From Flammeovirgaceae bacterium 311 (lineage in GTDB: Bacteria; Bacteroidota; Bacteroidia; Cytophagales; Cyclobacteriaceae), in contig CP004371.1 in NCBI GenBank assembly GCA_000597885.1, forward strand, positions 3,798,501 through 3,862,500: a DNA stretch of 64,000 nt, given 5' to 3'. The notes beneath the pieces are model-generated. The model saw only the letters and a list, made by a program, of their open reading frames with translations, did no database searches and was not told the origin of the DNA. Positions 1 to 64,000 of the stretch are shown in pieces (position 1 is the first letter of the stretch; each line of letters opens with the position of its first letter). Made by a program: the position numbers and the translations under genes.

Positions 1-798
1 GTTCATTACTTCCTCCAGCATCAATATAGGTACCAGGCTGTTATTGGCCCAGCGTACCTCATCCCACCAGGTTTTGGCATCTTCGGGCTTCAGGTGGTAA
101 CGGCGGGCAATAATGGCAGGGGCCTCGGGATTGAATTTAAGCTGCTGGGCATACTGCCGCACCACCTGCAGCACCTGGCTTACCAGCTCTGCCTGCTGTT
201 CCATTACCTCCTCGCGCACCACCACCACAAAGCAGGGCCAGGGAGTAGGTCTTTCGCCTATGCGTCGCCACTCGCCACTATCTACAAGTGGTTTCGTCAT
301 AAATTTCTCCCACATAAAAATCTCGGCAGTGTTGCCAGCCAGCGCTGTTCTGGCCCCCTCCAGGTTACCTACTATTTCAAATTTAAGGCTTTTGGTGTTC
401 CATTCACGAGATTTAGCATCTACAAAGGCCATAATGTGAGAACCGCTGCCTTCCCGGCTAATGGCATAGGTGCGCCCTTTCATGTCGTTAATTTCCTGAA
501 CAGAAGAATTGGCATGTACATGAATGCCCCAGATCAGCGGGCTGTCTACATAAAGCGAGAGAATCCGGTAATTGGCACCACGGATAATATCGGCAACAGC
601 TCCTTCGGTCAGGAGCATGGCCATATCCAGCTTGTTCTCACGTAAATCTTTGGCCATGGCGCCGGTGCCACCGGGATAATCCTGCCAGGCTACAGTAAGG
701 TTAAGGCTGTCAAAGGCATTATCTTCCAGGGCCAGGTGCCAGGGCAGGTTAAAATGCTCGGGTACTCCGCCAACGCGCAGTTGAGGTTGATTTTTCAT
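1..798 (-). CDS. Partial ABC-type substrate-binding protein (NMT1/SsuA-like), 3' end outside the window
   Basis: An uninterrupted minus-strand frame runs from ATG at 798 off the left edge (266 codons seen). The product begins MKNQPQLRVGGVPEHFNL and carries a ligand-binding-fold segment with ISREGSGSHIMAFVDA near residue 115-130. This resembles the soluble NMT1/THI5-like and SsuA-like binding proteins (COG0715 type). There is no signal peptide or lipobox, so the protein is probably cytoplasmic, or a stand-alone sensor or enzyme relative rather than a transporter subunit. No permease or ATPase gene is visible, although the missing side lies outside the window. It is the last of a run of minus-strand genes, 108 bases after the beta-glucosidase gene. 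The ligand cannot be told. Confidence 0.75.
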   Translation of the reverse strand, partial: MKNQPQLRVGGVPEHFNLPWHLALEDNAFDSLNLTVAWQDYPGGTGAMAKDLRENKLDMAMLLTEGAVADIIRGANYRILSLYVDSPLIWGIHVHANSSVQEINDMKGRTYAISREGSGSHIMAFVDAKSREWNTKSLKFEIVGNLEGARTALAGNTAEIFMWEKFMTKPLVDSGEWRRIGERPTPWPCFVVVVREEVMEQQAELVSQVLQVVRQYAQQLKFNPEAPAIIARRYHLKPEDAKTWWDEVRWANNSLVPILMLEEVMN

Positions 799-906
799 GG
801 ATAAAAGCGCTGTAAAAAGTCATAAAAATAAGGAGCGTGCAATGCTTTCGGTTAATCACTTACGTTCAAAAAATAAAGAAGTGGCAGTGATTATACTAAT
901 CCTAAC

Positions 907-2292
907 TTAAAAAGTGTGTGGCTGTTTACTTTCTGTTGCAGAAGAAGCACCCTCTGCCAGAAAACGGCTGTACCAGAGGCCGGAGTCTTTAACAGTACGT
1001 TTTTGAGTGGCATAGTCAACGTAAACCAGTCCAAAGCGTGGGCGGTAGCCTTCTGCCCACTCAAAATTATCCAGAAAGCTCCAGACAAAATAACCGGCTA
1101 CAGGTGCTCCTGCCTGCCGGGCCTTCAGCAGCTGGTCTAAATGCTCCTGCAGGTACTGCTGCCGTCGGGTATCCTGTACTCTTCCGTTTACCAGCTTATC
1201 GGCAAAGGCAGCGCCATTTTCGGTGATGATGATTTTCTTAATGCCCTTGTAACGGCTGTACTGCATCAGCATGTGGTATAAAGCTGGCGGGTGTACCTCC
1301 CAGTTCATTTCGGTGCCGGGCACTGCCCGTTTGGCTGCTGATACCAGGCGAGCCTGCAGCAGAGGCACCCAAAAGCTATAGCGCACAATTTCTCGGGTAT
1401 AAAGCTGCAGGCCAATAAAGTCGAAATCAAATGGCAGCAATTGTTCGTCTCCGGGGAGTAAATATTTATCCAGGCGCTGCAGAAATGGCAGCGCCTGCAG
1501 GGGATACCCCAGCCCCAGGGCGGGCTCCAGAAATAAGCGGTTCAGGAGCGCATCCGTCCGCTGGGCAGCGGCAACATCTTTAGGGTACCAGGGACGGAGG
1601 GGCTCTACCCAGCTGCCGCTAAAGGTGCTGCCAATCTGTGCCTGCGGACAAAGCTGCCGCAGAATGCGGCCTCCGGCTGCCTGGCAGAGCGCGGCATGGT
1701 GCACGGCCGGTAAAAAATTTTTAAGCCAGCGCCTGCCCGGTGCATGGATGCCTAAAAAGTGGCCGGCTCCGGTAAAAGCCAGGGGTTCATTCAGCACCAT
1801 CCAGTGATTTACCCGGTCGCCAAAGCGCCGGGCGCACAGGCTGGTGAAGTCACTGAACCAGTCAACGACCTGCCGGTTGGTCCAGCCTCCTTTTTCTTCC
1901 AGCGCCTGGGGCAGGTCCCAGTGGTAAAGGGTAACCCAGGGGTTGATGCCTGCTTCCAGCAGCCTGTCAATAAGCCTGTCGTAAAAATCCAGCCCTTTTT
2001 GATTTACTGTACCGCTGCCTTGTGGCAGCACCCTGGGCCAGGAGATGGAGAAGCGAAAATTAGGAATGTTGAGTGACTGGAGCAGGGCAACATCCTGCTG
2101 CCAGAGCTGATAAAAGTTGCTGGCGGTGTTGCCGGTATCGCCACCGGCTATTTTACCCTTTCTGGTACAGAAATGGTCCCAGATGGAGGGGCCTTTACCA
2201 TCTGCCGCCGCGGCTCCTTCTGTCTGATAGGCCGATATTGCCGTTCCCCATACAAAAGCTGATCCAAAATCTTTCCTGCTATATTCCTGCAC
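907..2292 (-). CDS. Glycoside hydrolase family 1 beta-glucosidase
   Basis: This 461-residue GH1 enzyme has the usual family length and hydrolyses beta-linked gluco- or galactosides. The N-terminal FVWGTAISAYQTEGA segment, TLYHWDLPQALEE (near 121-133), the acid/base Glu169 in VLNEP and the nucleophile Glu358 in ITENG are all present, followed by the C-terminal NFEWAEGYRPRFGL substrate-site motif. No signal peptide is seen, so it acts in the cytoplasm. The start is GTG at 2292; no in-frame ATG lies before the catalytic region. It follows the glycosyltransferase gene by 40 bases and may share its transcript. Exact sugar preference cannot be read from the sequence; bglA/bglB naming would be arbitrary. 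Confidence 0.93.
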   Translation of the reverse strand: MQEYSRKDFGSAFVWGTAISAYQTEGAAAADGKGPSIWDHFCTRKGKIAGGDTGNTASNFYQLWQQDVALLQSLNIPNFRFSISWPRVLPQGSGTVNQKGLDFYDRLIDRLLEAGINPWVTLYHWDLPQALEEKGGWTNRQVVDWFSDFTSLCARRFGDRVNHWMVLNEPLAFTGAGHFLGIHAPGRRWLKNFLPAVHHAALCQAAGGRILRQLCPQAQIGSTFSGSWVEPLRPWYPKDVAAAQRTDALLNRLFLEPALGLGYPLQALPFLQRLDKYLLPGDEQLLPFDFDFIGLQLYTREIVRYSFWVPLLQARLVSAAKRAVPGTEMNWEVHPPALYHMLMQYSRYKGIKKIIITENGAAFADKLVNGRVQDTRRQQYLQEHLDQLLKARQAGAPVAGYFVWSFLDNFEWAEGYRPRFGLVYVDYATQKRTVKDSGLWYSRFLAEGASSATESKQPHTF

Positions 2293-2332
2293 GCCTGCCA
2301 GTGTTCAAATAATCAAGCTGAAGTACTTTAGG

Positions 2333-3433
2333 CTAACGGTTTTTAGCCCTGAGCTCATAATGCTCCCCTGGCTTCTGCAGCAGCTGGATTAGTGCCTCGG
2401 GAACAGGGGCACTGAGTTTGGGAGCAGGTGGCAGTACGGTGGAGTTTTCAGCATGTTTTGCGAGAATAGTATCTACCATTTCCTGTGTGCGGTCGGGATA
2501 GAGCACAGGCACAGGGCTTCCTTTTTCCAGCCAGTCGAGTATTTTAGGCAGGTGCTTTTTTTTGAACGATTTTAGTACCGGTACTCCCATGGCTTGTAAG
2601 GCAGCGGCGTTACACTGTTGCTCATATTGGTATTTCATAGGTACTACCAGTAGTTTCTTTTTCAGGAATAAGGCTTCTGCAGGTGTGGCAAAGCCAGCAG
2701 CACATAAAATTCCACTGCAGCCTTCCATACTTTCCAGAAAAGCCTTTTCGCTGATGGGCTGTATGCTGATGTTACCACAGCGGTAGCTGCTTTTGCCATG
2801 CTTGCTGAATACCTGCCAGGGTACATCAGGGATGTTTGACAGTACCTTTAAGATGAACTCATCGCTGTGGGCAGGCAGGTATACGGTGTAGTGTCCCTCG
2901 TTGCAGGGCTGCAGCTGCCGCACTTCCTGCCTGATCACAGGTGTATAAATCTGGGGATGATAGGCCTGGAAATGAAATCCGTAGGCTACAGTAGTAGGGG
3001 CATAATAGCGCAGCACCATTTCGCCCACAGGATCGCGATGCTGCGGACGTGGCACGCCCCGGGCCAGCACCGTCGCCTGGTTGCTTAAGCCAATGCAGGT
3101 TTTACCCTTTAGCTGGCTGGCCCAGCAGGAGATAGGCTCAAAATCAGAAATAACCAGGTCGTAGTCCTGCACCGGCAGGCTGTGCACTTCTTTCAGGATC
3201 TGCTGCAGGTAATTTCTGCGCCAGGTAGCAGAAAAATCAATGCCCCCCTTCTGCCCGAAGATAAAGCTGATGCCATGGTACTGGTACTTAGGCGGAACGG
3301 GCAGAGAAATATCTGCCTGGGTACCACTTACCAGCACCTCTACTTCTGCGCGTTTTTGCAAGGCCGGAATGATTTCGCGGGCCCGGCTAAGGTGGCCGTT
3401 GCCAGTGCCCTGCACAGCATATAAAATCTTCAT
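2333..3433 (-). CDS. GT-B fold glycosyltransferase (GT1/GT28-like)
   Basis: The 366-residue protein opens with MKILYAVQGTGNGHLSRA. The GNGH-type glycine-rich loop is typical of GT-B enzymes related to MurG and UDP-glucuronosyltransferases. The C-terminal half has GILCAAGFATPAEALFLKK and a following PMKYQYEQQ stretch, matching the nucleotide-sugar-binding part of that fold. No membrane segment is evident. Its ATG overlaps the TGA of the upstream phosphatase gene by one base (TGATG), which implies translational coupling. The phosphatase-transferase pairing suggests a role in a glycolipid or envelope glycan, but donor and acceptor are unknown. Confidence 0.8.
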   Translation of the reverse strand: MKILYAVQGTGNGHLSRAREIIPALQKRAEVEVLVSGTQADISLPVPPKYQYHGISFIFGQKGGIDFSATWRRNYLQQILKEVHSLPVQDYDLVISDFEPISCWASQLKGKTCIGLSNQATVLARGVPRPQHRDPVGEMVLRYYAPTTVAYGFHFQAYHPQIYTPVIRQEVRQLQPCNEGHYTVYLPAHSDEFILKVLSNIPDVPWQVFSKHGKSSYRCGNISIQPISEKAFLESMEGCSGILCAAGFATPAEALFLKKKLLVVPMKYQYEQQCNAAALQAMGVPVLKSFKKKHLPKILDWLEKGSPVPVLYPDRTQEMVDTILAKHAENSTVLPPAPKLSAPVPEALIQLLQKPGEHYELRAKNR

Positions 3434-4287
3434 CAGGCTGATTTTGAGTTAAATTCTGCCATCAGCAGTGCATAGAGCTGCTGCTGATCCGGTTCTGCTA
3501 CATCGGCTTCTTCAGGATCCGGGATGAGCATGCTGCTGTCTTCGGCAAAGCGGTACAGCTCCCAGTGCCCGGGCTGGTACTCCAGCGCTGTGAGGCTCTC
3601 TACCCAATCGCCGGAGTTCAGGTACAGCACACTTCCGTGCTGGTTGGCTATGGTGCGTAGCTCTGGTTGGTGAATATGCCCGCACACAACATAATCATAG
3701 CCTTTTTCAATGGCGATATCGGCAGCGGTAAGCTCAAAGCCCGAGATAAACTTTACGGCAGATTTTACACTGCCCTTGATGCGTTTGGAGAAGGAAAGAC
3801 GGCCCCGCCCCATTTTCTGGCTGCAGAAGCTGGCAAAGGTATTCAGGAGTATCAGCAGATCGTAGCCCTGGCCTCCCAGGCGGGCCAGCCATTTGGAGTG
3901 TTGCATGGTAACATCGAAAACATCGCCATGAAAAATCCACGCCTGTTTATCATCCAGTTTCAGCACCAATTTGTTGCTGATGCTGAAGTTTTGCATCTGA
4001 AAGCCCGTAAAGCGACGAAGCAGTTCATCGTGGTTACCGGTAATATAATGCACCTGCACCCCCTTGCTGATGAGGCCCATAATATGCTTTACCACCTGCA
4101 TATGGGCTTTAGGCCAGTAACTTTTACTGAATTGCCAGATATCGATGATGTCACCATTGAGCACCAGGGTTTTAGGCCGTATGCTCTTCAGGTAGCGAAG
4201 CAGCGCTTTTGCCTGGCAGCCATAAGTACCCAAATGCACATCGGAAATCACCACCAGCTCTACCTCACGTTTCTTTTGGGCGCTCAT
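3433..4287 (-). CDS. LpxH-like metallophosphoesterase (UDP-2,3-diacylglucosamine diphosphatase family)
   Basis: All five calcineurin-type metal motifs are present in order: DVHLGTYG, NGDIIDIW, GNHDE, HGDVFD and CGHIHQPE. These lie within a 284-residue soluble protein. LpxH cleaves UDP-2,3-diacylglucosamine in lipid A synthesis; this longer relative belongs to the same superfamily (COG2908 type). It is the first gene of a coupled pair with the glycosyltransferase (one-base stop/start overlap). The context supports an envelope glycolipid function. Whether it is the housekeeping LpxH or a paralogue cannot be decided without the rest of the genome, so I give no symbol. Confidence 0.85.
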   Translation of the reverse strand: MSAQKKREVELVVISDVHLGTYGCQAKALLRYLKSIRPKTLVLNGDIIDIWQFSKSYWPKAHMQVVKHIMGLISKGVQVHYITGNHDELLRRFTGFQMQNFSISNKLVLKLDDKQAWIFHGDVFDVTMQHSKWLARLGGQGYDLLILLNTFASFCSQKMGRGRLSFSKRIKGSVKSAVKFISGFELTAADIAIEKGYDYVVCGHIHQPELRTIANQHGSVLYLNSGDWVESLTALEYQPGHWELYRFAEDSSMLIPDPEEADVAEPDQQQLYALLMAEFNSKSA

Positions 4288-4654
4288 GTGCTATTTGGGT
4301 TAATGCCTGAATGATGAACCAAAGGAAGAAAGCTGCCGGAGCAGCAGCCTGATGAGCAGCTCTTGCCCCTGTTGCTGAAGATAGAGGAGGGGCTGTGGGA
4401 GCTGCGGCAGTCGAAACTGCGGCAGTTCCGACTGCCGCAGCCAACGTTGCTTCTGCTGATGGGGTAGATGCTGTTGCACCGCTCCTTTATGCAGCAGATT
4501 GTGGGAATATGGTTGAATTTTATGCCTCACCAAAATAGTGGTTTGCTACACTACAAAAATGCAGGTGCAAAATCACTCAATGGTTAAGGCTGTATGATGT
4601 TTAGATAAAGGATAGAAGGCTGGTGTTACCGGAATGTAAAATATATAGGTCTTA
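4288..4654. other. Intergenic stretch with hairpin, no convincing gene
   Basis: These 367 bases separate the RDD gene from the phosphatase gene. They hold the GC-rich inverted repeat at 4401-4441 and an AT-rich part (about 4540-4650). A 77-codon minus-strand frame (4300-4533) exists but begins with TTG, is dominated by Gln, Leu, Arg and Pro, and crosses the hairpin; I do not accept it as a gene. A promoter for the phosphatase operon is expected here but no clear -7 box was found. Confidence 0.5.
4401..4441. repeat. 13-bp inverted repeat with a third direct copy in the loop
   Basis: The arms GCTGCGGCAGTCG (4401-4413) and CGACTGCCGCAGC (4429-4441) are perfectly complementary around a 15-base spacer. 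The spacer itself contains another CTGCGGCAGT (4417-4426), so the decamer occurs twice direct and once inverted. No T-run follows on either strand, so it is not an ordinary intrinsic terminator. Confidence 0.8.
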
Positions 4655-5119
4655 TTACCAGTGCATTACATATGTTTTGGCAATCAGGTCGTGCAAAGCC
4701 TGACGGCGCGGATGCACCAAGGCCACCAGAAAGCCTACAAAAAGGGTAAAAAGCGAGATCAGTTTGCCCAGGAAGCGTAAGGAAGCTTGCCAGAAGCTTA
4801 AGCGGTGGCCGTCTTCGTCGGCCACATAGAGACCCAGTACCCGTTTTCCTACAGTAGCACCCCATGCGCTGCTGTGCATGATGGCAAAATAAAGCCAGTA
4901 ACCTCCCAGTAGCAGCAGCTGGGCCGGTCCCCAGCTTTCTGTCAGATCACGCACCAGGTCGTCGCCCTGCTGTACAATACCAGGGCCTTCGTCGGCATAG
5001 CCTATCACAATCACAGCAGCAATAATAAGGCTTAGCACAAGGTTTACCAGAAAGTAATCAATTATAATGGCCAGCAGTCGACTCCAGAAAGTGGCATATT
5101 TAGGCTCAGAGGGTTCCAT
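4655..5119 (-). CDS. RDD family membrane protein
   Basis: This 154-residue protein has the RDD signature: an Arg at the start of TM1 (SRLLAIIIDYFLVN, with the paired Asp) and the terminal ALHDLIAKTYV motif. Three hydrophobic segments are visible (about 17-43, 75-95 and 115-135), between them WGATVGKRVLGLYV, a typical RDD loop. RDD proteins are small inner-membrane proteins, some linked to ion homeostasis; no specific function can be assigned here. It lies 13 bases downstream of the methyltransferase gene on the same strand, so the two are probably co-transcribed. Confidence 0.88.
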   Translation of the reverse strand: MEPSEPKYATFWSRLLAIIIDYFLVNLVLSLIIAAVIVIGYADEGPGIVQQGDDLVRDLTESWGPAQLLLLGGYWLYFAIMHSSAWGATVGKRVLGLYVADEDGHRLSFWQASLRFLGKLISLFTLFVGFLVALVHPRRQALHDLIAKTYVMHW

Positions 5120-5132
5120 ATGTTTTGGTTAA

Positions 5133-5768
5133 TTACGCTGCAGTAGCAGGAATTGTTTTCTTCAATACTAACACACCCATGCTTCTTTGGTTAGCCACTA
5201 ATACAGATTTTAGCGGTTCCAGCCACTGCATAGGGTGTTTTTTGAGCAAATCTGCCAGCAGTGTTGCCGAAAGCAGAAAGCGGTAGCTGCCATCGGGCAG
5301 CAGGTAGCGGCCCTCACCAATGGGCTGGAGTTCGTCGGGCCTCATGCCCAGCAAGGTGGCGGTGCGGATAAATAATACACCTCCCGGCTTTAGCACCCGG
5401 TACATTTCAGCCCACATTTCCCGAAAATGTTTTTCGCTTTCTGCAAAGTGCAGCACGGCACTGCTTATGATCCCATCGAAGGCGCCAGGGGGGTAATGCA
5501 TTTCCTCCACGCCTGTTACATCAAAACGCTCCTGGGGATAATCCTTTTGTAGGCTCCTTGCCACGTAGCGCAGCATCTGTATGGCAGCGGCATTTTTATC
5601 TACTCCCCAGGCTTCATAGCCATTCTTTAAAAACCAGTGCAGGTTACGTCCTTCGCCACATCCGGCATCCAGCACCCGGCCTGCCACCGGAAAATAGCCC
5701 TTCAGGATAGCATCGAGCAGGTATATATCAATATTACCAAGTTCCTGGTTCAGTTCCTGTGGAGTCAT
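5133..5768 (-). CDS. Class I SAM-dependent methyltransferase
   Basis: The 211-residue protein has motif I VLDAGCGEGRNLHWFL (about 33-48), an acidic motif II region (EAWGVDKNAAAI) and the MYRVLKPGGVLFIRT stretch typical of Rossmann-fold methyltransferases of the Methyltransf_11/TehB type. The substrate is unknown. It starts with ATG at 5768 and is divergent from the VOC gene across 186 bases that contain two palindromes. The RDD gene follows after 13 bases. Confidence 0.88.
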   Translation of the reverse strand: MTPQELNQELGNIDIYLLDAILKGYFPVAGRVLDAGCGEGRNLHWFLKNGYEAWGVDKNAAAIQMLRYVARSLQKDYPQERFDVTGVEEMHYPPGAFDGIISSAVLHFAESEKHFREMWAEMYRVLKPGGVLFIRTATLLGMRPDELQPIGEGRYLLPDGSYRFLLSATLLADLLKKHPMQWLEPLKSVLVANQRSMGVLVLKKTIPATAA

Positions 5769-5865
5769 GTTGCGTATTTAGAACAAAGTACAGCGTAGCA
5801 GGTATATGGATAGACGGGTATCTGCTCTGTGTACACCAGATATCCGTACATGGGTTGAGGTGGCC

Positions 5866-5935
5866 TGGCTCCCGGAGCCAAACCATCGCATTGATTAATT
5901 CGGGCATCAATCAATTACCAAAATATCTATCTTTA
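5866..5935. promoter_or_regulatory. Palindromes and possible -7 box in a divergent promoter region
   Basis: Between the methyltransferase and VOC genes lie a 7+7 palindrome TGGCTCC-C-GGAGCCA (5866-5880) and an inverted repeat ATTGATT-N12-AATCAAT (5890-5915). TATCTTTA at 5928-5935 differs by one base from the TAnnTTTG -7 consensus and sits 20 bases before the VOC start. Operator function is inferred only. Confidence 0.35.
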
Positions 5936-5954
5936 TTTCCAAACATAACCATAT

Positions 5955-6377
5955 ATGCAAAACTATACACCTTTTCACCTGGCTTTTCCTATTCTTTCAA
6001 TTGAAGATACACGCAAATTTTACGGTGATCTGTTAGGTTGCGAAGTGGGGCGCAGTACCGATAAATGGATTGACTTTAACTTTTTCGGTCACCAGCTTTC
6101 GGCACATGTAAAGCCAGAAGAGGTAAGCAGGGCTAAAACCAATGAGGTAGATGGCGATGCAGTGCCGGTGCGCCACTTTGGTGCCATACTGGAGTGGGAG
6201 CAGTGGCACCAGCTGGCCGATAAGGTAAAAGCGGCCGGCATCAGGTTTATTATTGAGCCGCACATCCGCTTTAAAGGCGAGGTGGGAGAGCAGGCCACCA
6301 TGTTCTTCCTGGACCCCGCCGGCAATGCGCTTGAATTTAAAAGCTTCCAGGATACGAGCCAGATCTTTGCAAAGTAA
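5955..6377 (+). CDS. VOC family (glyoxalase-like) protein
   Basis: The 140-residue single-domain protein matches the vicinal oxygen chelate superfamily. It has [25 protein letters not shown] at its start and ends with [15 protein letters not shown], the usual last strand carrying a metal-ligand Glu. His8 and the late Glu could bind metal. VOC proteins include glyoxalases, dioxygenases and resistance proteins; none can be chosen here. The start ATG at 5955 gives a complete first beta-strand. An intrinsic terminator follows at 6414-6443. Confidence 0.9.
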
Positions 6378-6413
6378 GTATAACCTGGAAACACCTTGGA
6401 TCAAAAGATAGAG

Positions 6414-6446
6414 AGAGCCACCTGCAAAAGCTTAGGTGGCTCTTTT
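6414..6446 (+). terminator. Intrinsic terminator after the VOC gene
   Basis: The perfect 10-bp arms AGAGCCACCT (6414-6423) and AGGTGGCTCT (6434-6443) flank a 10-base loop and are followed by TTTT. It lies 36 bases after the VOC stop. Confidence 0.8.
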
Positions 6447-6483
6447 GCAGCGTTTAGAAGCAGACAAGCATGTAACAGCTCCC

Positions 6484-7395
6484 TTACACCGCCCACATCA
6501 GCAGCCCGTACCACAGCGCAAGCGTGAGGAAGGAGAGCAGGATGCCCAGGCTAAGTGTTTGGCGCACCAGGGGCGGGTTAAGACCAAACTGCTCGGCTAC
6601 CAGCGAGGCTGTTACCATGGGCCCCATGCCGGCTTCCATTACACTACCTATGGCCATAAAGCTTCGCTGCTGCAAAATGAAGAGGTAGAGAACAAAGATC
6701 AGCAGGGGAGCCAGCAACAGTTTATAACCCAAACCTATCCAGATTTCTTTTTGAGGCTGGAACAGCGCCTTTAGCTCTAGCTGCAGGCCTACCGCCAGGA
6801 GTGAAAAAGGTACTACCAGTATGCCTACCCAATGCAGCACCTGCAGCAAAACACCTTGTGGTGGCAAACTGAGGGCATTCATGGCAAAGGCCGCAACAAA
6901 TGCCAGAAAAGGTGGGAAGCGCAGCAGCCGTTTTACCAGTGCCCCCGGCGAAATGGTATCGCCGGCGTACCAGGAGGCAGCCACAATGCCCAGGGTAGAG
7001 AGGCAGGCAAAAGAACCTGGCTGATCGGCCAGAATGGCTATTTCTACCCCTGCAGCACCCCAAAGTGCATTCATTACAGGAATGCCTACAAAAGAAGTAT
7101 TACCAAAACCGCAGGTCATAATAATGCCGCCTTTGGTTTTACGCTCCCAGTTTAACCTTCTGCCCAGGGCGCTAAAACCCAGCCATGCCAGGGAAAAAAT
7201 AAGCCAAGGCATTAAAACAGGCAGCAGTTGTTGCTCACTGAGCTGCAGAACAGGGATTTTCTCCAGCACCAGCGCCGGCAGCGATACGTAAATAACAGTT
7301 TTGGTGAGCAGCCGGGCAAGGCGTGCCATGGAACCAAGCCGTTGCAGCAGCAGCCCACCTCCCAAACATGCCGGTATGATCAGCAGGCTTAGCAT
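6484..7395 (-). CDS. AEC family transporter (auxin efflux carrier-like)
   Basis: This 303-residue, highly hydrophobic protein has about ten predicted membrane segments in two halves. It contains the family pattern FGNTSFVGIPVMNALWG, where the conserved Asn and Gly-Pro part sits in a broken helix. Bacterial AEC proteins export small organic acids or related compounds; the substrate is unknown. Its ATG overlaps the TAA of the upstream HTTM gene by one base (TAATG), so the two are translationally coupled. Confidence 0.88.
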   Translation of the reverse strand: MLSLLIIPACLGGGLLLQRLGSMARLARLLTKTVIYVSLPALVLEKIPVLQLSEQQLLPVLMPWLIFSLAWLGFSALGRRLNWERKTKGGIIMTCGFGNTSFVGIPVMNALWGAAGVEIAILADQPGSFACLSTLGIVAASWYAGDTISPGALVKRLLRFPPFLAFVAAFAMNALSLPPQGVLLQVLHWVGILVVPFSLLAVGLQLELKALFQPQKEIWIGLGYKLLLAPLLIFVLYLFILQQRSFMAIGSVMEAGMGPMVTASLVAEQFGLNPPLVRQTLSLGILLSFLTLALWYGLLMWAV

Positions 7396-8753
7396 TATTC
7401 CTGTTCGAATGGTAACACCCAGTCATAAGGCCCTAGACGACGGTGCTGCCGGGCCAGGTTTACAGTTGTGTCGGTCAGCATCAGGTTGGGGCGGCCGTTG
7501 AAGTCAATTGTGCAGTGGGCGTAGACCTCCACCTCCTGATAGCCCTCTTCGGCATATTTATTCCTGATGTGGTGTGCCAGCTCCAGGATCATATCAGGCT
7601 TACCGGTCATGCTACGGTATTGGTGCGGTGTGATATATTGCAGGGGGTCTACCTGCCATTTTTCTCCGCTCGCAGGGTCTACCACTTTGTAATATAAAGT
7701 TCCCGGTCTCTTGGAGCGCAGCATCATGTGCCAGCTAAAGTTGTGCCCTGCTTCGGTCCAGCTGCTATTGCCGGCATAGGTATACTGCCTAAGGGGCAAT
7801 GCAATTTGCACCAGTACATACAGGGCCAGGAATGCGGCAATGGCTTTTTTCAGGCCGGGCCGTAGCAGCCTGTTAAAATCAACAGCTGCATAGGCGGGCA
7901 GCTTGTTTCTGAGCAGCGCCAGTTTGCGGAAGGTATAAGGGGGAAAGAAAAGGGCCGTCATGGCCATGCTGTACCAGGGAAAGGTACCGATGCCAAAAAT
8001 ACATACGTTGGTAAAATGGAACGTTAAGGCTATGGGAAAGGTCCAGCGGCGGGTAAGGTGCCACAGCATCAGGGGTACTACCAGCAGATCGAAGGCAGCA
8101 CCGCCCCAGCTCATCAGGTGGGGGAGCCAGGGCTGGGCCAGCAGCGGACCTATGATGTAATAATGTGCCCGGGCCGGTAGCCAGATGTTCATGGGCGTAC
8201 CACTAAGCCAGTCGGGGTTTAATTTGGCAAGGCCGGCAAAAATATAAACCACACTAATCTGAAAGAGTAATATGCTGCGCGTCCAGGCCGGTACAGCACT
8301 TTGGGCTATTGCAGGCTTGCGTTTAACATCCAGCGACCAGGCCTTATGGGCCGGGATAAAAATCATCAGGAAAGCGGTAAGGCAATAGAGGTATGTGTGG
8401 TTAATGTACACCGACTTTTCCATCAGAAAAGCCGAAGTGGTACCCAGGCACAGCAGCAGAGCACTGGTGCGGTAGTAGAGACCAAGGGTTACAAAAAGGG
8501 CCATGAGCACATTAAAGCCAAAATGGAGGTGCATCCAGAAGGGAGGCCATGGCTTTAGCCACTCAAAAAAGAGGTAGGAGAAGTTAAAGTCCGTGTGGAA
8601 GTAATCGGCGCTATAACTCGTTAGAATTTCGCCGGCAAGTTCAATGGTTATAAGGCCGCCAACAACTACCCTGAAAAAAACCAGGGGGGCAATGTCAATA
8701 GGCCGAAACAGCTTTTCTAAGGTCACCGTCTGCTGCTTTCCTGTGTTTCTCAA
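7395..8753 (-). CDS. HTTM domain (vitamin K-dependent gamma-carboxylase-like) membrane protein
   Basis: This 452-residue protein has an N-terminal HTTM domain with several membrane segments (LFRPIDIAPLVFFRVVVGG, then YFHTDFNFSYLFFEWLKPWP) and a soluble C-terminal part. The region is homologous to the membrane domain of gamma-glutamyl carboxylase. The bacterial role is uncertain. The start is not secure: TTG at 8753 and GTG at 8726 are both possible, and there is no early ATG. Either start overlaps the end of the upstream gene 8695-9015. It is coupled to the AEC transporter downstream. Confidence 0.85.
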   Translation of the reverse strand: MRNTGKQQTVTLEKLFRPIDIAPLVFFRVVVGGLITIELAGEILTSYSADYFHTDFNFSYLFFEWLKPWPPFWMHLHFGFNVLMALFVTLGLYYRTSALLLCLGTTSAFLMEKSVYINHTYLYCLTAFLMIFIPAHKAWSLDVKRKPAIAQSAVPAWTRSILLFQISVVYIFAGLAKLNPDWLSGTPMNIWLPARAHYYIIGPLLAQPWLPHLMSWGGAAFDLLVVPLMLWHLTRRWTFPIALTFHFTNVCIFGIGTFPWYSMAMTALFFPPYTFRKLALLRNKLPAYAAVDFNRLLRPGLKKAIAAFLALYVLVQIALPLRQYTYAGNSSWTEAGHNFSWHMMLRSKRPGTLYYKVVDPASGEKWQVDPLQYITPHQYRSMTGKPDMILELAHHIRNKYAEEGYQEVEVYAHCTIDFNGRPNLMLTDTTVNLARQHRRLGPYDWVLPFEQE

Positions 8754-9015
8754 AGTTAATCACATCCAGCAACATATCAACAACATTTTCGGCGGCGGCA
8801 GCTTTATAACCACTGTACTGGGCTGCTACTACCTCGCCGGTAATTGATTCAAAAACGATCTGACCTTTACGGATCTGCTGAGGTAAGGAATAAATCAGGA
8901 TTTCCAGCAGGTTCTTGCCTAATCCATTGCCGTAGGCGCTTTTAATTTTCCAGGTTAGCTTTTGCTCTACGGCCAGCTTATTCAGCAGGTTGATGATGGT
9001 AAATTTGTCGCTCAT
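8695..9015 (-). CDS. Small protein of unknown function
   Basis: This 106-residue, mostly alpha/beta, soluble protein begins at ATG 9015. It has no signal peptide or membrane segment and I recognise no domain. The sequence is well mixed and protein-like (DKFTIINLLNKLAVEQKLTW; ENVVDMLLDVINFEKH). Its last 59 bases overlap the start of the HTTM gene in another frame, so the two may be coupled. The overlap and the non-ATG start of HTTM leave some doubt about which boundary is right. Confidence 0.55.
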   Translation of the reverse strand: MSDKFTIINLLNKLAVEQKLTWKIKSAYGNGLGKNLLEILIYSLPQQIRKGQIVFESITGEVVAAQYSGYKAAAAENVVDMLLDVINFEKHRKAADGDLRKAVSAY

Positions 9016-9555
9016 ATCAGCTCAAAAAATAGTCGGTACTCATTATACTGTATCTACAGGGTTCAGGTTGGGCAGAATAATGTTTTTTGTGCGAAAAACT
9101 TGCTTTTTTTAATAATTACCCTAAGTGTTGCAGGTTTGAATAGATAAATCAGCTAAAGAGTTAACAGAATTACCGGTTTTTGCATGGGACCTTACCGCAG
9201 TTGCATGATCCCTTATCAGTAACTGAAATATTTCGGGGATTTGTAAATCACAGGTTCTTCTTGTTTTAGTAGGCTCTTATGTGATTGAATAATGGATAAA
9301 ACCGCCCCGGAAATTGCTGATTACGTAAGATATTATTTATAAAAAATTGCCAAATATTGTTATTTTTTCCTACATTTCGTGGGTTAAAATAGCTTTTATA
9401 CCATTTGTTGTGTTGCCTTAAAGAGCGCTGCTGCTAGCGGCAGTAATGAACACAGCTAATTCCCAGATCGTCTTACAGGAGTCAGCTTCTATAACATCAA
9501 AAGGTGAAAATTACGGGCTGTTCGATAAATTTTATAACTGATTATTGCAGCACAT
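9016..9555. other. Intergenic region, AT-rich, with a possible 31-codon frame
   Basis: These 540 bases lie between divergent genes. A short frame ATG 9446 to TGA 9541 encodes a 31-residue peptide (MNTANSQIVLQESASITSKG onward) and ends 14 bases before the TTG start of the STAS-like gene. It could be an upstream ORF or chance. No clear terminator or RNA gene was seen; the rest is AT-rich promoter-like sequence. Confidence 0.4.
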
Positions 9556-9984
9556 TTGGATATTATAATAACAGTTGGGAAAGCACAAATGCTTTTTGAT
9601 GCTTCCAGTAAGATCATCAAAATGTCTTTTATCGGCGATATGTCTGATGAAGCGTATAAAGAATTCTGGACTAAAAGCATAGACTTTGGCGAAAAGCACC
9701 AGGTTAATCGCATCATCATTGATCAGCGGCAGATTGGTAATGTTAGTTTCAATGCACGGGGCTGGGTAGTGATCAATGCTTTTCCACGTGTAAAAAAAGT
9801 ATTACCAAACAATCTGGCTGCTGCCGTACTTGGCAGCGAAAAAATTATGCAAAAAACAGGGATGCAGTATCTGTTAAAAGCATTTCGTACCCTTACCGGT
9901 TACACTGTCGAAATTTTTCCTACCCAGGAAGATGCAGTTGCCTTCCTTACTAAAACCAATAAGGTGATAGCACAGCCGGCCTAA
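9556..9984 (+). CDS. STAS/SpoIIAA-like domain protein
   Basis: This 142-residue protein has the alternating beta-alpha pattern of the SpoIIAA-like/STAS-like fold: ASSKIIKMSFIGDMSDEAYKEFW, then NRIIIDQRQIGNVSFNARGW, ending with FPTQEDAVAFL. Proteins of this kind occur in Cytophagales as stand-alone units of unknown role, possibly binding a regulator or lipid. An in-frame TAA at 9535 limits the start to TTG 9556 or ATG 9586 (or rarer codons). The first strand (IIITVGKAQMLF) is kept only with the TTG, which I chose. Confidence 0.65.
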   Translation: MDIIITVGKAQMLFDASSKIIKMSFIGDMSDEAYKEFWTKSIDFGEKHQVNRIIIDQRQIGNVSFNARGWVVINAFPRVKKVLPNNLAAAVLGSEKIMQKTGMQYLLKAFRTLTGYTVEIFPTQEDAVAFLTKTNKVIAQPA

Positions 9985-10406
9985 GGTACCGCTGCGTACT
10001 TTTGCCCTTAGCTACAATCACAACCTGATAAATTAACAGCCTACCGATATGTCTGCATCGGGAACAGCCAGCGGGTATTTAGTATATCCGCTGGCTGTTG
10101 CATTTCTAATAGGCTACTCCTGGTTATCTGCATTTATTTTTTAAAGCAGCCCACTTCATGCCGGCTAGCCTGGAAACACGCAGAGTACCTGCTGCTTAGA
10201 TGCTACCAGAAAAAGCTGGGACTGCCGGCTGGAATAATAACAAGATCACCGTTAAGCTGTTAGTACTATCTATTGCTTTAAAACCGTAAGAGCATTAGGT
10301 CAATAATAGTATAGTTTTGAACTGCATAAGGCTAAGGGGATATATGGATACAGCGCTGTTGTTTATCCATCAGGTTACCAGGCGTAAGCATCTAAATAGT
10401 AAAAGC
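9985..10406. other. Intergenic region with one hairpin
   Basis: These 422 bases hold the terminator-like hairpin at 10063-10099 and then AT-rich leader sequence before the secreted protein gene. No ORF or RNA gene is recognised. Confidence 0.5.
10063..10099 (+). terminator. Terminator-like hairpin after the STAS-like gene
   Basis: The arms AACAGCCAGCGG (10063-10074) and CCGCTGGCTGTT (10088-10099) are perfectly complementary with a 13-base loop. The following sequence is only weakly T-rich (GCATTTC), so termination efficiency is uncertain. Confidence 0.55.
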
Positions 10407-10892
10407 ATGAGCAGGTTTATATATGTATTAGGTTTTTTGTTATTGCTGGGGGCTACGCAGCAGCTAAGTGCTCAGCAATATAATACAGGGCTTGGGTTGA
10501 GACTATCACCATTCTGGGGAGTTACAGCCAAGCATTTTATCAGCAGTACAGATGCAGTAGAAGGCATTCTGCACAATCGCTGGAATGCATTTAAAATAAC
10601 AGGTTTATGGGAGCGACATGCACAGGCGTTCGATGAGCCGGGACTTTATTTTTATTATGGAGGTGGCGCTCATATTGGCGCTGCTACCGGCCGTTACTAC
10701 AACGATCGCTTCTATAACACTGGCAGAATGGTGCTGGGTTTGGATGGTATCCTGGGATTGGAGTACACTATCCAGGATCCCTCTATTCCAATAGGGGCCT
10801 CTGTTGATTGGAAACCCGCCTTTGAGTTTTCTCCTTTTGCCGGTTTCTGGGGTGGCGAGGTTGCCATTTCGGTGCGTTACCTGTTTAAATAA
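10407..10892 (+). CDS. Secreted beta-rich protein, possible small outer-membrane barrel
   Basis: I place the start at ATG 10407, where MSRFIYVLGFLLLLGATQQL forms a signal peptide ending ...LSAQ. An upstream in-frame extension to 10317 would bury the signal. The mature part (about 137 residues) alternates aromatic and small residues (TGLGLRLSPFWGVTAKHF; AGFWGGEVAISVRYLFK). It ends in a beta-strand with a terminal aromatic (FK), as in outer-membrane barrels. GLEYTIQDPSIPIGASVDWKP resembles the barrel-type DUF3575/porin-like proteins of Bacteroidota. Function is unknown. Confidence 0.75.
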   Translation: MSRFIYVLGFLLLLGATQQLSAQQYNTGLGLRLSPFWGVTAKHFISSTDAVEGILHNRWNAFKITGLWERHAQAFDEPGLYFYYGGGAHIGAATGRYYNDRFYNTGRMVLGLDGILGLEYTIQDPSIPIGASVDWKPAFEFSPFAGFWGGEVAISVRYLFK

Positions 10893-11055
10893 CAGCAGTA
10901 TGCGCTGCTAATTATTTCTTACCTGCCAGCTTGTATGTAAGCGCAATGGGTAATTATTTTACAGCCGCTTAGTCTCTTTAACGCTGCGCTGGCAGGGAGT
11001 TTATTTTTGGAATAAGCAAGCATTGATTTGAGCATACACACACGTAGGTAACTAT

Positions 11056-11658
11056 ATGAAACGCACCAGGTCTGAAGCCGATGAAACGCGCAGGCGCTTG
11101 TTAGAGGCAGGTTTATCGGTATTTTTAGAGCGTGGCTTCGATAAGGCCAGCCTGGAAGAAATTGCCCAGCGGGTAGACATGACACGTGGTGCGGTATACT
11201 GGCATTTTAAGGATAAACTGGCGCTTTTCGAGGAATTGGTGGAGCAGCGTTTAGGGCCTGCCCGGGAGCAGGTGGAAAGCCTGCTGAAAGATGAGGAGAT
11301 ACCACCCCTGCAAAACATAACTTCTTTCATGAAAACTGTTTTGCACCTGCTGGCAGAAGATGAAGACTACAGAACAGGCCAGCAACTGCTAAATAAATGC
11401 TGTACTGCTGTGCCTGAGGTTAGCTCCCGCTATTCCTTATGGCAGGAACAGTATTTGTCGGAGCTTGAGCAGCTCTACTGGCAGGCGCAGGCCGACAGAG
11501 CCGTGATGGCACATGTAAACCCGCGATACCTGGCTACTTTTACACTTTCGGTGGTAAACGGCATTAGCAGACATATGCTGGAGAGCGATGATTCTGTGGC
11601 TGAAAAGCGACGCATGGCAGATCAGATGGTGTTTCTGTTTATGCGCAGCCTGCAATAG
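11056..11658 (+). CDS. TetR/AcrR family transcriptional regulator
   Basis: This 200-residue protein has a classic TetR N-terminus: DETRRRLLEAGLSVFLERGF, then ASLEEIAQRVDMTRGAVYWHF, the DNA-recognition helix of AcrR-like regulators. The C-terminal half resembles the AcrR ligand-binding domain and would bind a hydrophobic effector. No efflux operon is adjacent, so the target is not evident. An intrinsic terminator follows the gene. No clear palindromic operator was found upstream. Confidence 0.93.
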   Translation: MKRTRSEADETRRRLLEAGLSVFLERGFDKASLEEIAQRVDMTRGAVYWHFKDKLALFEELVEQRLGPAREQVESLLKDEEIPPLQNITSFMKTVLHLLAEDEDYRTGQQLLNKCCTAVPEVSSRYSLWQEQYLSELEQLYWQAQADRAVMAHVNPRYLATFTLSVVNGISRHMLESDDSVAEKRRMADQMVFLFMRSLQ

Positions 11659-11678
11659 CAGAGTAGTCTGCAATAAAA

Positions 11679-11705
11679 AAGCGCTCCCTTCTAAAAGGAG
11701 CGCTT
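11679..11705. terminator. Intrinsic terminator between convergent genes
   Basis: The arms AAGCGCTCC (11679-11687) and GGAGCGCTT (11697-11705) have a 9-base loop. An A-run lies on the left side (11675-11680), giving a T-run for minus-strand transcripts. It can serve the converging SPOR-like gene and perhaps also the TetR gene. Confidence 0.75.
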
Positions 11706-11758
11706 GCGCGTAATCGTTGATCAAAATGTGCAGAACAAGTTTTTGCAGGGAGTAATTA

Positions 11759-12367
11759 CTAGATCACGCCTTCCAGTACATCTTTTAATGGAACACGTTG
11801 CCCGTCTTTATAAGCTACGATCCAGGCATCTTTCACGCCCATTTCGCGCAGGTATTTTTTAAACTTATCGGCCTCCCAGTAATCGGTAAAGGTACCAAGG
11901 GTGTAGCGCTGAGTAGTATTATCTACTTCGCCATCAAAGCTGCCGTTGTTTTCAAAATATTTGGTCAGGTCTTTATTGCGGAAAGCACCAATCTGCACTT
12001 TGAAGGCTACGCCTTTCACCACGCGGGTGCTTTTTCCGCTGATGTCCATGTTATTGGCTTCCTGCGCCTGGCTTGCTTTAGCCTCTGCCAGTTGGTTTTG
12101 CAGGTCTTTCATTTCGCTTTTCAGGCGATCTGCCTCAGTGGTTTTTTCGTTTGCCCGGGCCTGCAGGCTGCTTACCTGTGAGTTAAGGCTGGCTACCTGG
12201 CTCTCGAAGCTTTCCTTTTCTTCCACCAGTTTCTTGAAAGCCTCTACATCAAGGTCTTTCATTTGCTTCTTCCACTCTTTCTTTTCTTTCTTGGAAAGCT
12301 GGGCGCTGGCGTTATAGGAGAGGCCGAAACACAGCAATACAACAACGGCTAATACTGCTTTTTTCAT
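11759..12367 (-). CDS. Secreted coiled-coil protein with C-terminal SPOR-like domain
   Basis: The start is ATG 12367: MKKAVLAVVVLLCFGLSYNA is a signal peptide ending ASAQ. An upstream ATG at 12421 would add an unlikely 18 residues. After the signal come a Lys-rich segment and a long heptad coiled coil (about 50-110: SQVASLNSQVSSLQARANEK). The C-terminal domain is SPOR-like, with FKVQIGAFRNKDLTKYF and LGTFTDYWEADKFKKYLREMG. SPOR domains bind denuded peptidoglycan glycan, so the protein is probably periplasmic and associated with the cell wall. Its exact partner is unknown. Confidence 0.82.
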   Translation of the reverse strand: MKKAVLAVVVLLCFGLSYNASAQLSKKEKKEWKKQMKDLDVEAFKKLVEEKESFESQVASLNSQVSSLQARANEKTTEADRLKSEMKDLQNQLAEAKASQAQEANNMDISGKSTRVVKGVAFKVQIGAFRNKDLTKYFENNGSFDGEVDNTTQRYTLGTFTDYWEADKFKKYLREMGVKDAWIVAYKDGQRVPLKDVLEGVI

Positions 12368-12493
12368 GTTTATTTCTACAGTTAAGTTACAAAGGCTATT
12401 AATAAGGCATGCAAAGTACAAAATCAGAACAATACATTTAATTAACTAGATATGAAGAACTTGGCGCATGTAAGCTTTGGCTGTAAAATACAA

Positions 12494-12523
12494 AAAACCG
12501 GCGGTTAGCTGCCGCCGGTTTTT
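12494..12523. terminator. Strong intrinsic terminator after fumC
   Basis: The 11-bp perfect stem AAAACCGGCGG (12494-12504)/CCGCCGGTTTT (12512-12522) has a 7-base loop. A-runs and T-runs on both sides make it usable in both directions. It lies just downstream of the minus-strand fumC stop and upstream of the SPOR-like gene start. Confidence 0.88.
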
Positions 12524-12543
12524 ATATGTTGCTGTACTTTCTT

Positions 12544-13947
12544 TTATTTTTTTAAACTGCCAATCATATCTTCCGGCCGTACCCACTCATCAAACTGTTC
12601 ATTTGTGAGCAATCCCAGATCCAGGGCAGCCTGTCGCAGGGTGCTGCCTTCCTTATGAGCCTTTTTGGCTATTTTAGCGGCATTATCATAGCCAATGTGT
12701 GTATTTAGGGCTGTAACCAACATCAAAGAGTTCTCCAGATGCATTTTAATACGCTCTTTATTCGCCTCAATACCCACTGCAGCATGGTCGTTAAACGACT
12801 GACAGGCATCGCCCAGCAGTCGGGCAGCCGTTAAGAGGTTGTAAATCATGAGTGGTTTAAACACATTGAGCTCAAAGTGACCGTTCATGCCGCCAATGCT
12901 CACGGCAACATCGCAGCCCAGCACCTGGGCACAAACCATGGTAAGCGCTTCAGATTGCGTAGGGTTTACTTTACCCGGCATAATGGAGGAGCCCGGCTCG
13001 TTTTCCGGAATGGTAATTTCACCAATGCCACTGCGGGGGCCACTGGCCAGCATGCGAATGTCGTTGCCTATTTTCATCAGGCTAACGGCCAGCTGTTTCA
13101 GGGCACCCATGCTTTCTACAACGGCATCGTGGGCGGCAAGGCTCTCAAATTTATTTTCGGCCGTGCGGAAGGGGTGGCCGGTAAGCTCGGCAATCTTTTG
13201 GGCTACTGCCACATCGTACCCTTCAGGGGTATTAAGGCCGGTACCAACGGCGGTACCTCCCAGGGCCAGCTCGCTGAGGTGGTCCAGGGTATTGCGCAGG
13301 GCCTTCAGGCCATGATCAAGCTGGCTTACATAGCCGCTAAACTCCTGGCCCAGGGTAAGGGGAGTGGCATCCATAAAGTGGGTGCGGCCAATCTTTACCA
13401 CCTCCATAAAAGTATCTGCCTTTTCCTTAAGGGTATTGCGCAGGGCCTCCACACGCGGAATGGTATATTCTACCAGCATTTTGTAGCCGGCAATGTGCAT
13501 GGCTGTCGGGAAGGTATCGTTACTGCTCTGCGACTTGTTTACATCGTCGTTGGGGTGTATGCTCTTTTTCTCATCATCGAGCTTGCCTCCGCCTTTTACG
13601 TGGGCCCTGTTTGCAACAACTTCGTTCACATTCATATTGCTCTGGGTACCCGAGCCGGTTTGCCAGATCTTGAGCGGAAACTCATCATCAAGCTCTCCCC
13701 GCAGAATTTCTTCGCATACATCTGCTATTTTTTGGGCTTTTTCCTGCGAGAGCACACCCAGATCGGCATTGGTAAGGGCGGCAGCTTTTTTCAGATAGGC
13801 AAAAGCGTATATAATTTCAATAGGCATTTTCATGGTTTCGCCACCAATCTCGAAGTGGTGCAGCGAGCGCTGGGTCTGCGCTCCCCAATACTTATCGGCG
13901 GGTACCTCTATAGGACCCATTGTGTCGCGTTCGGAGCGGTATTGCAT
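12544..13947 (-). CDS. fumC: Class II fumarate hydratase
   Basis: The 467-residue enzyme reversibly hydrates fumarate to malate in the TCA cycle. The superfamily signature [15 protein letters not shown] is intact, including the catalytic Ser in the flexible loop. [33 protein letters not shown] and [19 protein letters not shown] are the other conserved substrate-site blocks. The length is that of class II tetrameric fumarases. Aspartase and argininosuccinate lyase are relatives, but [14 protein letters not shown] fits FumC. It is transcribed alone, with its own terminator. Confidence 0.96.
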
Positions 13948-14177
13948 AAGATTAAAGCGTTTATATGTAAGTAAAGAGTAATTGATACTATTTAGTAAGC
14001 CTGAAAGCAGTGCTTATGGTTATCAGAATTTAGCTTTAGGGGGTAATTTGTCCCTTATAGAAAAGCCGGAAACTGATTCCCGAATTCTGTTTCAATACTA
14101 AATACACAACGCGCAATACCAAAATCTAAAACGCAAAAAATAAAAAATTGAGGGGTATTAAAGGGGGGAGGGGTACC

Positions 14178-14546
14178 TTATTCTTCTTCGCGGTGCACCG
14201 TTGCGGGAGAGAAAGCCGGCAGGCATACCGAGATGTATTCGTTTTCTTCGCTGTAAGGGTTGCTGTAGCGAATGCGAACACCACCCCTGATCAGGATGGA
14301 TTCTCCGGCTTTAAGTTCTACTGTTTCGCCATCTATTTCAATTTGCTTGCGCCCCCTGAGCATAAGGGTAACTTCATCGAATTCGGGCGTCTGGTGCGGT
14401 TCGCTCCAGCCGGGAGGGGCCACCATGCGGGCTACACTAAACCGCTGCTCGCCGGTAGTAGCCCGGCCAAAATGCTCCAGTATAAGCTTATTGCCCGGAA
14501 CCGGTACCTGAAAGGGGTTGGTCTGTAAAATGTAGTTTTTTGCCAT
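14178..14546 (-). CDS. Cupin domain protein
   Basis: This 122-residue single-domain cupin has PGWSEPHQTPEFDEVTLMLRG as motif 1 (His and Glu/Asp metal-ligand candidates) and VELKAGESILIRGGVRIRYSN as motif 2. It lacks an obvious second motif His, so metal binding is uncertain. Such cupins are either small enzymes or sugar/metabolite sensors. The gene starts 3 bases after the PAS kinase stop and is almost certainly co-transcribed with it. Confidence 0.82.
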   Translation of the reverse strand: MAKNYILQTNPFQVPVPGNKLILEHFGRATTGEQRFSVARMVAPPGWSEPHQTPEFDEVTLMLRGRKQIEIDGETVELKAGESILIRGGVRIRYSNPYSEENEYISVCLPAFSPATVHREEE

Positions 14547-14549
14547 ACC

Positions 14550-16169
14550 CTAAGATAATCCCTGGGGTGATAGTTTTTTTATCTTAGTGCCCGGGTTTTC
14601 TTCGGGTAATTTAAGCGGGTGGTTATGGCGGCCGCTCTTGCTTACTTTGTTGGGCAGGCTAAAGTAAAAAGTGGCGCCCTCGCCAGGCTTGGACTCTGCC
14701 CATATTTTGCCCTCGTGCCGTTCAATAATACGTTTAACGGTAGACAGGCCTACACCGGTGCCTTCGAAGTTGGTGCCTGTATACAGGCGTTTGAAAGGCA
14801 TGAAAAGTTTATCGGCCTCCGACATATCAAAGCCTACGCCATTATCGCGTACATAGCAAAGGGTGAAACCATCATCCTCATGAGTACCAACCTGTACCTC
14901 CGCATCGGGATTTTTAGAGCTGTATTTGGCAGCATTTGTCAGCAGGTTCTGCATTACAGAATGCATCAGCGTTTTATCGCCCCATACATACATATTTGGG
15001 GCGATGCTGAATTTTACACTTCTTTTGGTTGGGGTAATATTTTCCAGCACCTGTTTGCAGAGCGCTGTTAAATCTATTTTTGTATACGTAAGCTCGGTTT
15101 GCCCGATTTTACCCAGGTTCAGCAGGTGGCTTACCAATTCCGTAAGCTTCTCGCTCGATTGCACAATGAGCTGAAGCAGGTAACGGTCTTTATCAGAAAT
15201 CTGGCTTTCGTTGCTGATGAGCAGCAGGGAAGCCAGCCCGCTGATACGCCCCAGCGGACTTTTCAGGTCGTGAGAAACAGCATAGGTAAAGGCTTCCAGC
15301 TCCTCGTTTACCTTTCTGAGCTCCTGCAGGGTTTTCTGTAATTTTTGCTCGGCTAATACTTTATCAGTAATATCCGAATTTACAGCAATGGCGCCAATAA
15401 TTTTGCTCTCGAGGTACACTGGGGCAGCGGCACAGCGTACATAAACATCCTTGCCTGTTTTCAGGTGCGTAATAATGATTTCCTGAACCACGCGTTCGCC
15501 CCGCAGTGCCCTGGAGAAAGGATCTTCAGAAACAGGGATTGGATTTTTAGTATCGGCGTAGCGGGCGTTCAGTTTGCTGAAAATTACTTCTACCTGCCCC
15601 TGTACGTCTCTGGCTGTGTTGCAGCCAAGCATCTCCAGGGCGGGCCGGTTTACTTTATAAATTCCACTCTGGTTACCCATGTACACGCCATCGGGAATAC
15701 TATCTAATACGGCCTCCTGCTCTTGTGTGGAATAGGAGAGGGCATGTAAGGTTTCCTGCAATTTATTTCCGGCAATAACACGTTCCGTGATATCTGTTAA
15801 GATAATAATGATGCCTGTAACCTGGTCGTTTTCCAAAATAGGGGCTGCTGCACAACGGCTGAAGATAGGCAACCCTGTTTCATGATTGGTATGTCTAAGC
15901 TCTGTTACAACACGCTGACCCCGTAATGCTTCAGAAAAGGGCCCTTCGCCTGGAATTACCTTTTCGTTGGTTTCCAGGTAACGAAAATTAAAGGCTTTAA
16001 CAAAGGCAACTATGCTATCGGGAATGTCTTTTTCGCTGATCAGGCCCATCATATGCAGCGCCTGATCATTTAAACGCTTAATTCCTTTTGTATCTCCTAT
16101 AAAGACAGCATCCGGCAAGCTGTTAAGTAATGCATCTATATTTTGATTATAAAAAATATGCTGTTCCAA
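14550..16169 (-). CDS. Soluble hybrid PAS-PAS sensor histidine kinase
   Basis: The 539-residue protein has two PAS domains (about 8-125 and 150-275, each opening LLNSLPDAVFIGD / VLDSIPDGVYMGN and ending with a PAC-like DIT segment). A coiled coil leads to a HisKA box (YAVSHDLKSPLGRISGLA, His near 300) and a HATPase_c domain with N box QNLLTNAAKYSS, G1 RDNGVGFD and G2 GTGVGLSTVKRII. No membrane segment is found, so the signal is cytoplasmic. The start is TTG at 16169, with no early in-frame ATG. No response regulator is adjacent; the nearest receiver gene is at 23617. Co-transcription with the cupin suggests the cupin may supply or bind the signal. Confidence 0.9.
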   Translation of the reverse strand: MEQHIFYNQNIDALLNSLPDAVFIGDTKGIKRLNDQALHMMGLISEKDIPDSIVAFVKAFNFRYLETNEKVIPGEGPFSEALRGQRVVTELRHTNHETGLPIFSRCAAAPILENDQVTGIIIILTDITERVIAGNKLQETLHALSYSTQEQEAVLDSIPDGVYMGNQSGIYKVNRPALEMLGCNTARDVQGQVEVIFSKLNARYADTKNPIPVSEDPFSRALRGERVVQEIIITHLKTGKDVYVRCAAAPVYLESKIIGAIAVNSDITDKVLAEQKLQKTLQELRKVNEELEAFTYAVSHDLKSPLGRISGLASLLLISNESQISDKDRYLLQLIVQSSEKLTELVSHLLNLGKIGQTELTYTKIDLTALCKQVLENITPTKRSVKFSIAPNMYVWGDKTLMHSVMQNLLTNAAKYSSKNPDAEVQVGTHEDDGFTLCYVRDNGVGFDMSEADKLFMPFKRLYTGTNFEGTGVGLSTVKRIIERHEGKIWAESKPGEGATFYFSLPNKVSKSGRHNHPLKLPEENPGTKIKKLSPQGLS

Positions 16170-16266
16170 AATAAAGGTCGTTTCGAATTATATATTAATC
16201 GTTAGTATTTGCTTTTTGTTACGTAGCGCCTGGTCTTGCGCATGTAATAAATCAATACAAAAAGCG

Positions 16267-17064
16267 TCAATAACTGGACCATCCAAAAGCCAGCTTATCT
16301 TTATGAAGCCGGCATTGGTGCAGGTGAGCAATCCCTGCATCGCCAAACATATAGGGGAGGTGATGATCAGAATCAATCTGGAAGATCATCTGCATTTGAA
16401 TGCCGCATTCCGGGCATTGAGGATATTCCACCCCCTGCACCCAGTAGGGCCATCCGCCCAGCTTATCTGCTGCTTTTGGAACGGTATTCTCATTATTTTC
16501 CAGCTCCTCTACCTCCTGTTCGGAAAGTCCGGCCTCACCCAGCTGCATTTCATGCCAGTCGGGGTAGTCCTCGTTCCCTATCCAGTCGGTTACCAGCCGC
16601 ACCGGGAATTGCCCCGGAATATTCTTAGCGGGTAGGGTAACCTCAGTACTGGGAATTACCACTGTTCTTGCCAGCTGGCTTTTTGCAAATGGCTGCCATG
16701 CCTGGCACTCAATTTCGCAGTGGGGGTGCTGATTGGTACAGTAAAACAACTGCACGAGCTTATCAGGCTCCAGGTCCAGGTCGCAATCATCAGGGAGTGT
16801 TGACGGGTTCAGCTGCAAAAACAGGGTTAGCGGCTGCTGACAGTTACTGCATTGGGGATAGTTTTCTCCCGGTGCCAGGTAGGCAGTGCCGCCAATTTTA
16901 GTAGCCAGGGCTTCATCATCCACATCTTCTTCCACAAATGGCATCCAGGTGGTGCGCTTATAAGGCGCTATTTTATCAGACAAAGAGGATTTTACGCTGC
17001 CAGAATCTGCATCAGGCTGCTTGTTTTCATCAAATATCCCTAAGAACTTATCAAATAATCCCAT
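16267..17064 (-). CDS. DUF1963 (YwqG-like) protein with paired CxxC motifs
   Basis: The 265-residue soluble protein shows two related halves, each with a YPQC-x2-C motif: NYPQCSNCQQPL (near 77) and EYPQCPECGIQMQMIFQID (near 210). GGTAYLAPGENYPQC and GGWPYWVQGVEYPQC are the paired DUF1963 repeats. The Cys pairs could bind a zinc ion. YwqG-family proteins are uncharacterised. It is divergent from the DUF3857 gene across 177 bases and 97 bases upstream of the kinase gene. Confidence 0.82.
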   Translation of the reverse strand: MGLFDKFLGIFDENKQPDADSGSVKSSLSDKIAPYKRTTWMPFVEEDVDDEALATKIGGTAYLAPGENYPQCSNCQQPLTLFLQLNPSTLPDDCDLDLEPDKLVQLFYCTNQHPHCEIECQAWQPFAKSQLARTVVIPSTEVTLPAKNIPGQFPVRLVTDWIGNEDYPDWHEMQLGEAGLSEQEVEELENNENTVPKAADKLGGWPYWVQGVEYPQCPECGIQMQMIFQIDSDHHLPYMFGDAGIAHLHQCRLHKDKLAFGWSSY

Positions 17065-17241
17065 CCTTTTAGCTTGACCGTTAAGTCTTTATACGAAAGA
17101 AATAAAAGTTAGGTAGCAGAAAACAATTAAAGTTTTTTTAACCTAAGATATTACATATGTTGTTATATTAGGTGATAGAAGCCAGCAAAAGCCATAACTT
17201 TATTCTCTCTAACACCGGCAATAATTCTAACCAAAGAAGCT

Positions 17242-19275
17242 ATGAAGATAAAGCAGCTATACTTTACTGCAGCATTTATGCTGTTAACGGGCATAACCTG
17301 GGCTCAGCCTGAACCAATCAAATGGGGAAAAGTAGATCAGCAGGATCTGGAAATGAAAATTTACGAAAATGATACTACAGCCCAGGCGGTAATTTTGGGT
17401 GATTACGGCGAAGCCTATTTTACCTACAATGAAGAAAGGGGGTTTCAGCTTAATATCAAACGCCACGTTCGTATTAAAATCTTGAAGACCGGAGGCCTGG
17501 AATGGGCAAACGTAGAGCACCTGCTGTACCATAACAGCAGTAAGGTTAAAGAAGAAATGCTTGCTGTAAAGGGTACTACCTTTAATCTGGTAAACGGGAA
17601 AGAAGAAAAAAGCAAACTTTCTAAAAGTGATGTGTTTGTAGAGGCTTATAATGAGCGAGCCAACCTACACAAGTTTACAATGCCAAACGTAAAGGTTGGG
17701 TCGGTAATAGAATATGAGTACCACAAGCTTAGTGACTTTATCTATAGTTTCGAAACCTGGGTTTTTCAAAGTACTATTCCTACACGCTGGAGTGAGTTCA
17801 GAGCAAAAGTACCCGAATATTTTAGTTACAAGAATTTTATGAGCGGTCATTATGCACCGCACATTAATGAAAGCGAAACTTACCAGGACAGATTTACCTA
17901 TACCGTTACTTACAATGGAGCTGGAGGTTCAGGAATACCTAAAAAGGAACAACAGGCGGTTACACCAAATGGAATGAAATATCGCTGGGTCATGAAAGAT
18001 GTGCCGGCTCTTAAAGAAGAAGCCTATATCACCACGCTCTCCGACTATGCCTCTAAGCTTGAATTTGAACTGAATTACACAAGATTCCCACAGCAGCCGA
18101 TTAAACAATTCAGCAGCGACTGGGATAAGCTGAGCAAGGGATTTCTGGAGGCGAATCGCTTTGGCGGAGAGCTTAAAAAGCAAAAACATGTAAGTGAGCT
18201 GGTGGCATCTTTAACAGCAGGCAAGCAAAAGCCGGAAGAAAAGATGCTGGCTTTATATGCTTTTATACAGCAGAACATTAAGTACAACGGCCAGGAGCGC
18301 GTGTATATGACTAAAGGCTTTAAAGAAGTAGTGGCTAAAAAAGAAGGGAATGCTGCAGAAATAAACCTGCTGTTAACAGCCATGCTGCGCGAGGCAGGGC
18401 TTCAGGCCAATCCTGTGATCATGAGTACCCGCAGGCATGGCAGAATCAACCCTATAATTCCCCTGGAAAAAGACTTCAACTATGTGATATGCCATGTAAA
18501 CATGGGCGAAAACCAATACCTGCTGTTGGATGCCACAGATCCTTTCCAGCCCCTGGGTACGTTGCCCTATCGCTGCATGAACGACAGAGGAAGGCTTGTT
18601 GCAGATGACTATACAAGTTGGGTTACGCTGCTGAATAAAGAGAAAAATTCATCTTTTTTAAAAGCTAATTTGAAAGTAATGCCTAATGGTACTATGGCTG
18701 GTACCCTTACTTATATGCTGGATGGTTATGAGGCAGTAAACGTCCGCAAAAAAATGTTCAGCGATGGGGAAGCCAAGTATCTGGAAAAATTTTCAGGCAA
18801 TAAAGCTAACTGGCTGGTAAAGGAATATAAGGTTGATAATTTTAAGAATGTGTACGAGAAACTGGAGGAACACTTTACGCTGGAAATTATGAATAAGGCC
18901 ACTCCTGCAGGAAATAAGCTGTATGTATCGCTGCTGCCGGAAGGGGTAGATGAAAACAGCCCCTTTAAAATGGACGATCGGAAGTTTCCTGTAAACTTTG
19001 GCTGCCCTACCGAAAACATGCTCATGTACGAGATAGAACTGCCCGCTGGCTATGTGGTAGAGCAATTGCCGGAGCCTGCCATGATGGTGCTGCCTGATAA
19101 ATCGGCTGTTTTTCGCTTTAATGTAGCGCAGCTGGGAAATAAGCTGAGTGTAACCAGTACGCTGCAGATCAAAAAGCCGGTTTACACAGCCGAAGATTAC
19201 GGTGCCTTAAAGCAATTTTACCAGCTCATGCTGGCCAAACAAAATGAACAGGTGGTGTTAACGAAGCAAAATTAG
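17242..19275 (+). CDS. DUF3857/transglutaminase-like secreted protein, catalytically degenerate
   Basis: The 677-residue protein has a signal peptide (MKIKQLYFTAAFMLLTGITW...AQ), an N-terminal DUF3857 beta domain and a transglutaminase-like domain near 330-435. The usual catalytic GDC is GNA (Asn370-Ala371) and the usual His is Tyr414 (FNYVI); only the third acid (Asp430 in LLLDATDP) remains. It is therefore predicted to be inactive and probably binds substrate or protein. A C-terminal DUF3858-like beta region follows. It ends 9 bases before the next gene, which encodes an apparently active homologue, and both are probably expressed together. The cargo is unknown. Confidence 0.85.
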   Translation: MKIKQLYFTAAFMLLTGITWAQPEPIKWGKVDQQDLEMKIYENDTTAQAVILGDYGEAYFTYNEERGFQLNIKRHVRIKILKTGGLEWANVEHLLYHNSSKVKEEMLAVKGTTFNLVNGKEEKSKLSKSDVFVEAYNERANLHKFTMPNVKVGSVIEYEYHKLSDFIYSFETWVFQSTIPTRWSEFRAKVPEYFSYKNFMSGHYAPHINESETYQDRFTYTVTYNGAGGSGIPKKEQQAVTPNGMKYRWVMKDVPALKEEAYITTLSDYASKLEFELNYTRFPQQPIKQFSSDWDKLSKGFLEANRFGGELKKQKHVSELVASLTAGKQKPEEKMLALYAFIQQNIKYNGQERVYMTKGFKEVVAKKEGNAAEINLLLTAMLREAGLQANPVIMSTRRHGRINPIIPLEKDFNYVICHVNMGENQYLLLDATDPFQPLGTLPYRCMNDRGRLVADDYTSWVTLLNKEKNSSFLKANLKVMPNGTMAGTLTYMLDGYEAVNVRKKMFSDGEAKYLEKFSGNKANWLVKEYKVDNFKNVYEKLEEHFTLEIMNKATPAGNKLYVSLLPEGVDENSPFKMDDRKFPVNFGCPTENMLMYEIELPAGYVVEQLPEPAMMVLPDKSAVFRFNVAQLGNKLSVTSTLQIKKPVYTAEDYGALKQFYQLMLAKQNEQVVLTKQN

Positions 19276-19284
19276 CAAGTGCAG

Positions 19285-21216
19285 ATGCCACACAAACTTT
19301 ACACACTGCTAATGCTGATAAGCCTGCTGCCTTTGCAGCAGGCTTTAGCAGTTACCGGACCTGGCAACCAATACCCGGCTGCTCAGATTCCGGAAGAGCT
19401 GAAGAGGGGAGCCAATGCCGTAATCAGGGAAGAAATTACAACCTTCAAAATTGTTAGCACCGGAAAAGCACTGGAGACTTATACAAAAGTAATTACCGTG
19501 CTAAACCCGCAGGGCGATGATGAAGCCCTGATGTTTGCGCCTTATAATCAGCTGGACAAGCTTAAGAAATTAGAAGGAGTACTTTATGACGCCAGCGGCA
19601 AACTGGTGCGTAAGCTGAAGAATGCCGATGTCTCCGACCATAGCTATAATGATGGTGGCCTGATCAATGACATCAGGTACAAAATTGGCAGACTCAAGCA
19701 TAACAGCTACCCCTATACGGTAGCCTGGTTTACGGAAGGGGAAACGGGCAACATGATGTTTTACCCGGAGTGGCAGCCACCGGTAGAAGAAAAAATAGGG
19801 GTTGAGCAGGCACAGCTGGAGATTGTCTGTCCGGCAGGATTTGCCTTAAGACATCGTACCCATGGACTGCAAGATCCGCAAATTTCTAGTGAAGCAGACG
19901 GCAGCAAGCGTTATCTGTGGAAAGTAGAGAAGCTGGCACCCGGGGAGCCCGAGCCCCATGCTCCTTTCTGGCAAAGCGAAGCCTATGTGTTAACTGCTCC
20001 GGCAGAGTTCGAAGTGGATGGCTATAAAGGAAATATGGAAAGCTGGCAGCAACTGGGTGTGTTTATGAATCAGCTCTTAAAAGGAAGAGATGTTTTAACC
20101 CCTGAGGCTGAAAGTAAAGTAAAGCAGCTCACCAGTGGCCTGGCCACTCCTGAGGAAAAAGTAAAAGCGGTTTATGAATACATGCAACAAAACACGCGCT
20201 ATGTAAGCATTCAGCTGGGGATAGGGGGCTGGCAGCCATTCGAAGCTTCTTTTGTAGCCCAAAAAGGCTACGGCGATTGTAAAGCACTCAGTAATTATAC
20301 CAAAGCCCTGCTGAAAAGTGTGGGAATCCCTTCTTACTATACCATTATCCATGCAGGTGCAGACGGAACAAACAGCGTTGTTGCAGATTTTCCGAAACGC
20401 TATTTTAACCACGTGATACTCTGTGTACCCCTGGAAAAAGATACGATCTGGCTGGAGTGTACCAGCCAGACAAACCCATTTAACCATATGGGAAGTTTTA
20501 CCGGAAACAGAAAAGCCCTGCTGGTTACAGAAGAGGGAGGCAAGCTTGTAAACACCCGCACCTATAACGCAGCAGATAACTACCGCTATACCAAAACCAC
20601 GGTAGATCTTGAACAGGAACAGCCGCAGTACGAGCTTTCCCGCAGCTTTGGCGGTATCCAGTTCGATTTGCCTTATGAGGTGATGCGTGCAGATCCGCAG
20701 AATCAGAAAAAGTGGTTATATGAGCATGCAGACCTGCCTGAGGTTACTATTAAGCAGCATAATTTGCAAAAAGCAGCAGGTGCAGCGCCTGTAATGCTGC
20801 TGAAGGCAGAGGGTGTGTTACAGGAAAAACAAATAAGATCGGGTACCCGCATGTTCCTGCCGCTAAGCATCAACAAGTTTCCACTGAAGGCACCCCGTCC
20901 AATGGCAAACCGAAAAACAGATTTTGAACAGGAGTGGGGCTACACCTATTCCGATACGCTCATATATAAGGTGCCTGCCAGCTATACCCTGGAGCACCTG
21001 CCAGAGCCGCAGCTTACCAAGACTGATTTTGGTGAATATTCCCTGAAAGCTGAATATAGAAAAGGAGAGCTCATCAGTATTGCTACCTTACAGCTAAAAG
21101 ATGGTCTTTACCCTGCCGCCAGGTATGCAGAGTGGGTAGCCTTTATACAGCAGGTAAGAAGTGCCCATGCCACAAAAGCAGTGCTGGTGCAGGCTCCTCA
21201 GGCAGCCTCGGAATAA
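19285..21216 (+). CDS. DUF3857/transglutaminase-like secreted protein with intact triad
   Basis: The product is 643 residues from ATG 19285; a GTG at 19279 would add two residues. The signal peptide is MPHKLYTLLMLISLLPLQQA... The DUF3857 domain precedes a transglutaminase-like core with KGYGDCKALSNY (Cys332), FNHVI (His376) and WLECTSQ (Glu391 replacing the usual Asp), a plausible cysteine protease/transglutaminase triad. It forms an operon with the degenerate homologue upstream. The pair probably acts in the periplasm or at the outer membrane. An intrinsic terminator follows at 21251. Confidence 0.86.
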   Translation: MPHKLYTLLMLISLLPLQQALAVTGPGNQYPAAQIPEELKRGANAVIREEITTFKIVSTGKALETYTKVITVLNPQGDDEALMFAPYNQLDKLKKLEGVLYDASGKLVRKLKNADVSDHSYNDGGLINDIRYKIGRLKHNSYPYTVAWFTEGETGNMMFYPEWQPPVEEKIGVEQAQLEIVCPAGFALRHRTHGLQDPQISSEADGSKRYLWKVEKLAPGEPEPHAPFWQSEAYVLTAPAEFEVDGYKGNMESWQQLGVFMNQLLKGRDVLTPEAESKVKQLTSGLATPEEKVKAVYEYMQQNTRYVSIQLGIGGWQPFEASFVAQKGYGDCKALSNYTKALLKSVGIPSYYTIIHAGADGTNSVVADFPKRYFNHVILCVPLEKDTIWLECTSQTNPFNHMGSFTGNRKALLVTEEGGKLVNTRTYNAADNYRYTKTTVDLEQEQPQYELSRSFGGIQFDLPYEVMRADPQNQKKWLYEHADLPEVTIKQHNLQKAAGAAPVMLLKAEGVLQEKQIRSGTRMFLPLSINKFPLKAPRPMANRKTDFEQEWGYTYSDTLIYKVPASYTLEHLPEPQLTKTDFGEYSLKAEYRKGELISIATLQLKDGLYPAARYAEWVAFIQQVRSAHATKAVLVQAPQAASE

Positions 21217-21250
21217 TACCCCCCGGAGTACCGGCTTTGTTAAAACTTTC

Positions 21251-21284
21251 CAGCCAGCAAATCTTTTCGCTGGCTGTTTTTTTT
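21251..21284 (+). terminator. Intrinsic terminator after the DUF3857 pair
   Basis: The 8-bp perfect stem CAGCCAGC (21251-21258)/GCTGGCTG (21269-21276) has a 10-base loop and is followed by eight T residues. Confidence 0.92.
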
Positions 21285-21454
21285 AGCAGCTCCTTATAAT
21301 TTCCTAAACAGAATTTCAGTTTCAGTTGTAGGGCAAAACCTGCAAATTTGCCCCGGTGGTGGTACATAATGCAGCTTATCAATTGCCAGGCTCCCAAAAA
21401 AAAAGAGGTGGTATGCATTTTTTCCTATATTGGGGCAAACAAACCTTTTTCTTT

Positions 21455-23362
21455 ATGATTCTTAGGATGCTGTCTCTGGCTTGTATAGCAGCTATAGTTA
21501 CCACCAGCTGTGCCGGACCAAGCGAACAAACTGCTAATGAACCTACTACATCTAAAGTTGTGCAAGATATTCATTCTCATGCCCGCCCCGATCAGGCTGT
21601 TGTAAAGCACCTGAACTGGGATGCCAAAATAGATTTTGGAAAAAAGGAAATAGAAGCTGTAGCGCGTTTAGACATTGAAGCTACCCGCGGAACCAATGAG
21701 CTAATCCTGGACTCCAAGGGACTGGAGATAGAGCGTGTAACCCTTGGTGAGCAGGAAGAAATGGGCACTTTTGAGATCGGTGCGTTCAATGAACACATGG
21801 GCAGCCCCCTTAAAATAAAGATCAAACCTAACACAAAGCGGGTTAACGTTTACTACAAAACAGGCCCCGATGCCGAAGCCCTGCAATGGCTGGCCCCGGA
21901 GCAGACGGCAGGCAAAGAGCATCCATTCCTTTTTACCCAATCTCAGGCCATACTGGCCCGCAGCTGGGTGCCTATACAAGACTCACCCGGCATACGCTTT
22001 ACCTACGAAGCTACCGTGCAGGTACCGCCAGCACTGATGGCACTCATGAGTGCCGAAAACCCAACGCGGCGTAATGTGTCTGGTATCTATAAATTTAAAA
22101 TGGACCAGCCCATTCCGGCCTACCTGCTGGCTCTGTCCGTAGGCGATCTGGAATTTTCGTCTATCAGCGCCCGTACCGGGGTGTATGCAGAGCCCTCTAT
22201 GATCAAAGAATCTGCCTATGAATTTGCAGAACTGGATAAAATGCTGGTAGCAGCAGAAGAGCTCTACGGCCCCTACCGCTGGGAGCGCTACGACCTGATA
22301 GTATTGCCTCCCAGCTTTCCTTTCGGAGGCATGGAAAATCCACGCTTAACCTTTGCCACGCCAACTATTCTGGCCGGCGACCGCTCGCTGACCTCACTGG
22401 TTGCACATGAGCTGGCGCATAGCTGGAGCGGTAATCTGGTAACTAATGCTACCTGGAATGATTTCTGGCTGAATGAGGGCTTTACCGTCTACTTTGAGCG
22501 GCGTATTATGGAGTCTCTGTATGGCAAAGATTACGCTGACATGTTGGCAGTACTTGGCAGACATGACCTGGAAGAAACAGTAGCCCTGCTTAAACAAGAA
22601 AATAAGGCAGCAGATACAAAACTGTATCTCAGCCTGGAGGGGCGGAGCCCCGATGATGGCATGACAGACGTTGCCTATGAAAAAGGCTATTTCCTGCTGC
22701 GGTACCTGGAAGATCAGGTAGGCCGTGAAAAGTGGGATGCATTCCTGCGGGAATATTTCGATAAGAATGCCTTCAGCACCATGACAACAGAGGCCTTCCT
22801 GACCTATCTGTCTGATAATTTATTGAAACCCAATAACCTGAGTGCAGATGAGCTTGGCCTAGAGCGTTGGGTTTATGAGGAGGGGCTGCCAGATAGCATG
22901 CCAGTGGTTACTTCAGAACGCTTTCAGCAGGTAGAGCAGGCGCTGGAGCAATGGAGGGGAGGCACTCCTGCCAGCCAGCTGGATACCAACGACTGGTCGT
23001 CGCATGAGTGGCTGCACTTTATCCGCAACCTGCCCGAAACGCTAAGCCAGCAGCAGCTGACCGAACTGGATGCCGCCTTTGGATTTACCAATTCCGGTAA
23101 CTCTGAAATATTGGCAGCATGGTTTATACACGCCATCGCCCATGATTATGAGCCTGCTTATGCAGCCTTAGACCGCTTTTTAAATAAGGTAGGGCGCCGT
23201 AAGTTTTTAGCTCCTATCTATAGAAAGTTAGCAGAAACAGAAAAAGGTAAAGAGCTGGCACTCAACATCTATCGCAGGGCCCGAACTAACTATCACTTTG
23301 TGTCAGTAAGCTCTATCGATAAAATAGTGGGGTATAAAGAATTACAGGAGAAGGATAAATGA
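21455..23362 (+). CDS. M1 family metallopeptidase lipoprotein (LTA4H-like aminopeptidase)
   Basis: From ATG 21455 the product is 635 residues with a lipoprotein signal, MILRMLSLACIAAIVTTSC, cleaved before Cys19; earlier in-frame starts would bury it. The M1 substrate motif is GGMEN, and the zinc site is H318-E319-x2-H322 with Glu341, 18 residues after the second His (HELAHSWSGN...WLNEGF). The GGMENPRL block and a C-terminal helical domain match the leukotriene A4 hydrolase subgroup. It probably trims N-terminal residues of peptides at the cell surface or in the periplasm. It stands alone between terminators. Confidence 0.93.
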   Translation: MILRMLSLACIAAIVTTSCAGPSEQTANEPTTSKVVQDIHSHARPDQAVVKHLNWDAKIDFGKKEIEAVARLDIEATRGTNELILDSKGLEIERVTLGEQEEMGTFEIGAFNEHMGSPLKIKIKPNTKRVNVYYKTGPDAEALQWLAPEQTAGKEHPFLFTQSQAILARSWVPIQDSPGIRFTYEATVQVPPALMALMSAENPTRRNVSGIYKFKMDQPIPAYLLALSVGDLEFSSISARTGVYAEPSMIKESAYEFAELDKMLVAAEELYGPYRWERYDLIVLPPSFPFGGMENPRLTFATPTILAGDRSLTSLVAHELAHSWSGNLVTNATWNDFWLNEGFTVYFERRIMESLYGKDYADMLAVLGRHDLEETVALLKQENKAADTKLYLSLEGRSPDDGMTDVAYEKGYFLLRYLEDQVGREKWDAFLREYFDKNAFSTMTTEAFLTYLSDNLLKPNNLSADELGLERWVYEEGLPDSMPVVTSERFQQVEQALEQWRGGTPASQLDTNDWSSHEWLHFIRNLPETLSQQQLTELDAAFGFTNSGNSEILAAWFIHAIAHDYEPAYAALDRFLNKVGRRKFLAPIYRKLAETEKGKELALNIYRRARTNYHFVSVSSIDKIVGYKELQEKDK

Positions 23363-23500
23363 TGTAATGTTTTGTAGAAAAAAATATTATTTTATTTTTG
23401 ATAAAGTAAGCCCAACAGGCTTTTATCCTCAAAAACAGGAGCAGAGCGTTTTTAAGGCTTATGTAAAAACATCTCTTTTGCTGTAAGATGAAAATTGTAT

Positions 23501-23536
23501 TTTGCTGAAGAGATAATCTAGATTTTTATATCTTTG
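23501..23536 (+). promoter_or_regulatory. Possible Bacteroidota promoter for the receiver gene
   Basis: TATCTTTG at 23529-23536 matches the TAnnTTTG -7 consensus exactly. TTTG at 23501-23504 could be the -33 element, with a rather long 24-base spacer. The box lies 80 bases before the receiver gene start. Confidence 0.45.
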
Positions 23537-23616
23537 TATACTACAGTTGGTACATATTTTGTGCTTACGGGGGGAGAATGCATTGTTTGTGCTGTAATTT
23601 TAGCGTGAAGTAGCAA

Positions 23617-24042
23617 ATGAGCCAGGAGAAGATTAACCACATTTTGCTTGTAGACGACGATGAGATCCATAGCAACCTTTGCTATGAGCTTATCCTGCGT
23701 GCAGGGATTGCCAACAACGTTACCATATTTAACGATGCGGAAGAGGCACTCTCCTACCTGAGAAATAATGTAGGAAATACGGAGGGGCTTCCAGACCTTA
23801 TTTTTCTGGATATCAATATGCCCTTTATGGATGGCTGGGATTTTCTGGATTCCTACGAGGAGTTCAGGGCAAAAATGGGAAAAGATATTATGCTGATCCT
23901 GCTTACCTCATCTGTTTATAAAAACGATATTGAGAAAGCCAAACAGTATAAGGCGGTGGCAGAGTATATCAAAACACCCATCTCTATCGATAAGCTGATC
24001 CAGACAAGGAACGATTATTTCAAGCATTTAAAAACTGCATAA
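23617..24042 (+). CDS. Stand-alone response regulator receiver protein
   Basis: This 141-residue CheY/Rcp1-like protein has the acidic pair in LLVDDDEIH, the phospho-acceptor Asp in LIFLDINMPFMDGWDF, the Thr/Ser in LLTSS and the Lys in YIKTPIS. There is no output domain. It may act by protein contact downstream of a kinase, for example the PAS kinase at 14550, though nothing in the sequence pairs them. It has its own terminator at 24046. Confidence 0.93.
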   Translation: MSQEKINHILLVDDDEIHSNLCYELILRAGIANNVTIFNDAEEALSYLRNNVGNTEGLPDLIFLDINMPFMDGWDFLDSYEEFRAKMGKDIMLILLTSSVYKNDIEKAKQYKAVAEYIKTPISIDKLIQTRNDYFKHLKTA

Positions 24043-24045
24043 TAT

Positions 24046-24079
24046 AAAAAGCTGACGTTCCGAAAACGTCAGCTTTTTT
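24046..24079. terminator. Strong bidirectional terminator
   Basis: The perfect 14-bp stem AAAAAGCTGACGTT (24046-24059)/AACGTCAGCTTTTT (24065-24078) has a 5-base loop. It begins directly after the receiver stop codon. Confidence 0.93.
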
Positions 24080-24327
24080 ATTTTTTTATCTCTGAACAAA
24101 GCATGTTGTAATTTTTAGGCGAAAAAACCGAAAACAACATACAGGAAGCCACATTAAATCGTTATTCTTTCCAGTAAAATACTTAACTTTCAAAAGAAGC
24201 CCCATTTGTAGAGTCTGGTGGCAGTAAAGTTTTATAGCCACAGGCTATCTTTCTGCTGTATTAGTTTTACAACAAACAATTAATTTATCCTCAATTACTG
24301 GAACAGGGTGCGATTGCTGAAGATATT

Positions 24328-26427
24328 ATGAGAAAGAATCAATTTTTAAATCTGTTAGCCTTACTGTTGGTGCTCCTGGTGGCAAGCTGTAGTCCTTACA
24401 AAAAGGGTTTACAAAGTTATCAGCTGGGAGAGTATCAGGTAGCAATTGAGCAGTTTAAAAAAGCGGGAGATAATAACCCCAAGGCCAATTTCTATATAGC
24501 CGAATCCTACAGATTATCTAACCGTATTGGTGAGGCAGAGCCTTATTATGCTGCTGCACTGCAGGGCGACCTGCAAGACGAAGAAGCCCGCTTCTACTAT
24601 GGCTATGCCCTGAAGGCCAACAGCAAGTATACCGAAGCCCGTCAGCAGTTCCAGAACTACCTGCAGAGTTCGCCCAGAAACGAAGAGTTTAAGCAGCGTT
24701 CAAACAAGGAGCTAAGTAACCTGCAGGCCCTAAGCGACATCTTAAGCCGCGAGCCTGTATTTCAAATAAAGCACCTGCCCGAAATAAACACGCCGGAATC
24801 TGAATATGGTGCTGTTGCCCGCGGAAACGAATTATACTTTACCTCTTCGCGCAGCAGCGATAAAACGAACAAGGCTACCGGTAAATCTTTCACCAACCTG
24901 TACAAGGCAAATGTAGGCCAGGCCATGGAAGTAGTACCTACAACGGTACAGGAACTTCCGGCTGCCTTTAACCTCCCCGATCGTGCAGAAGGTACCATTG
25001 CTTTCAGCCCCGATGGCAATACCATGGTATTTGCCAGAGGCAATGCCAAAGGCAAAAAAGGAGGAGAAGAAGTAAATCTGTACATCAGCTATTTCCGCAA
25101 TGAGCAGTGGTCTGAGCCCCAGATTCTGCCCATCAATGACCTGCGTTCCTGGGATAGCACGCCTGCTTTTAGCCGCAATGGCAAAACCCTCTACTTTGCC
25201 TCCAACCGCCGTGGTGGTATGGGTGGTGTAGACCTCTATTCCGCCCAGCTGGATGCCAGAGGAAACTGGGGCAGGGTACAAAATCTCGGTAAAGATATCA
25301 ATACCGCAGGCAACGAAATGTTTCCCTATGTATCGGTAGATAACAGGCTTTATTTCAGCTCAGATGGCCACCCCGGCCTTGGTGGACTTGATCTCTTTAT
25401 TGCTACCCGCCGCGATGGCAAGGTTTACATCGAGAACCTTAGTGAGCCCATGAACAGCCCGGCCGATGATTTTGGCCTGAGCTACTTTACCCTCGATAAA
25501 GGTTACTTCTCCAGCAACAGAGATGGTGGTGCCGGCGATGATGATATCTATGCGTTCATCAACAACTCCCCAGACCTGAAGATTGTAAACTACTACCTGG
25601 CAGGTGTAACCTACACCACCGACGAAAACAACAAGCAGGTAATTTTACCTAATGTACAGGTGCGCCTGATGGATAATGAGCAACGCCAGCAGGATGTTGT
25701 AGTATCTGATGAACAGGGCCGCTTCCGCTTTCAGCTGGAAGAAGGTGTACCGCAGTTCCTGATTATTGGTGAGCGCCAGGATTACTTTACCACCCGTAAA
25801 GAAATCTCTATGGAAGGCCGTTACCTTGATCGCACTAAGCTGAAGGAATTCAAGACAGATACTACCTATTATGCAGATCTGCTCCTTGACAAGATCGTAC
25901 TGGATAAAGCTATTGTGCTTGAAAACATTTATTACGATTTTGATAAAGCAGAAATCAGGCAGGATGCTGCCAGGGAGCTGGATAAGCTGGTAACCGTACT
26001 CAAAGACAACCCTCAGCTGGTTATTGAGCTAAGCTCTCATACCGACTCCCGCGGTGATGTGGCCTACAACATAGACCTTTCGCAGCGCCGTGCAGAATCT
26101 GCCGTGCAGTATATTATTGCCAATGGTGTAGATGCCAGGCGTATTGCAGCCCGAGGCTATGGCAAAACAAGGCCAATCATCGAAAATGCAGAAACCGAAG
26201 ACGAGCACCAGATTAACCGCCGTACTGAATTTAAAGTAACCGAAATTACACCAGAGGCACAGGTGGTAAGGCCGCAGGAGGATGCAGCAGAGGAAGAAGG
26301 CGTTCCGGTAATTGTTGACCCCGAGCAACAACAGACTCCGGCAAGACAAAGAGAGTCTAAACCGGAAAAACCCAGGAAACCAGAGCGTGATGCCGTATTC
26401 GACGAACTGAATGGCGACGGCAGATAA
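24328..26427 (+). CDS. PorE-like TPR/PD40/OmpA lipoprotein
   Basis: The 699-residue lipoprotein has signal MRKNQFLNLLALLLVLLVAS before Cys21. Domains in order: TPR-like repeats (about 25-130), a PD40/WD40-like beta-propeller (150-410, with repeats such as PAFSRNGKTLYFASNRRGG), a carboxypeptidase-regulatory-like beta domain (about 430-500) and a C-terminal OmpA domain (530-650: YYDFDKAEIRQDAARELDKL, then SHTDSRGDVAYN). The order is that of PorE, a peptidoglycan-anchored component of the type IX secretion system, so a T9SS or envelope-anchoring role is likely. Close paralogues with the same order exist, so I withhold the symbol. The tail is charged and Pro-rich. Confidence 0.88.
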   Translation: MRKNQFLNLLALLLVLLVASCSPYKKGLQSYQLGEYQVAIEQFKKAGDNNPKANFYIAESYRLSNRIGEAEPYYAAALQGDLQDEEARFYYGYALKANSKYTEARQQFQNYLQSSPRNEEFKQRSNKELSNLQALSDILSREPVFQIKHLPEINTPESEYGAVARGNELYFTSSRSSDKTNKATGKSFTNLYKANVGQAMEVVPTTVQELPAAFNLPDRAEGTIAFSPDGNTMVFARGNAKGKKGGEEVNLYISYFRNEQWSEPQILPINDLRSWDSTPAFSRNGKTLYFASNRRGGMGGVDLYSAQLDARGNWGRVQNLGKDINTAGNEMFPYVSVDNRLYFSSDGHPGLGGLDLFIATRRDGKVYIENLSEPMNSPADDFGLSYFTLDKGYFSSNRDGGAGDDDIYAFINNSPDLKIVNYYLAGVTYTTDENNKQVILPNVQVRLMDNEQRQQDVVVSDEQGRFRFQLEEGVPQFLIIGERQDYFTTRKEISMEGRYLDRTKLKEFKTDTTYYADLLLDKIVLDKAIVLENIYYDFDKAEIRQDAARELDKLVTVLKDNPQLVIELSSHTDSRGDVAYNIDLSQRRAESAVQYIIANGVDARRIAARGYGKTRPIIENAETEDEHQINRRTEFKVTEITPEAQVVRPQEDAAEEEGVPVIVDPEQQQTPARQRESKPEKPRKPERDAVFDELNGDGR

Positions 26428-26451
26428 TATCAGGAATAAATATTAGAAAAG

Positions 26452-26473
26452 TGCCCGGCATGCCGGGCATTTT
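26452..26473 (+). terminator. Palindromic terminator after the OmpA-family gene
   Basis: TGCCCGGCA (26452-26460) is directly followed by its reverse complement TGCCGGGCA (26461-26469), then TTTTG. The gap to purM is only 18 bases, so this also separates purM from readthrough. Confidence 0.75.
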
Positions 26474-26474
26474 G

Positions 26475-26482
26475 TATTTTTG
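26475..26482 (+). promoter_or_regulatory. -7 promoter box directly before purM
   Basis: TATTTTTG matches TAnnTTTG exactly and ends 5 bases before the purM ATG at 26488. If used, transcription would begin at or beside the start codon. No -33 TTG was found at the expected distance because the terminator stem occupies it. Confidence 0.4.
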
Positions 26483-26487
26483 CCCCT

Positions 26488-27669
26488 ATGCAGCAGGACC
26501 GTTATATGCAGCGAGGCGTAAGTGCCTCTAAAGAAGATGTTCACAAGGCCATCAGCAAACTCGATAAAGGCCTTTTTCCAAAAGCATTTTGCAAAATAGT
26601 GCCCGATATGCTGGCCGGCGACGGGGAGTGGTGCACCATTATGCATGCCGATGGGGCAGGTACTAAATCATCCCTGGCCTGGCTTTACTGGCAGGAAACC
26701 GGCGACCTCTCCGTTTGGAAAGGTATTGCCCAGGATGCCATTATTATGAATACCGACGACCTGCTTTGTGTAGGTGCACTCGACAATATTTTGCTTAGCA
26801 GCACCATTGGCCGCAATAAGAACCGGGTACCCGGCGAGGTAATTGCCGCCATTATAGAGGGCACAGAAGAAGTACTGCAAATGCTGCGCGACCATGGCAT
26901 AGGCATCTGGAGCACGGGTGGCGAAACAGCCGATGTAGGAGACCTGGTACGTACTATTATAGTAGACAGTACCGTTGTGGCCCGCATGCCCCGCAGCCAG
27001 GTAATCAGCAACGATCGCATAGAAGCCGGCGATGTTATTGTAGGCCTTGCCTCTTACGGTCAGGCCAGCTACGAGCAGGAGTACAACGGAGGCATGGGCA
27101 GCAATGGACTTACCAGCGCCCGCCACGATGTATTTGCCCACTACCTGGCCGATAAGTACAGCGAGAGCTTTGACCCCGCAGTACCCCGAGAGCTGGTGTA
27201 TGCCGGCAGCAAATCTTTAACAGACCCTGTAGAAGGCTTACCAGCCGGTGTAAAGATGGATGCCGGTAAACTGGTGCTCTCACCCACCAGAACTTATGCC
27301 CCTATCATGGCAGCCTTTTTGCACGAGCACCGTCAGCACGTACATGGCCTGGTACATTGCAGTGGTGGCGCGCAAACAAAGGTGCTTCATTTTTTGCCGG
27401 ATGGCCTGCATGTGATCAAAGATAACCTGCTGCCCGTACCACCACTTTTCAGGCTTATTCAGCAGGAAAGCGGTACTACCATGCACGAAATGTTTAAAGT
27501 GTTCAACATGGGCCACCGCATGGAGGCCTACCTGCCGGAGAAGTATGCCGATACCCTGATCCAGATAGCCCGCAGTTTTGGTGTAGAAGCCCAGATAGTA
27601 GGCCGGGTAGAGAAGGGAGAAAGAGGCTTAAGCCTGCTGCACGAGGGCCAGACCTATCAGTATAAATAA
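26488..27669 (+). CDS. purM: Phosphoribosylformylglycinamidine cyclo-ligase (AIR synthase)
   Basis: The 393-residue ATP-dependent enzyme closes the imidazole ring in purine synthesis. MQRGVSASKEDVHKAI is the usual N-terminal PurM block; HADGAGTKSSLA and NTDDLLCVGALD are the nucleotide-site motifs of the PurM superfamily. The C-terminal PPLFRLIQQESGT and MFKVFNMGHRMEAYLP match PurM specifically. It is longer than E. coli PurM (345), as in other Bacteroidota. It sits alone between the OmpA-family and glycosyltransferase genes. Related PurL/ThiL/HypE proteins lack the FNMG block. Confidence 0.93.
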   Translation: MQQDRYMQRGVSASKEDVHKAISKLDKGLFPKAFCKIVPDMLAGDGEWCTIMHADGAGTKSSLAWLYWQETGDLSVWKGIAQDAIIMNTDDLLCVGALDNILLSSTIGRNKNRVPGEVIAAIIEGTEEVLQMLRDHGIGIWSTGGETADVGDLVRTIIVDSTVVARMPRSQVISNDRIEAGDVIVGLASYGQASYEQEYNGGMGSNGLTSARHDVFAHYLADKYSESFDPAVPRELVYAGSKSLTDPVEGLPAGVKMDAGKLVLSPTRTYAPIMAAFLHEHRQHVHGLVHCSGGAQTKVLHFLPDGLHVIKDNLLPVPPLFRLIQQESGTTMHEMFKVFNMGHRMEAYLPEKYADTLIQIARSFGVEAQIVGRVEKGERGLSLLHEGQTYQYK

Positions 27670-27778
27670 AAAGAGCATCTGATTTTTGCAGAGCACTGCT
27701 GTACATTACAGCCTGCTGTTCTAAAGCAGTACACTCCGTTTGAAATCCATGCCTGAAGTGTCCGCCGGAGGGAACAAT

Positions 27779-29347
27779 ATGGAGCTTAGCATCATTACCA
27801 TCAATCTTAACAACAGTGCAGGCCTTGAAACAACAGTTGACAGTGTACTGCAGCAAAGCTATAAGCAGCTGGAATATATTGTTGTTGATGGTGGCTCCAC
27901 AGATGGTAGTGTTGATATTTTAAAGAAGTACAACGATAAATTAACGTCCTGGATAAGCGAGCAGGATACTGGTATGTATGCTGCCATGAACAAGGGCATT
28001 AGGGCAGCCAGTGGCAAATACCTGCTTTTTTTAAACAGCGGCGATTATTTATGTAATGAGCAGGTTGTTGAGCAGCTGCTAAGCCATAGCAGGGGAGATG
28101 CAGACCTGATCTACGGCAACCTGCTGCGGGTATTTCCCAATGGCATGCGCGATAAAGTGAAGATGCCGGAAACTCTTACGGTAGAAACCATGATAAGGGG
28201 AACGCTGTGCCACCCGGTTACGCTTATCAGAAAAGACCTTTTTGACACCTACGGACTTTATGACGAGAGCATCAGGATCGTTTCCGATTGGGCATTCTTT
28301 CTAAAACTAATCGTTAATGGAAAGGTAACTACTCAATATCTGGATACTGATGTAGCGGTTTACAGCATGGATGGCATCAGCAGCAAACTATCCAACGCCC
28401 CACTGATAGAAGCAGAGAGAACCCGAATACTCCGGCAGTATCTGCCGCCTGCTTACGCCCCACTGATTGAGGAGGTACAAAAAAACCACTCCGGAGCTCC
28501 CCAGTACAGTGTACAGGCCCTGCAGGAGCGACTGGAAGATAGAGGAGGTTTGTCCAGTAAGCTGCTACTTCCCATTTTCAGAACAGTGGTAAAGGGTGTA
28601 AAGAGCCTTCGTTCCCTCAGGAGATCGCTGGAAACAAGCTTAGCTTACAAGGCTTATAAGGAGGCACATCAGGAGGCCTGCCATGCTATTCCCATCATCA
28701 TCAATAACCGCAATCACTTAACTTACCTTAAGCGACTGATCCATTCACTGGAAAAAAAGGGGTATCATAATATCTTTATCATTGATAATGCCTCTGCTTA
28801 TCCGCCACTTTTAGCCTATTATAAGCAAACACCTTACAAAGTTTTTTATCTGCAGAAGAACGTTGGTTACTGCGCCCTGTGGGATACACCAATTTTTGAA
28901 CAGTTCAGGGACCAGTACTATATATACACCGATAGCGATCTGGAATTAGCGGAGGAGTGCCCGGAAGATTTTATGGTGGCAATGCACTACCTGCTTAACA
29001 GGCGCAGGTACAGCAAGATAGGAAAGGTAGGCTTGTCATTGCTGATCAATGATTTACCGGCACATTTTAATAACAGAGCAGAAGTAATTGCATGGGAGGA
29101 GCAGTTCTGGCGGCAAAGAGTGGAAAAACTGGCTTTTTCAGCGCCGGTCGATACTACTTTTGCATTATACAGGCCTGGTAGTTTCGGACCCGCCTCCATG
29201 GTGCCTGCTTTAAGAATGGATTATCCCTATAGCGCCAGGCATTTACCCTGGTACGAAAATACCGGTAGCCTAAGCCCCGAACAGCAGTACTACTATCAGC
29301 ATGCCCGGGCATCGTCTCACTGGAGCAGCAAAGCACTGCCCCTTTAG
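27779..29347 (+). CDS. Two-domain glycosyltransferase (GT2 plus second GT-A-like domain)
   Basis: The start is ATG 27779, preceded by a strong ribosome site GGAGGGA at the right spacing; an upstream in-frame ATG at 27740 has none. The 522-residue product has a family 2 domain at 1-240: SIITINLNNSAGLETTVDS, VVDGGSTDGSVD (nucleotide site) and the FLNSGDYL acidic motif. A second GT-A-like domain follows at about 310-520, with NNRNHLTYLKRLIHSL, then IDNASAYPPL and the DxD-like YTDSDLEL. Both domains appear complete. The enzyme probably makes a surface polysaccharide; sugars are unknown and no other polysaccharide genes flank it. Confidence 0.88.
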   Translation: MELSIITINLNNSAGLETTVDSVLQQSYKQLEYIVVDGGSTDGSVDILKKYNDKLTSWISEQDTGMYAAMNKGIRAASGKYLLFLNSGDYLCNEQVVEQLLSHSRGDADLIYGNLLRVFPNGMRDKVKMPETLTVETMIRGTLCHPVTLIRKDLFDTYGLYDESIRIVSDWAFFLKLIVNGKVTTQYLDTDVAVYSMDGISSKLSNAPLIEAERTRILRQYLPPAYAPLIEEVQKNHSGAPQYSVQALQERLEDRGGLSSKLLLPIFRTVVKGVKSLRSLRRSLETSLAYKAYKEAHQEACHAIPIIINNRNHLTYLKRLIHSLEKKGYHNIFIIDNASAYPPLLAYYKQTPYKVFYLQKNVGYCALWDTPIFEQFRDQYYIYTDSDLELAEECPEDFMVAMHYLLNRRRYSKIGKVGLSLLINDLPAHFNNRAEVIAWEEQFWRQRVEKLAFSAPVDTTFALYRPGSFGPASMVPALRMDYPYSARHLPWYENTGSLSPEQQYYYQHARASSHWSSKALPL

Positions 29348-29403
29348 CATTTATTAAAAGGGCTAAAGGCTGCATTCTTTCCCTTGCTTCAGTTTTCAGG
29401 CTA

Positions 29404-30048
29404 TTAGTTTAATGAGTAAAAGCGCAGGAACCTTACAAACTTTTTATAATTATCGATAACAGCCTGTGGTGCCCATTGCTTATGCAGGTAATTGAGGTAG
29501 GTTTTAACAAGCCTGTTAAAATCTGTCCGATGGGTCATTTTGGCAAGTGCAATTCCCTTAAAACAGCGAATAATCTGGCTATTGAGTAAATAACAGGCTT
29601 GTTCCGGCTTTCTGTTGATCAGGCCGTCAATTTTACGCAGCCGGTCAAAACTTTCCAGGAATTTAAAACCCTTGCCAGTCATAAAGCTCTCTATGCGCTT
29701 GCAAACTGCTGAAATATCGGCCTCATCCTTTACCAGAAATCGCTTATAAGGCTGTTCGGTGAGCCTACCATAAGAGGCGGTAATGGTGGTATTCTCTTTA
29801 TGGTTTACAGGCAAATCTCTGATAAACTGGTTTACCAGATCCTCTACAATATCCAGGCGAATGCCTAAATGAAGATCTATCGTTTGCTCGTACCTTGTGC
29901 CATTTACTGCAATCAGTGCAGCCCTGTATCCATTACGGGTAGGGAGTCTGAACTGCTTTTGAAATGGAAGGAGTTCATATCCCTTATCTTTAAATAGCGG
30001 GTTAAGGCTGTTATATATATGTTTTTCTTGTAGGTGTATCTTATTCAT
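29404..30048 (-). CDS. Conserved-looking protein of unknown function
   Basis: This 214-residue soluble protein begins at ATG 30048. Predicted alpha/beta with an N-terminal part of about 100 residues (HIYNSLNPLFKDKGYELLP, TIDLHLGIRLDIVEDLVNQF) and a helical C-terminal part. The beginning faintly recalls DUF4304-like proteins, but I cannot assign a family. No signal peptide or membrane segment. It converges with the glycosyltransferase gene, 56 bases apart. Codon use is AT-richer than its neighbours. Confidence 0.6.
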   Translation of the reverse strand: MNKIHLQEKHIYNSLNPLFKDKGYELLPFQKQFRLPTRNGYRAALIAVNGTRYEQTIDLHLGIRLDIVEDLVNQFIRDLPVNHKENTTITASYGRLTEQPYKRFLVKDEADISAVCKRIESFMTGKGFKFLESFDRLRKIDGLINRKPEQACYLLNSQIIRCFKGIALAKMTHRTDFNRLVKTYLNYLHKQWAPQAVIDNYKKFVRFLRFYSLN

Positions 30049-30568
30049 AGCTAAAAAAGTAGACTAAAAAGTGTATTCCAAAGAATACCAGCATAATGAA
30101 ATTTACGCGTAAGCCTTTTTTAGGTTAGGCAAGTGCCTGATAAATAGCCTTTTTTAATTGCGCACCTCTTAAGCTGTTGCAAATGCAATAAAGTACTGCT
30201 GATAATAATTTTGCGGAGGCACCTGCGGATGTTAAGCAAATCAAGTCAGGTCTTGAGGGAAAACAGCAACCCACAAAATACCTGTGCATAGAAATTACGA
30301 GCCACCAGCAGACTATACTTATAGTTGCAGCTAGTTGTTGCGGCCATGCAAAGGCAAAAATGGCTGGCGTCGCTCTTGCAGGAAGTTTTACACGAAATTT
30401 AAACTTATGGAATGGACAGGGGTGCTTTTTACAGGGGATATCCTGCAGATAATCCAGAGCCGGCAGCCCTTACCTTAGTGCCAGGAGAGGTGTTGGCTAA
30501 TCTGATATGCAGCAATTTAATAAAGACTTTGGGAGCGAGCTGCTTTTGTATTAGCCGGCGTAGAGGCT
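30049..30568. other. Gene-poor region upstream of the unknown gene
   Basis: These 520 bases separate two minus-strand genes. I see no terminator with a T-run, no RNA gene and no convincing ORF. A 54-codon plus-strand frame at 30412-30576 runs antisense into the end of the ogt gene and has no ribosome site; I reject it. The region is AT-rich near 30050-30190 and may hold the promoter of the unknown gene. Confidence 0.5.
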
Positions 30569-31054
30569 TTAGCTGAAAAGGTTAAGCTGCAGCACTTGCT
30601 GTTCGTGCTGTAGCAGCCATTGTTTACGTAGTAGGCCTCCGGAATAGCCTGTAAGCACACCGTTGCTGCCAATCACCCGGTGGCAGGGCAAAATAATAAG
30701 GCATGGATTCTGAGCATTTGCCATTCCTACCGCTCTGGCGGCTCCAGTTGCTCCTATTCGGTCGGCCAGCTGTGCATAGCTGAGCGTTTGACCCCAGCGA
30801 ATGCTCTGCAGCATGCTCCATACAGACAGCTGAAAAGTGGTGCCCTGCAAATCCATCTTCAGATCGAACTGGTGGCGTAACTGGCAGAAGTATTCCGTGA
30901 GTTGTTCCACAGCCTCTTCAATACATTCGTATACGGCCTCTCCTTTGGGATAATCGGGAGCAGCACCCTGGTGAAAGCGAACGGATCGTATGCCAGCCTC
31001 ACTGCCGGTAATGAGTAAGGGGCCTATCGGAGAGTTGTAGAGTAATTCGTGCAT
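30569..31054 (-). CDS. ogt: Methylated-DNA--protein-cysteine methyltransferase
   Basis: The 161-residue DNA repair protein removes alkyl groups from O6-alkylguanine by suicidal transfer to a Cys. The active-site ILPCHRVIGSNG motif is intact, with the GAARAVGMANAQNP recognition-helix block upstream and TGYSGGLLRKQWLL downstream. It has an N-terminal ribonuclease-H-like domain and no AraC part, so it resembles Ogt/MGMT rather than Ada. It stands alone in a gene-poor area. Confidence 0.95.
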   Translation of the reverse strand: MHELLYNSPIGPLLITGSEAGIRSVRFHQGAAPDYPKGEAVYECIEEAVEQLTEYFCQLRHQFDLKMDLQGTTFQLSVWSMLQSIRWGQTLSYAQLADRIGATGAARAVGMANAQNPCLIILPCHRVIGSNGVLTGYSGGLLRKQWLLQHEQQVLQLNLFS

Positions 31055-31832
31055 GAAAGTCTTGTAGCACTACAAAGATAAATCGGAGAATTGGATAAAC
31101 AATTCATCAAGTACAATTTAATATTATTTTAATCCTTTAATATTTTTTATTCCATAGCTGGTTCATCAGCATTGACTGCTTAAATCTCTCTGAAATAATA
31201 AATATACTGCACGCCAAATCTTACTTTATGATACTTTGAATATCGATGCTGGGGATATAACAGGTTAATGCATAAAATGCCTCCTGAACTAGTAATTGCA
31301 AGCTGATAAAGCTACTCAAAGCACCGCTGTGCCAGTTAATACGGATCTTGGGCCTGGTATATACTTTTTAGTAATTTGTGGCCTATTTTGGCACTCAATC
31401 GTTACCAAGAAAAAATATTATTGTAGCAACTTGTATTTATAACGTTTGCGGAATCGATTGCATTAAAAAATTGATTTTTAGATAATAATTAATTAATGTC
31501 ATATCTAATAAATAATTAACTTGGTATTAATGCCAGGGATTCAGGAACAAATTCCCTACTTTTTATTGATACCATTTTACTTTTAAATATATTTTTTTGG
31601 TTTGCTGTTCTATCGCCAGCTTGTAAAGTTGGTCAGGCTCTTCCTTGTGTGCTTAAGAAGCATTCATGCTTATTGCTGATACTGTGAATATTTAACAATA
31701 GAATATCCCTGTATTTATACAAGGGAATGCCAGCAGACCATTAAAACAACCATACAGCTTTCATACATCAGATAGTGCTGATTTGCAGATACTTAACGAA
31801 CACTTCTACAACCCGCTATGACCAATAGCAAA

Positions 31833-31893
31833 GCTGCCCGGCTTCTGTAGTGCTATAATAGCCTATATCTCTTCACATCTAAAGCCGGGCAGC
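31833..31893. repeat. 12-bp inverted repeat with 37-base loop
   Basis: GCTGCCCGGCTT (31833-31844) and AAGCCGGGCAGC (31882-31893) are perfectly complementary and GC-rich within AT-rich sequence. A T-rich stretch (ATTTCCTTTTC) follows on the plus strand. It may be the terminator or body of an unrecognised RNA. Confidence 0.7.
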
Positions 31894-31967
31894 ATTTCCT
31901 TTTCAGCTTATCGATGTGCAGTATAAAAGCCAGGTACTGCATTGCCCTGGTTTCAGCAGCATGGCAT

Positions 31968-31992
31968 AAAAAAAGGCTGCAAAAGCAGCCTT
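31968..31992 (-). terminator. Intrinsic terminator for the 42-codon gene
   Basis: The stem AAGGCTGC/GCAGCCTT (31973-31980, 31985-31992) has an AAAA loop. The A-run at 31968-31974 becomes a T-run for minus-strand transcripts, so the terminator is oriented for the small gene that ends at 32014. Confidence 0.9.
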
Positions 31993-32013
31993 GATCTAAA
32001 GTGTTGGTCCCTG

Positions 32014-32142
32014 TTAAAAGGGTAGTAAGGAGCGGGTACTATAAGAAATTCTTCTTTTCACTGCTTTCCGTACAAGCCTGTTGCCCCACAATGCTCTTGC
32101 TCCGGCAATCCATATTGCTGCTTTAATTAATCTCCACATCAT
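32014..32142 (-). CDS. Small 42-residue basic amphipathic protein
   Basis: An ATG at 32142 (a second one directly follows) opens a 42-codon frame ending in TAA at 32014. The peptide begins MMWRLIKAAIWIAGARALWG, a hydrophobic N-terminal helix with aromatic and basic residues. It continues with NRLVRKAVKRRISYSTRS, strongly positive, and ends LLPF. This composition suggests a membrane-associated peptide. A dedicated intrinsic terminator begins 21 bases after the stop, and the ZIP-like gene ends 67 bases upstream on the same strand. There is no clear Shine-Dalgarno site, which is common in this phylum. I do not recognise the family. Confidence 0.65.
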   Translation of the reverse strand: MMWRLIKAAIWIAGARALWGNRLVRKAVKRRISYSTRSLLPF

Positions 32143-32209
32143 AATTTTATAATTTTAGTTCTACACTAGTCTTCCATCAAACATACGGAGCCGGTAGTAT
32201 ATGGTTTTT

Positions 32210-32938
32210 TTAAGTAGCGATTAGCAGCACACTATAGACGAGCAAGCCTGAAGAAAAAGCCCAGAAATTACTTTTACGTTCTTCGGGTAATTCTTCTTTT
32301 AAAACATTTAAAATAGTACTGCCAGCCACAAAAGCGTATAGCAGCGATATCCAGATTTTAGGTAGTGCAATAAGGGTACCTGCTAACCAGCCACCTAGTA
32401 TGGCTGCAGTAATTACCCATCGGCCCTTACGGCGGTACATATCCCGGTAATGGTCATACAGGCCGTAATCGTTCAGCAAAAAATGAAAAGCCATTGCAAT
32501 GGTAAAAAATACTAAAGTTGCCAGAGACTCTTTTTCTTTGTGTATCAGCAGGTACCCAATAAGTGCATTGTACACAGAAAAAGAAGCCATGTGCACCCAA
32601 AAGGTATGACTGGTGTCGCTCAACTCTTTATCTTCTACAGCTCTTTCTGATTTTGAGGATAAAATAGCTGCTCGTTCTACTCCATAAAATGTTGCTAAAC
32701 CCAGTAGCGCAACCACATAGACCGGATGCTTCAGAAAGGAGATGCCAAAACTATGATCCTGCAGGTATTCCTGCCCCTCCTGTAACGCTGGTAGCAGGTG
32801 TACAAAAATATAAGCTACAGAAATACCCCCTGCAAAGGAAAGCCACTTGCTGCGCGGAATTGCCGTAGACTTCATTCTTTCGGCATACAGATGGGTTATA
32901 GCCAGTAAAATGGCAGCTATTGCAGTATAAAGCACCAT
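32210..32938 (-). CDS. ZIP-like integral membrane protein
   Basis: The 242-residue protein has about seven hydrophobic segments. GGISVAYIFVHLLPAL near 38-53 and AFHFLLNDYGLYDHY near 155-170 resemble the His-bearing helices of ZIP-family metal transporters. FVAGSTILNVLKEELPEE near 208-225 matches the ZIP helix with a metal-site Asn/Glu pattern. It is probably a divalent-cation transporter or a relative; the canonical HxxxE pair is not complete, so transport is uncertain. The small gene 32014-32142 follows on the same strand. Confidence 0.6.
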   Translation of the reverse strand: MVLYTAIAAILLAITHLYAERMKSTAIPRSKWLSFAGGISVAYIFVHLLPALQEGQEYLQDHSFGISFLKHPVYVVALLGLATFYGVERAAILSSKSERAVEDKELSDTSHTFWVHMASFSVYNALIGYLLIHKEKESLATLVFFTIAMAFHFLLNDYGLYDHYRDMYRRKGRWVITAAILGGWLAGTLIALPKIWISLLYAFVAGSTILNVLKEELPEERKSNFWAFSSGLLVYSVLLIAT

Positions 32939-33130
32939 AATGGCTTAACAGCCCAATACAGGAAATGTTGACCCTGCTCTGGCAGCCTTAAACGATATTA
33001 TTAAGCGTCAGATGGTTGCCTGAAGTGGCTTTTGGCGTGAACCCTGAATAGATCTGCATGCTTACATTAACGGGAAGGCAGGTCAGTACATGTTTATCTA
33101 CAGATAAACTTTAACCATGGAAAATGCACC

Positions 33131-34519
33131 TTATACAGGTAAAACAAGCCGCTGCTGTTCGGTAGGCAGCTCCATGCGGATACGCCAGTAGGTGGGCCAG
33201 TAGTTGTTGCTGCGGTTCTTCATCATCTTAAGCCAGCCCATGCCTATGTTGCGGTAGCAAACAAGCACCCAGCCATCGGGAGCGTCTTCGGGTAAAATAT
33301 CGTCTCTGCGGAGAAAACGAAGTGCCGTAGGCAGGTCTACATCGATGGTTGGAAAAGCAGTGGTGTTCAGGTAGGTACTAAGGGCCAGTGCCGGCTGCGG
33401 AATCAGGCTTTTACCTTTGGGTTCTGCTATCTGAATGCCGCCGTATACCACCCGCAGCTGATCATAAAGCACCTGTATTTCTGCTACCCACTCTTTTGAA
33501 AATGCTGTTAACAGAGAACCTTCCTGTAATACATCCCAGTGGGTGCCATCCAGCAGCCAGGGCTGTACATTAGGAACCATCCCTTTAGGCGGAGCAGCCA
33601 AACGGGCTTTACGTACTTTGGGCAAACGTCCTACCAGGTTGCCGCCTTGTTTTTGCAGCACAGCCATAAAGAAGCCTTCTCCCTTTAGCCGGTGCGGGTA
33701 AAAACGGTAGCCCCTGATGCCACTAAGTTGTGTTTCTTCCACACCCCAGCTTTCGGGAATATTCAACGGCAGACTTTTAACTGACTCCTGCTTGCTTAGC
33801 CACTGCAGATTTTCTTCATTCTCCTGCAGGTTATAGGTGCAGGTACTGTATACGAGCAGGCCCCCCTGCTTTAAAGCCGGCCAGACATCCATCAGGATGC
33901 GCCGTTGCCGTTCCATACAAAGCTGTATGTTAGCCGGCGACCACTCATCCTGTGCAGCAGCATCCCTTCTGAATAAGCCTTCGCCGCTGCAGGGAGCATC
34001 TACTACCATTACATCAAACTGGCCCTCCAGCCTGGCAAAGTCATGCGGATCACTGTTGGTGACCAGGGTATTCCCCAGGCCCCACTTTTGTATATTCTCA
34101 GCCAGAATATTGGCACGGCTGCGGATTACCTCGTTGCTCACCAGCAGGCTGCCCTCTGGAAGCAGAGTACTAATGTGTGTGCTTTTCCCTCCGGGAGCAC
34201 CACACAGGTCAAGCGCCAGCAGTGGGTTATGGCCCGTCAGGTACTGTTTAAAAGCCTGCTCCAGAAACATACTGCTGGCCTCCTGTACATAATAGGCGCC
34301 AGCATGCCAGAGTGGGTCCAGAGCAAAGAGCGGCCGCTCGGGCAGGTAATAACCACTTTCTGTCCAGGGTACCGGTGCGTAGGGCACTGCTCCCTGCCAT
34401 TTATGCCTGTTTAGCCGTACGCTCACCGGTGCCTCCTCTGCAAGTGCCTGCACAAAGTTGTCGTACTGAGTACCCAGCTGTTGCTGCATACGTTCGGCAA
34501 AGAGGGGCGGGAGGTTCAT
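33131..34519 (-). CDS. RsmF/NOP2-type RNA m5C methyltransferase
   Basis: I place the start at ATG 34519 (MNLPPLFAERMQQQLG), giving 462 residues; an ORF start 33 bases upstream is less family-like. The SAM-binding motif LCGAPGGKSTHI, the general Cys in VDAPCSGEGLFRRD and the catalytic Cys in YSTCTYNLQENEE are all present. A C-terminal PUA-like RsmF region (from about 300) ends the protein. Such enzymes methylate C5 of cytosine in 16S rRNA. The gene is followed upstream by the SNF2 helicase on the same strand, 111 bases apart. Confidence 0.9.
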   Translation of the reverse strand: MNLPPLFAERMQQQLGTQYDNFVQALAEEAPVSVRLNRHKWQGAVPYAPVPWTESGYYLPERPLFALDPLWHAGAYYVQEASSMFLEQAFKQYLTGHNPLLALDLCGAPGGKSTHISTLLPEGSLLVSNEVIRSRANILAENIQKWGLGNTLVTNSDPHDFARLEGQFDVMVVDAPCSGEGLFRRDAAAQDEWSPANIQLCMERQRRILMDVWPALKQGGLLVYSTCTYNLQENEENLQWLSKQESVKSLPLNIPESWGVEETQLSGIRGYRFYPHRLKGEGFFMAVLQKQGGNLVGRLPKVRKARLAAPPKGMVPNVQPWLLDGTHWDVLQEGSLLTAFSKEWVAEIQVLYDQLRVVYGGIQIAEPKGKSLIPQPALALSTYLNTTAFPTIDVDLPTALRFLRRDDILPEDAPDGWVLVCYRNIGMGWLKMMKNRSNNYWPTYWRIRMELPTEQQRLVLPV

Positions 34520-34630
34520 TATATATGGTTCTTGAACAATTTTATTATACAAGCTGCCTTGAAGATAACAGGGAATCCTTAGGAATACAGCAGCGTAAAA
34601 GCTTTATTTCAAACCTGTTAGTCGCTGGTA

Positions 34631-37588
34631 TTAAGCCAGTATGTTATCTATATCTTCCTTGCTAAGGGTTTTTACAAAGCTTTCTTCGGTGGTAATGAGG
34701 TTATCGGCCAGGCTGGTTTTATGCTGCTGCAGGGCCAGAATCTTTTCTTCTACCGTGTCTTTGGTAATAAACTTATAAGTGAATACACGGTTCTCCTGCC
34801 CGATGCGGTGCGCCCGGTCGATGGCCTGCTGCTCAATGGCAGGATTCCACCAGGGATCGAGCAGAAATACATAATCTGCTTTGGTGAGGTTAAGCCCCAC
34901 CCCACCTGCTTTCAGGGAGATCAGGAAAATACGCAGTTTAGGGTTGTTCTGAAAATTCTCCACCTCTGCCTGCCGGTCTTTGGTGGCGCCATCCAGGTAG
35001 GCGTAGGCTATCTTTTCAGCATCCAGGTATTTGCGCACCAGGTTAAGGTGTTTTACAAACTGGCTGAACACCAATATCTTGTGCCCCTCCGAGATGGCAT
35101 TCTGCAGCATATCCAGCACTTCTTCCATTTTGCCACTGCCGTCTTTGTAGGCTTCGTCCACCATATAAGGGTGGTTGGCAATCTGGCGTAGTTTGGTGAG
35201 CCCCTGCAGCAGCACAAACTGCGATTTTTTAACCCCGTGCAGATCTATCTGGTCCAGAATGTGGCTGCGGTAGTAGTTTTTGGCTTCTTCATACTTCTCG
35301 GCCTGCTCTTCCGTCATGCTGCAGTAGCGGATGTTCTCTACTTTATCGGGCAGTTCGGTAGCTACCTGCGTTTTCTGGCGCCGCAGAATAAAAGGCTTAA
35401 TAATGCTGTAGAGCTTGCCGGTTTTAGTTTCGTCCTGCTTTTTCTCTATCGGGTTAAGAAACTCGTTGCGGAAAAAAGTTTGGTTGCCCAGCAGGCCCGG
35501 GTTGATAAAGTGCATCTGAGACCACAGGTCCATGGTGCTGTTTTCCAGCGGCGTACCGGTCAGGATCAGCCGGCGGCGGCTCTTGAGCTCGCGTACGGCC
35601 TTGGCAATGTTGCTGCCCGGATTTTTGATGGCCTGCGATTCGTCCAGGATCACATAATTAAAATAGAACTTCTGCAGCTCCTCAATATCGAGGCGCACAA
35701 TACCATAGGAGCTAAGCACCAGGTCGTAGTTCTTAAAGCGGCTAACATCTTTATTACGGCCGGTGCCGGTGTAGAGGTGCACCCGCAGGTTAGGGGTAAA
35801 GCGTTTTGCCTCCATCTCCCAGTTGTAGATGAGCGAGGTAGGCATTACCAGCAGGGTGGTGCCTTCCTGACCTATCTCTTTCTGGGCCTGCAGCATGGCC
35901 AGGGTCTGAACGGTTTTACCCAGACCCATATCGTCGGCAAGGCAGCCGCCAAAGCCATATTTGTTCAGGAACTGCAGCCAGTTGTAGCCGGCTTTTTGGT
36001 AAGGGCGCAGCTGCCCCAGAAATTTTTGCGGAACGGGGTGATCTTCAATTTCTTCAAAATCGCGCAGCATCTGCAGCTTACGGCTCATGGTTACCTGGGC
36101 CAGGTTGCCGTTTTGCAGGTCCTGTACCAGGGCCAGGTGGTGCTTGCGCAATAGCATGTTCTCCTGGTCGCGGTTGTCTTCCGCAAAGGCAAAGAGCTCG
36201 CTGTAATCCAAAAACCACTGTTCCGGGATTACGGCCACCTCGCCATTAGGCAGTTTTATCTCTGTCTGGCGGCGCATAATGTGCCTGCGCAATTCCTGGA
36301 ATGTAATTTCGTAAGGTCCAAAGCGGATTACGGCATATATATCAAACCAGTCAATGTTCTCCCGTACTTCTATATGTATGGAAGATTCGCCCAGAAAGTA
36401 GCGCTTGCCATCGGCCTCGTGCTGGCCAACACTAAAGCCAAGCTCTTCCAGCTGGCGCCTGTAGGTATTTAACCAACTGAATGCCTGTTGCTTGGGCAGC
36501 ATGGTACGGGCATGCCTGATGTCAAGGCCGGTATCTCGCAGCAGCTTCAGGATCCGCTTTTCGTCAGAAGTATGTCGTTTTACCTTATGAAAGATATATT
36601 CACTGCCAAGCTGTTCTACCCGAACGCTGGTATCAGAATTGGTATCGGCCTTAAATAAATAGGTGCCGTAGCGAAAGGAGAGGTTAAAGAGAATCTTTCC
36701 GCCATTGGTGCTGGCAGTAGCTACTGTTTCTCCATTGCTGTGCCCGTTACTGCCATCGTAAAGCAGCAGCTCGGCTGTTTGTGCTTCGGCCAGTTCAGAA
36801 AAAGTGAGCACTGGCTGGGGCGAATAAGTTTCTTCTTTTATCTGGAAGCCTACTGCCAGTACATCAAACTGCGAGATAAGCGGTGCTACAAAGCGGCGGT
36901 AATAGGTATCCTCTACTTTACGGGGCACCTCTATGTACTGCTTATGTAAAAAAGGCTGCAGTTTTTTACCATCAACCTCCTGCTCAAAAGTATAGAGCCT
37001 GTTATTAAGCACCATCCAGGCAGGTTCTTTACAGATCAGGTAAGCACCTTTGCGCTGAAAATCAAGCTTTTGACCACCATATTTAATAGTCGGGAAGTAG
37101 TGGGTGCTTATTTCATTTCTTCTGAAATGGAAAAGTACGGTGGCCTGCTGCGACATCACCTGTATCTGCCGCCAGGCAGGTTCGCCATCATTACCCATTT
37201 CAAAGAGCAGCTTACCCTGCATGCGCTCCAGAACCTGTGCCCTGCGGTGTTCCAGGTAGCGCTCTATTTCTTCCTGTATCGGCTTATTTCCTTTTTCCTG
37301 ATTATAAACCTTTAGAAAGAATTCACTTGGATTTACTTTTTTATTCCAGAACTGTTTAATCACCACATCCTGCTGCATGCTGTCCATGATACGGATAAGC
37401 TCATAGTCTTTCTCATCCAGTCCGGAGGCAAATTCAGCAGCATTTTTATAGGAGATGTTCTGGTGCAGAAACGATAGTTGTCCCGCATCGTCGAGCTGAA
37501 CCACGAATGATTCAAATAAATAACCCAGGTATTCGTGCGCATACAACGAATAGATGAGTTTAAAAGGCTTAGAGATGCTAACTTTCAT
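34631..37588 (-). CDS. SNF2 family DEAD/DEAH helicase
   Basis: The 985-residue protein has a long N-terminal beta/alpha region (1-500) and a two-lobed Swi2/Snf2 ATPase. Walker A is DDMGLGKTVQTLAM, motif II is ILDESQAIKN (DESQ box) and motif III is LILTGTPLENSTMDLWSQ. The helicase C lobe carries ISLKAGGVGLNLTKADYV and the arginine motif QQAIDRAHRIGQ. No SWIM zinc finger was seen. Bacterial relatives of HepA/RapA are linked to RNA polymerase recycling or DNA remodelling. It is transcribed toward the RsmF-like gene. Confidence 0.93.
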   Translation of the reverse strand: MKVSISKPFKLIYSLYAHEYLGYLFESFVVQLDDAGQLSFLHQNISYKNAAEFASGLDEKDYELIRIMDSMQQDVVIKQFWNKKVNPSEFFLKVYNQEKGNKPIQEEIERYLEHRRAQVLERMQGKLLFEMGNDGEPAWRQIQVMSQQATVLFHFRRNEISTHYFPTIKYGGQKLDFQRKGAYLICKEPAWMVLNNRLYTFEQEVDGKKLQPFLHKQYIEVPRKVEDTYYRRFVAPLISQFDVLAVGFQIKEETYSPQPVLTFSELAEAQTAELLLYDGSNGHSNGETVATASTNGGKILFNLSFRYGTYLFKADTNSDTSVRVEQLGSEYIFHKVKRHTSDEKRILKLLRDTGLDIRHARTMLPKQQAFSWLNTYRRQLEELGFSVGQHEADGKRYFLGESSIHIEVRENIDWFDIYAVIRFGPYEITFQELRRHIMRRQTEIKLPNGEVAVIPEQWFLDYSELFAFAEDNRDQENMLLRKHHLALVQDLQNGNLAQVTMSRKLQMLRDFEEIEDHPVPQKFLGQLRPYQKAGYNWLQFLNKYGFGGCLADDMGLGKTVQTLAMLQAQKEIGQEGTTLLVMPTSLIYNWEMEAKRFTPNLRVHLYTGTGRNKDVSRFKNYDLVLSSYGIVRLDIEELQKFYFNYVILDESQAIKNPGSNIAKAVRELKSRRRLILTGTPLENSTMDLWSQMHFINPGLLGNQTFFRNEFLNPIEKKQDETKTGKLYSIIKPFILRRQKTQVATELPDKVENIRYCSMTEEQAEKYEEAKNYYRSHILDQIDLHGVKKSQFVLLQGLTKLRQIANHPYMVDEAYKDGSGKMEEVLDMLQNAISEGHKILVFSQFVKHLNLVRKYLDAEKIAYAYLDGATKDRQAEVENFQNNPKLRIFLISLKAGGVGLNLTKADYVFLLDPWWNPAIEQQAIDRAHRIGQENRVFTYKFITKDTVEEKILALQQHKTSLADNLITTEESFVKTLSKEDIDNILA

Positions 37589-37883
37589 CTAATAAAAAGT
37601 GGATACAGCCCCGAAAAATAGTAAAAATTGAATTACTCAGACTAGAGCGGTATTAAATTTAAATATTCTTTGCAAAAAACTATGAGAATACCACTATTTA
37701 TTAAAGGAATAATTTACAGCCTGATATTTGACTGTGGGTGCAGGGGTTCCGGTAGCCGGAAAAGCAGCTATTGATGGTGTGCCATCGATGCTTTTCCAGA
37801 CCCTGGTTGTTTAGCGTCAGACTTATGATCCCGACACTTCCCGTAAACCTACCCTGCAGAAGCAACAGCATCATCTTTTAAAT
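37589..37883. other. Intergenic region with a long imperfect hairpin
   Basis: About 295 bases between the ABC permease and the helicase gene, both on the minus strand. It contains the hairpin 37758-37797. The AT-rich half (37600-37730) is likely to include the helicase promoter. No ORF. Confidence 0.5.
37758..37797. repeat. Imperfect hairpin, 16 paired bases with a 4-base bulge
   Basis: GGAAAAGC (37758-37765) pairs with GCTTTTCC (37790-37797), and ATTGATGG (37770-37777) pairs with CCATCGAT (37782-37789) allowing one G-T; a 4-base bulge and a TGTG loop separate them. No T-run follows on either strand. Confidence 0.65.
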
Positions 37884-39107
37884 TTAGATATGCTGTGCGG
37901 TAGGCGTACGTGCTGCCAGAGATGCCGGGTGAAAAGAAGCAAGTAACGTAATGAATGCAGTGCTGATGGCAGTAAACAGCAGGTCTGTCCACATAAGCTG
38001 AACAGGATAAGCACTTTCTACTGATGTTTGCATGCCCATGCCAACCAGGCCCCATTCTTCCTGTATAAGCACAATGACGATACCCAGAATCAGGCCCAGC
38101 AAAGCACCTGTAAAGGCAATGATGGCACCTTCGTACAGAAAAATGCGGCGCACCAGTCCCGGCGATGCGCCCATTGAAAAGAGCACAGCAATATCGCGCT
38201 TCTTATCAATAGCCAGCATGGTAAGCGAAAAGAAGATATTAAACGAGGCAACTGCCAGAATAAAAGTAAAGGCCAGGTACACAAACAGCTTTTCAATCTT
38301 GATTGCCTTTAGCAGGCTGCTGTGCTGTTCATCGCTGTTTTGCACCAGAAAGCCTTCCGGGAGCCGCTCCTTCAGCCGTCTTTGTACCCGTGCTATACTT
38401 ACTTTATCAGTAGTTTTTATCTCGAGCGAACTGCGGCGGTTGCCATAATCAAACAGGTTCAGGGCAAACTCAAGGGGCACAAATACATAGTTGTCATCAT
38501 ACTGCTTCTCTATGCTGAATACACCCCCGGGCTTTATGTTTTGCTGTACGTAGTATTTGCTCGGGTCTAAGGTACCGGGCCTTACATTGCGAGGATAATA
38601 AATACGCAGTACGTAAAAATCATTTTCCAGGGCTACAGAAAGCGCATTTCTAACACCGGCACCTATGATGGCAACTGCAGTATTTCCCTTCTGAAGACTT
38701 AGTTCACCCTGCAGCAGCGTACCCTGCATGCGGCCCTGCTCCATAAAATTTGGTCCCACACCCTTAATCTTTACTACCTTTTCGGCATCCTGGTAACGGA
38801 TCAGGGCATTGTCTTCGGCTACTTCAGTAAGTATTTCAACACCTTCGGTAGTTCTTACAAGCTCCAGCAGTTCGGGTGTTAGCTCAAAGGTTTTTCCTTT
38901 TTCGGCAACAATCCGCAATTCGGCATCAAAGGTGTTGTAGAGCGAGCGGATCAGATCTTCGAGGCCGTTAAACACCGACAGCACAATAATAAGGGCACAG
39001 GTGCCCACCGCCACCACCAGCATGCTGATGATGGAGATAATGTTGATAAAAGTCTTTTTCTTTTTAGACCGGAAGTACCTCCGGGCAATGTAAAAAGGCA
39101 GGTTCAC
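37884..39107 (-). CDS. LolC/LolE-type ABC transporter permease
   Basis: The 407-residue inner-membrane protein opens with MNLPFYIARRYFRSKKKKTF, the N-terminal TM1 lead-in of the lipoprotein-releasing permease family, and has an FtsX-like domain at the C-terminus with three TM segments (about 275-300, 325-355, 370-395) after a large periplasmic loop. The partner LolD-type ATPase is not here. The start is GTG at 39107, overlapping the rbfA TGA by four bases (GTGA), so translation is coupled to rbfA. It probably moves lipoproteins to the outer membrane. Confidence 0.88.
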   Translation of the reverse strand: MNLPFYIARRYFRSKKKKTFINIISIISMLVVAVGTCALIIVLSVFNGLEDLIRSLYNTFDAELRIVAEKGKTFELTPELLELVRTTEGVEILTEVAEDNALIRYQDAEKVVKIKGVGPNFMEQGRMQGTLLQGELSLQKGNTAVAIIGAGVRNALSVALENDFYVLRIYYPRNVRPGTLDPSKYYVQQNIKPGGVFSIEKQYDDNYVFVPLEFALNLFDYGNRRSSLEIKTTDKVSIARVQRRLKERLPEGFLVQNSDEQHSSLLKAIKIEKLFVYLAFTFILAVASFNIFFSLTMLAIDKKRDIAVLFSMGASPGLVRRIFLYEGAIIAFTGALLGLILGIVIVLIQEEWGLVGMGMQTSVESAYPVQLMWTDLLFTAISTAFITLLASFHPASLAARTPTAQHI

Positions 39108-39493
39108 TCTTTCTCGTCCTCCTCCTCATTTTCGGGTGCCGGTGGTATATCCAGGTTGCTGATCACCCGGTCCATGTGGGCAGCGTAATCTGCACTTTCA
39201 TTCAGGAAAAATACAAGTTCCGGTACATGGCGCACCTCTTTGCGGATGCGGCGCCCCAGCATGTTTCTCACTTCACTTTTTCGCTCATTTACCACTTCCA
39301 GCAGTTGCTGTTGGTTGGGGGCGAGCATAAAACTTAAAAATGCCTTGGCTACGCTTAAGTCGGGGCTAACGCGTACATCGGTTACCGTAACCATTGTATT
39401 TTTGAATAAATGTGGAATATCGCGTTGAAAAATTTCACTTAATTCTTTCTGTAATAATCGACTGAATTTCTGCTGTCTTTTGCTTTCACTCAT
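39104..39493 (-). CDS. rbfA: Ribosome-binding factor A
   Basis: The 129-residue protein has the RbfA KH-like fold pattern: SRLLQKELSEIFQRDI, then VTVTDVRVSPDLSVAKAFLSFM, and the RIRKEVRHVPELVFFLNESAD end. RbfA matures the 16S rRNA 5' region of the 30S subunit, especially in the cold. The gene is coupled to the LolC/E-type permease by a four-base overlap, an order common in Bacteroidota. The C-terminal tail is acidic. Confidence 0.95.
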   Translation of the reverse strand: MSESKRQQKFSRLLQKELSEIFQRDIPHLFKNTMVTVTDVRVSPDLSVAKAFLSFMLAPNQQQLLEVVNERKSEVRNMLGRRIRKEVRHVPELVFFLNESADYAAHMDRVISNLDIPPAPENEEEDEKE

Positions 39494-39577
39494 GGGTGCA
39501 AATATTATAACAAGATTGTTGTTTGTCTAAGAAATAAACTATTTTCGTTTTTGTTTTGAGGTAACGAATATAGGTTT

Positions 39578-40993
39578 GTGATAGGCTTCTTCCGTTTAAA
39601 CGATCCATACCGGCTTATCGGTATTTTCTTATTGCTACTGGTTCTGCGCTTACCTGCCCTTTTGGGCTGGACACCTACGCTGCAACCAGAATTGGGGTGG
39701 ATGATTTTGGGAGAAAACCTCTCTGCCGGCGATAGCTTATACGAAGGCATCTGGGACAATACTGCTCCCTTTTCTGCTGCCGTTTACTGGCTGCTCGATG
39801 AGCTCTTTGGCCGTTCTCCCTTAGCACATGCCATACTGGCACTGCTGCTGGTGCTTATTCAGGCAGGCCAGTTTAACCTAATGCTCCTCAATTATAGGGC
39901 TTATAACGAAAATACTTACGTTCCCGCGCTAATTTATACAGTACTTGCCCATATTTTCTTTGATTTTTATTTGCTTTCCCCTCCGCTCATGAGCATGACT
40001 TTCCTGCTTATGGCCGTCAGAAATGCGTTTAAAGTGGTTTCCGGCAGGGGTAAAGATGAAAGCTTGTTTTTCCTGGGGGCTTATGTGGGAATTGCCGCGG
40101 GCTTCTTTTTGCCTACGCTCACTTTTTTTCCGGCAATGCTGTTCGCCCTCATGATCTTTACCGGTACAAAGCCCCGGCAATACCTCCTGCTCTTTATTGG
40201 TGTGGCACTGCCCCTGGCGGTTATTATTCTCTACTTTTTCTGGCAGGATAACCTGCAGGATTTCTATTTTGGCTACCTGATGTCGCTGAACCTGTTTGGC
40301 AGCGATAATTACCTGAACACCCTAAGTCTGCTTGCACTGGCGGCTATTCCCTCCATGTTCTTTCTGGTTGGCCTCTATAATTTTAGCCGACGTAACTACA
40401 CCATTTACCAGACCCGCCTGCAGCAAACCATGTTTTATACCCTGATAGCGGGTATTATCGCCATTGTACTTTCAGCAGAAAAATCGGCTTACCACCTGCT
40501 GCTGCTGCTGCCGGCATGGGCATTTTATATCTCGCACTACCTGCTGCTGGTGCGTAAACACCTGAAAGCAGAAGGCATCTTCTGGCTTTTTGCCATCATG
40601 GTGCTGGCCCTGCATACAATTCTGTACCTGGAGGTAGTGCCTGAAATTAAGCCCTATGTGAATGCAGAGAGCCTGAAGGTAAACACCCGGCCAGAGGCAG
40701 AGCTGGTTGCCGGTAAACGCATTCTTATGCTGGGGCGTGATGTAAGCCTTTACCAGCATGCCAGGCTGGCAACACCCTATCTGGAGTGGCGACTGGCCCG
40801 CCGGCAGTTAACCGAGCTTGATTACTATGATAATCTGGTAGATGCTTTCCGCCACTTTCAGCAGGATACCCCGCAGGTGCTTATAGACGATGCCGGCATT
40901 GTGCCGCAGCTCTTTAAACGCATGCCTACCATCGAAAGCCGCTACAGAAATTCTGCCCGCTTTCCACATGTGTGGGAGCTGCAGGAAGAGTAA
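39578..40993 (+). CDS. DUF6427-like polytopic membrane protein
   Basis: The 471-residue protein starts with GTG at 39578, giving MIGFFRLNDPYRLIGIFLLL, and has about eleven membrane segments with LSAGDSLYEGIWDNTAPFSA near 50-70 as a periplasmic loop. The arrangement recalls glycosyltransferase-like membrane proteins (GT-C type), but no family function is established. It is divergent from rbfA, with 84 bases between starts. Its TAA directly abuts the TGA of rpiB on the other strand, with no base between. Confidence 0.75.
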   Translation: MIGFFRLNDPYRLIGIFLLLLVLRLPALLGWTPTLQPELGWMILGENLSAGDSLYEGIWDNTAPFSAAVYWLLDELFGRSPLAHAILALLLVLIQAGQFNLMLLNYRAYNENTYVPALIYTVLAHIFFDFYLLSPPLMSMTFLLMAVRNAFKVVSGRGKDESLFFLGAYVGIAAGFFLPTLTFFPAMLFALMIFTGTKPRQYLLLFIGVALPLAVIILYFFWQDNLQDFYFGYLMSLNLFGSDNYLNTLSLLALAAIPSMFFLVGLYNFSRRNYTIYQTRLQQTMFYTLIAGIIAIVLSAEKSAYHLLLLLPAWAFYISHYLLLVRKHLKAEGIFWLFAIMVLALHTILYLEVVPEIKPYVNAESLKVNTRPEAELVAGKRILMLGRDVSLYQHARLATPYLEWRLARRQLTELDYYDNLVDAFRHFQQDTPQVLIDDAGIVPQLFKRMPTIESRYRNSARFPHVWELQEE

Positions 40994-41428
40994 TCAGCAG
41001 GCAATCTTGTCTACACGGCGACCGTGGCGTCCGCCTTCGAATTCTGTAGTCAGAAAGGTATCGGCTATTTTTAGGGCCTTCTCAAAATCAACGAAGCGGG
41101 CAGGTATACACAGCACATTAGCGTTATTATGCTGGCGGATCAGGGCCGCTACTTCTTCGTTCCAGCAGAGTCCGGCACGAATGCCCTGGTGTTTGTTGGC
41201 CGTCATGCATACACCGTTGCCGCTGCCGCAGATTAAAATGCCCAGCTCCTGGCTTTTATTGGCTACTGCTTCTGATAGCGGGTGTGCGTGGTCGGGGTAA
41301 TCTACCGATGCATCGCTGCCGGGGCCAAAGTCTTCTACAGTATATCCCTGTTGCTGCAGGTGTTCAATAAGGCGCTGCTTATAGTCAAAACCAGCGTGGT
41401 CGCCTCCAATTGCTATTTTCTTGCTCAT
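40994..41428 (-). CDS. rpiB: Ribose 5-phosphate isomerase B
   Basis: The start is ATG 41428 (MSKKIAIGGDHAGFDYKQRL), giving 144 residues. The RpiB/LacAB family signature is clear: IAIGGDHAGF, DFGPGSDASVDYPDHA and the catalytic Cys in LGILICGSGNGVCMTANKH (the GSGNGV phosphate-site loop). It interconverts ribose 5-phosphate and ribulose 5-phosphate in the pentose phosphate pathway; allose-phosphate isomerase activity is known in relatives. The gene converges tail to tail with the DUF6427-like gene at zero distance. Confidence 0.95.
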   Translation of the reverse strand: MSKKIAIGGDHAGFDYKQRLIEHLQQQGYTVEDFGPGSDASVDYPDHAHPLSEAVANKSQELGILICGSGNGVCMTANKHQGIRAGLCWNEEVAALIRQHNNANVLCIPARFVDFEKALKIADTFLTTEFEGGRHGRRVDKIAC

Positions 41429-41543
41429 GTTGAGTAGTATGGAAATAGATGTATAAGCGAAGATAGCCAATTGTAAATAAAAAGCGGAACACCCGGTATT
41501 ACTATGTACCTATTATGTAATTTAGTTGCCCAATTTTAGAGGT

Positions 41544-42353
41544 ATGCGTTTATTAGGTTTGTTTTTACACCTGCTGGTGGTGCTGTTGCTAACCGCCCTT
41601 ACTCAGGTAGGAGGATTGCTCTGGCTCCTTTGTTACTGGCTTGCCGGCCGATGGAAGGGAAAGCGTATTGGCAGGGCGCTGCTCCTGTTTTTGCCCGTAT
41701 ACCTGCTTATTACAGCAGCAGTGCTACCCATTGCATGCGGCTATTTTGGCCGTACGCCGCTGCCGGTATTTACCTCGCCTACCTTGAAACCGGCCAGCCT
41801 GATATACCCCCTGCTGAACCGCCACTATGTTACCCCCAATACCAGAAGGGTGGTGCAGGAGGTAGCAGATCAGCTGCGCCAGCAGCACCCCAATAGAGAA
41901 CTGCATTACCTCGATGCAGGCTTTCCGCTCTTTGAAAAATTTCCGCTCCTGCCGCACCTAAGCCATACCGACGGTCGCAAAGTAGACCTTGCCTTCTTTT
42001 ACCTGCGTGCCGATGGTACCGTGACCAACGATATACCCAGCCGCAGCGGCTATGGCGTTTTCGAGGGACCTGCAGAAAACGAGCAGGCCACAGCAGAAGC
42101 ATGCCAGGGGAAAGGCTACTGGCAATACAGCTATCCACAATACCTTACCATGGGCACCCGCTCAAACCTGAAGTTCGATGCCCTGCGCACCAAAAGGGTA
42201 TTGCAGCTGCTCTTGGAGCAGAGGGAAATTGGCAAGGTATTTCTGGAGCCACACCTGCAGCAGCGCCTGGGGCTATCAGGTGCTGCAAAAATACGTTTTC
42301 ACGGCTGTGGCGCGGTACGCCACGACGACCATATCCACATGCAGACTGAATAA
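41544..42353 (+). CDS. Membrane-anchored LAS-superfamily metallopeptidase (predicted)
   Basis: The start is ATG 41544; the 269-residue product has two N-terminal membrane segments (about 3-34 and 45-65), followed by an extracytoplasmic domain. Two metal-site motifs resemble the LAS superfamily (MepA/VanX/D-Ala-D-Ala peptidases): SHTDGRKVDLAFFY (His-x6-Asp) and the final HDDHIHMQ. That predicts a zinc DD-endopeptidase or carboxypeptidase acting on peptidoglycan in the periplasm. The third ligand is the terminal His of HDDHIH. The role and partners are unknown; neighbours are unrelated. Confidence 0.68.
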   Translation: MRLLGLFLHLLVVLLLTALTQVGGLLWLLCYWLAGRWKGKRIGRALLLFLPVYLLITAAVLPIACGYFGRTPLPVFTSPTLKPASLIYPLLNRHYVTPNTRRVVQEVADQLRQQHPNRELHYLDAGFPLFEKFPLLPHLSHTDGRKVDLAFFYLRADGTVTNDIPSRSGYGVFEGPAENEQATAEACQGKGYWQYSYPQYLTMGTRSNLKFDALRTKRVLQLLLEQREIGKVFLEPHLQQRLGLSGAAKIRFHGCGAVRHDDHIHMQTE

Positions 42354-42531
42354 CACTGCAGCAAATACCCGATTTTCTCCAGCCAGTTATAGGGTACAAA
42401 GGTGTATCAGCAGCTCGTAACGAAAGCTTGTTTTTACCAGATAAACTGCTAGTACTTTTGTACTAAATATGACTCTTGATAGCTGTGACTAAGACTTCTT
42501 TAAAAATTTTGCTGCCTGGTATACAAGTGTC

Positions 42532-43200
42532 TTACTGCTTTACCTGCGCTGCATATAGGTTCAGGAGGTAGTCTGGTTCCTCTACAAAAGGATCTGTATC
42601 AGCATTTTTAACAGGCGCACCCCAGGAGCGCTGCAGTGGTACATAGCCCGTCCATACTTTTCTGTGCGCTTCCTGCTGATTGTTGCCGGCAGCGCCCTGC
42701 CTGATTTTTGCCGATGCTTCCTCCAGTGAAAAGCCAAGCACTGATGTTATTTTCAGTTCTTCCGGTGTAGGCCTTTTAATGTCGTCTTCCCAGCGGCCCG
42801 GCAGCAGTTTATCGGTAAAGGCTTTTAGGATCTCCATTTTCTGATCCGGGTCTTCTACCTCAAAAGCTTTGGAAAAGGCTATTACCGAACGATAGTTAAA
42901 AGAGTGGTTAAAAGCAGTGTTAGCCAGCACCATGCCATCCAGCAACGACACTGTGAGGCAAACCTTTTCCTGCTGGCACAGCTGCTGTATAAAATGACTC
43001 TTTACCGATGCGTGGATGTATATTTTATCATCCATCCTTACAAAACCTGTAGGAATAGCCATGGCTGTGCTGTGGGCAGCATACGCAATGGTAACGTCTA
43101 TGGCTTCGTCCAGAATGGCATAAATGGTTTCCCAATCGTAAACGCCGCGGTGTGCATGGCGGCTTATGGTGGTGAGGGGGGTGGGTTTATGCTCCGGCAT
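42532..43200 (-). CDS. PNPOx-fold flavin-binding protein
   Basis: The 222-residue protein starts with ATG at 43200. It has the split-barrel pyridoxamine-5'-phosphate-oxidase-like pattern: the AIPTGFVRMDDKIYIHASVKSHF strands, a VCLTVSLLDGMVLA strand and NYRSVIAFSKAFEVED. Relatives bind FMN and protect against or reduce small molecules; many are annotated as 5-nitroimidazole-resistance-like. The start lies inside the last 14 bases of the isochorismatase gene upstream, indicating coupled translation. Both are divergent from a MocR regulator, a typical arrangement for this fold. Confidence 0.85.
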   Translation of the reverse strand: MPEHKPTPLTTISRHAHRGVYDWETIYAILDEAIDVTIAYAAHSTAMAIPTGFVRMDDKIYIHASVKSHFIQQLCQQEKVCLTVSLLDGMVLANTAFNHSFNYRSVIAFSKAFEVEDPDQKMEILKAFTDKLLPGRWEDDIKRPTPEELKITSVLGFSLEEASAKIRQGAAGNNQQEAHRKVWTGYVPLQRSWGAPVKNADTDPFVEEPDYLLNLYAAQVKQ

Positions 43201-43774
43201 GGCTAAATGTATTGGTGTGGTGCAAAATCATTTCTTCAGTTTTTACAATGGTGGCAAACTCTCCATGAAGATTTGCAAGAGAGATTTCATGAATATCCTG
43301 TGCCTTGAACAGCTTTCCATCAAAACTTATCCTGTCGAAGGTGGCAGTTGCATCTTCGGCAACATAAACATCATAACCAAAATTGCCGGCCATACGAGCA
43401 GTAGTAGAAACGCAATGGTTGCTTGTGAGGCCCACGATCAGGAGCTTTGTAATCCCAAGCTCGTCAAGATATTCTTTCAGGCCTGTACCTATAAAAGCAC
43501 TGTTTACCTGCTTTGGAAATAAGGGTTCTCCCTGTTTTGGCACAGCAACGTCCATGAATGCATTACCCGCATGAGAAGGATGCAGAGGAGATGCAGGATT
43601 CACAGAATCATGTTTAACATGGAGAACGGGCAGTGCCTGTGCGCGCCAGTGCAATAAGAGTTTCTCTATGTTTGCTTCAGCCCCCGGGTTGTTTCTGTTG
43701 CCGCCCCAGTAGTCTTGGTTGTAAAATCCCTGCTGAACATCAATAAGCAGCAGGGCAGTAGCGACTGATTTCAT
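43187..43774 (-). CDS. Isochorismatase-like cysteine hydrolase
   Basis: The start is ATG 43774, with AAGGAG at a good distance in front (AAAAAAGGAGCTACTTATG), giving 195 residues. It has the cysteine hydrolase triad: the Asp of LLLIDVQQGF, the Lys of PVLHVKHDS and the Cys of LTSNHCVSTTARMAG (TxxCVxxTA). Such enzymes hydrolyse amides or enol ethers (nicotinamidase, isochorismatase, peroxyureidoacrylate types). The substrate is not evident. It is the first gene of the pair with the PNPOx-like protein. Confidence 0.9.
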   Translation of the reverse strand: MKSVATALLLIDVQQGFYNQDYWGGNRNNPGAEANIEKLLLHWRAQALPVLHVKHDSVNPASPLHPSHAGNAFMDVAVPKQGEPLFPKQVNSAFIGTGLKEYLDELGITKLLIVGLTSNHCVSTTARMAGNFGYDVYVAEDATATFDRISFDGKLFKAQDIHEISLANLHGEFATIVKTEEMILHHTNTFSHAGA

Positions 43775-43798
43775 AAGTAGCTCCTTTTTTAACAAAAG

Positions 43799-43856
43799 TA
43801 TCTTTTAACTGGGCTATCTTTATATGCCAGATTAAAGATAATAGATAGGCCAGTTA
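43799..43856. promoter_or_regulatory. Putative MocR operator in the divergent region
   Basis: The 81-base region between the two starts contains a nested set of repeats. TAACTGGGCTATCT (43806-43819) and AGATAGGCCAGTTA (43843-43856) form a 14-base inverted repeat with one mismatch. TATCTTTA (43815-43822) and TAAAGATA (43833-43840) form a second, perfect one. TATCTTTTA also occurs as a direct repeat at 43799. MocR regulators bind direct repeats between divergent genes. The regulator ATG begins on the last base of the right arm. Confidence 0.6.
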
Positions 43857-45346
43857 TGGATTACCCTTACCTGAATTTGCTGGAGATCGATAAAGATAAA
43901 TCCAGCCCGGTGTACCTGCAGATTTCACAGGGCCTGGCAGGCCTCATTAAGCAGGGAGTGCTGAAGCCCGGGCAAAAGCTACCCGGAGCCCGCCTGCTGG
44001 CTGAAATTCTGCACTTAAACCGAAATACGGTTACATTAGCCATGGATGAGCTCCAGGCAGAAGGATGGGTAGTGGGCAGGGAGCGGAGCGGGCTTTTTGT
44101 AAATGACAGGCTGCCTATCGTTACCATTGAAGAAGAAGCCTCTTCTGCAAATGGAGCTCTTCCTGCAGAGGGGTTTGCAGGAGGAACAGCTTTTCCGCTG
44201 GAGCAAAACCTGCTGCTGGAGAGCCCGGAACTGCACCAGTGTGCCCTGGAATTCAATGATGGCTTTCCCGATCCCAGGCTAAGTCCTTTGCAGGAGCTGG
44301 GGCGGGAGTATCGCCGTCTTCACAAAAAGGCTAACCCGCTGCGCCTGTTTAGCTATTCCGAGGCTCAGGGTGATCCTTTCTTCCGCAAAATGGTTTGCCA
44401 GCAGCTCAATGAGGTAAGGGGCTTTGCTGTATCGTCGGCAGATATTTTTATTTCGAGGGGAAGTGTGATGGGAATTTATTTACTGGCCCGTACTACTTTA
44501 AAGCCCGGCGATACGGTAGTGATAGGTGAATTAAACTACCGCACAGCCAATCTTTGCTTTGAGCAATGCGGAGCCAGGCTGCTACGAATTCCTGTTGATG
44601 CAAAAGGGATAGACACCGGAGCACTGGAGGCCCTGTTGCAGCAGCAGCTTGTGCGTATGCTGTACATTACCTCTCACCACCAGCATCCTACTACGGTAAT
44701 GCTGGCTCCGGAGAGACGGTTACATTTATATGAGCTGGCCAGGAAATATAAGTTCTACATCCTGGAAGATGATTACGATTTTGATTATCACTATGAGAAC
44801 AAGCCGACCCTGCCCATTGCCAGCATGGACCGGCAGGGCCTGGTGATTTATACCGGTTCTTACTCAAAGGTGATCTATCCTACCATTCGCGTAGGCTTTG
44901 TGGTTGCACCCCAGGCGCTGATTCAGGAAATGATTAAGTACCGCCGCATTATAGACAGGCAGGGTGACCATCTCATAGAACGTGCTCTTGCAAATCTGAT
45001 ACAGGAGGGCACACTGCAGCGCTACCTGCGCAAGAGCAAGAACATTTATAAGAAGCGTAAAGAATTTTTTTGCCAGCTGCTGCGCAAGGATTTTAGCCGG
45101 TACCTCGATTTTCAGGAGCCTGAGGGCGGCATGGCGGTATGGGTAAAATTTAAAGATGCTTTTCCGCTGGTTAAGGTATCAGAAGCCTGTAAAACCCGGA
45201 GTCTCCATCTCTCCAACGGGCTAAGCTACAACCCGCCGGGCAAACAGTTAAATGCCTGCCGGATGGGCTTTGCCGGCATGACGGAAAAAGAGATGCTACA
45301 GGCCTGCGGTATATTGAAGGAAGTGCTGGAGGAGATGAAGCCCTGA
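43856..45346 (+). CDS. MocR/PdxR family transcriptional regulator
   Basis: This 496-residue fusion has an N-terminal GntR winged helix (PVYLQISQGLAGLIKQGVLK, LPGARLLAEILHLNRNTVTL, about 15-85) and a class I aminotransferase-like domain (120-490). The PLP Lys is in YTGSYSKVIYPTIRVGF, and LEDDYDFDYHY is the PLP-ring Asp block. MocR proteins sense PLP or an amine ligand. Divergent placement against the PNPOx-fold gene points to that pair as its target. The operator candidate overlaps its own start, so autoregulation is likely. Confidence 0.93.
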   Translation: MDYPYLNLLEIDKDKSSPVYLQISQGLAGLIKQGVLKPGQKLPGARLLAEILHLNRNTVTLAMDELQAEGWVVGRERSGLFVNDRLPIVTIEEEASSANGALPAEGFAGGTAFPLEQNLLLESPELHQCALEFNDGFPDPRLSPLQELGREYRRLHKKANPLRLFSYSEAQGDPFFRKMVCQQLNEVRGFAVSSADIFISRGSVMGIYLLARTTLKPGDTVVIGELNYRTANLCFEQCGARLLRIPVDAKGIDTGALEALLQQQLVRMLYITSHHQHPTTVMLAPERRLHLYELARKYKFYILEDDYDFDYHYENKPTLPIASMDRQGLVIYTGSYSKVIYPTIRVGFVVAPQALIQEMIKYRRIIDRQGDHLIERALANLIQEGTLQRYLRKSKNIYKKRKEFFCQLLRKDFSRYLDFQEPEGGMAVWVKFKDAFPLVKVSEACKTRSLHLSNGLSYNPPGKQLNACRMGFAGMTEKEMLQACGILKEVLEEMKP

Positions 45347-45515
45347 TGGCTGAAGTTTACAGACAGCCGGGTACAGGAAAAAACTATAGAGCACTGAATA
45401 TCATAATTGGCACTTCTTGTACGTTAATGCAGGTGTTGTAGGGTAAATAGTGACATTAGCGGCAAAATCGTTAATTGTGTAATTTTACCCGCGTTTATTT
45501 TTATCAATTTCTAAA

Positions 45516-46229
45516 ATGAATTATTTAAGAACCCTTTTGATGGCAGCCCTGCTTGCTGCAAGTACTGCTGCCTGCCTTGATCGTGATAGAGATATTGTTG
45601 TTGAGCCTCCGCTTGATTTTGAGAAAACGTATTCAGCCACTACCATCAACACCGACTATATTTATATGGGTGTAAGGGACCGGTGGTATGGATGGAGAGC
45701 AGACTCTGCCAGAATCAAACCCTTTCTGAACAGGATAGTTGCAGAGGGTAAAGATCCCGGTTTTCTTGATCAGCAGGCAAGCATAACAGCATCACCACAA
45801 ACTTTATCTTTCAATGATGACCGTGCATACCTAAGCCCTCCGATGCAGGCGGGTGAGTATACCTACAGCCTTGTACAGAACAATGATATATTAAGGTTGA
45901 GAGGTTTAGATACATTAGTAATCCCGACAGACAGAGAAACAAGGCCAACTACATTTGCCAGGTTGGGACTGGTAATACCTCAGTATTCTAAAACAGTGGC
46001 GGCACCCGCAGATGCAGACCATGAATATGAGATACATACAGTACCAGAGCAGTATGCCAGCATTCTAAGCGATGAAATGCAGTTTCCGGGAATTATCTAT
46101 TACGTGAAAACAAGTGATGGCTGGGAAAGCTTTGGCCAGATGAACAACTATCTGAACGAAAATATAATACAGTCAATGCCTGCTGGCGATACCATAATTG
46201 TTCAGCTTATTGGCAGTAACTTTAAATAG
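45516..46229 (+). CDS. Lipoprotein of unknown function
   Basis: The 237-residue protein has the lipoprotein signal MNYLRTLLMAALLAASTAA before Cys20. The mature part is mostly beta and well mixed (YIYMGVRDRWYGWRADSARI; AGEYTYSLVQNNDILRLRGL). I recognise no domain. It is isolated, between the MocR gene and a strong bidirectional terminator. Confidence 0.7.
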   Translation: MNYLRTLLMAALLAASTAACLDRDRDIVVEPPLDFEKTYSATTINTDYIYMGVRDRWYGWRADSARIKPFLNRIVAEGKDPGFLDQQASITASPQTLSFNDDRAYLSPPMQAGEYTYSLVQNNDILRLRGLDTLVIPTDRETRPTTFARLGLVIPQYSKTVAAPADADHEYEIHTVPEQYASILSDEMQFPGIIYYVKTSDGWESFGQMNNYLNENIIQSMPAGDTIIVQLIGSNFK

Positions 46230-46309
46230 GTTACTTATGATACATTTTAAGAACGCCTGTTTAAGAGAGAAGGGCATCATAAAAAGAGTCCCTCCAGGCT
46301 GTTAACATA

Positions 46310-46351
46310 GCATAGAAAAACCCCGGGCAAAAACCCGGGGTTTTTCTATGC
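46310..46351. terminator. 18-bp perfect bidirectional terminator
   Basis: The arms 46310-46327 and 46334-46351 are fully complementary, built on AAAAACCCCGGG and CCCGGGGTTTTT, with a CAAAAA loop. A- and T-runs on both sides let it stop the lipoprotein gene and the converging tatC. Confidence 0.95.
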
Positions 46352-46404
46352 CCTTTTTAAAGTAAAGCAGGGGCTTGATTTTTTATACCATTTGCTGTTG
46401 CACC

Positions 46405-47319
46405 TTAATCAAACTGCTGGTCAAGAGGCAGCTGCTTTTTAGGCTTTTCCAAACGTTCTTTCTCTTCCTGCTCTTCACGAATGCGCTCCCGCTCTTCAAG
46501 CGCTTTAAGTTCTGCCATTTCTTTCTTGCGCTCGCGCCGTAAAATAATAGCGCTTAAGTAAATACTGATTTCATAGAGCAGCATGAGCGGCAGTGATATC
46601 AGGATCTGGCTTGTAACATCGGGAGGGGTAATGATGGCCGAAACAATCAGGATAATAACAATGGAGATTTTACGATAAGCCCGCATTGATTCAGGTGTTG
46701 CTACGCCAAGCTTCGTTAAAAAGAGAACCACCATGGGCAGCTGAAACATCAGTGCGCAGGCCAGCACCAGCATGGTGAGGGTTGAGATATAGGAGTTAAT
46801 ATCGAACTCATTAACAATGCTGGGGTCTACCTGGTAATGGGCCAGGAAGTTGATGGAAAGCGGTGCCACCAGAAAGTAACCAAACAGTGTACCCAGCATA
46901 AAGAGCAGGCTTACAAAAAACACTGCTCCGGTGCTGATGCTCCGCTCATTATCATAAAGTGCCGGGCTTACAAAGCGCCAGATTTCCCAGAACAGATAAG
47001 GAAAAGCGCAGATAAGACCTACTACAAAAGAGGTGGTAATGTGCATGGTAAACTGGGCCGACATTTCCCTGCTTTGCAGGATAAACGGCAGCTCATCAAT
47101 ACACAGGGCATCTGAGCCTATATAAGCACCCCATTTACACATCATCCGGTAGGTCCAGAAATCTGTGCGTGAAGGTCCCAGAATGATATCATGAAATACC
47201 AGATCCTTCGCCAGAAAAGCCGCAATGGTAAAAACCAATACGGCTGCCAGGGCGCGGATAAGGTGCCACCTGAGTTCCTCCAGGTGGTCTATGAACGACA
47301 TCTCTTGTGTTGCTGCCAC
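46405..47319 (-). CDS. tatC: Twin-arginine translocase subunit TatC
   Basis: The 304-residue membrane protein has the TatC N-terminus MSFIDHLEELRWHLIRALAA, six membrane segments and the family block PYLFWEIWRFVSPALYDNER before TM3. TatC recognises twin-arginine signals and builds the Tat export pore with TatA. The start is GTG at 47319 with a good ribosome site (GGGGGAGA); ATG 47301 is a less likely alternative. The C-terminus is long, basic and acidic (SKEL...), typical of Bacteroidota. TatA is not in the window. Confidence 0.95.
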   Translation of the reverse strand: MAATQEMSFIDHLEELRWHLIRALAAVLVFTIAAFLAKDLVFHDIILGPSRTDFWTYRMMCKWGAYIGSDALCIDELPFILQSREMSAQFTMHITTSFVVGLICAFPYLFWEIWRFVSPALYDNERSISTGAVFFVSLLFMLGTLFGYFLVAPLSINFLAHYQVDPSIVNEFDINSYISTLTMLVLACALMFQLPMVVLFLTKLGVATPESMRAYRKISIVIILIVSAIITPPDVTSQILISLPLMLLYEISIYLSAIILRRERKKEMAELKALEERERIREEQEEKERLEKPKKQLPLDQQFD

Positions 47320-47367
47320 TAAAATTCTCCCCCTATATGCTCTCTCTTATTACAACTAAAAACAATC

Positions 47368-48681
47368 TTATTTATAAAGCGGAAATTCTTTCATCCACGT
47401 ATTTACCTCCTCTTTCACCTGCTCCAGCACCTCTTCCTTGTCGTGGTTCATCAGCACGCGGTCAATGAGCTCCACTATACGGCCCATATGTTCTGCTTTC
47501 ATACCACGGGTGGTAACAGCAGGGGTGCCTACTCTGAATCCGGAGGTCACAAATGGCGACTTATCATCAAATGGCACCATATTTTTATTAACGGTAATAT
47601 CGGCTTTCACCAGGGCATTTTCGGCCTGCTTGCCGCTTACATTTTTATTCCGAAGGTCAATCAGCATCAGGTGGTTATCGGTACCGCCGGATACCAGGTT
47701 ATAGCCTTTTGCTACAAATGCTTCGGCCATTGCTTTTGCATTTTTAACGATCTGTAGGGTGTAATGCATATATTCGTCAGACAGCGCTTCTGCAAAAGCA
47801 ACTGCTTTACCCGCTATAACATGCTCCAGCGGGCCACCCTGTGTGCCTGGAAATACGCCCCCATCCAGCAGGGAAGACATCATGCGTACTTCACCTTTAG
47901 GCGTTTTCAGCCCCCAGGGGTTTTCAAAATCCTTACCCATCATGATAACGCCGCCACGAGGTCCACGCAGGGTTTTATGGGTGGTGGTGGTTACAATATG
48001 GCAGTATGGCAGCGGATCGTTCAGCAGGCCTTTTGCGATCAGGCCGGCCGGGTGCGAAATATCGGCAAGTAATAAGGCACCAACCGCATCGGCAATCTGG
48101 CGGAGGCGCTCATAATCCCAGTCGCGGCTATAGGCAGAGGCACCGCAGATGATCATCTTTGGCTTCTCCTTTTTTGCAATTTCTTCTACCTTATCCCAAT
48201 TGATAAGGCCGGTTTCTTTTTCAACGCCGTAAAAAACCGGATTGTAAAGTTTACCTGAAAAATTAACCGAAGAGCCGTGGGTAAGGTGTCCGCCATGGCT
48301 AAGGTCAAAGCCCAGAATGGTATCGCCGGTGTTCAGGCAGGCCAGCATAACAGCGGCGTTGGCCTGTGCACCCGAGTGAGGCTGTACGTTTGCCCATTCG
48401 GCACCGAAAAGTTCTTTCAGGCGGTCAATGGCCAGCTGCTCTATCTCATCTACCACCTCGCAACCGCCATAATAACGTTTACCAGGCAGGCCTTCTGCAT
48501 ATTTATTGGTAAGCACACTACCGGCAGCCTCCATCACCTGTGGTGAGGTAAAGTTTTCGGAAGCAATAAGCTCAATGCCTCGCTCCTGGCGCTGGCGTTC
48601 TTCCTGAATAAGGGAAAAAACAGCTTCGTCGCGGGCTATAGTATGTGCAGCGCTTTTTACTGCAGAAGGATATGCTGTCAT
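47368..48681 (-). CDS. glyA: Serine hydroxymethyltransferase
   Basis: The start is ATG 48681 ([20 protein letters not shown]); longer in-frame starts add a cysteine-rich non-family leader. The 437-residue PLP enzyme converts serine and tetrahydrofolate to glycine and methylene-tetrahydrofolate. [19 protein letters not shown] is the N-terminal SHMT block, the PLP Lys lies in [15 protein letters not shown], and [12 protein letters not shown]-like [12 protein letters not shown] is the substrate-site region. It is convergent-side neighbour of tatC, 49 bases away on the same strand. Confidence 0.97.
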
Positions 48682-48861
48682 AGCAGTATTGTTTTTAGAT
48701 TGTGGCGTAAAAATAGGTTTTCGGCAGCAGATTACCAATGCCAGGGATAAGGTACACCATCCTTTGCCCCAACAACAAGGCTGCATTTATTGTTCTAGTG
48801 ATAGAGATCATTGTTTTTTGCAGCCACTTCGAGTATTTTACATCATACTTACAACGTTTTT

Positions 48862-49575
48862 ATGCTAAAGAGATTCTTTTGGTTGGGTTTTTTACCTCTT
48901 TTTTTTGCCTGTGGCTCTGATGAAAGAGCAGAGCAGGGCAATGGCACTGTTGTGGAAGAAGAGCGCAGTCTTGAAAATTTTTCTGCCATCACTGTTGAAG
49001 GCAATTATACCATTGAGCTTGAACAGGGAGCCCCGGGTTTAACGATCCAGACAGATGACAACCTGATGCCACTTATCCAGACAGAGGTAAAGCGTAATAC
49101 GCTCAGGCTTAGCAACACCAAGAATATTAAAGGCTCCGATGGTGTTACCATACGCATCAGATACCCCGAGCTGGAGAAGCTGGAGGTTAGTGGCGCCGCG
49201 AAAATAACCAATACAGGCACTATGCAGACCGGCAACCTGGAGATTGAAGTGAGAGGAGCTGCCATGGTAGACCTGGAAATGGAGGTTAGAAAACTGGAGC
49301 TGGACCTATCCGGAGCTTCTTCTGTTAACTTTCAGGGTACTGCCCGTCAGCTGCAGGCCGATTTAAGTGGTGCCGGCAACCTGGAGGCTTACGAGCTGCA
49401 GGTGCGCGATGCTGTGGTAAACCTAAGTGGTATTGGGAGTGCAGAGGTATATGTAACCGATAACCTGCAGGCAAAAGTGAGCGGCGTTGGCGGTATCCGT
49501 TTTAAAGGCGAACCTCGTAACATTCAGCGCCAGGTAAGTGGAGTAGGATCTATAGAGCCAGCCAGTGCCCAATAA
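48862..49575 (+). CDS. DUF2807 (GIN domain) lipoprotein
   Basis: The start is ATG 48862; MLKRFFWLGFLPLFFA before Cys17 is a lipoprotein signal. The 237-residue protein is almost all beta: FSAITVEGNYTIELEQG opens the GIN domain, and repeated SGAAKITNTGTM, DLSGASSVNFQG, DLSGAGNLEAYEL, NLSGIGSAEVYV, VSGVGGIRF units follow as a beta-helix. Such proteins are surface lipoproteins of unknown role, common in Bacteroidota. It is divergent from glyA. Confidence 0.88.
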   Translation: MLKRFFWLGFLPLFFACGSDERAEQGNGTVVEEERSLENFSAITVEGNYTIELEQGAPGLTIQTDDNLMPLIQTEVKRNTLRLSNTKNIKGSDGVTIRIRYPELEKLEVSGAAKITNTGTMQTGNLEIEVRGAAMVDLEMEVRKLELDLSGASSVNFQGTARQLQADLSGAGNLEAYELQVRDAVVNLSGIGSAEVYVTDNLQAKVSGVGGIRFKGEPRNIQRQVSGVGSIEPASAQ

Positions 49576-49625
49576 AATATTAACCAAAACACAACTACAA
49601 TACTATCACTACAAATTCTATTGCT

Positions 49626-50483
49626 ATGGAACGTATTCTGGTACTAACCGATTTTTCTGATATAGCCAAACATGGACTGGAAGGTGCAGTGCGCCTTGCC
49701 CAGCAAATGGGTGGCGCCGAAATATTGCTGTTAAATACTGAGCCCTCCCCTCAGGGGCGCGAGTTCTCTGCCACAGGCGATATTTACTACACCGATAACC
49801 ATGAAGAAGACCGCTTTATGGTTGCCCTGATTCGTAAAAACAAGCAACGGCTTCAGGAGCTTTCTGCGGCTTATGAGGGCAACGGAGTGCGTATTACCCC
49901 TTATATAGAAGTAGGACCCATGCAGGAGGTGGTAGACGCTTTTATGAATAAGCATAAGCCAGACCTTATCGTAATGGGCACCAGCGGCGAAAACACCTTT
50001 GAAGAGTATTTTGTGGGTAATCACACCGAACAGGTGATAAGAATTGCCAAAGTACCGGTTATTACTGTTAAAGTAACCGACCGGACCACCGATATCAGAA
50101 ACATTGTACTGGCAACCGATATGAATGACAAGGCCCACAACGGGCTGCGCCATATTAAAGTACTGGCAGATAGACTGAGAGCCCACCTGCACCTGGTATA
50201 TGTAACCAAAAGTGGAAAAATACAGCAGCGGCGCTCGGATGTAGAGACCTATGCCCGTAACCAGGGGCTTGCCAATTATACTATAGAAGCAATAGAAGAC
50301 AGCGATATAGAAGATGGCATCAAGCGTTATGCAGCAAAGGTAGGAGCCGACCTGATAGCCGTAATCACCCACGGGCGCAACGGTCTCTCTGCCATGCTAA
50401 GCCACAGCGTAGCAGAAGATGTGATTCGCGAAGCAAGCGTACCTGTTCTTACAGTAAACATGAACGAAGCGGCAAAGCTGTAG
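49626..50483 (+). CDS. Tandem universal stress protein
   Basis: The 285-residue protein has two UspA domains (1-150 and 150-285). The nucleotide-site motif G-x2-G-x9-G-S-like pattern appears as VMGTSGENTFEEYFVGNHTE in the first and VITHGRNGLSAMLSHSVAED in the second; the second has the better ATP loop. Each domain starts with ILVLTDFSDIA / IVLATDMNDKA. The cellular target is unknown. An intrinsic terminator follows at 50508. Confidence 0.92.
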   Translation: MERILVLTDFSDIAKHGLEGAVRLAQQMGGAEILLLNTEPSPQGREFSATGDIYYTDNHEEDRFMVALIRKNKQRLQELSAAYEGNGVRITPYIEVGPMQEVVDAFMNKHKPDLIVMGTSGENTFEEYFVGNHTEQVIRIAKVPVITVKVTDRTTDIRNIVLATDMNDKAHNGLRHIKVLADRLRAHLHLVYVTKSGKIQQRRSDVETYARNQGLANYTIEAIEDSDIEDGIKRYAAKVGADLIAVITHGRNGLSAMLSHSVAEDVIREASVPVLTVNMNEAAKL

Positions 50484-50507
50484 GAATTATATAATAAATC
50501 AGAACAG

Positions 50508-50533
50508 AAAACCCACCTTAGCGTGGGTTTTTT
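50508..50533 (+). terminator. Intrinsic terminator after the stress protein
   Basis: The 9-bp stem AAAACCCAC (50508-50516)/GTGGGTTTT (50523-50531) has a 6-base loop and ends in T residues. It lies between the stress protein gene and the converging DUF72 gene. Confidence 0.9.
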
Positions 50534-50543
50534 GCTTTTCAGC

Positions 50544-51431
50544 TCATTCACCATACCACACAGGCTCCTTCAGCTTAAGGTCGGGGTTTAGCTTATTCAT
50601 TTTCCTGATAAAATAGCGGGCAAGGTTGGCGCCAAAACCCTGCTCGGGCTGGTGCATAAAAATATATACCTCCTCCAGCCCCTGATTGATCCACTGTTGC
50701 AGCTGCAGAGCCCAGGCATCCAGCCGATCGTAGTCAGTAGGGTGCAGGTTATGGCCGTTAAAGCGAATAAGTAGTTTGCGGCTGCTTAAGCGCATGTGCA
50801 GGGCATCACGTCTCCCGCCCACGTCAGATATCACCGGGTGCACCCCACAGGCTTCCATCAGGGCAAATACCTCATCCTGGGCAACAGGATCTGCAAACCA
50901 GGCAGGGTGCCGCAGCTCCAGTGCCAGTTCAATATCATCTGGCATAAACTCCAGCAGATCGGCCAGCTGAGGCAGGCGTTCTGGCCCAAAATAAGGAGGC
51001 AGCTGTAAAATGCAGGGGCCCAGGTAGCCCTCCAGGGCAGCCAGGCGTAATAAAAATTCATCAGTCATTTCCGGATTTCCCAACATAAACCGGCGGTGGC
51101 TGATGAACTGAGGCACCTTGGGGCAAAAACAGAAGCCTTCCGGTACGGCTGCTTTCCAGCTTTCTACCACCTCGGGCCGGGGCAGGTAATAGTGCATGCC
51201 GTTTAACTCTACAGTAGGCAGCTGCTTGCTGTATTCTGCCAGGAATGAGCGCTGTGGGGTTCTGGCGGGAAAAATTCTACCTTTGTATCCCTTTTCAGAC
51301 CAGACCGAACAGCCAACATAAACCCGCGGCTCGGCAGCAGGCTTACCAGGCAATATTTTGAGATTCACAGGATGAGAGGGTGGCAGGGTAAAGCTTAGCC
51401 CCTCTATATTTTCAAGCTTTCCAAATTTCAT
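50544..51431 (-). CDS. DUF72 (YecE-like) protein
   Basis: The start is ATG 51431 (MKFGKLENIEGLSFTLP), giving 295 residues. It is a TIM-barrel-like DUF72 protein: VYVGCSVWSEKGYKGRIFPA, then YSKQLPTVELNGMHYYLPRPEVV, PEGFCFCPKVPQFISHRR and LALELRHPAWF. The family is conserved but uncharacterised, possibly a hydrolase. It is divergent from the radical SAM gene across 103 bases, an association found elsewhere. Confidence 0.9.
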   Translation of the reverse strand: MKFGKLENIEGLSFTLPPSHPVNLKILPGKPAAEPRVYVGCSVWSEKGYKGRIFPARTPQRSFLAEYSKQLPTVELNGMHYYLPRPEVVESWKAAVPEGFCFCPKVPQFISHRRFMLGNPEMTDEFLLRLAALEGYLGPCILQLPPYFGPERLPQLADLLEFMPDDIELALELRHPAWFADPVAQDEVFALMEACGVHPVISDVGGRRDALHMRLSSRKLLIRFNGHNLHPTDYDRLDAWALQLQQWINQGLEEVYIFMHQPEQGFGANLARYFIRKMNKLNPDLKLKEPVWYGE

Positions 51432-51534
51432 GTTTTGCAATGTGCTGTAGGAGTAACAAATAAAAAGCAAAATTAGTCGAGGGCCAGGCCGCTACAACCA
51501 AATTAATTTAGCAATTTTACTAATAAAATTGGCT

Positions 51535-52587
51535 ATGCCTATGGATTACCTTTCGGGAAGAGGTGCGCAATCAAATCCAGATAACAGATTTAGTAAGCTG
51601 GAGCGAGGTATCGAGCATCCGGAGGGAATCGATGAGTGGCCTGATGCTGCACAGCCAACCCAGTTTTTTACTGAGCACCCCCGGCAAATCATCAATGAGG
51701 TGAAGAGTCCGGACCTGGGCATGATGAAATCAGTAAATCCCTACCAGGGCTGCGAGCATGGCTGCATTTACTGCTATGCCCGCAACTCGCACGAGTATTG
51801 GGGCTACAGTGCCGGCCTGGATTTCGAGAGCAAGATCATTATAAAGAAAAATGCGCCGGAGCTGCTGGAAAAAGCCTTTGCCAGCAAGAGCTGGAAACCT
51901 GCACCCATATCCATAGCAGGCAATACAGATTGCTATCAGCCTGCTGAACGAACTTTTCAGCTTACCCGGAAAATGCTTCAGCTTTGTCTGAAATGGGGCA
52001 ACCCGGTAGGCATTATTACCAAGAACAGCCTTATTCTGCGGGATCTGGATATTCTGAAACCGCTGGCAGAAGAGGGGTTATTGCATGTATACATTAGCCT
52101 CACCACCCTGCAGGAAGAGCTGAGGCGTAAAATGGAACCCCGTACCGCCACTGCCCGGCGGCGCCTGCAAACCCTGCAGCAGCTAACGGAAGCCGGAGTG
52201 CCCTGCGGCGTAATGACGGCACCCATTATTCCTGGCCTGAACAGCCATGAGGTTTGGGAGTTGGTAAAGCAGGCTGCAGCACATGGTGCCCTTACGGCCG
52301 GCTATACGGTGGTGCGTCTTAACGGACAGGTTGGCCCCATTTTTAAGGAATGGCTGGAAAAGAATTTTCCGGACCGGGCCAGTAAGGTCTGGAATGGGAT
52401 TTGCGCTCTGCATGGCGGCGATGTGCAAGATAGCAGGTGGGGCCGCCGCATCAGTGGTGCAGGGCAGGAGGCCGAAAACATTCAGCAACTGTTCAGGGCA
52501 GCCAGGCGAAAATTTATGGCCGACAGACAAATGCCCCCATACAACCTGAGCCGCTTCAGGCCCGGGGGTGCACTATCGCTTTTTTAA
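51535..52587 (+). CDS. PA0069-type radical SAM protein
   Basis: The start is ATG 51535 (an upstream TTG at 51529 and a second ATG at 51541 are possible), giving 350 residues. The radical SAM cluster motif is C-x3-C-x2-C in YQGCEHGCIYCYARNSHEYW, followed by the SIAGNTDCYQP block. The layout resembles the spore-photoproduct-lyase-related PA0069/Rv2578c family of unknown substrate. The final DRQMPPYNLSRFRPGG is also typical of the family. A DNA repair or nucleotide-modifying role is inferred only by relation to SplB. Confidence 0.88.
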   Translation: MPMDYLSGRGAQSNPDNRFSKLERGIEHPEGIDEWPDAAQPTQFFTEHPRQIINEVKSPDLGMMKSVNPYQGCEHGCIYCYARNSHEYWGYSAGLDFESKIIIKKNAPELLEKAFASKSWKPAPISIAGNTDCYQPAERTFQLTRKMLQLCLKWGNPVGIITKNSLILRDLDILKPLAEEGLLHVYISLTTLQEELRRKMEPRTATARRRLQTLQQLTEAGVPCGVMTAPIIPGLNSHEVWELVKQAAAHGALTAGYTVVRLNGQVGPIFKEWLEKNFPDRASKVWNGICALHGGDVQDSRWGRRISGAGQEAENIQQLFRAARRKFMADRQMPPYNLSRFRPGGALSLF

Positions 52588-52607
52588 AGCCTGGTTTTAT
52601 AATCCTC

Positions 52608-53009
52608 TTAGTGGGGCAGCTTGCGGATTATGAGCCGTTCGCTCGACATCTCAATCAATTCCGCAGAAAAATCTTTTTCGCTGTTTCCCGGAAAGCTCAC
52701 TTCAATGGTGCGCTCGTTGATAGGTATCCATTTGCCTTCTATCAGGTTGGCAGCACCATCGTTGGGCGCTATGCCGTAGTAATATATGCGACCGTCTGAC
52801 CGCAGATCAAATCTTTCTCTGCCGCGGGAGGGCGGAAAGTCATAGCTGGGGTGCCGGTATACCTGGTTTCCCGAGTGGTCTTCCTCATGAGAATGGATCC
52901 AGCTGCCCATCAGGCTGTCGGGCATGACAGGCTTCTCATCGCTGCACTGCTCGGCAGTAAGTAGGAATAGTGAGATCAGTAGCATTGATAAAAGTGGCAA
53001 CTTTTTCAT
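52608..53009 (-). CDS. Small secreted protein of unknown function
   Basis: The start is ATG 53009; MKKLPLLSMLLISLFLLTAE followed by QC is a signal peptide, but the residue before Cys is Gln, so a lipobox is not canonical. The mature 110 residues are beta-rich with SLMGSWIHSHEEDHSGNQVY near the start and LIEGKWIPINERTIEVSFPG later, a lipocalin-like strand rhythm. No family is recognised. It is divergent from the methionine locus and converges with the radical SAM gene. Confidence 0.68.
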   Translation of the reverse strand: MKKLPLLSMLLISLFLLTAEQCSDEKPVMPDSLMGSWIHSHEEDHSGNQVYRHPSYDFPPSRGRERFDLRSDGRIYYYGIAPNDGAANLIEGKWIPINERTIEVSFPGNSEKDFSAELIEMSSERLIIRKLPH

Positions 53010-53095
53010 GGAGTACCGGTATAAAAAGTAAGACTCAATATACGAACGATCAGGGTACTCCAACAGCTAAGCAGTAATTTTTTATGCTGCTACAC

Positions 53096-53126
53096 TTGTT
53101 TTGAAAAGCAGTGTGTAGTAGGTTTG
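53096..53126 (+). promoter_or_regulatory. Bacteroidota-type -33/-7 promoter of the methionine locus
   Basis: TTG at 53096-53098 and TAGGTTTG at 53119-53126 match the -33 and TAnnTTTG -7 elements with a 20-base spacer. Transcription should begin a few bases before the riboswitch, which starts at 53157. This is the best promoter match in the window. Confidence 0.65.
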
Positions 53127-53156
53127 CAGGGTCAAGTCTTCCTTTTGGACTGCTTT

Positions 53157-53264
53157 GATTTATACAGAAGCGCAGAGAGACAGGCTCTATGAAGCGCTAG
53201 CAACCCTGCCCACCGTGGGCAAAGGTGCTAAATCCTGATCCCGAAAACAGGGAGAATATAAATC
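53157..53264 (+). promoter_or_regulatory. SAM-I type riboswitch
   Basis: The P1 stem is a perfect 8-bp pair, GATTTATA (53157-53164) with TATAAATC (53257-53264). P2 is AGCGC/GCGCT (53169-53173, 53194-53198), followed by the conserved GCTAGCAACC junction. P3 is TGCCCA/TGGGCA at about 53207-53221, then the core AAAGGTGCTAAATCCTG. P4 is TCCC/GGGA around 53239-53253 with an AAAA-type loop. These elements in this order identify the SAM riboswitch upstream of methionine genes. Its usual output is repression when SAM is plentiful. No T-run terminator follows P1; the leader ORF starts 9 bases later. Confidence 0.9.
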
Positions 53265-53273
53265 GTTACAGTT

Positions 53274-53393
53274 ATGAAAAACAACAACGCGCTTTCAGCA
53301 CCATTACATTCTCGTCTCTTTACCGTTGCAGCTATTGCCATGCGTGCATGTTGTGCTAACGGCCCCTGTTGCTGTTGTTGCTGTTATAGGTAA
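53274..53393 (+). CDS. Cysteine-rich 39-residue leader peptide between the SAM riboswitch and metY
   Basis: ATG 53274 to TAA 53393 encodes 39 residues in a continuous frame. The first part is ordinary (MKNNNALSAPLHSRLF, then TVAAIAMRA). Residues 26-27 are Cys-Cys and 32-37 are six consecutive Cys, encoded TGT-TGC-TGT-TGT-TGC-TGT, before Tyr-Arg. Eight of 39 residues are Cys. The start lies 9 bases after riboswitch P1 and 257 bases before metY, with no SD site. Position and composition fit a leader peptide whose translation tests charged tRNA-Cys. A zinc-binding small protein is the main alternative. Expression is unproven. Confidence 0.6.
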   Translation: MKNNNALSAPLHSRLFTVAAIAMRACCANGPCCCCCCYR

Positions 53394-53429
53394 CTCCCCT
53401 TTTTCTGTTGCGCTACTCCTTGGCCTGCC

Positions 53430-53498
53430 GGCACAGTATATGCTACTGTCAGCCTGCTTTTATAAAGTAGCTTTCAGATCCCATCTGTTTTAATTTTT
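53430..53498 (+). promoter_or_regulatory. Two weak hairpins between the leader ORF and metY
   Basis: The first is ACAGTA (53433-53438)/TACTGT (53444-53449) with a 5-base loop, extended by GGC/GCC across a 2-base bulge and followed by TGCTTTTAT. The second is CAGAT (53475-53479)/ATCTG (53483-53487) with a 3-base loop, followed by TTTTAATTTTT (53488-53498). Either could be a weak terminator of an attenuator; both stems are short. Confidence 0.4.
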
Positions 53499-53500
53499 AG

Positions 53501-54862
<1,362 letters not shown>

Positions 54863-54872
54863 GCTTGTTCCT

Positions 54873-54905
54873 TAACACCTGTGCTCTGCCAGAGTACGGG
54901 TGTTA
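54873..54905 (+). repeat. 15-bp hairpin between metY and metX
   Basis: Bases 54873-54887 (TAACACCTGTGCTCT) pair with 54891-54905 (AGAGTACGGGTGTTA) with two wobble pairs and a GCC triloop. No T-run follows, so it is probably a processing or mRNA-stability element rather than a terminator. Confidence 0.65.
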
Positions 54906-54992
54906 GGGATTACAGGGAGAAATAGGTTAATCAAATAAATGACCCCGGTGAAGTTCAGCTTCACAAGAAGCAGGACCAGGGGTGCGTAATGA

Positions 54993-56045
54993 ATGTTAGA
55001 AGTATTTAAACATACAGCTCCGTTTCAGCTGGAGGGAGGCCAAAGCCTGCCGGGTTTTGAGCTGGCTTATACGACTGCCGGTACACTGAACCAGGAAGGC
55101 AATAATGTGGTGTGGATCTGTCATGCCCTTACGGGTAATGCGGAGCCAGAGGAGTGGTGGCCGGGCCTGGTGGGTCAGGGAAAGCTGCTGGATCCCGAGC
55201 GCTATTTTATTGTTTGTGCCAATGTACTGGGTGGCTGCTATGGCTCTACAGGTCCGTTGAGTCTTAATCCTCAGACAGGAGAGCCCTGGTACTATACTTT
55301 TCCTGTACTTACCAACCGCGATATCGTAAAAGCTTTTCAGCTTTTGAAAACCCATATTGGTATTGATCGCATTGGTTATATGCTTGGCGGCTCCCTGGGT
55401 GGGCAACATGCGCTGGAGTGGGCTATTCTTAATCCGGATGATATTGAACACCTGGTGCTGCTGGCCACCAATGCCTGGCATTCTGCATGGGGTATTGCCT
55501 TTAATGAAAGCCAGCGAATGGCCATTGAGGCAGATGCCAGCTGGTTGCAAAACAGCCCCCGGGCCGGAGAAAGTGGGTTAAAAGTAGCCCGCACGATTGG
55601 GATGCTTTCATACAGAACCTGGCAAATCTACAATGACCGGCAGGCAGAGGACAACACAGATAAGCTGGCCAACTACCGTGCTGCTGCCTACCAGCAATAC
55701 CAGGGACAGAAGCTGGCCAACCGTTTTAATGCTTTTACCTACTACCGCCTTTCGCAGGCCATGGATTCGCACCAGGTGGGCAGGGGCCGGGAAAGTACAG
55801 AGGCCGCTTTGGCAGGCGTTGCCGCTAAAACCCTGGTACTGGGGGTTGATACGGATCTTTTATTTCCTGTGCATGAGCAGGAGTATCTGGCAAAACACAT
55901 TCCGGGAGCTGCGCTTCAGGTTATTTCTTCCCAGTACGGGCATGATGGCTTTTTGGTAGAGTCCGTAGAAATAGCAGCGGCCTTACAGCAGCACTTTCCT
56001 GAACTTAAAAAAGAAGCAGTTACACGCGAAAAAATAGATTTTTAA
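54993..56045 (+). CDS. metX: Homoserine O-acetyltransferase
   Basis: The 350-residue alpha/beta hydrolase makes O-acetylhomoserine from homoserine and acetyl-CoA. VCANVLGGCYGSTGPLSLNPQTG is split here around the GGCYGSTGP oxyanion block; the nucleophile Ser is in LGGSLGGQHALEW, the acid Asp in LGVDTDLLFPVHEQ and the His in YGHDGFLVE. The MetX-specific ISYRTWQIYNDR-like LSYRTWQIYND stretch is present. The start ATG 54993 gives the usual N-terminus. It lies between metY and hom and supplies the MetY substrate. Succinyltransferase activity cannot be fully excluded. Confidence 0.94.
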   Translation: MLEVFKHTAPFQLEGGQSLPGFELAYTTAGTLNQEGNNVVWICHALTGNAEPEEWWPGLVGQGKLLDPERYFIVCANVLGGCYGSTGPLSLNPQTGEPWYYTFPVLTNRDIVKAFQLLKTHIGIDRIGYMLGGSLGGQHALEWAILNPDDIEHLVLLATNAWHSAWGIAFNESQRMAIEADASWLQNSPRAGESGLKVARTIGMLSYRTWQIYNDRQAEDNTDKLANYRAAAYQQYQGQKLANRFNAFTYYRLSQAMDSHQVGRGRESTEAALAGVAAKTLVLGVDTDLLFPVHEQEYLAKHIPGAALQVISSQYGHDGFLVESVEIAAALQQHFPELKKEAVTREKIDF

Positions 56046-56153
56046 GTGGTGTGAAGAAGGGAAGTGCAGCGGTTAGCTGACCCACCCACTCACACTGGCG
56101 GCCCGGCACTGCAGGGTACCGCTCATTTACTAAATTACTCATAGAATAGATAT

Positions 56154-57137
56154 ATGGAGAGGCGTTGGAAAATAGGATTGTTTGGTTTTGGTACGGTAGG
56201 CCAGGGGTTTTACCGCATTGTGCAGGAACAAAAATTGCCCATAGAGGTACGGCGCATTTGTGTACGTAATCCAAATAAGGAGCGGTCGGGCCCGCAGGAG
56301 TTATTTACTTACAACCCACACGATATTCTGGAAGACCCTGAAATTGACCTGATCGTGGAAGCCATCAGCGAAACAGAGCCTGCTTTTGAAATTGTAAAAG
56401 AAGCCCTGCAGCGCTGGCTGCCGGTAACCTCGGCCTCTAAAAAGATGCTGGCCCTGCACCTGCCCGAGCTGCTTGCCCTGCAGCAGGAGGCCAATACCCC
56501 ATTCCGGTACGAGGCCGCAGTAGCAGGTGCTATTCCTATTTTACACCTGCTTGATGAGCCCCTGCACGAGCCAGTAGAGGAAATACGCGCCATCCTGAAC
56601 GGAACTACCAACTATATTCTTACCCAGATGCGACTGCAGCACTGGAGCTACGAGCATGCCCTGCGTGAAGCGCAGCGGCTTGGTTTTGCAGAGGCTAATC
56701 CAGCCTCTGATGTAGATGGCTGGGATGCCTGCTATAAGCTTTGCCTGCTGGCCAGACATGCCTTTGGCGCGATCCTGCAGCCCTCTGATGTAGAGGTAGA
56801 GGGGATTTCCCAGCTGCCGGCTTCAATGCTGGAAACTGCTCAGCAACAAGGGCAGCGCGTGAGGCTGGTGGCCAGGCTGAAACAGCTAAACGGAGTGCTG
56901 CAGGCAAGTGTAAAGCCTGAGGCAGTCGCTGCAGACGATCCACTTTTTGGAATAGAGCATGAACTGAATGCGGTGCAGGTAGATCTGCGCTACAGCGGCA
57001 AACAGATTTTTACCGGCAAGGGAGCGGGTGCGCTGCCAACAGGCGCAGCTGTAATGGCCGATGTACTAAAGCTGATGGAGGGCAAGCCCTATGGCTATTC
57101 CAGAGGAAAGAGGATTTTTAATAGTGTGGTAGCTTAA
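56154..57137 (+). CDS. hom: Homoserine dehydrogenase
   Basis: The 327-residue NAD(P)-dependent enzyme reduces aspartate semialdehyde to homoserine. GLFGFGTVGQGFYRIV is the Rossmann loop; AAVAGAIPILHLLDEPL and ILNGTTNYILTQM are the conserved substrate-domain blocks, and EANPASDVDGWDACYKL carries the catalytic Asp/Lys region. There is no C-terminal ACT domain, so threonine feedback through ACT is absent. It feeds metX in the same transcript. An intrinsic terminator follows. Confidence 0.95.
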   Translation: MERRWKIGLFGFGTVGQGFYRIVQEQKLPIEVRRICVRNPNKERSGPQELFTYNPHDILEDPEIDLIVEAISETEPAFEIVKEALQRWLPVTSASKKMLALHLPELLALQQEANTPFRYEAAVAGAIPILHLLDEPLHEPVEEIRAILNGTTNYILTQMRLQHWSYEHALREAQRLGFAEANPASDVDGWDACYKLCLLARHAFGAILQPSDVEVEGISQLPASMLETAQQQGQRVRLVARLKQLNGVLQASVKPEAVAADDPLFGIEHELNAVQVDLRYSGKQIFTGKGAGALPTGAAVMADVLKLMEGKPYGYSRGKRIFNSVVA

Positions 57138-57471
57138 TTAGCTGAGCACCTGCCTTAAGCGTTTATTTATATATTCCGGATGCTGCTTCTGAAAAGGGGC
57201 AGCTTTTTTTTGTCCTATTTTTCCAGCCGGTAAAAGGAAGGTGCAAGCGGGGTTTAAAGCGTTCTGGGAGGGGTTAAAAAACCGAATAAAAGGCCGGAAG
57301 AATTGCTCCAATATGCCTGTTCGTTAAACAACCCCACCTTTTTCGGTGTTAAAAGCTCTAAAAACAAAAGAAAACGGCTTTTAAACAGCGCTGCTATTGT
57401 CCTTTCTTATATATTTGAAAACCTTATACATAATCTAGTAGTATTATTTTTAACCAAAACATTCACAGAAC
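57138..57471. other. Intergenic region with a terminator
   Basis: These 334 bases carry the terminator 57182-57211 ending the methionine operon and an AT-rich part (57380-57460) likely to include the promoter of the histone-like gene. A longer plus-strand frame 57303-57527 starts in another frame and is rejected in favour of the gene at 57472. Confidence 0.55.
57182..57211 (+). terminator. Intrinsic terminator of the methionine operon
   Basis: GCTGCTTCT (57182-57190) pairs with AGGGGCAGC (57195-57203) using G-T pairs and a GAAA tetraloop, followed by eight T residues. It lies 44 bases after the hom stop. Confidence 0.85.
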
Positions 57472-57648
57472 ATGGAGAAAATCGAAAAACTCGAACAGCT
57501 GATACGCGATGCAAGAGACGATGCTGATAAGTTCTATAACAAAGAAAACAAAGCTGCAGGTACGCGTCTTCGCAAGCATATGCAAGAGCTTAAGAATATA
57601 GCTCAGGAAGTTCGTAACGAAGTTACCGAAAAGAAAAACCAGGAGTAG
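57472..57648 (+). CDS. Small Hc1-like histone protein
   Basis: ATG 57472 to TAG 57648 encodes 58 residues: MEKIEKLEQLIRDARDDADK, then FYNKENKAAGTRLRKHMQEL and KNIAQEVRNEVTEKKNQE. The FY-x-K-x-NKAAGTR-x-RK pattern is that of the short histone H1-like proteins of Bacteroidota. It is highly charged and helical and would bind DNA or stay with the nucleoid. It is single-gene with its own terminator at 57673. Short length is normal for the family. Confidence 0.88.
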   Translation: MEKIEKLEQLIRDARDDADKFYNKENKAAGTRLRKHMQELKNIAQEVRNEVTEKKNQE

Positions 57649-57672
57649 TCTTTGGCTCTTATGGTTAACTGA

Positions 57673-57697
57673 CAAAGCAGGCTTATGGCCTGCTTTG
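57673..57697. terminator. Terminator after the histone-like gene
   Basis: The perfect 10-bp stem CAAAGCAGGC (57673-57682)/GCCTGCTTTG (57688-57697) has a 5-base loop and is followed by TTGTTT. It also lies ahead of the converging M48 gene end. Confidence 0.82.
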
Positions 57698-57778
57698 TTG
57701 TTTATCCTGTTTCCCCAATTAATTAGCGCATTCACCTTTGTTTTCGTGATAGCCTAAGCTGATGTTTCTTAACATGGC

Positions 57779-58549
57779 CTATTCCTGCCAATCAAAGGCA
57801 AACGGTTTTTCGATAAAGCTGCTATCGGCCGTATGCATGGCTGCCTGTTCTATCCGGTGGCTTAGGTGGGGGTGTGTAAGCAGAAAGTTAAACGCTTCGG
57901 GTGTATGCGAATTTTCCGCTCTCTGTAGTTTAAGGAAGAGCTGCGTGAGGCGATCCGGATTGATGGATGCTTTTTGCAGTAGTTCGCTTGCGTAGGCATC
58001 AGCTTCTGTTTCCTGCTGTCGGTCGTATTGCAGGCCAAGCACTGTTTTACCCAGTTCAGAGATTGTCTCTGTATTGCCTCCGCCAAAAATAGCCAGTAAG
58101 GCCGTCATACTGATTTCTCTTGTTAATCTGCTTTGGAAATCCTCATGTACCAGGTGACCCATTTCGTGCGCGAGCACGGCAGCCAGTACTTCTGGAGAGT
58201 GGGCAAGCTCAACCATGCCCTGAAAGAGGTAGATGTTGCCATTAAGCGTGGCAAAGGCATTGCGGGAGTCTCCCTTCAGAAGCCAGACTTTAAAATAACC
58301 ACCCGGTTTGCCGGCAGCCTTTGTTAATCGGCTGTTAACAGAATCCATCATAAGCTGCAGTCTGCTATCCTGCAGGGTATCGTGCTCCTCAAGAAAATGC
58401 TCATGCAGATACAGCGCAAGCTTTTGTTCCTGCCTGCTATTTTTGCTTTCAGACTTATGAAAGGAGGTGGAAAAGATGAAAGTAAAGGCCAGCCATAGAC
58501 CGGCAAATACTGCCAGAAGAATAGCAATATCGCGATATACTCTTTTCAT
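57779..58549 (-). CDS. M48 family metallopeptidase
   Basis: The 256-residue protein has an N-terminal membrane segment (about 8-30) and a zinc protease domain: HEMGH in LAHEMGHLVHEDF near 127-139 and the third ligand Glu in ETEADAYASELL near 185. It resembles the BepA/YcaL-like M48 proteins that check outer-membrane protein assembly, facing the periplasm. Its ATG overlaps the TGA of the DUF4870 gene upstream (ATGA), so the two are coupled. Confidence 0.92.
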   Translation of the reverse strand: MKRVYRDIAILLAVFAGLWLAFTFIFSTSFHKSESKNSRQEQKLALYLHEHFLEEHDTLQDSRLQLMMDSVNSRLTKAAGKPGGYFKVWLLKGDSRNAFATLNGNIYLFQGMVELAHSPEVLAAVLAHEMGHLVHEDFQSRLTREISMTALLAIFGGGNTETISELGKTVLGLQYDRQQETEADAYASELLQKASINPDRLTQLFLKLQRAENSHTPEAFNFLLTHPHLSHRIEQAAMHTADSSFIEKPFAFDWQE

Positions 58550-59034
58550 AGGCGCGGAGGTACGTTTTGAGGTACATACTCCGTACGTTCATTTTTGTAC
58601 TTAAAAGCTTGCAGATAGGAGATTCTACCAAAAAAGATAAAATAATACATTCTGCCTTTATATGCTTTTATGCCAGCTATTATGCTAAAAATTATATATA
58701 CTAAGTTAGCCAGCACCACTACTGCCAGAAATCCTTTGTAGGGATCAGAGAAAACTGCCTCAAAGAATATAATCCGGATAGCCCAAAATACAGCAATGCT
58801 ATTCATAAGACTAACAGGTAATTGACTTAGCAGCGACTGCAGCGAGTGGAAATAAACATAGCGGCTGGTAGTTTTTGTAAAGTAGAAATAGGCAACTGAA
58901 GCAACCAGGTTTAGGAAAGGAATGGGTAAACCTGCAGCAGCAGTTGCAAACATCATCAGGTAAGCAGCAAGGCTCTGTTCCTTCTCTCTGGAGGTAATTT
59001 CGTGCGGTTGCGGTATATTAATGCTAAGTTCCAT
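58546..59034 (-). CDS. DUF4870-like membrane protein
   Basis: The 162-residue protein has about three to four membrane segments (35-55, 62-80, 85-105, 110-135) and a soluble N-terminal part with QPHEITSREKEQSLAAYLMM. The pattern matches DUF4870 (Tic20-like) proteins of unknown function. It overlaps the M48 gene by four bases. It may be its membrane partner; that is inference. Confidence 0.75.
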   Translation of the reverse strand: MELSINIPQPHEITSREKEQSLAAYLMMFATAAAGLPIPFLNLVASVAYFYFTKTTSRYVYFHSLQSLLSQLPVSLMNSIAVFWAIRIIFFEAVFSDPYKGFLAVVVLANLVYIIFSIIAGIKAYKGRMYYFIFFGRISYLQAFKYKNERTEYVPQNVPPRL

Positions 59035-59144
59035 ACATAGAGGAGTTTAATGTTTTGCTTATTGTTAATTTTGGTAAATATATCTATTATTAACATTAAT
59101 TAAAGCTCACCCTTTATTAACCTTTCATCCTTAACCCTGGTATT

Positions 59145-59402
59145 ATGAATGCTACTATGACCGCACCCTCCGAACAGGTTGCTCCTGTAATGTCGGTAAA
59201 AGACTGGTTGATCACATCACTTATTATGATTGTTCCGATCGTTGGTTTTGTTATGCTTTTTGTTTGGGCGTTTGGCGATAATGCAAATCCTAATAAAGCT
59301 AACTGGGCAAAAGCTGCCCTGCTCTTATCGGCAATTGCAGTTGCTTTCTACATTCTGATATTTGCAGTTGTTGGTGCAGCAATCTTGGGCACTGCTTCCT
59401 AG
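59145..59402 (+). CDS. Small two-helix membrane protein
   Basis: The 85-residue protein has two hydrophobic segments, DWLITSLIMIVPIVGFVMLF (about 20-40) and AALLLSAIAVAFYILIFAVV (about 57-77), joined by the polar FGDNANPNKANWAK loop. The N-terminal 17 residues are soluble. No known domain beyond a DUF-like small membrane protein. It is divergent from the DUF4870 gene across 110 bases and has its own terminator. Confidence 0.7.
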   Translation: MNATMTAPSEQVAPVMSVKDWLITSLIMIVPIVGFVMLFVWAFGDNANPNKANWAKAALLLSAIAVAFYILIFAVVGAAILGTAS

Positions 59403-59464
59403 TAGTTGCAGCCTCTATTGATGGACTCATGAAGGATCCTGGACTTTCACAGGAACAATTCATA

Positions 59465-59503
59465 AAAAAACAGCCTCAGATGAATATCTGGGGCTGTTTT
59501 TTT
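59465..59503 (+). terminator. Intrinsic terminator after the small membrane protein
   Basis: CAGCCTCAGAT (59471-59481) pairs with ATCTGGGGCTG (59486-59496), one G-T pair, a GAAT loop, then seven T residues. The left A-run (59465-59470) extends it. Confidence 0.9.
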
Positions 59504-60099
59504 ATGCTATCAATACAGTTCCTGGTGCAGGTATTACGCATACTGTTTTATAACGAGATATCAAGAGAGATAGAGATGTAGAGGAGGGTAATGTACTATT
59601 AAATTGAAAGGCGGATAAAATTCCTGGATGTCTACTACTTTGCTGACAGTTACTTTGCTGACAGTGCAGATATTAAAATAAGTCGAAAGCCAGTTTAAGA
59701 AATGGTTATTTGTGTAAGGATGTGATGGTTGGTGGAGCAGGATGTATTAATATAGTAAGATTATTGAACGGAATGTTTTGAATGTATTATTTAAAGAGTA
59801 GATTTATGTTGCATTTGCAAATTCTATTTCCAGTGCAAATGCGGGCTAAGCCATTTAGTTTTTTTGGCGATGCCAGATAAAGAAATTTAAGTTTCTGTCT
59901 GTGGTGTGGAGCATGTGGGGTAGGTAAAGGCAGGTTTTTACAACGCAACTACTCAAGTCCAGCATTTTTATAAAGTCTGGTTTTAAGCAATGTCATGGAT
60001 GGTCTGGTGCACTCGCTGATAAAGAAGCGGGTGAATTTTTAATGTAATCCTGATGCCTATTGCAGGGAATCCGCCCTTTGGCAATGTTAAGAGAATCGT
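59504..60099. other. Gene-free region of about 600 bases
   Basis: AT-rich spacer with no ORF above noise and no RNA recognised. It contains a 15-base tandem duplication at 59636-59665. The promoter of the peroxiredoxin-like gene must lie in the last part; I did not find a clear -7 box. Confidence 0.5.
59636..59665. repeat. Perfect tandem duplication of TACTTTGCTGACAGT
   Basis: Two adjacent identical 15-mers, 59636-59650 and 59651-59665, in non-coding sequence. It may be a slippage product or a pair of protein sites. Confidence 0.85.
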
Positions 60100-61047
60100 A
60101 TGAGAAAGGTACCTACCTGGGTTAAGCCTCTTTTGTTGGGAGGTGGCGCCTTAAATTTACTACTGGCGGCAATTTTTATGCTGTTGCCGGAGGGTAGCCG
60201 GGCATTACTTTTTGGTAGTGCTGTTTCTGTGTCTGTACAGGCAATACAAATGTACGGCATTTTGCTGGCTGTCCTTGGTTTTGGTTATATAGCCGTTAGC
60301 CTTAATCCATTCAGCAACAAAGCGGTGCTGCTTATGGGGCTTGTCGCAAATCTGCTGTTTGCGCTGCTGCTGCCTGCTATATCGGGAGGCATGTTCTGGC
60401 AGCATACTGCCCTGCAGCTCTGGGTGCTGGTAGCATTAGTATGGTGCGGGTTAATGGTGGCCATCCTGAATGAAATTGCCAAAGCCCGTCAGCAGCCTCA
60501 GGCGCTGGCAAATTCCTATCATGAGCCGCTTTCTAAAACCCTGATCCGCTTTAGAACCCAGCGGGGCAAAAGCCTGCTGCAGCTCTCCAATGAACGCCCA
60601 ACCATGGTTGTGTTTCTGCGCAAGCTGGGAAGTAACTTTTGCCGCGAAACCCTGTCCGATATTCGCGATCAGCGGAAGAGCATAGAGCAGCGTGGCACCC
60701 AGATTGTGCTGGTGCATCTGGCAGATGTGGCCGAAGCCAGCGAAGTACTGCAAAAATATGATCTGGCAGACCTGCATCATATAAGTGATCCGAGTGGTAT
60801 TATGTACAATGCTTTTGGGTTAAAGCAGGGAAGCTTAACAAAGCTGCTTAGCTGGGGCGTAGGGATTGTGGACATGCTGAAACGGACACCGGCACAAAAA
60901 GGTGTAAACAGCGTGCAGGAAGATTATTTTCGCATGCCGGGTGTATTCCTGATCAGTAATGGAGAAATAGTGCGCAGCTATAAGCAGCGGAATCCGGCAC
61001 AGCGGCCAAACTTACGCCAGCTCTCCTCATCCGACCAGGCAGCCTAA
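60100..61047 (+). CDS. Membrane-anchored peroxiredoxin-like protein
   Basis: The 315-residue protein has four N-terminal membrane segments (about 8-30, 42-65, 70-90, 105-125) and a C-terminal thioredoxin-fold domain (from about 150). The AhpC/TSA-like pattern is FLRKLGSNFCRETLSDI, where relatives of the SelL/PRX-like type carry a C-x2-C; here the first Cys is Ser (S-N-F-C). RMPGVFLISNGEIVRSY is the cis-Pro strand. It may reduce peroxides or act as a thiol transferase, using one Cys. The redox partner is unknown. Confidence 0.78.
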   Translation: MRKVPTWVKPLLLGGGALNLLLAAIFMLLPEGSRALLFGSAVSVSVQAIQMYGILLAVLGFGYIAVSLNPFSNKAVLLMGLVANLLFALLLPAISGGMFWQHTALQLWVLVALVWCGLMVAILNEIAKARQQPQALANSYHEPLSKTLIRFRTQRGKSLLQLSNERPTMVVFLRKLGSNFCRETLSDIRDQRKSIEQRGTQIVLVHLADVAEASEVLQKYDLADLHHISDPSGIMYNAFGLKQGSLTKLLSWGVGIVDMLKRTPAQKGVNSVQEDYFRMPGVFLISNGEIVRSYKQRNPAQRPNLRQLSSSDQAA

Positions 61048-61137
61048 GCTATTCGGCCTGGTAATAATTGATGTTATCAAAAAATTAAATGTAGCTGGTT
61101 TACTTAACAGTGCATCTGTAGTATCGTACATACGGGT

Positions 61138-61611
61138 ATGAAAGCACATTTCCTGAAATTACTGAATTACAATACCTGGGCTAATCGGCGGTTTTTAAGC
61201 AGCCTGCAGGAAAATACGGTGGTCAACAACAAAGTTTTTTTGCTGCTTAGCCATCTGTTAACTGCCGAAGAAGTGTGGCTTTGCCGGGTAAAGGGGCTGG
61301 CTGCGCCTGTTCAGCGCCTGTGGGAGATTTACCCCAATGCAACACTGCCCCTGATGCTGGAAGAAAACAGCAGGGAATGGATCGGGTACCTGAACAACTG
61401 CAGCGACAGCGATCTGGAACGGGAAATCGTTTACCAGAACACAAAAGGAGAAACTTTCAGCACCCGTCTGGACGATATCATTATGCACATGATCAACCAC
61501 GGTTCCCACCACCGGGGGCAAATAGCCAGCATGCTGCAGCAGGAAAAGGTACAGGTACCTGCCAGCGACTATATTGTGTATGTCCGTGAGCTCAATCCCG
61601 CCCTGGTATAG
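61138..61611 (+). CDS. DinB family protein
   Basis: The 157-residue four-helix protein has the DinB pattern: NYNTWANRRFLSSL at the N-terminus, His in LLSHLLTAEEVW and the metal-site IMHMINHGSHHRGQIASML near 117-135. The three His ligands of the family are present. DinB proteins are metal-dependent and often thiol-linked; the substrate is unknown. It follows the peroxiredoxin-like gene by 90 bases on the same strand. A hairpin follows at 61657. Confidence 0.9.
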   Translation: MKAHFLKLLNYNTWANRRFLSSLQENTVVNNKVFLLLSHLLTAEEVWLCRVKGLAAPVQRLWEIYPNATLPLMLEENSREWIGYLNNCSDSDLEREIVYQNTKGETFSTRLDDIIMHMINHGSHHRGQIASMLQQEKVQVPASDYIVYVRELNPALV

Positions 61612-61656
61612 CGATCAGTAGAGTGGACTAAATTTCAGAAATAATTAGACAGAGGC

Positions 61657-61701
61657 GGGGTATGATAGGCAGATAACTTTCTAAATCTGCCTCTATACCC
61701 C
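61657..61701. repeat. Interrupted 15-bp hairpin after dinB-like gene
   Basis: GGGGTAT (61657-61663)/ATACCCC (61695-61701) and AGGCAGAT (61667-61674)/ATCTGCCT (61685-61692) form a stem with a small internal loop and a 10-base loop. No T-run follows on either strand. Confidence 0.65.
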
Positions 61702-61761
61702 ATCGGTTATAGGCTTTGGCCTGAGTGCTTATTTACGTATTTACTTAATCAGCTTTTTTAC

Positions 61762-62691
61762 ATGCATTACATTTTTATGATAAGCCTCTGCCTCTTTCTG
61801 GTAAGCAGCGTACAGGCACAGCATAGCTGCTGCAGCATTACAAATAAAAAAGGGAACGAAGCTGCTGCCGGCAGCCATGCTGGACACGGAATTGAACAAG
61901 CACAGGCGGAGCATCATACTTCCTCGCACACTTCTGCAACAGCACATTTTGCAGGCTTTGCCAGTGATGCCGATTTTACCTCAGGCCATGATGAACCTTT
62001 GGCCTACACCCACCAGACCACCAACGGCAAAGAGATTAGCTACCCCACGCCCGATGGGCAGACTTCCAGGGCATTTGCCTATATGGCGCCTAAGGCGAGT
62101 AATAAATATTTACTGGTGATCCATGAGTGGTGGGGCCTCAACGATCACATCAAGCGCGAAGCCGAAAGATACTTTAAGGAATTAGGTAGTGTGAACGTTC
62201 TGGCACTGGACCTGTATGATGGAAAGGTAGCCGGCACCCGGGAAGAAGCGCAACAGTACGTGCAGGCGGTTAATGAAGAACGGGTCCGGGCAATTATCCA
62301 GGGAGCGCTGAACCTGGCAGGAAAAGAGGCAGAGATTGCAACCATTGGCTGGTGTTTTGGTGGCGGATGGAGCCTGCAGGCTGCCATACAGGCGGGCAAC
62401 CAGGCCCAGGCCTGTGTGATCTATTATGGCATGCCCGAGCAGGATGTGCAGCGGCTTAAACAGCTCGATTGTGAGGTGTTGGGTATTTTTGCTAGCCAGG
62501 ATGGCCATATTACCCCTGCGGTAGTGGAAGATTTTAAAATGAATATGGAAAAAGCAGATAAGGAGCTGGAGGTAAAAATGTACGACGCCAAACATGCCTT
62601 TGCCAACCCCAGTAACCCTGCCTTCAATAAAAGTGCTGCAGACAATGCCTTTAAGCTAAGTACAGCTTTTCTAAAAAAGCAGCTGAATTAA
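61762..62691 (+). CDS. Secreted dienelactone hydrolase family protein
   Basis: The 309-residue protein has a signal peptide (MHYIFMISLCLFLVSSVQAQ), a His-rich linker of about 60 residues (HTSSHTSATAHFAG) and a DLH domain. The nucleophile Cys is in IGWCFGGGW, the Asp in FASQDGHITPAV and the His in DAKHAFANP. KYLLVIHEWWGLNDHIK is the family oxyanion block. It would hydrolyse ester or lactone bonds in the periplasm. The linker with SCC and many His may bind metal. A terminator follows. Confidence 0.9.
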   Translation: MHYIFMISLCLFLVSSVQAQHSCCSITNKKGNEAAAGSHAGHGIEQAQAEHHTSSHTSATAHFAGFASDADFTSGHDEPLAYTHQTTNGKEISYPTPDGQTSRAFAYMAPKASNKYLLVIHEWWGLNDHIKREAERYFKELGSVNVLALDLYDGKVAGTREEAQQYVQAVNEERVRAIIQGALNLAGKEAEIATIGWCFGGGWSLQAAIQAGNQAQACVIYYGMPEQDVQRLKQLDCEVLGIFASQDGHITPAVVEDFKMNMEKADKELEVKMYDAKHAFANPSNPAFNKSAADNAFKLSTAFLKKQLN

Positions 62692-62768
62692 GTACCTTCA
62701 TGTACAGCTAAGCATCAACGCTCAGTCACCTAAATTCTTTGCCGGTTTTGTACATTAGCAGCACAAAA

Positions 62769-62807
62769 CAAAACAGCCTGAGCTTAAGCCCAGGCTGTTT
62801 TGTTTTT
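62769..62807 (+). terminator. Terminator after the dienelactone hydrolase gene
   Basis: CAAAACAGCCTG (62769-62780) pairs perfectly with CAGGCTGTTTTG (62791-62802) with a 10-base loop, followed by five T residues. Confidence 0.88.
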
Positions 62808-62933
62808 ATCAGCATAAAAAAATTCCCTGAAGTTATTCTCTGGATTTATTTAGCAGTAAGAATTAGCTTACATAAGCTTTATTCATAGGGTATGCTTTGT
62901 TATTTTAGTAACCTGCTGCTATGATATCATAAT

Positions 62934-63800
62934 ATGAGATGCTCCTTAACCTTATTTGTTTGTTGCCTCATGCTTCTTTTTTCAGAAGAACTAAAAGCGC
63001 AGCGACTAAGCGATCTTATATCGGAAGAAGTTTGCCAGTGTTTATCCAAGGAACAAAGGCCCGTTGCTCAGGCCGCCATTGAATCATGCTTTAAAGACAT
63101 AGCCATTCCCTATACAGTTGCACAGCCTGTTCATGAAGCTAAAGTTCGTGAAATTGTACAAGATGTGGTGATGCTGTTAAAGGCTAATTGCAATCTTGCT
63201 GGTGATCAGCTTTTAGAGCTTAAGGCCTCTTATGAAGTATCCTCTAATCCAGAAGCAATTACCTATTATACTCCGGGAAATAAGGCACTCAGCAAGCAAA
63301 AATACAAACGTGCTATTCAGCTTTATAAAAAGGCACTGCACATAGATCCTACATTTGTGATGGCGATGGATCGGATGGCAATTGCTTACCGACAGTTAGG
63401 TGAATACAATGAAGCAATTAAATGGTATGAACAGTCCCATATTGTCAAACCAGAGGGGCACATAGCAATCATCAATTTAGCCGATATTTATAGTGTGCGT
63501 GTAGAAAAGAATAAAGCACTGGCACTTTACCAGGAGTTAATTGATCGGTATCCAGATAATCCAGAGGGATATTTTGGTATAAGCAAAATACTGGTGATAC
63601 AGGAAAATTTTACTCAGGCACTTCCTATTGCGGTGCAGGCGCATAAAATGTTTGCCAGGCAGGGAAATCCGCACATAAGAGAAAGCAACCTTTTGATTTC
63701 CCGGATTTTTGTAGAGATGGAAAAGAGAGGAGAAGAGGAGAAATTTCTAGATGTTATTTCCGAGGCAGGGATAGATATACACCTTGTGGAGCAGCAGTAA
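62934..63800 (+). CDS. Secreted TPR protein
   Basis: The 288-residue protein has a signal peptide (MRCSLTLFVCCLMLLFSEEL...KAQ), an N-terminal helical part with paired Cys (EEVCQCLSKEQRPV and AIESCFKDI) and about three TPR units (110-225): ALSKQKYKRAIQLYKKALHI, MAIAYRQLGEYNEAIKWYEQ and LADIYSVRVEKNKALALYQE. It is an extracytoplasmic scaffold of unknown partner. A terminator follows between it and the OsmC gene. Confidence 0.85.
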   Translation: MRCSLTLFVCCLMLLFSEELKAQRLSDLISEEVCQCLSKEQRPVAQAAIESCFKDIAIPYTVAQPVHEAKVREIVQDVVMLLKANCNLAGDQLLELKASYEVSSNPEAITYYTPGNKALSKQKYKRAIQLYKKALHIDPTFVMAMDRMAIAYRQLGEYNEAIKWYEQSHIVKPEGHIAIINLADIYSVRVEKNKALALYQELIDRYPDNPEGYFGISKILVIQENFTQALPIAVQAHKMFARQGNPHIRESNLLISRIFVEMEKRGEEEKFLDVISEAGIDIHLVEQQ

Positions 63801-63822
63801 CAGTTTCTTTAATCAATAAAAA

Positions 63823-63849
63823 AGGCTTAAGTATTTACTACCTAAGCCT
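63823..63849. terminator. Hairpin between the convergent TPR and OsmC-like genes
   Basis: The stem AGGCTTA (63823-63829)/TAAGCCT (63843-63849) has a 13-base loop. An A-run at 63817-63823 gives T-runs to minus-strand transcripts. Confidence 0.7.
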
Positions 63850-63868
63850 ATATTTCAGTTTTTTAATA

Positions 63869-64000
63869 TCATCCCTGCAACTGTGCATCCAAATTGATAT
63901 CGCAATTGAGCAGGCGGGAAATAGGGCAATTTTGTTTAGCCTCATTGGCGGCCTTCATAAAGGCTTCCTGATCCATGCCCGGTACTTTTGCCTGTAGCTT
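63869..64000 (-). CDS. OsmC-family protein, C-terminal fragment (5' end outside the window)
   Basis: Minus-strand frame from the right edge to TGA at 63869 gives the last 43 residues: KLQAKVPGMDQEAFMKAANE, then AKQNCPISRLLNCDINLDAQLQG. The CPISRLLN block with the resolving Cys and the final beta-strand are typical of OsmC/Ohr peroxidases, which detoxify organic hydroperoxides. OsmC is more likely than Ohr from the CPISRLLN-x-IxL-x-A ending, but the catalytic N-terminal Cys lies outside the window. Confidence 0.8.
   Translation of the reverse strand, partial: KLQAKVPGMDQEAFMKAANEAKQNCPISRLLNCDINLDAQLQG

Follow-up and report, generated by a model that had tools for sequence, protein, structure and literature searches.

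A SAM riboswitch and a cysteine-codon leader frame ahead of metY-metX-hom in Flammeovirgaceae bacterium 311: a probable two-signal switch for sulfur use

The locus and its leader frame

What is a short reading frame with a run of six Cys codons doing between a SAM riboswitch and the genes metY, metX and hom? The question is raised by a window of 64,000 nucleotides (i.e. the whole stretch of DNA that was analysed) from Flammeovirgaceae bacterium 311, whose genome is a single contig of 6.67 Mb. A first-pass annotation, made from the letters alone, had proposed that the frame encodes a leader peptide monitoring charged tRNA-Cys, stacked on the riboswitch. The features on which the following argument draws are:

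53096..53126 (+): candidate Bacteroidota-type promoter, TTG at 53096-53098 plus TAGGTTTG at 53119-53126, by sequence reading
53157..53264 (+): SAM-I (S-box) riboswitch aptamer (RF00162), TATA type (see below), with an A-U rich stem P1
53257..53264 (+): P1 3' strand TATAAATC, bearing A at positions -14 to -12 relative to the leader ATG
53274..53393 (+): putative Cys leader peptide ORF of 39 codons, from the window sequence and relatives
53367..53384 (+): run of six Cys codons, proposed stall site, from the sequence and from at least three adjacent Cys (CCC) in 41/69 TATA-type leaders
53427..53461 (+): terminator-like hairpin (53427-53457) followed by TTTT, a weak candidate, from folding energy against shuffles
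53531..54862 (+): metY, O-acetylhomoserine sulfhydrylase (TIGR01326, 674.5 bits; PF01053, Cys_Met_Meta_PP, 448 bits)
54993..56045 (+): metX, homoserine O-acetyltransferase (best NCBIfam match TIGR01392 at 347.8 bits, under its cut-off of 500; PF00561)
56154..57137 (+): hom, homoserine dehydrogenase (PF00742, 185 bits; NF004976, 307.8 bits)

The frame runs from ATG to TAA and encodes 39 amino acids (MKNNNALSAPLHSRLFTVAAIAMRACCANGPCCCCCCYR), eight of which are Cys. The first-pass annotation had placed six consecutive Cys codons at the very end of this frame; the run, the length and the total of eight are correct, but Tyr-Arg stands between the run and the stop. The spacing that it gave is borne out by the sequence, with 9 nt from the last base of the riboswitch match to the ATG and 137 nt from the stop to the start of metY. 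So is the identity of the riboswitch, which matches RF00162 with 81.3 bits (gathering threshold 44.4, E 1.3e-17, model positions 1-108) and is the sole gathering-level Rfam match within the window, and that of the three genes by family scans, metX below its own cut-off. The promoter-like letters lie 31 nt upstream of the riboswitch and were judged against the consensus of Bacteroidota promoters, TTTG / TAnnTTTG.

Two riboswitch types and a recurring Cys run

A search with RF00162 in 59 genomes including the window's own, with stricter filters by which weak copies were possibly missed, found the riboswitch in 52 genomes at 120 places, every one of which was read. According to letters 5-8 of the match, which belong to stem P1, these riboswitches fall into 75 of a TATA type and 45 of a TATC type. 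The TATC type lies mostly before metH (39), with a Cys/Met PLP enzyme in five cases and hom in one (these and the other downstream-gene labels being those of BLAST clusters, with a Pfam check of the representatives). An ATG follows the match within 3-16 nt in 69/75 TATA loci versus 3/45 TATC loci, and in 57 of the 69 TATA-type leaders this distance is 7-10 nt. The P1 duplex of the TATA type is also the weaker one, with a mean energy of -3.3 versus -7.5 kcal/mol.

Riboswitch and metY might have been kept in relatives without any Cys-rich frame, an outcome that the first-pass annotation had named as fatal to its proposal. Instead, the run recurs: CCC is found in 41 of the 69 TATA-type leaders with an ATG (41/75 of all TATA loci, in 29/52 genomes), without exception in frame with the ATG, and nine further TATA-type leaders have CC. 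Two more loci with Cys runs, L079 (GTG start) and L119 (TTG, or a later ATG), were counted as having no ATG. After the TATC type the CCC run is absent (0/45), also from every short ORF starting up to 120 nt downstream. The trait is not universal, as 28/69 leaders with an ATG (34/75 of all TATA loci) have no CCC, several of them before metY, and Cys is entirely missing at some metY loci. Sorted by the gene that follows, CCC is present in 7/7 ferredoxin loci, 22/46 PLP-enzyme loci, 3/4 osmC loci, 0/4 metX loci, 0/1 metH locus and 9/13 others. Within the leaders the frequency of Cys rises from less than 10% per position to 22 to 54% over the last eight codons, and 29 of the 41 CCC leaders end in Cys. 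Their lengths range from 22 to 60 amino acids, the body is not conserved, and the run itself varies from short forms (CCMC, CCC) to mixed ones such as CCMQCCCC. The same-genus genome G002 and Cesiribacter andamanensis AMV16 have the same leader peptide as each other. A short ORF with an in-frame run of the matching codons, upstream of the genes of the pathway, is what characterises an amino-acid leader peptide; judged from the sequences, the locus and its recurrence are best read in this way, in line with the first-pass proposal.

The same association was found in a second sample from the same order (42 loci), in which 24 TATA riboswitches have an ATG in 20 and CCC in 14 cases, versus none of either for the 18 others; six of the TATA leaders have no CCC, five of these before metY. 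This sample was not random: it comprised 22 of 25 new loci (three from already-seen genomes were dropped) plus 20 taken roughly in list order, skipped some second loci of genomes already represented, and includes the near-identical sisters L412 and L413 as well as L405, which has the peptide of L150. A phylum-wide sample of 69 loci, likewise non-random (60 regions in list order plus 9 of 30 further loci), held 13 of the TATA type by the letter rule (nine with the TATA-type 3' strand too), of which eight have the ATG and two CCC, while its 20 loci from outside the class showed neither TATA nor CCC. By these counts, the trait is common in the order and of patchy occurrence within the class, with no case beyond the class in the phylum sample. 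Finally, a pattern scan of GTDB contigs gave at least 117 stretches. Among the matches listed, 23 have riboswitch letters upstream and every one of these is in frame, compared to 7 of the 94 without such letters. Most of the listed matches were judged by these letters, and an Rfam check of 18 of them confirmed 11/11 tested with letters and found that 3/7 of the in-frame letterless ones are also riboswitches. The genera among the matches listed include Pontibacter, Rufibacter, Adhaeribacter, Nafulsella, Cesiribacter, Thermoflexibacter, Mucilaginibacter, Lewinella and Taibaiella, and a MAG labelled Chitinophaga pinensis is also among them.

A proposed two-signal leader, its rivals and the route to metY

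Since the pairing of riboswitch and leader recurs in many relatives, it is probable that they act together as a switch through which sulfur use responds to two signals. The reading that we consider likely is that they act as one SAM-gated, tRNA-Cys-sensing leader in two parts, with expression requiring both low SAM and low Cys. Its first part would be the SAM-I riboswitch, with a weak, A-U-rich P1 from whose end the AUG of the short ORF is 9 nt away. Upon binding of SAM, P1 would close and take up the A-rich -12/-13 stretch that serves ribosomes of the Bacteroidota in place of a Shine-Dalgarno sequence, so that the ORF would not be started, as the geometry and the sequence suggest; at low SAM, the leader ORF would be translated. 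When charged tRNA-Cys is scarce, a ribosome would then stall on the Cys run, by analogy with the Cys-run leaders of actinobacteria, and the stalled ribosome would keep metY-metX-hom on, whereas the genes would stay off if the ribosome read through to the stop or if none were present. In known attenuators, untranslated leaders end in the off state. If this also applies here, the gating by SAM and the stalling upon lack of Cys would combine to an AND gate.

The SAM-dependent part of this proposal draws on what is known of translation initiation in the phylum. In Flavobacterium johnsoniae, according to the accessible text of PMC6847099, A at -3, -6, -12 and -13 promotes initiation while mRNA structure lowers it, and members of the phylum do without Shine-Dalgarno sequences. 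Among the 69 TATA-type leaders, A is present at -12 or -13 of the ATG in 63 (at both in 34) and at -3 in 36, and position -12 falls within the riboswitch match in 66. The 3' strand of P1 thus overlaps the A-rich -12/-13 element of the leader start, so SAM may gate translation of the leader, as a SAM-closed P1 would presumably hide its initiation element. In addition, leaders without CCC end beside the gene (from -11 to +25 nt of its start) in 11/25 cases versus 0/40 for those with CCC, where the shortest gap is 48 nt (p 1.4e-5; L021, where the contig ends, and three leaders of less than 15 aa are left out), which suggests that the ORF carries the signal of the riboswitch to the gene. The eleven (L008, L010, L043, L050, L051, L057, L058, L067, L076, L081 and L086) are placed as for translational coupling; the leader ORF of L057 is 144 codons long. 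A broader version of the proposal, about as likely as not, is that in part of the Bacteroidota the 3' strand of P1 has become the initiation element of a leader, such that the aptamer controls only the reading of this leader. The leader would then relay the signal either by ending at the gene start (coupling, responding to SAM only) or by its Cys run (an AND gate of low SAM and low Cys), over both sulfate reduction and sulfide fixation.

The strongest competitor, although unlikely, is that two independent controls stand in series, with the riboswitch acting through its own platform (e.g. on transcription) and the Cys leader working apart from it, free of any gating by SAM. The two modules can indeed part, as L368 has a Cys-run leader with no Rfam SAM riboswitch, and the distance from P1 to the ATG could be set by initiation alone. 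Independent controls do not, however, account well for an ATG that is nearly universal after the TATA type and rare after the TATC type, even where the Cys run is missing, in which case the ORF often ends beside the gene.

Readings in which the frame is something other than a codon sensor were weighed against the way its codons change. The first-pass annotation had named a random pattern of synonymous and non-synonymous substitutions as a refutation. In two gap-free close pairs, to which this comparison is confined, the non-Cys codons differ by 8 and 15 non-synonymous versus 1 and 2 synonymous changes, while a single synonymous change separates the Cys codons, none of which has lost Cys. The codon run thus stays in frame while the rest drifts. 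Between L001 and its congener L019 the six Cys of the run are likewise kept with synonymous shuffling, but of the two Cys outside the run one is replaced by Tyr in L019, which counts against the proposal. It is very improbable that the ORF is a small Cys-rich protein with a (zinc- or thiol-binding) function of its own. Clusters of Cys can bind metal, but the body is variable over 22 to 60 aa, its non-Cys codons drift, four leaders gave no NCBIfam match at E 10, and a run of adjacent Cys beside the stop is more in keeping with codon sensing than with a metal site. Hardly more credible is that stalling is due to the poly-Cys nascent chain as such and responds to metal, sulfide or redox state rather than to the charging of tRNA-Cys; long adjacent Cys runs near the stop would suit this, yet chain-sensing arrest peptides usually keep specific residues and the short and mixed runs described above do not. 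Chance, or an RNA repeat that is not translated, is already contradicted and practically negligible, for although TGY repeats are common (198 matches of TGYTGYTGYTGY in the window's genome), CCC in the 165 nt after the ATG is distributed over the three frames as 41/0/0, dinucleotide shuffles after the ATG (200 rounds, 69 loci) yielded 0.24 CCC ORFs on average and never more than 3, and the second sample repeats the association.

For the SAM-gated, Cys-sensing leader, the route from the stall to metY could be an intrinsic terminator, Rho or RNA decay. The hairpin at 53427-53457 reaches -12.9 kcal/mol in the 48-nt stretch ending at TTTT, a value that 0/12 shuffles matched. Over the 40 CCC loci with a gap of at least 40 nt, the best gap hairpin has a mean energy of -7.0 versus -3.5 kcal/mol in shuffles (12 per locus), with 17/40 below -8, compared to -2.8 versus -2.6 for 17 loci without CCC. 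Hairpin formation in the 19 loci with terminator-like hairpins is predicted to be indifferent to the position of the ribosome, with a mean difference of 0.03, as in the control, and of -0.02 at this locus. Seventeen of these 19 are negative at a threshold of 0.1, and the other two are weak (L019, with 9/40 controls as large, and L101, with 2/40). No mutually exclusive terminator and antiterminator tied to ribosome position was thus found among them, and the locus was therefore not filed as a classical trp-like attenuator. Three other candidates were tried and rejected. For classical attenuation, in which the Cys codons would pair with the gap, the pairing did not exceed that of shuffles or of a control segment (mean z -0.68 versus -0.44 for the control; below -2: 3/40 versus 4/40). 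Unmasking of the gene start by a stalled ribosome left the predicted access to the start codon unchanged (n = 35, gaps of up to 220 nt, p 0.24 and 0.30). A Rho-like skew of C over G is higher in the gap (0.25) than in TATC leaders (0.10), but it is also 0.23 in the coding part of the leader and therefore not specific to the gap; pyrimidines directly after the leader stop are only slightly raised.

Two loci, L069 and L080 (L329 and L330), carry a second Cys-run ORF in tandem before sulfite reductase, followed by a hairpin of -19 kcal/mol and a T tract. For the second leader of L069, the predicted probability of the terminator is 0.02 with the ribosome on the Cys run versus 0.99 with the ribosome at the stop; for that of L080, the predicted nascent antiterminator is 0.62 versus 0.03. 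As shuffled controls were as good as the stalled values in 12/100 and 5/100 cases, respectively, these switches are suggestive only.

Known systems and downstream genes

The riboswitch is a full match to the SAM-I (S-box) aptamer and lies before methionine genes, as is usual for this class; what differs is the proposed target, which would be the start of a leader ORF instead of a terminator or the start of the gene itself. Canestrari et al. 2020 reportedly deal, going by their title, with cysteine-responsive attenuation of mycobacterial cys operons by leaderless ORFs. The actinobacterial Cys-run leaders, insofar as the accessible text of PMC1262725 describes them, are short ORFs with Cys codons near the stop, located before sulfur genes and with no conserved terminator, for which a polypyrimidine, possibly Rho-linked gap was proposed. 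The leaders described here share the short ORF, the Cys codons near the stop, the place before cys/met genes and the lack of a conserved terminator, and are thus of the same type. They differ in belonging to another phylum and in starting 7-10 nt after an aptamer, whereas the mycobacterial ones are reportedly leaderless; the text of PMC1262725 does not mention a SAM riboswitch. Convergence is likelier than common descent as the origin of the resemblance, the bodies being too short and variable.

SAM-dependent control of an initiation site has a parallel in the SAM-II riboswitch of Sinorhizobium meliloti metA, where, according to the accessible part of PMC9373788, the aptamer likewise occupies an initiation site (AUG1) and controls translation at a distance, the real start and a terminator lying downstream of it. 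That riboswitch is of another class, however, with a Shine-Dalgarno sequence and with an AUG1 that does not serve as a start in the natural context, and the same text reports no run of amino-acid codons. The SAM-I riboswitch of Xanthomonas likewise has a second input that is tied to tRNA charging and acts on translation, but as far as the accessible text goes it is the uncharged initiator tRNA that binds the RNA, with no translated leader and with methionine instead of cysteine (PMC7270179). A translated codon run that sets downstream expression is also found in leader-peptide attenuators (trp-like ones and the mgtCBR tandem, as their accessible accounts have it), compared to which a general terminator/antiterminator pair was not found here. 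Within the phylum, the accessible texts on the transcriptomes of F. psychrophilum (PMC9723704) and B. thetaiotaomicron (PMC7366714) mention leader-peptide-like ORFs, in the former before amino-acid operons, so there are hints of attenuation. An account of a Cys leader joined to a SAM riboswitch was not found in one open-access library as far as its accessible texts go, and an earlier mention in a supplement is possible; the parts are known, and their union is apparently new.

If the proposal is true, a metabolite riboswitch acts through a translated leader in a phylum without Shine-Dalgarno sequences, which would form a natural two-input RNA gate and explain how such bacteria weigh the end product (SAM) against the sulfur supply (Cys). 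A TATA-type P1 with an ATG 7-10 nt on would then be a sequence rule by which leader-acting SAM riboswitches can be predicted. The leader pattern also marks many unannotated short genes.

The genes that follow Cys leaders are metY, osmC-metY-metX-hom, sulfite reductase operons and PAPS reductase, as well as PAPS reductase together with a second PAPS-reductase-like gene and others, and TonB-type receptors. Most of them are steps of sulfur uptake or fixation; an antiporter and some others are not obviously so. The window's genome has a second SAM riboswitch with a Cys leader (MSNIYNLHTPAPATPFTKSLMHKATAPCCCCCWCC) at G000:C1:5117563-5117663 (-), L003/L328, which precedes a 4Fe-4S ferredoxin, a sulfhydrylase-like PLP enzyme, a nitrite/sulfite reductase, a siroheme-synthase N-terminal protein and a PAPS reductase (cysH); its third riboswitch lies before metH and has no leader. 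The idea that the leader is tied to sulfate assimilation was rejected, since by a plain count six genomes with CCC leaders (G019, G039, G044, G048, G053 and G058) have no cysH match, and the presence of cysH therefore does not explain the leader.

Of 30 CCCC-stop sites in relatives, four lie in a short ATG frame and have the letters GCAACC upstream, which is what known riboswitch loci would be expected to show. L375 is a CCCC-stop site with GCAACC upstream at which Rfam finds nothing, and L386 is another short frame that may lack a riboswitch. At L368 (G040:C1:544308, -), where no Rfam SAM riboswitch was found, a 33-codon ORF ending in CCCCCC stands before a TonB-dependent receptor and may be a Cys leader working alone. 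A riboswitch with a Cys leader also precedes ATP-grasp-like and SfnG/alkanesulfonate-monooxygenase-like genes at L073/L331 and L079/L336 (only the L331 copies were scanned), and at L053/L334 a riboswitch and a CCCCCC leader lie before an antiporter-family (Na+/H+) protein, which is possibly a transporter for a sulfur compound.
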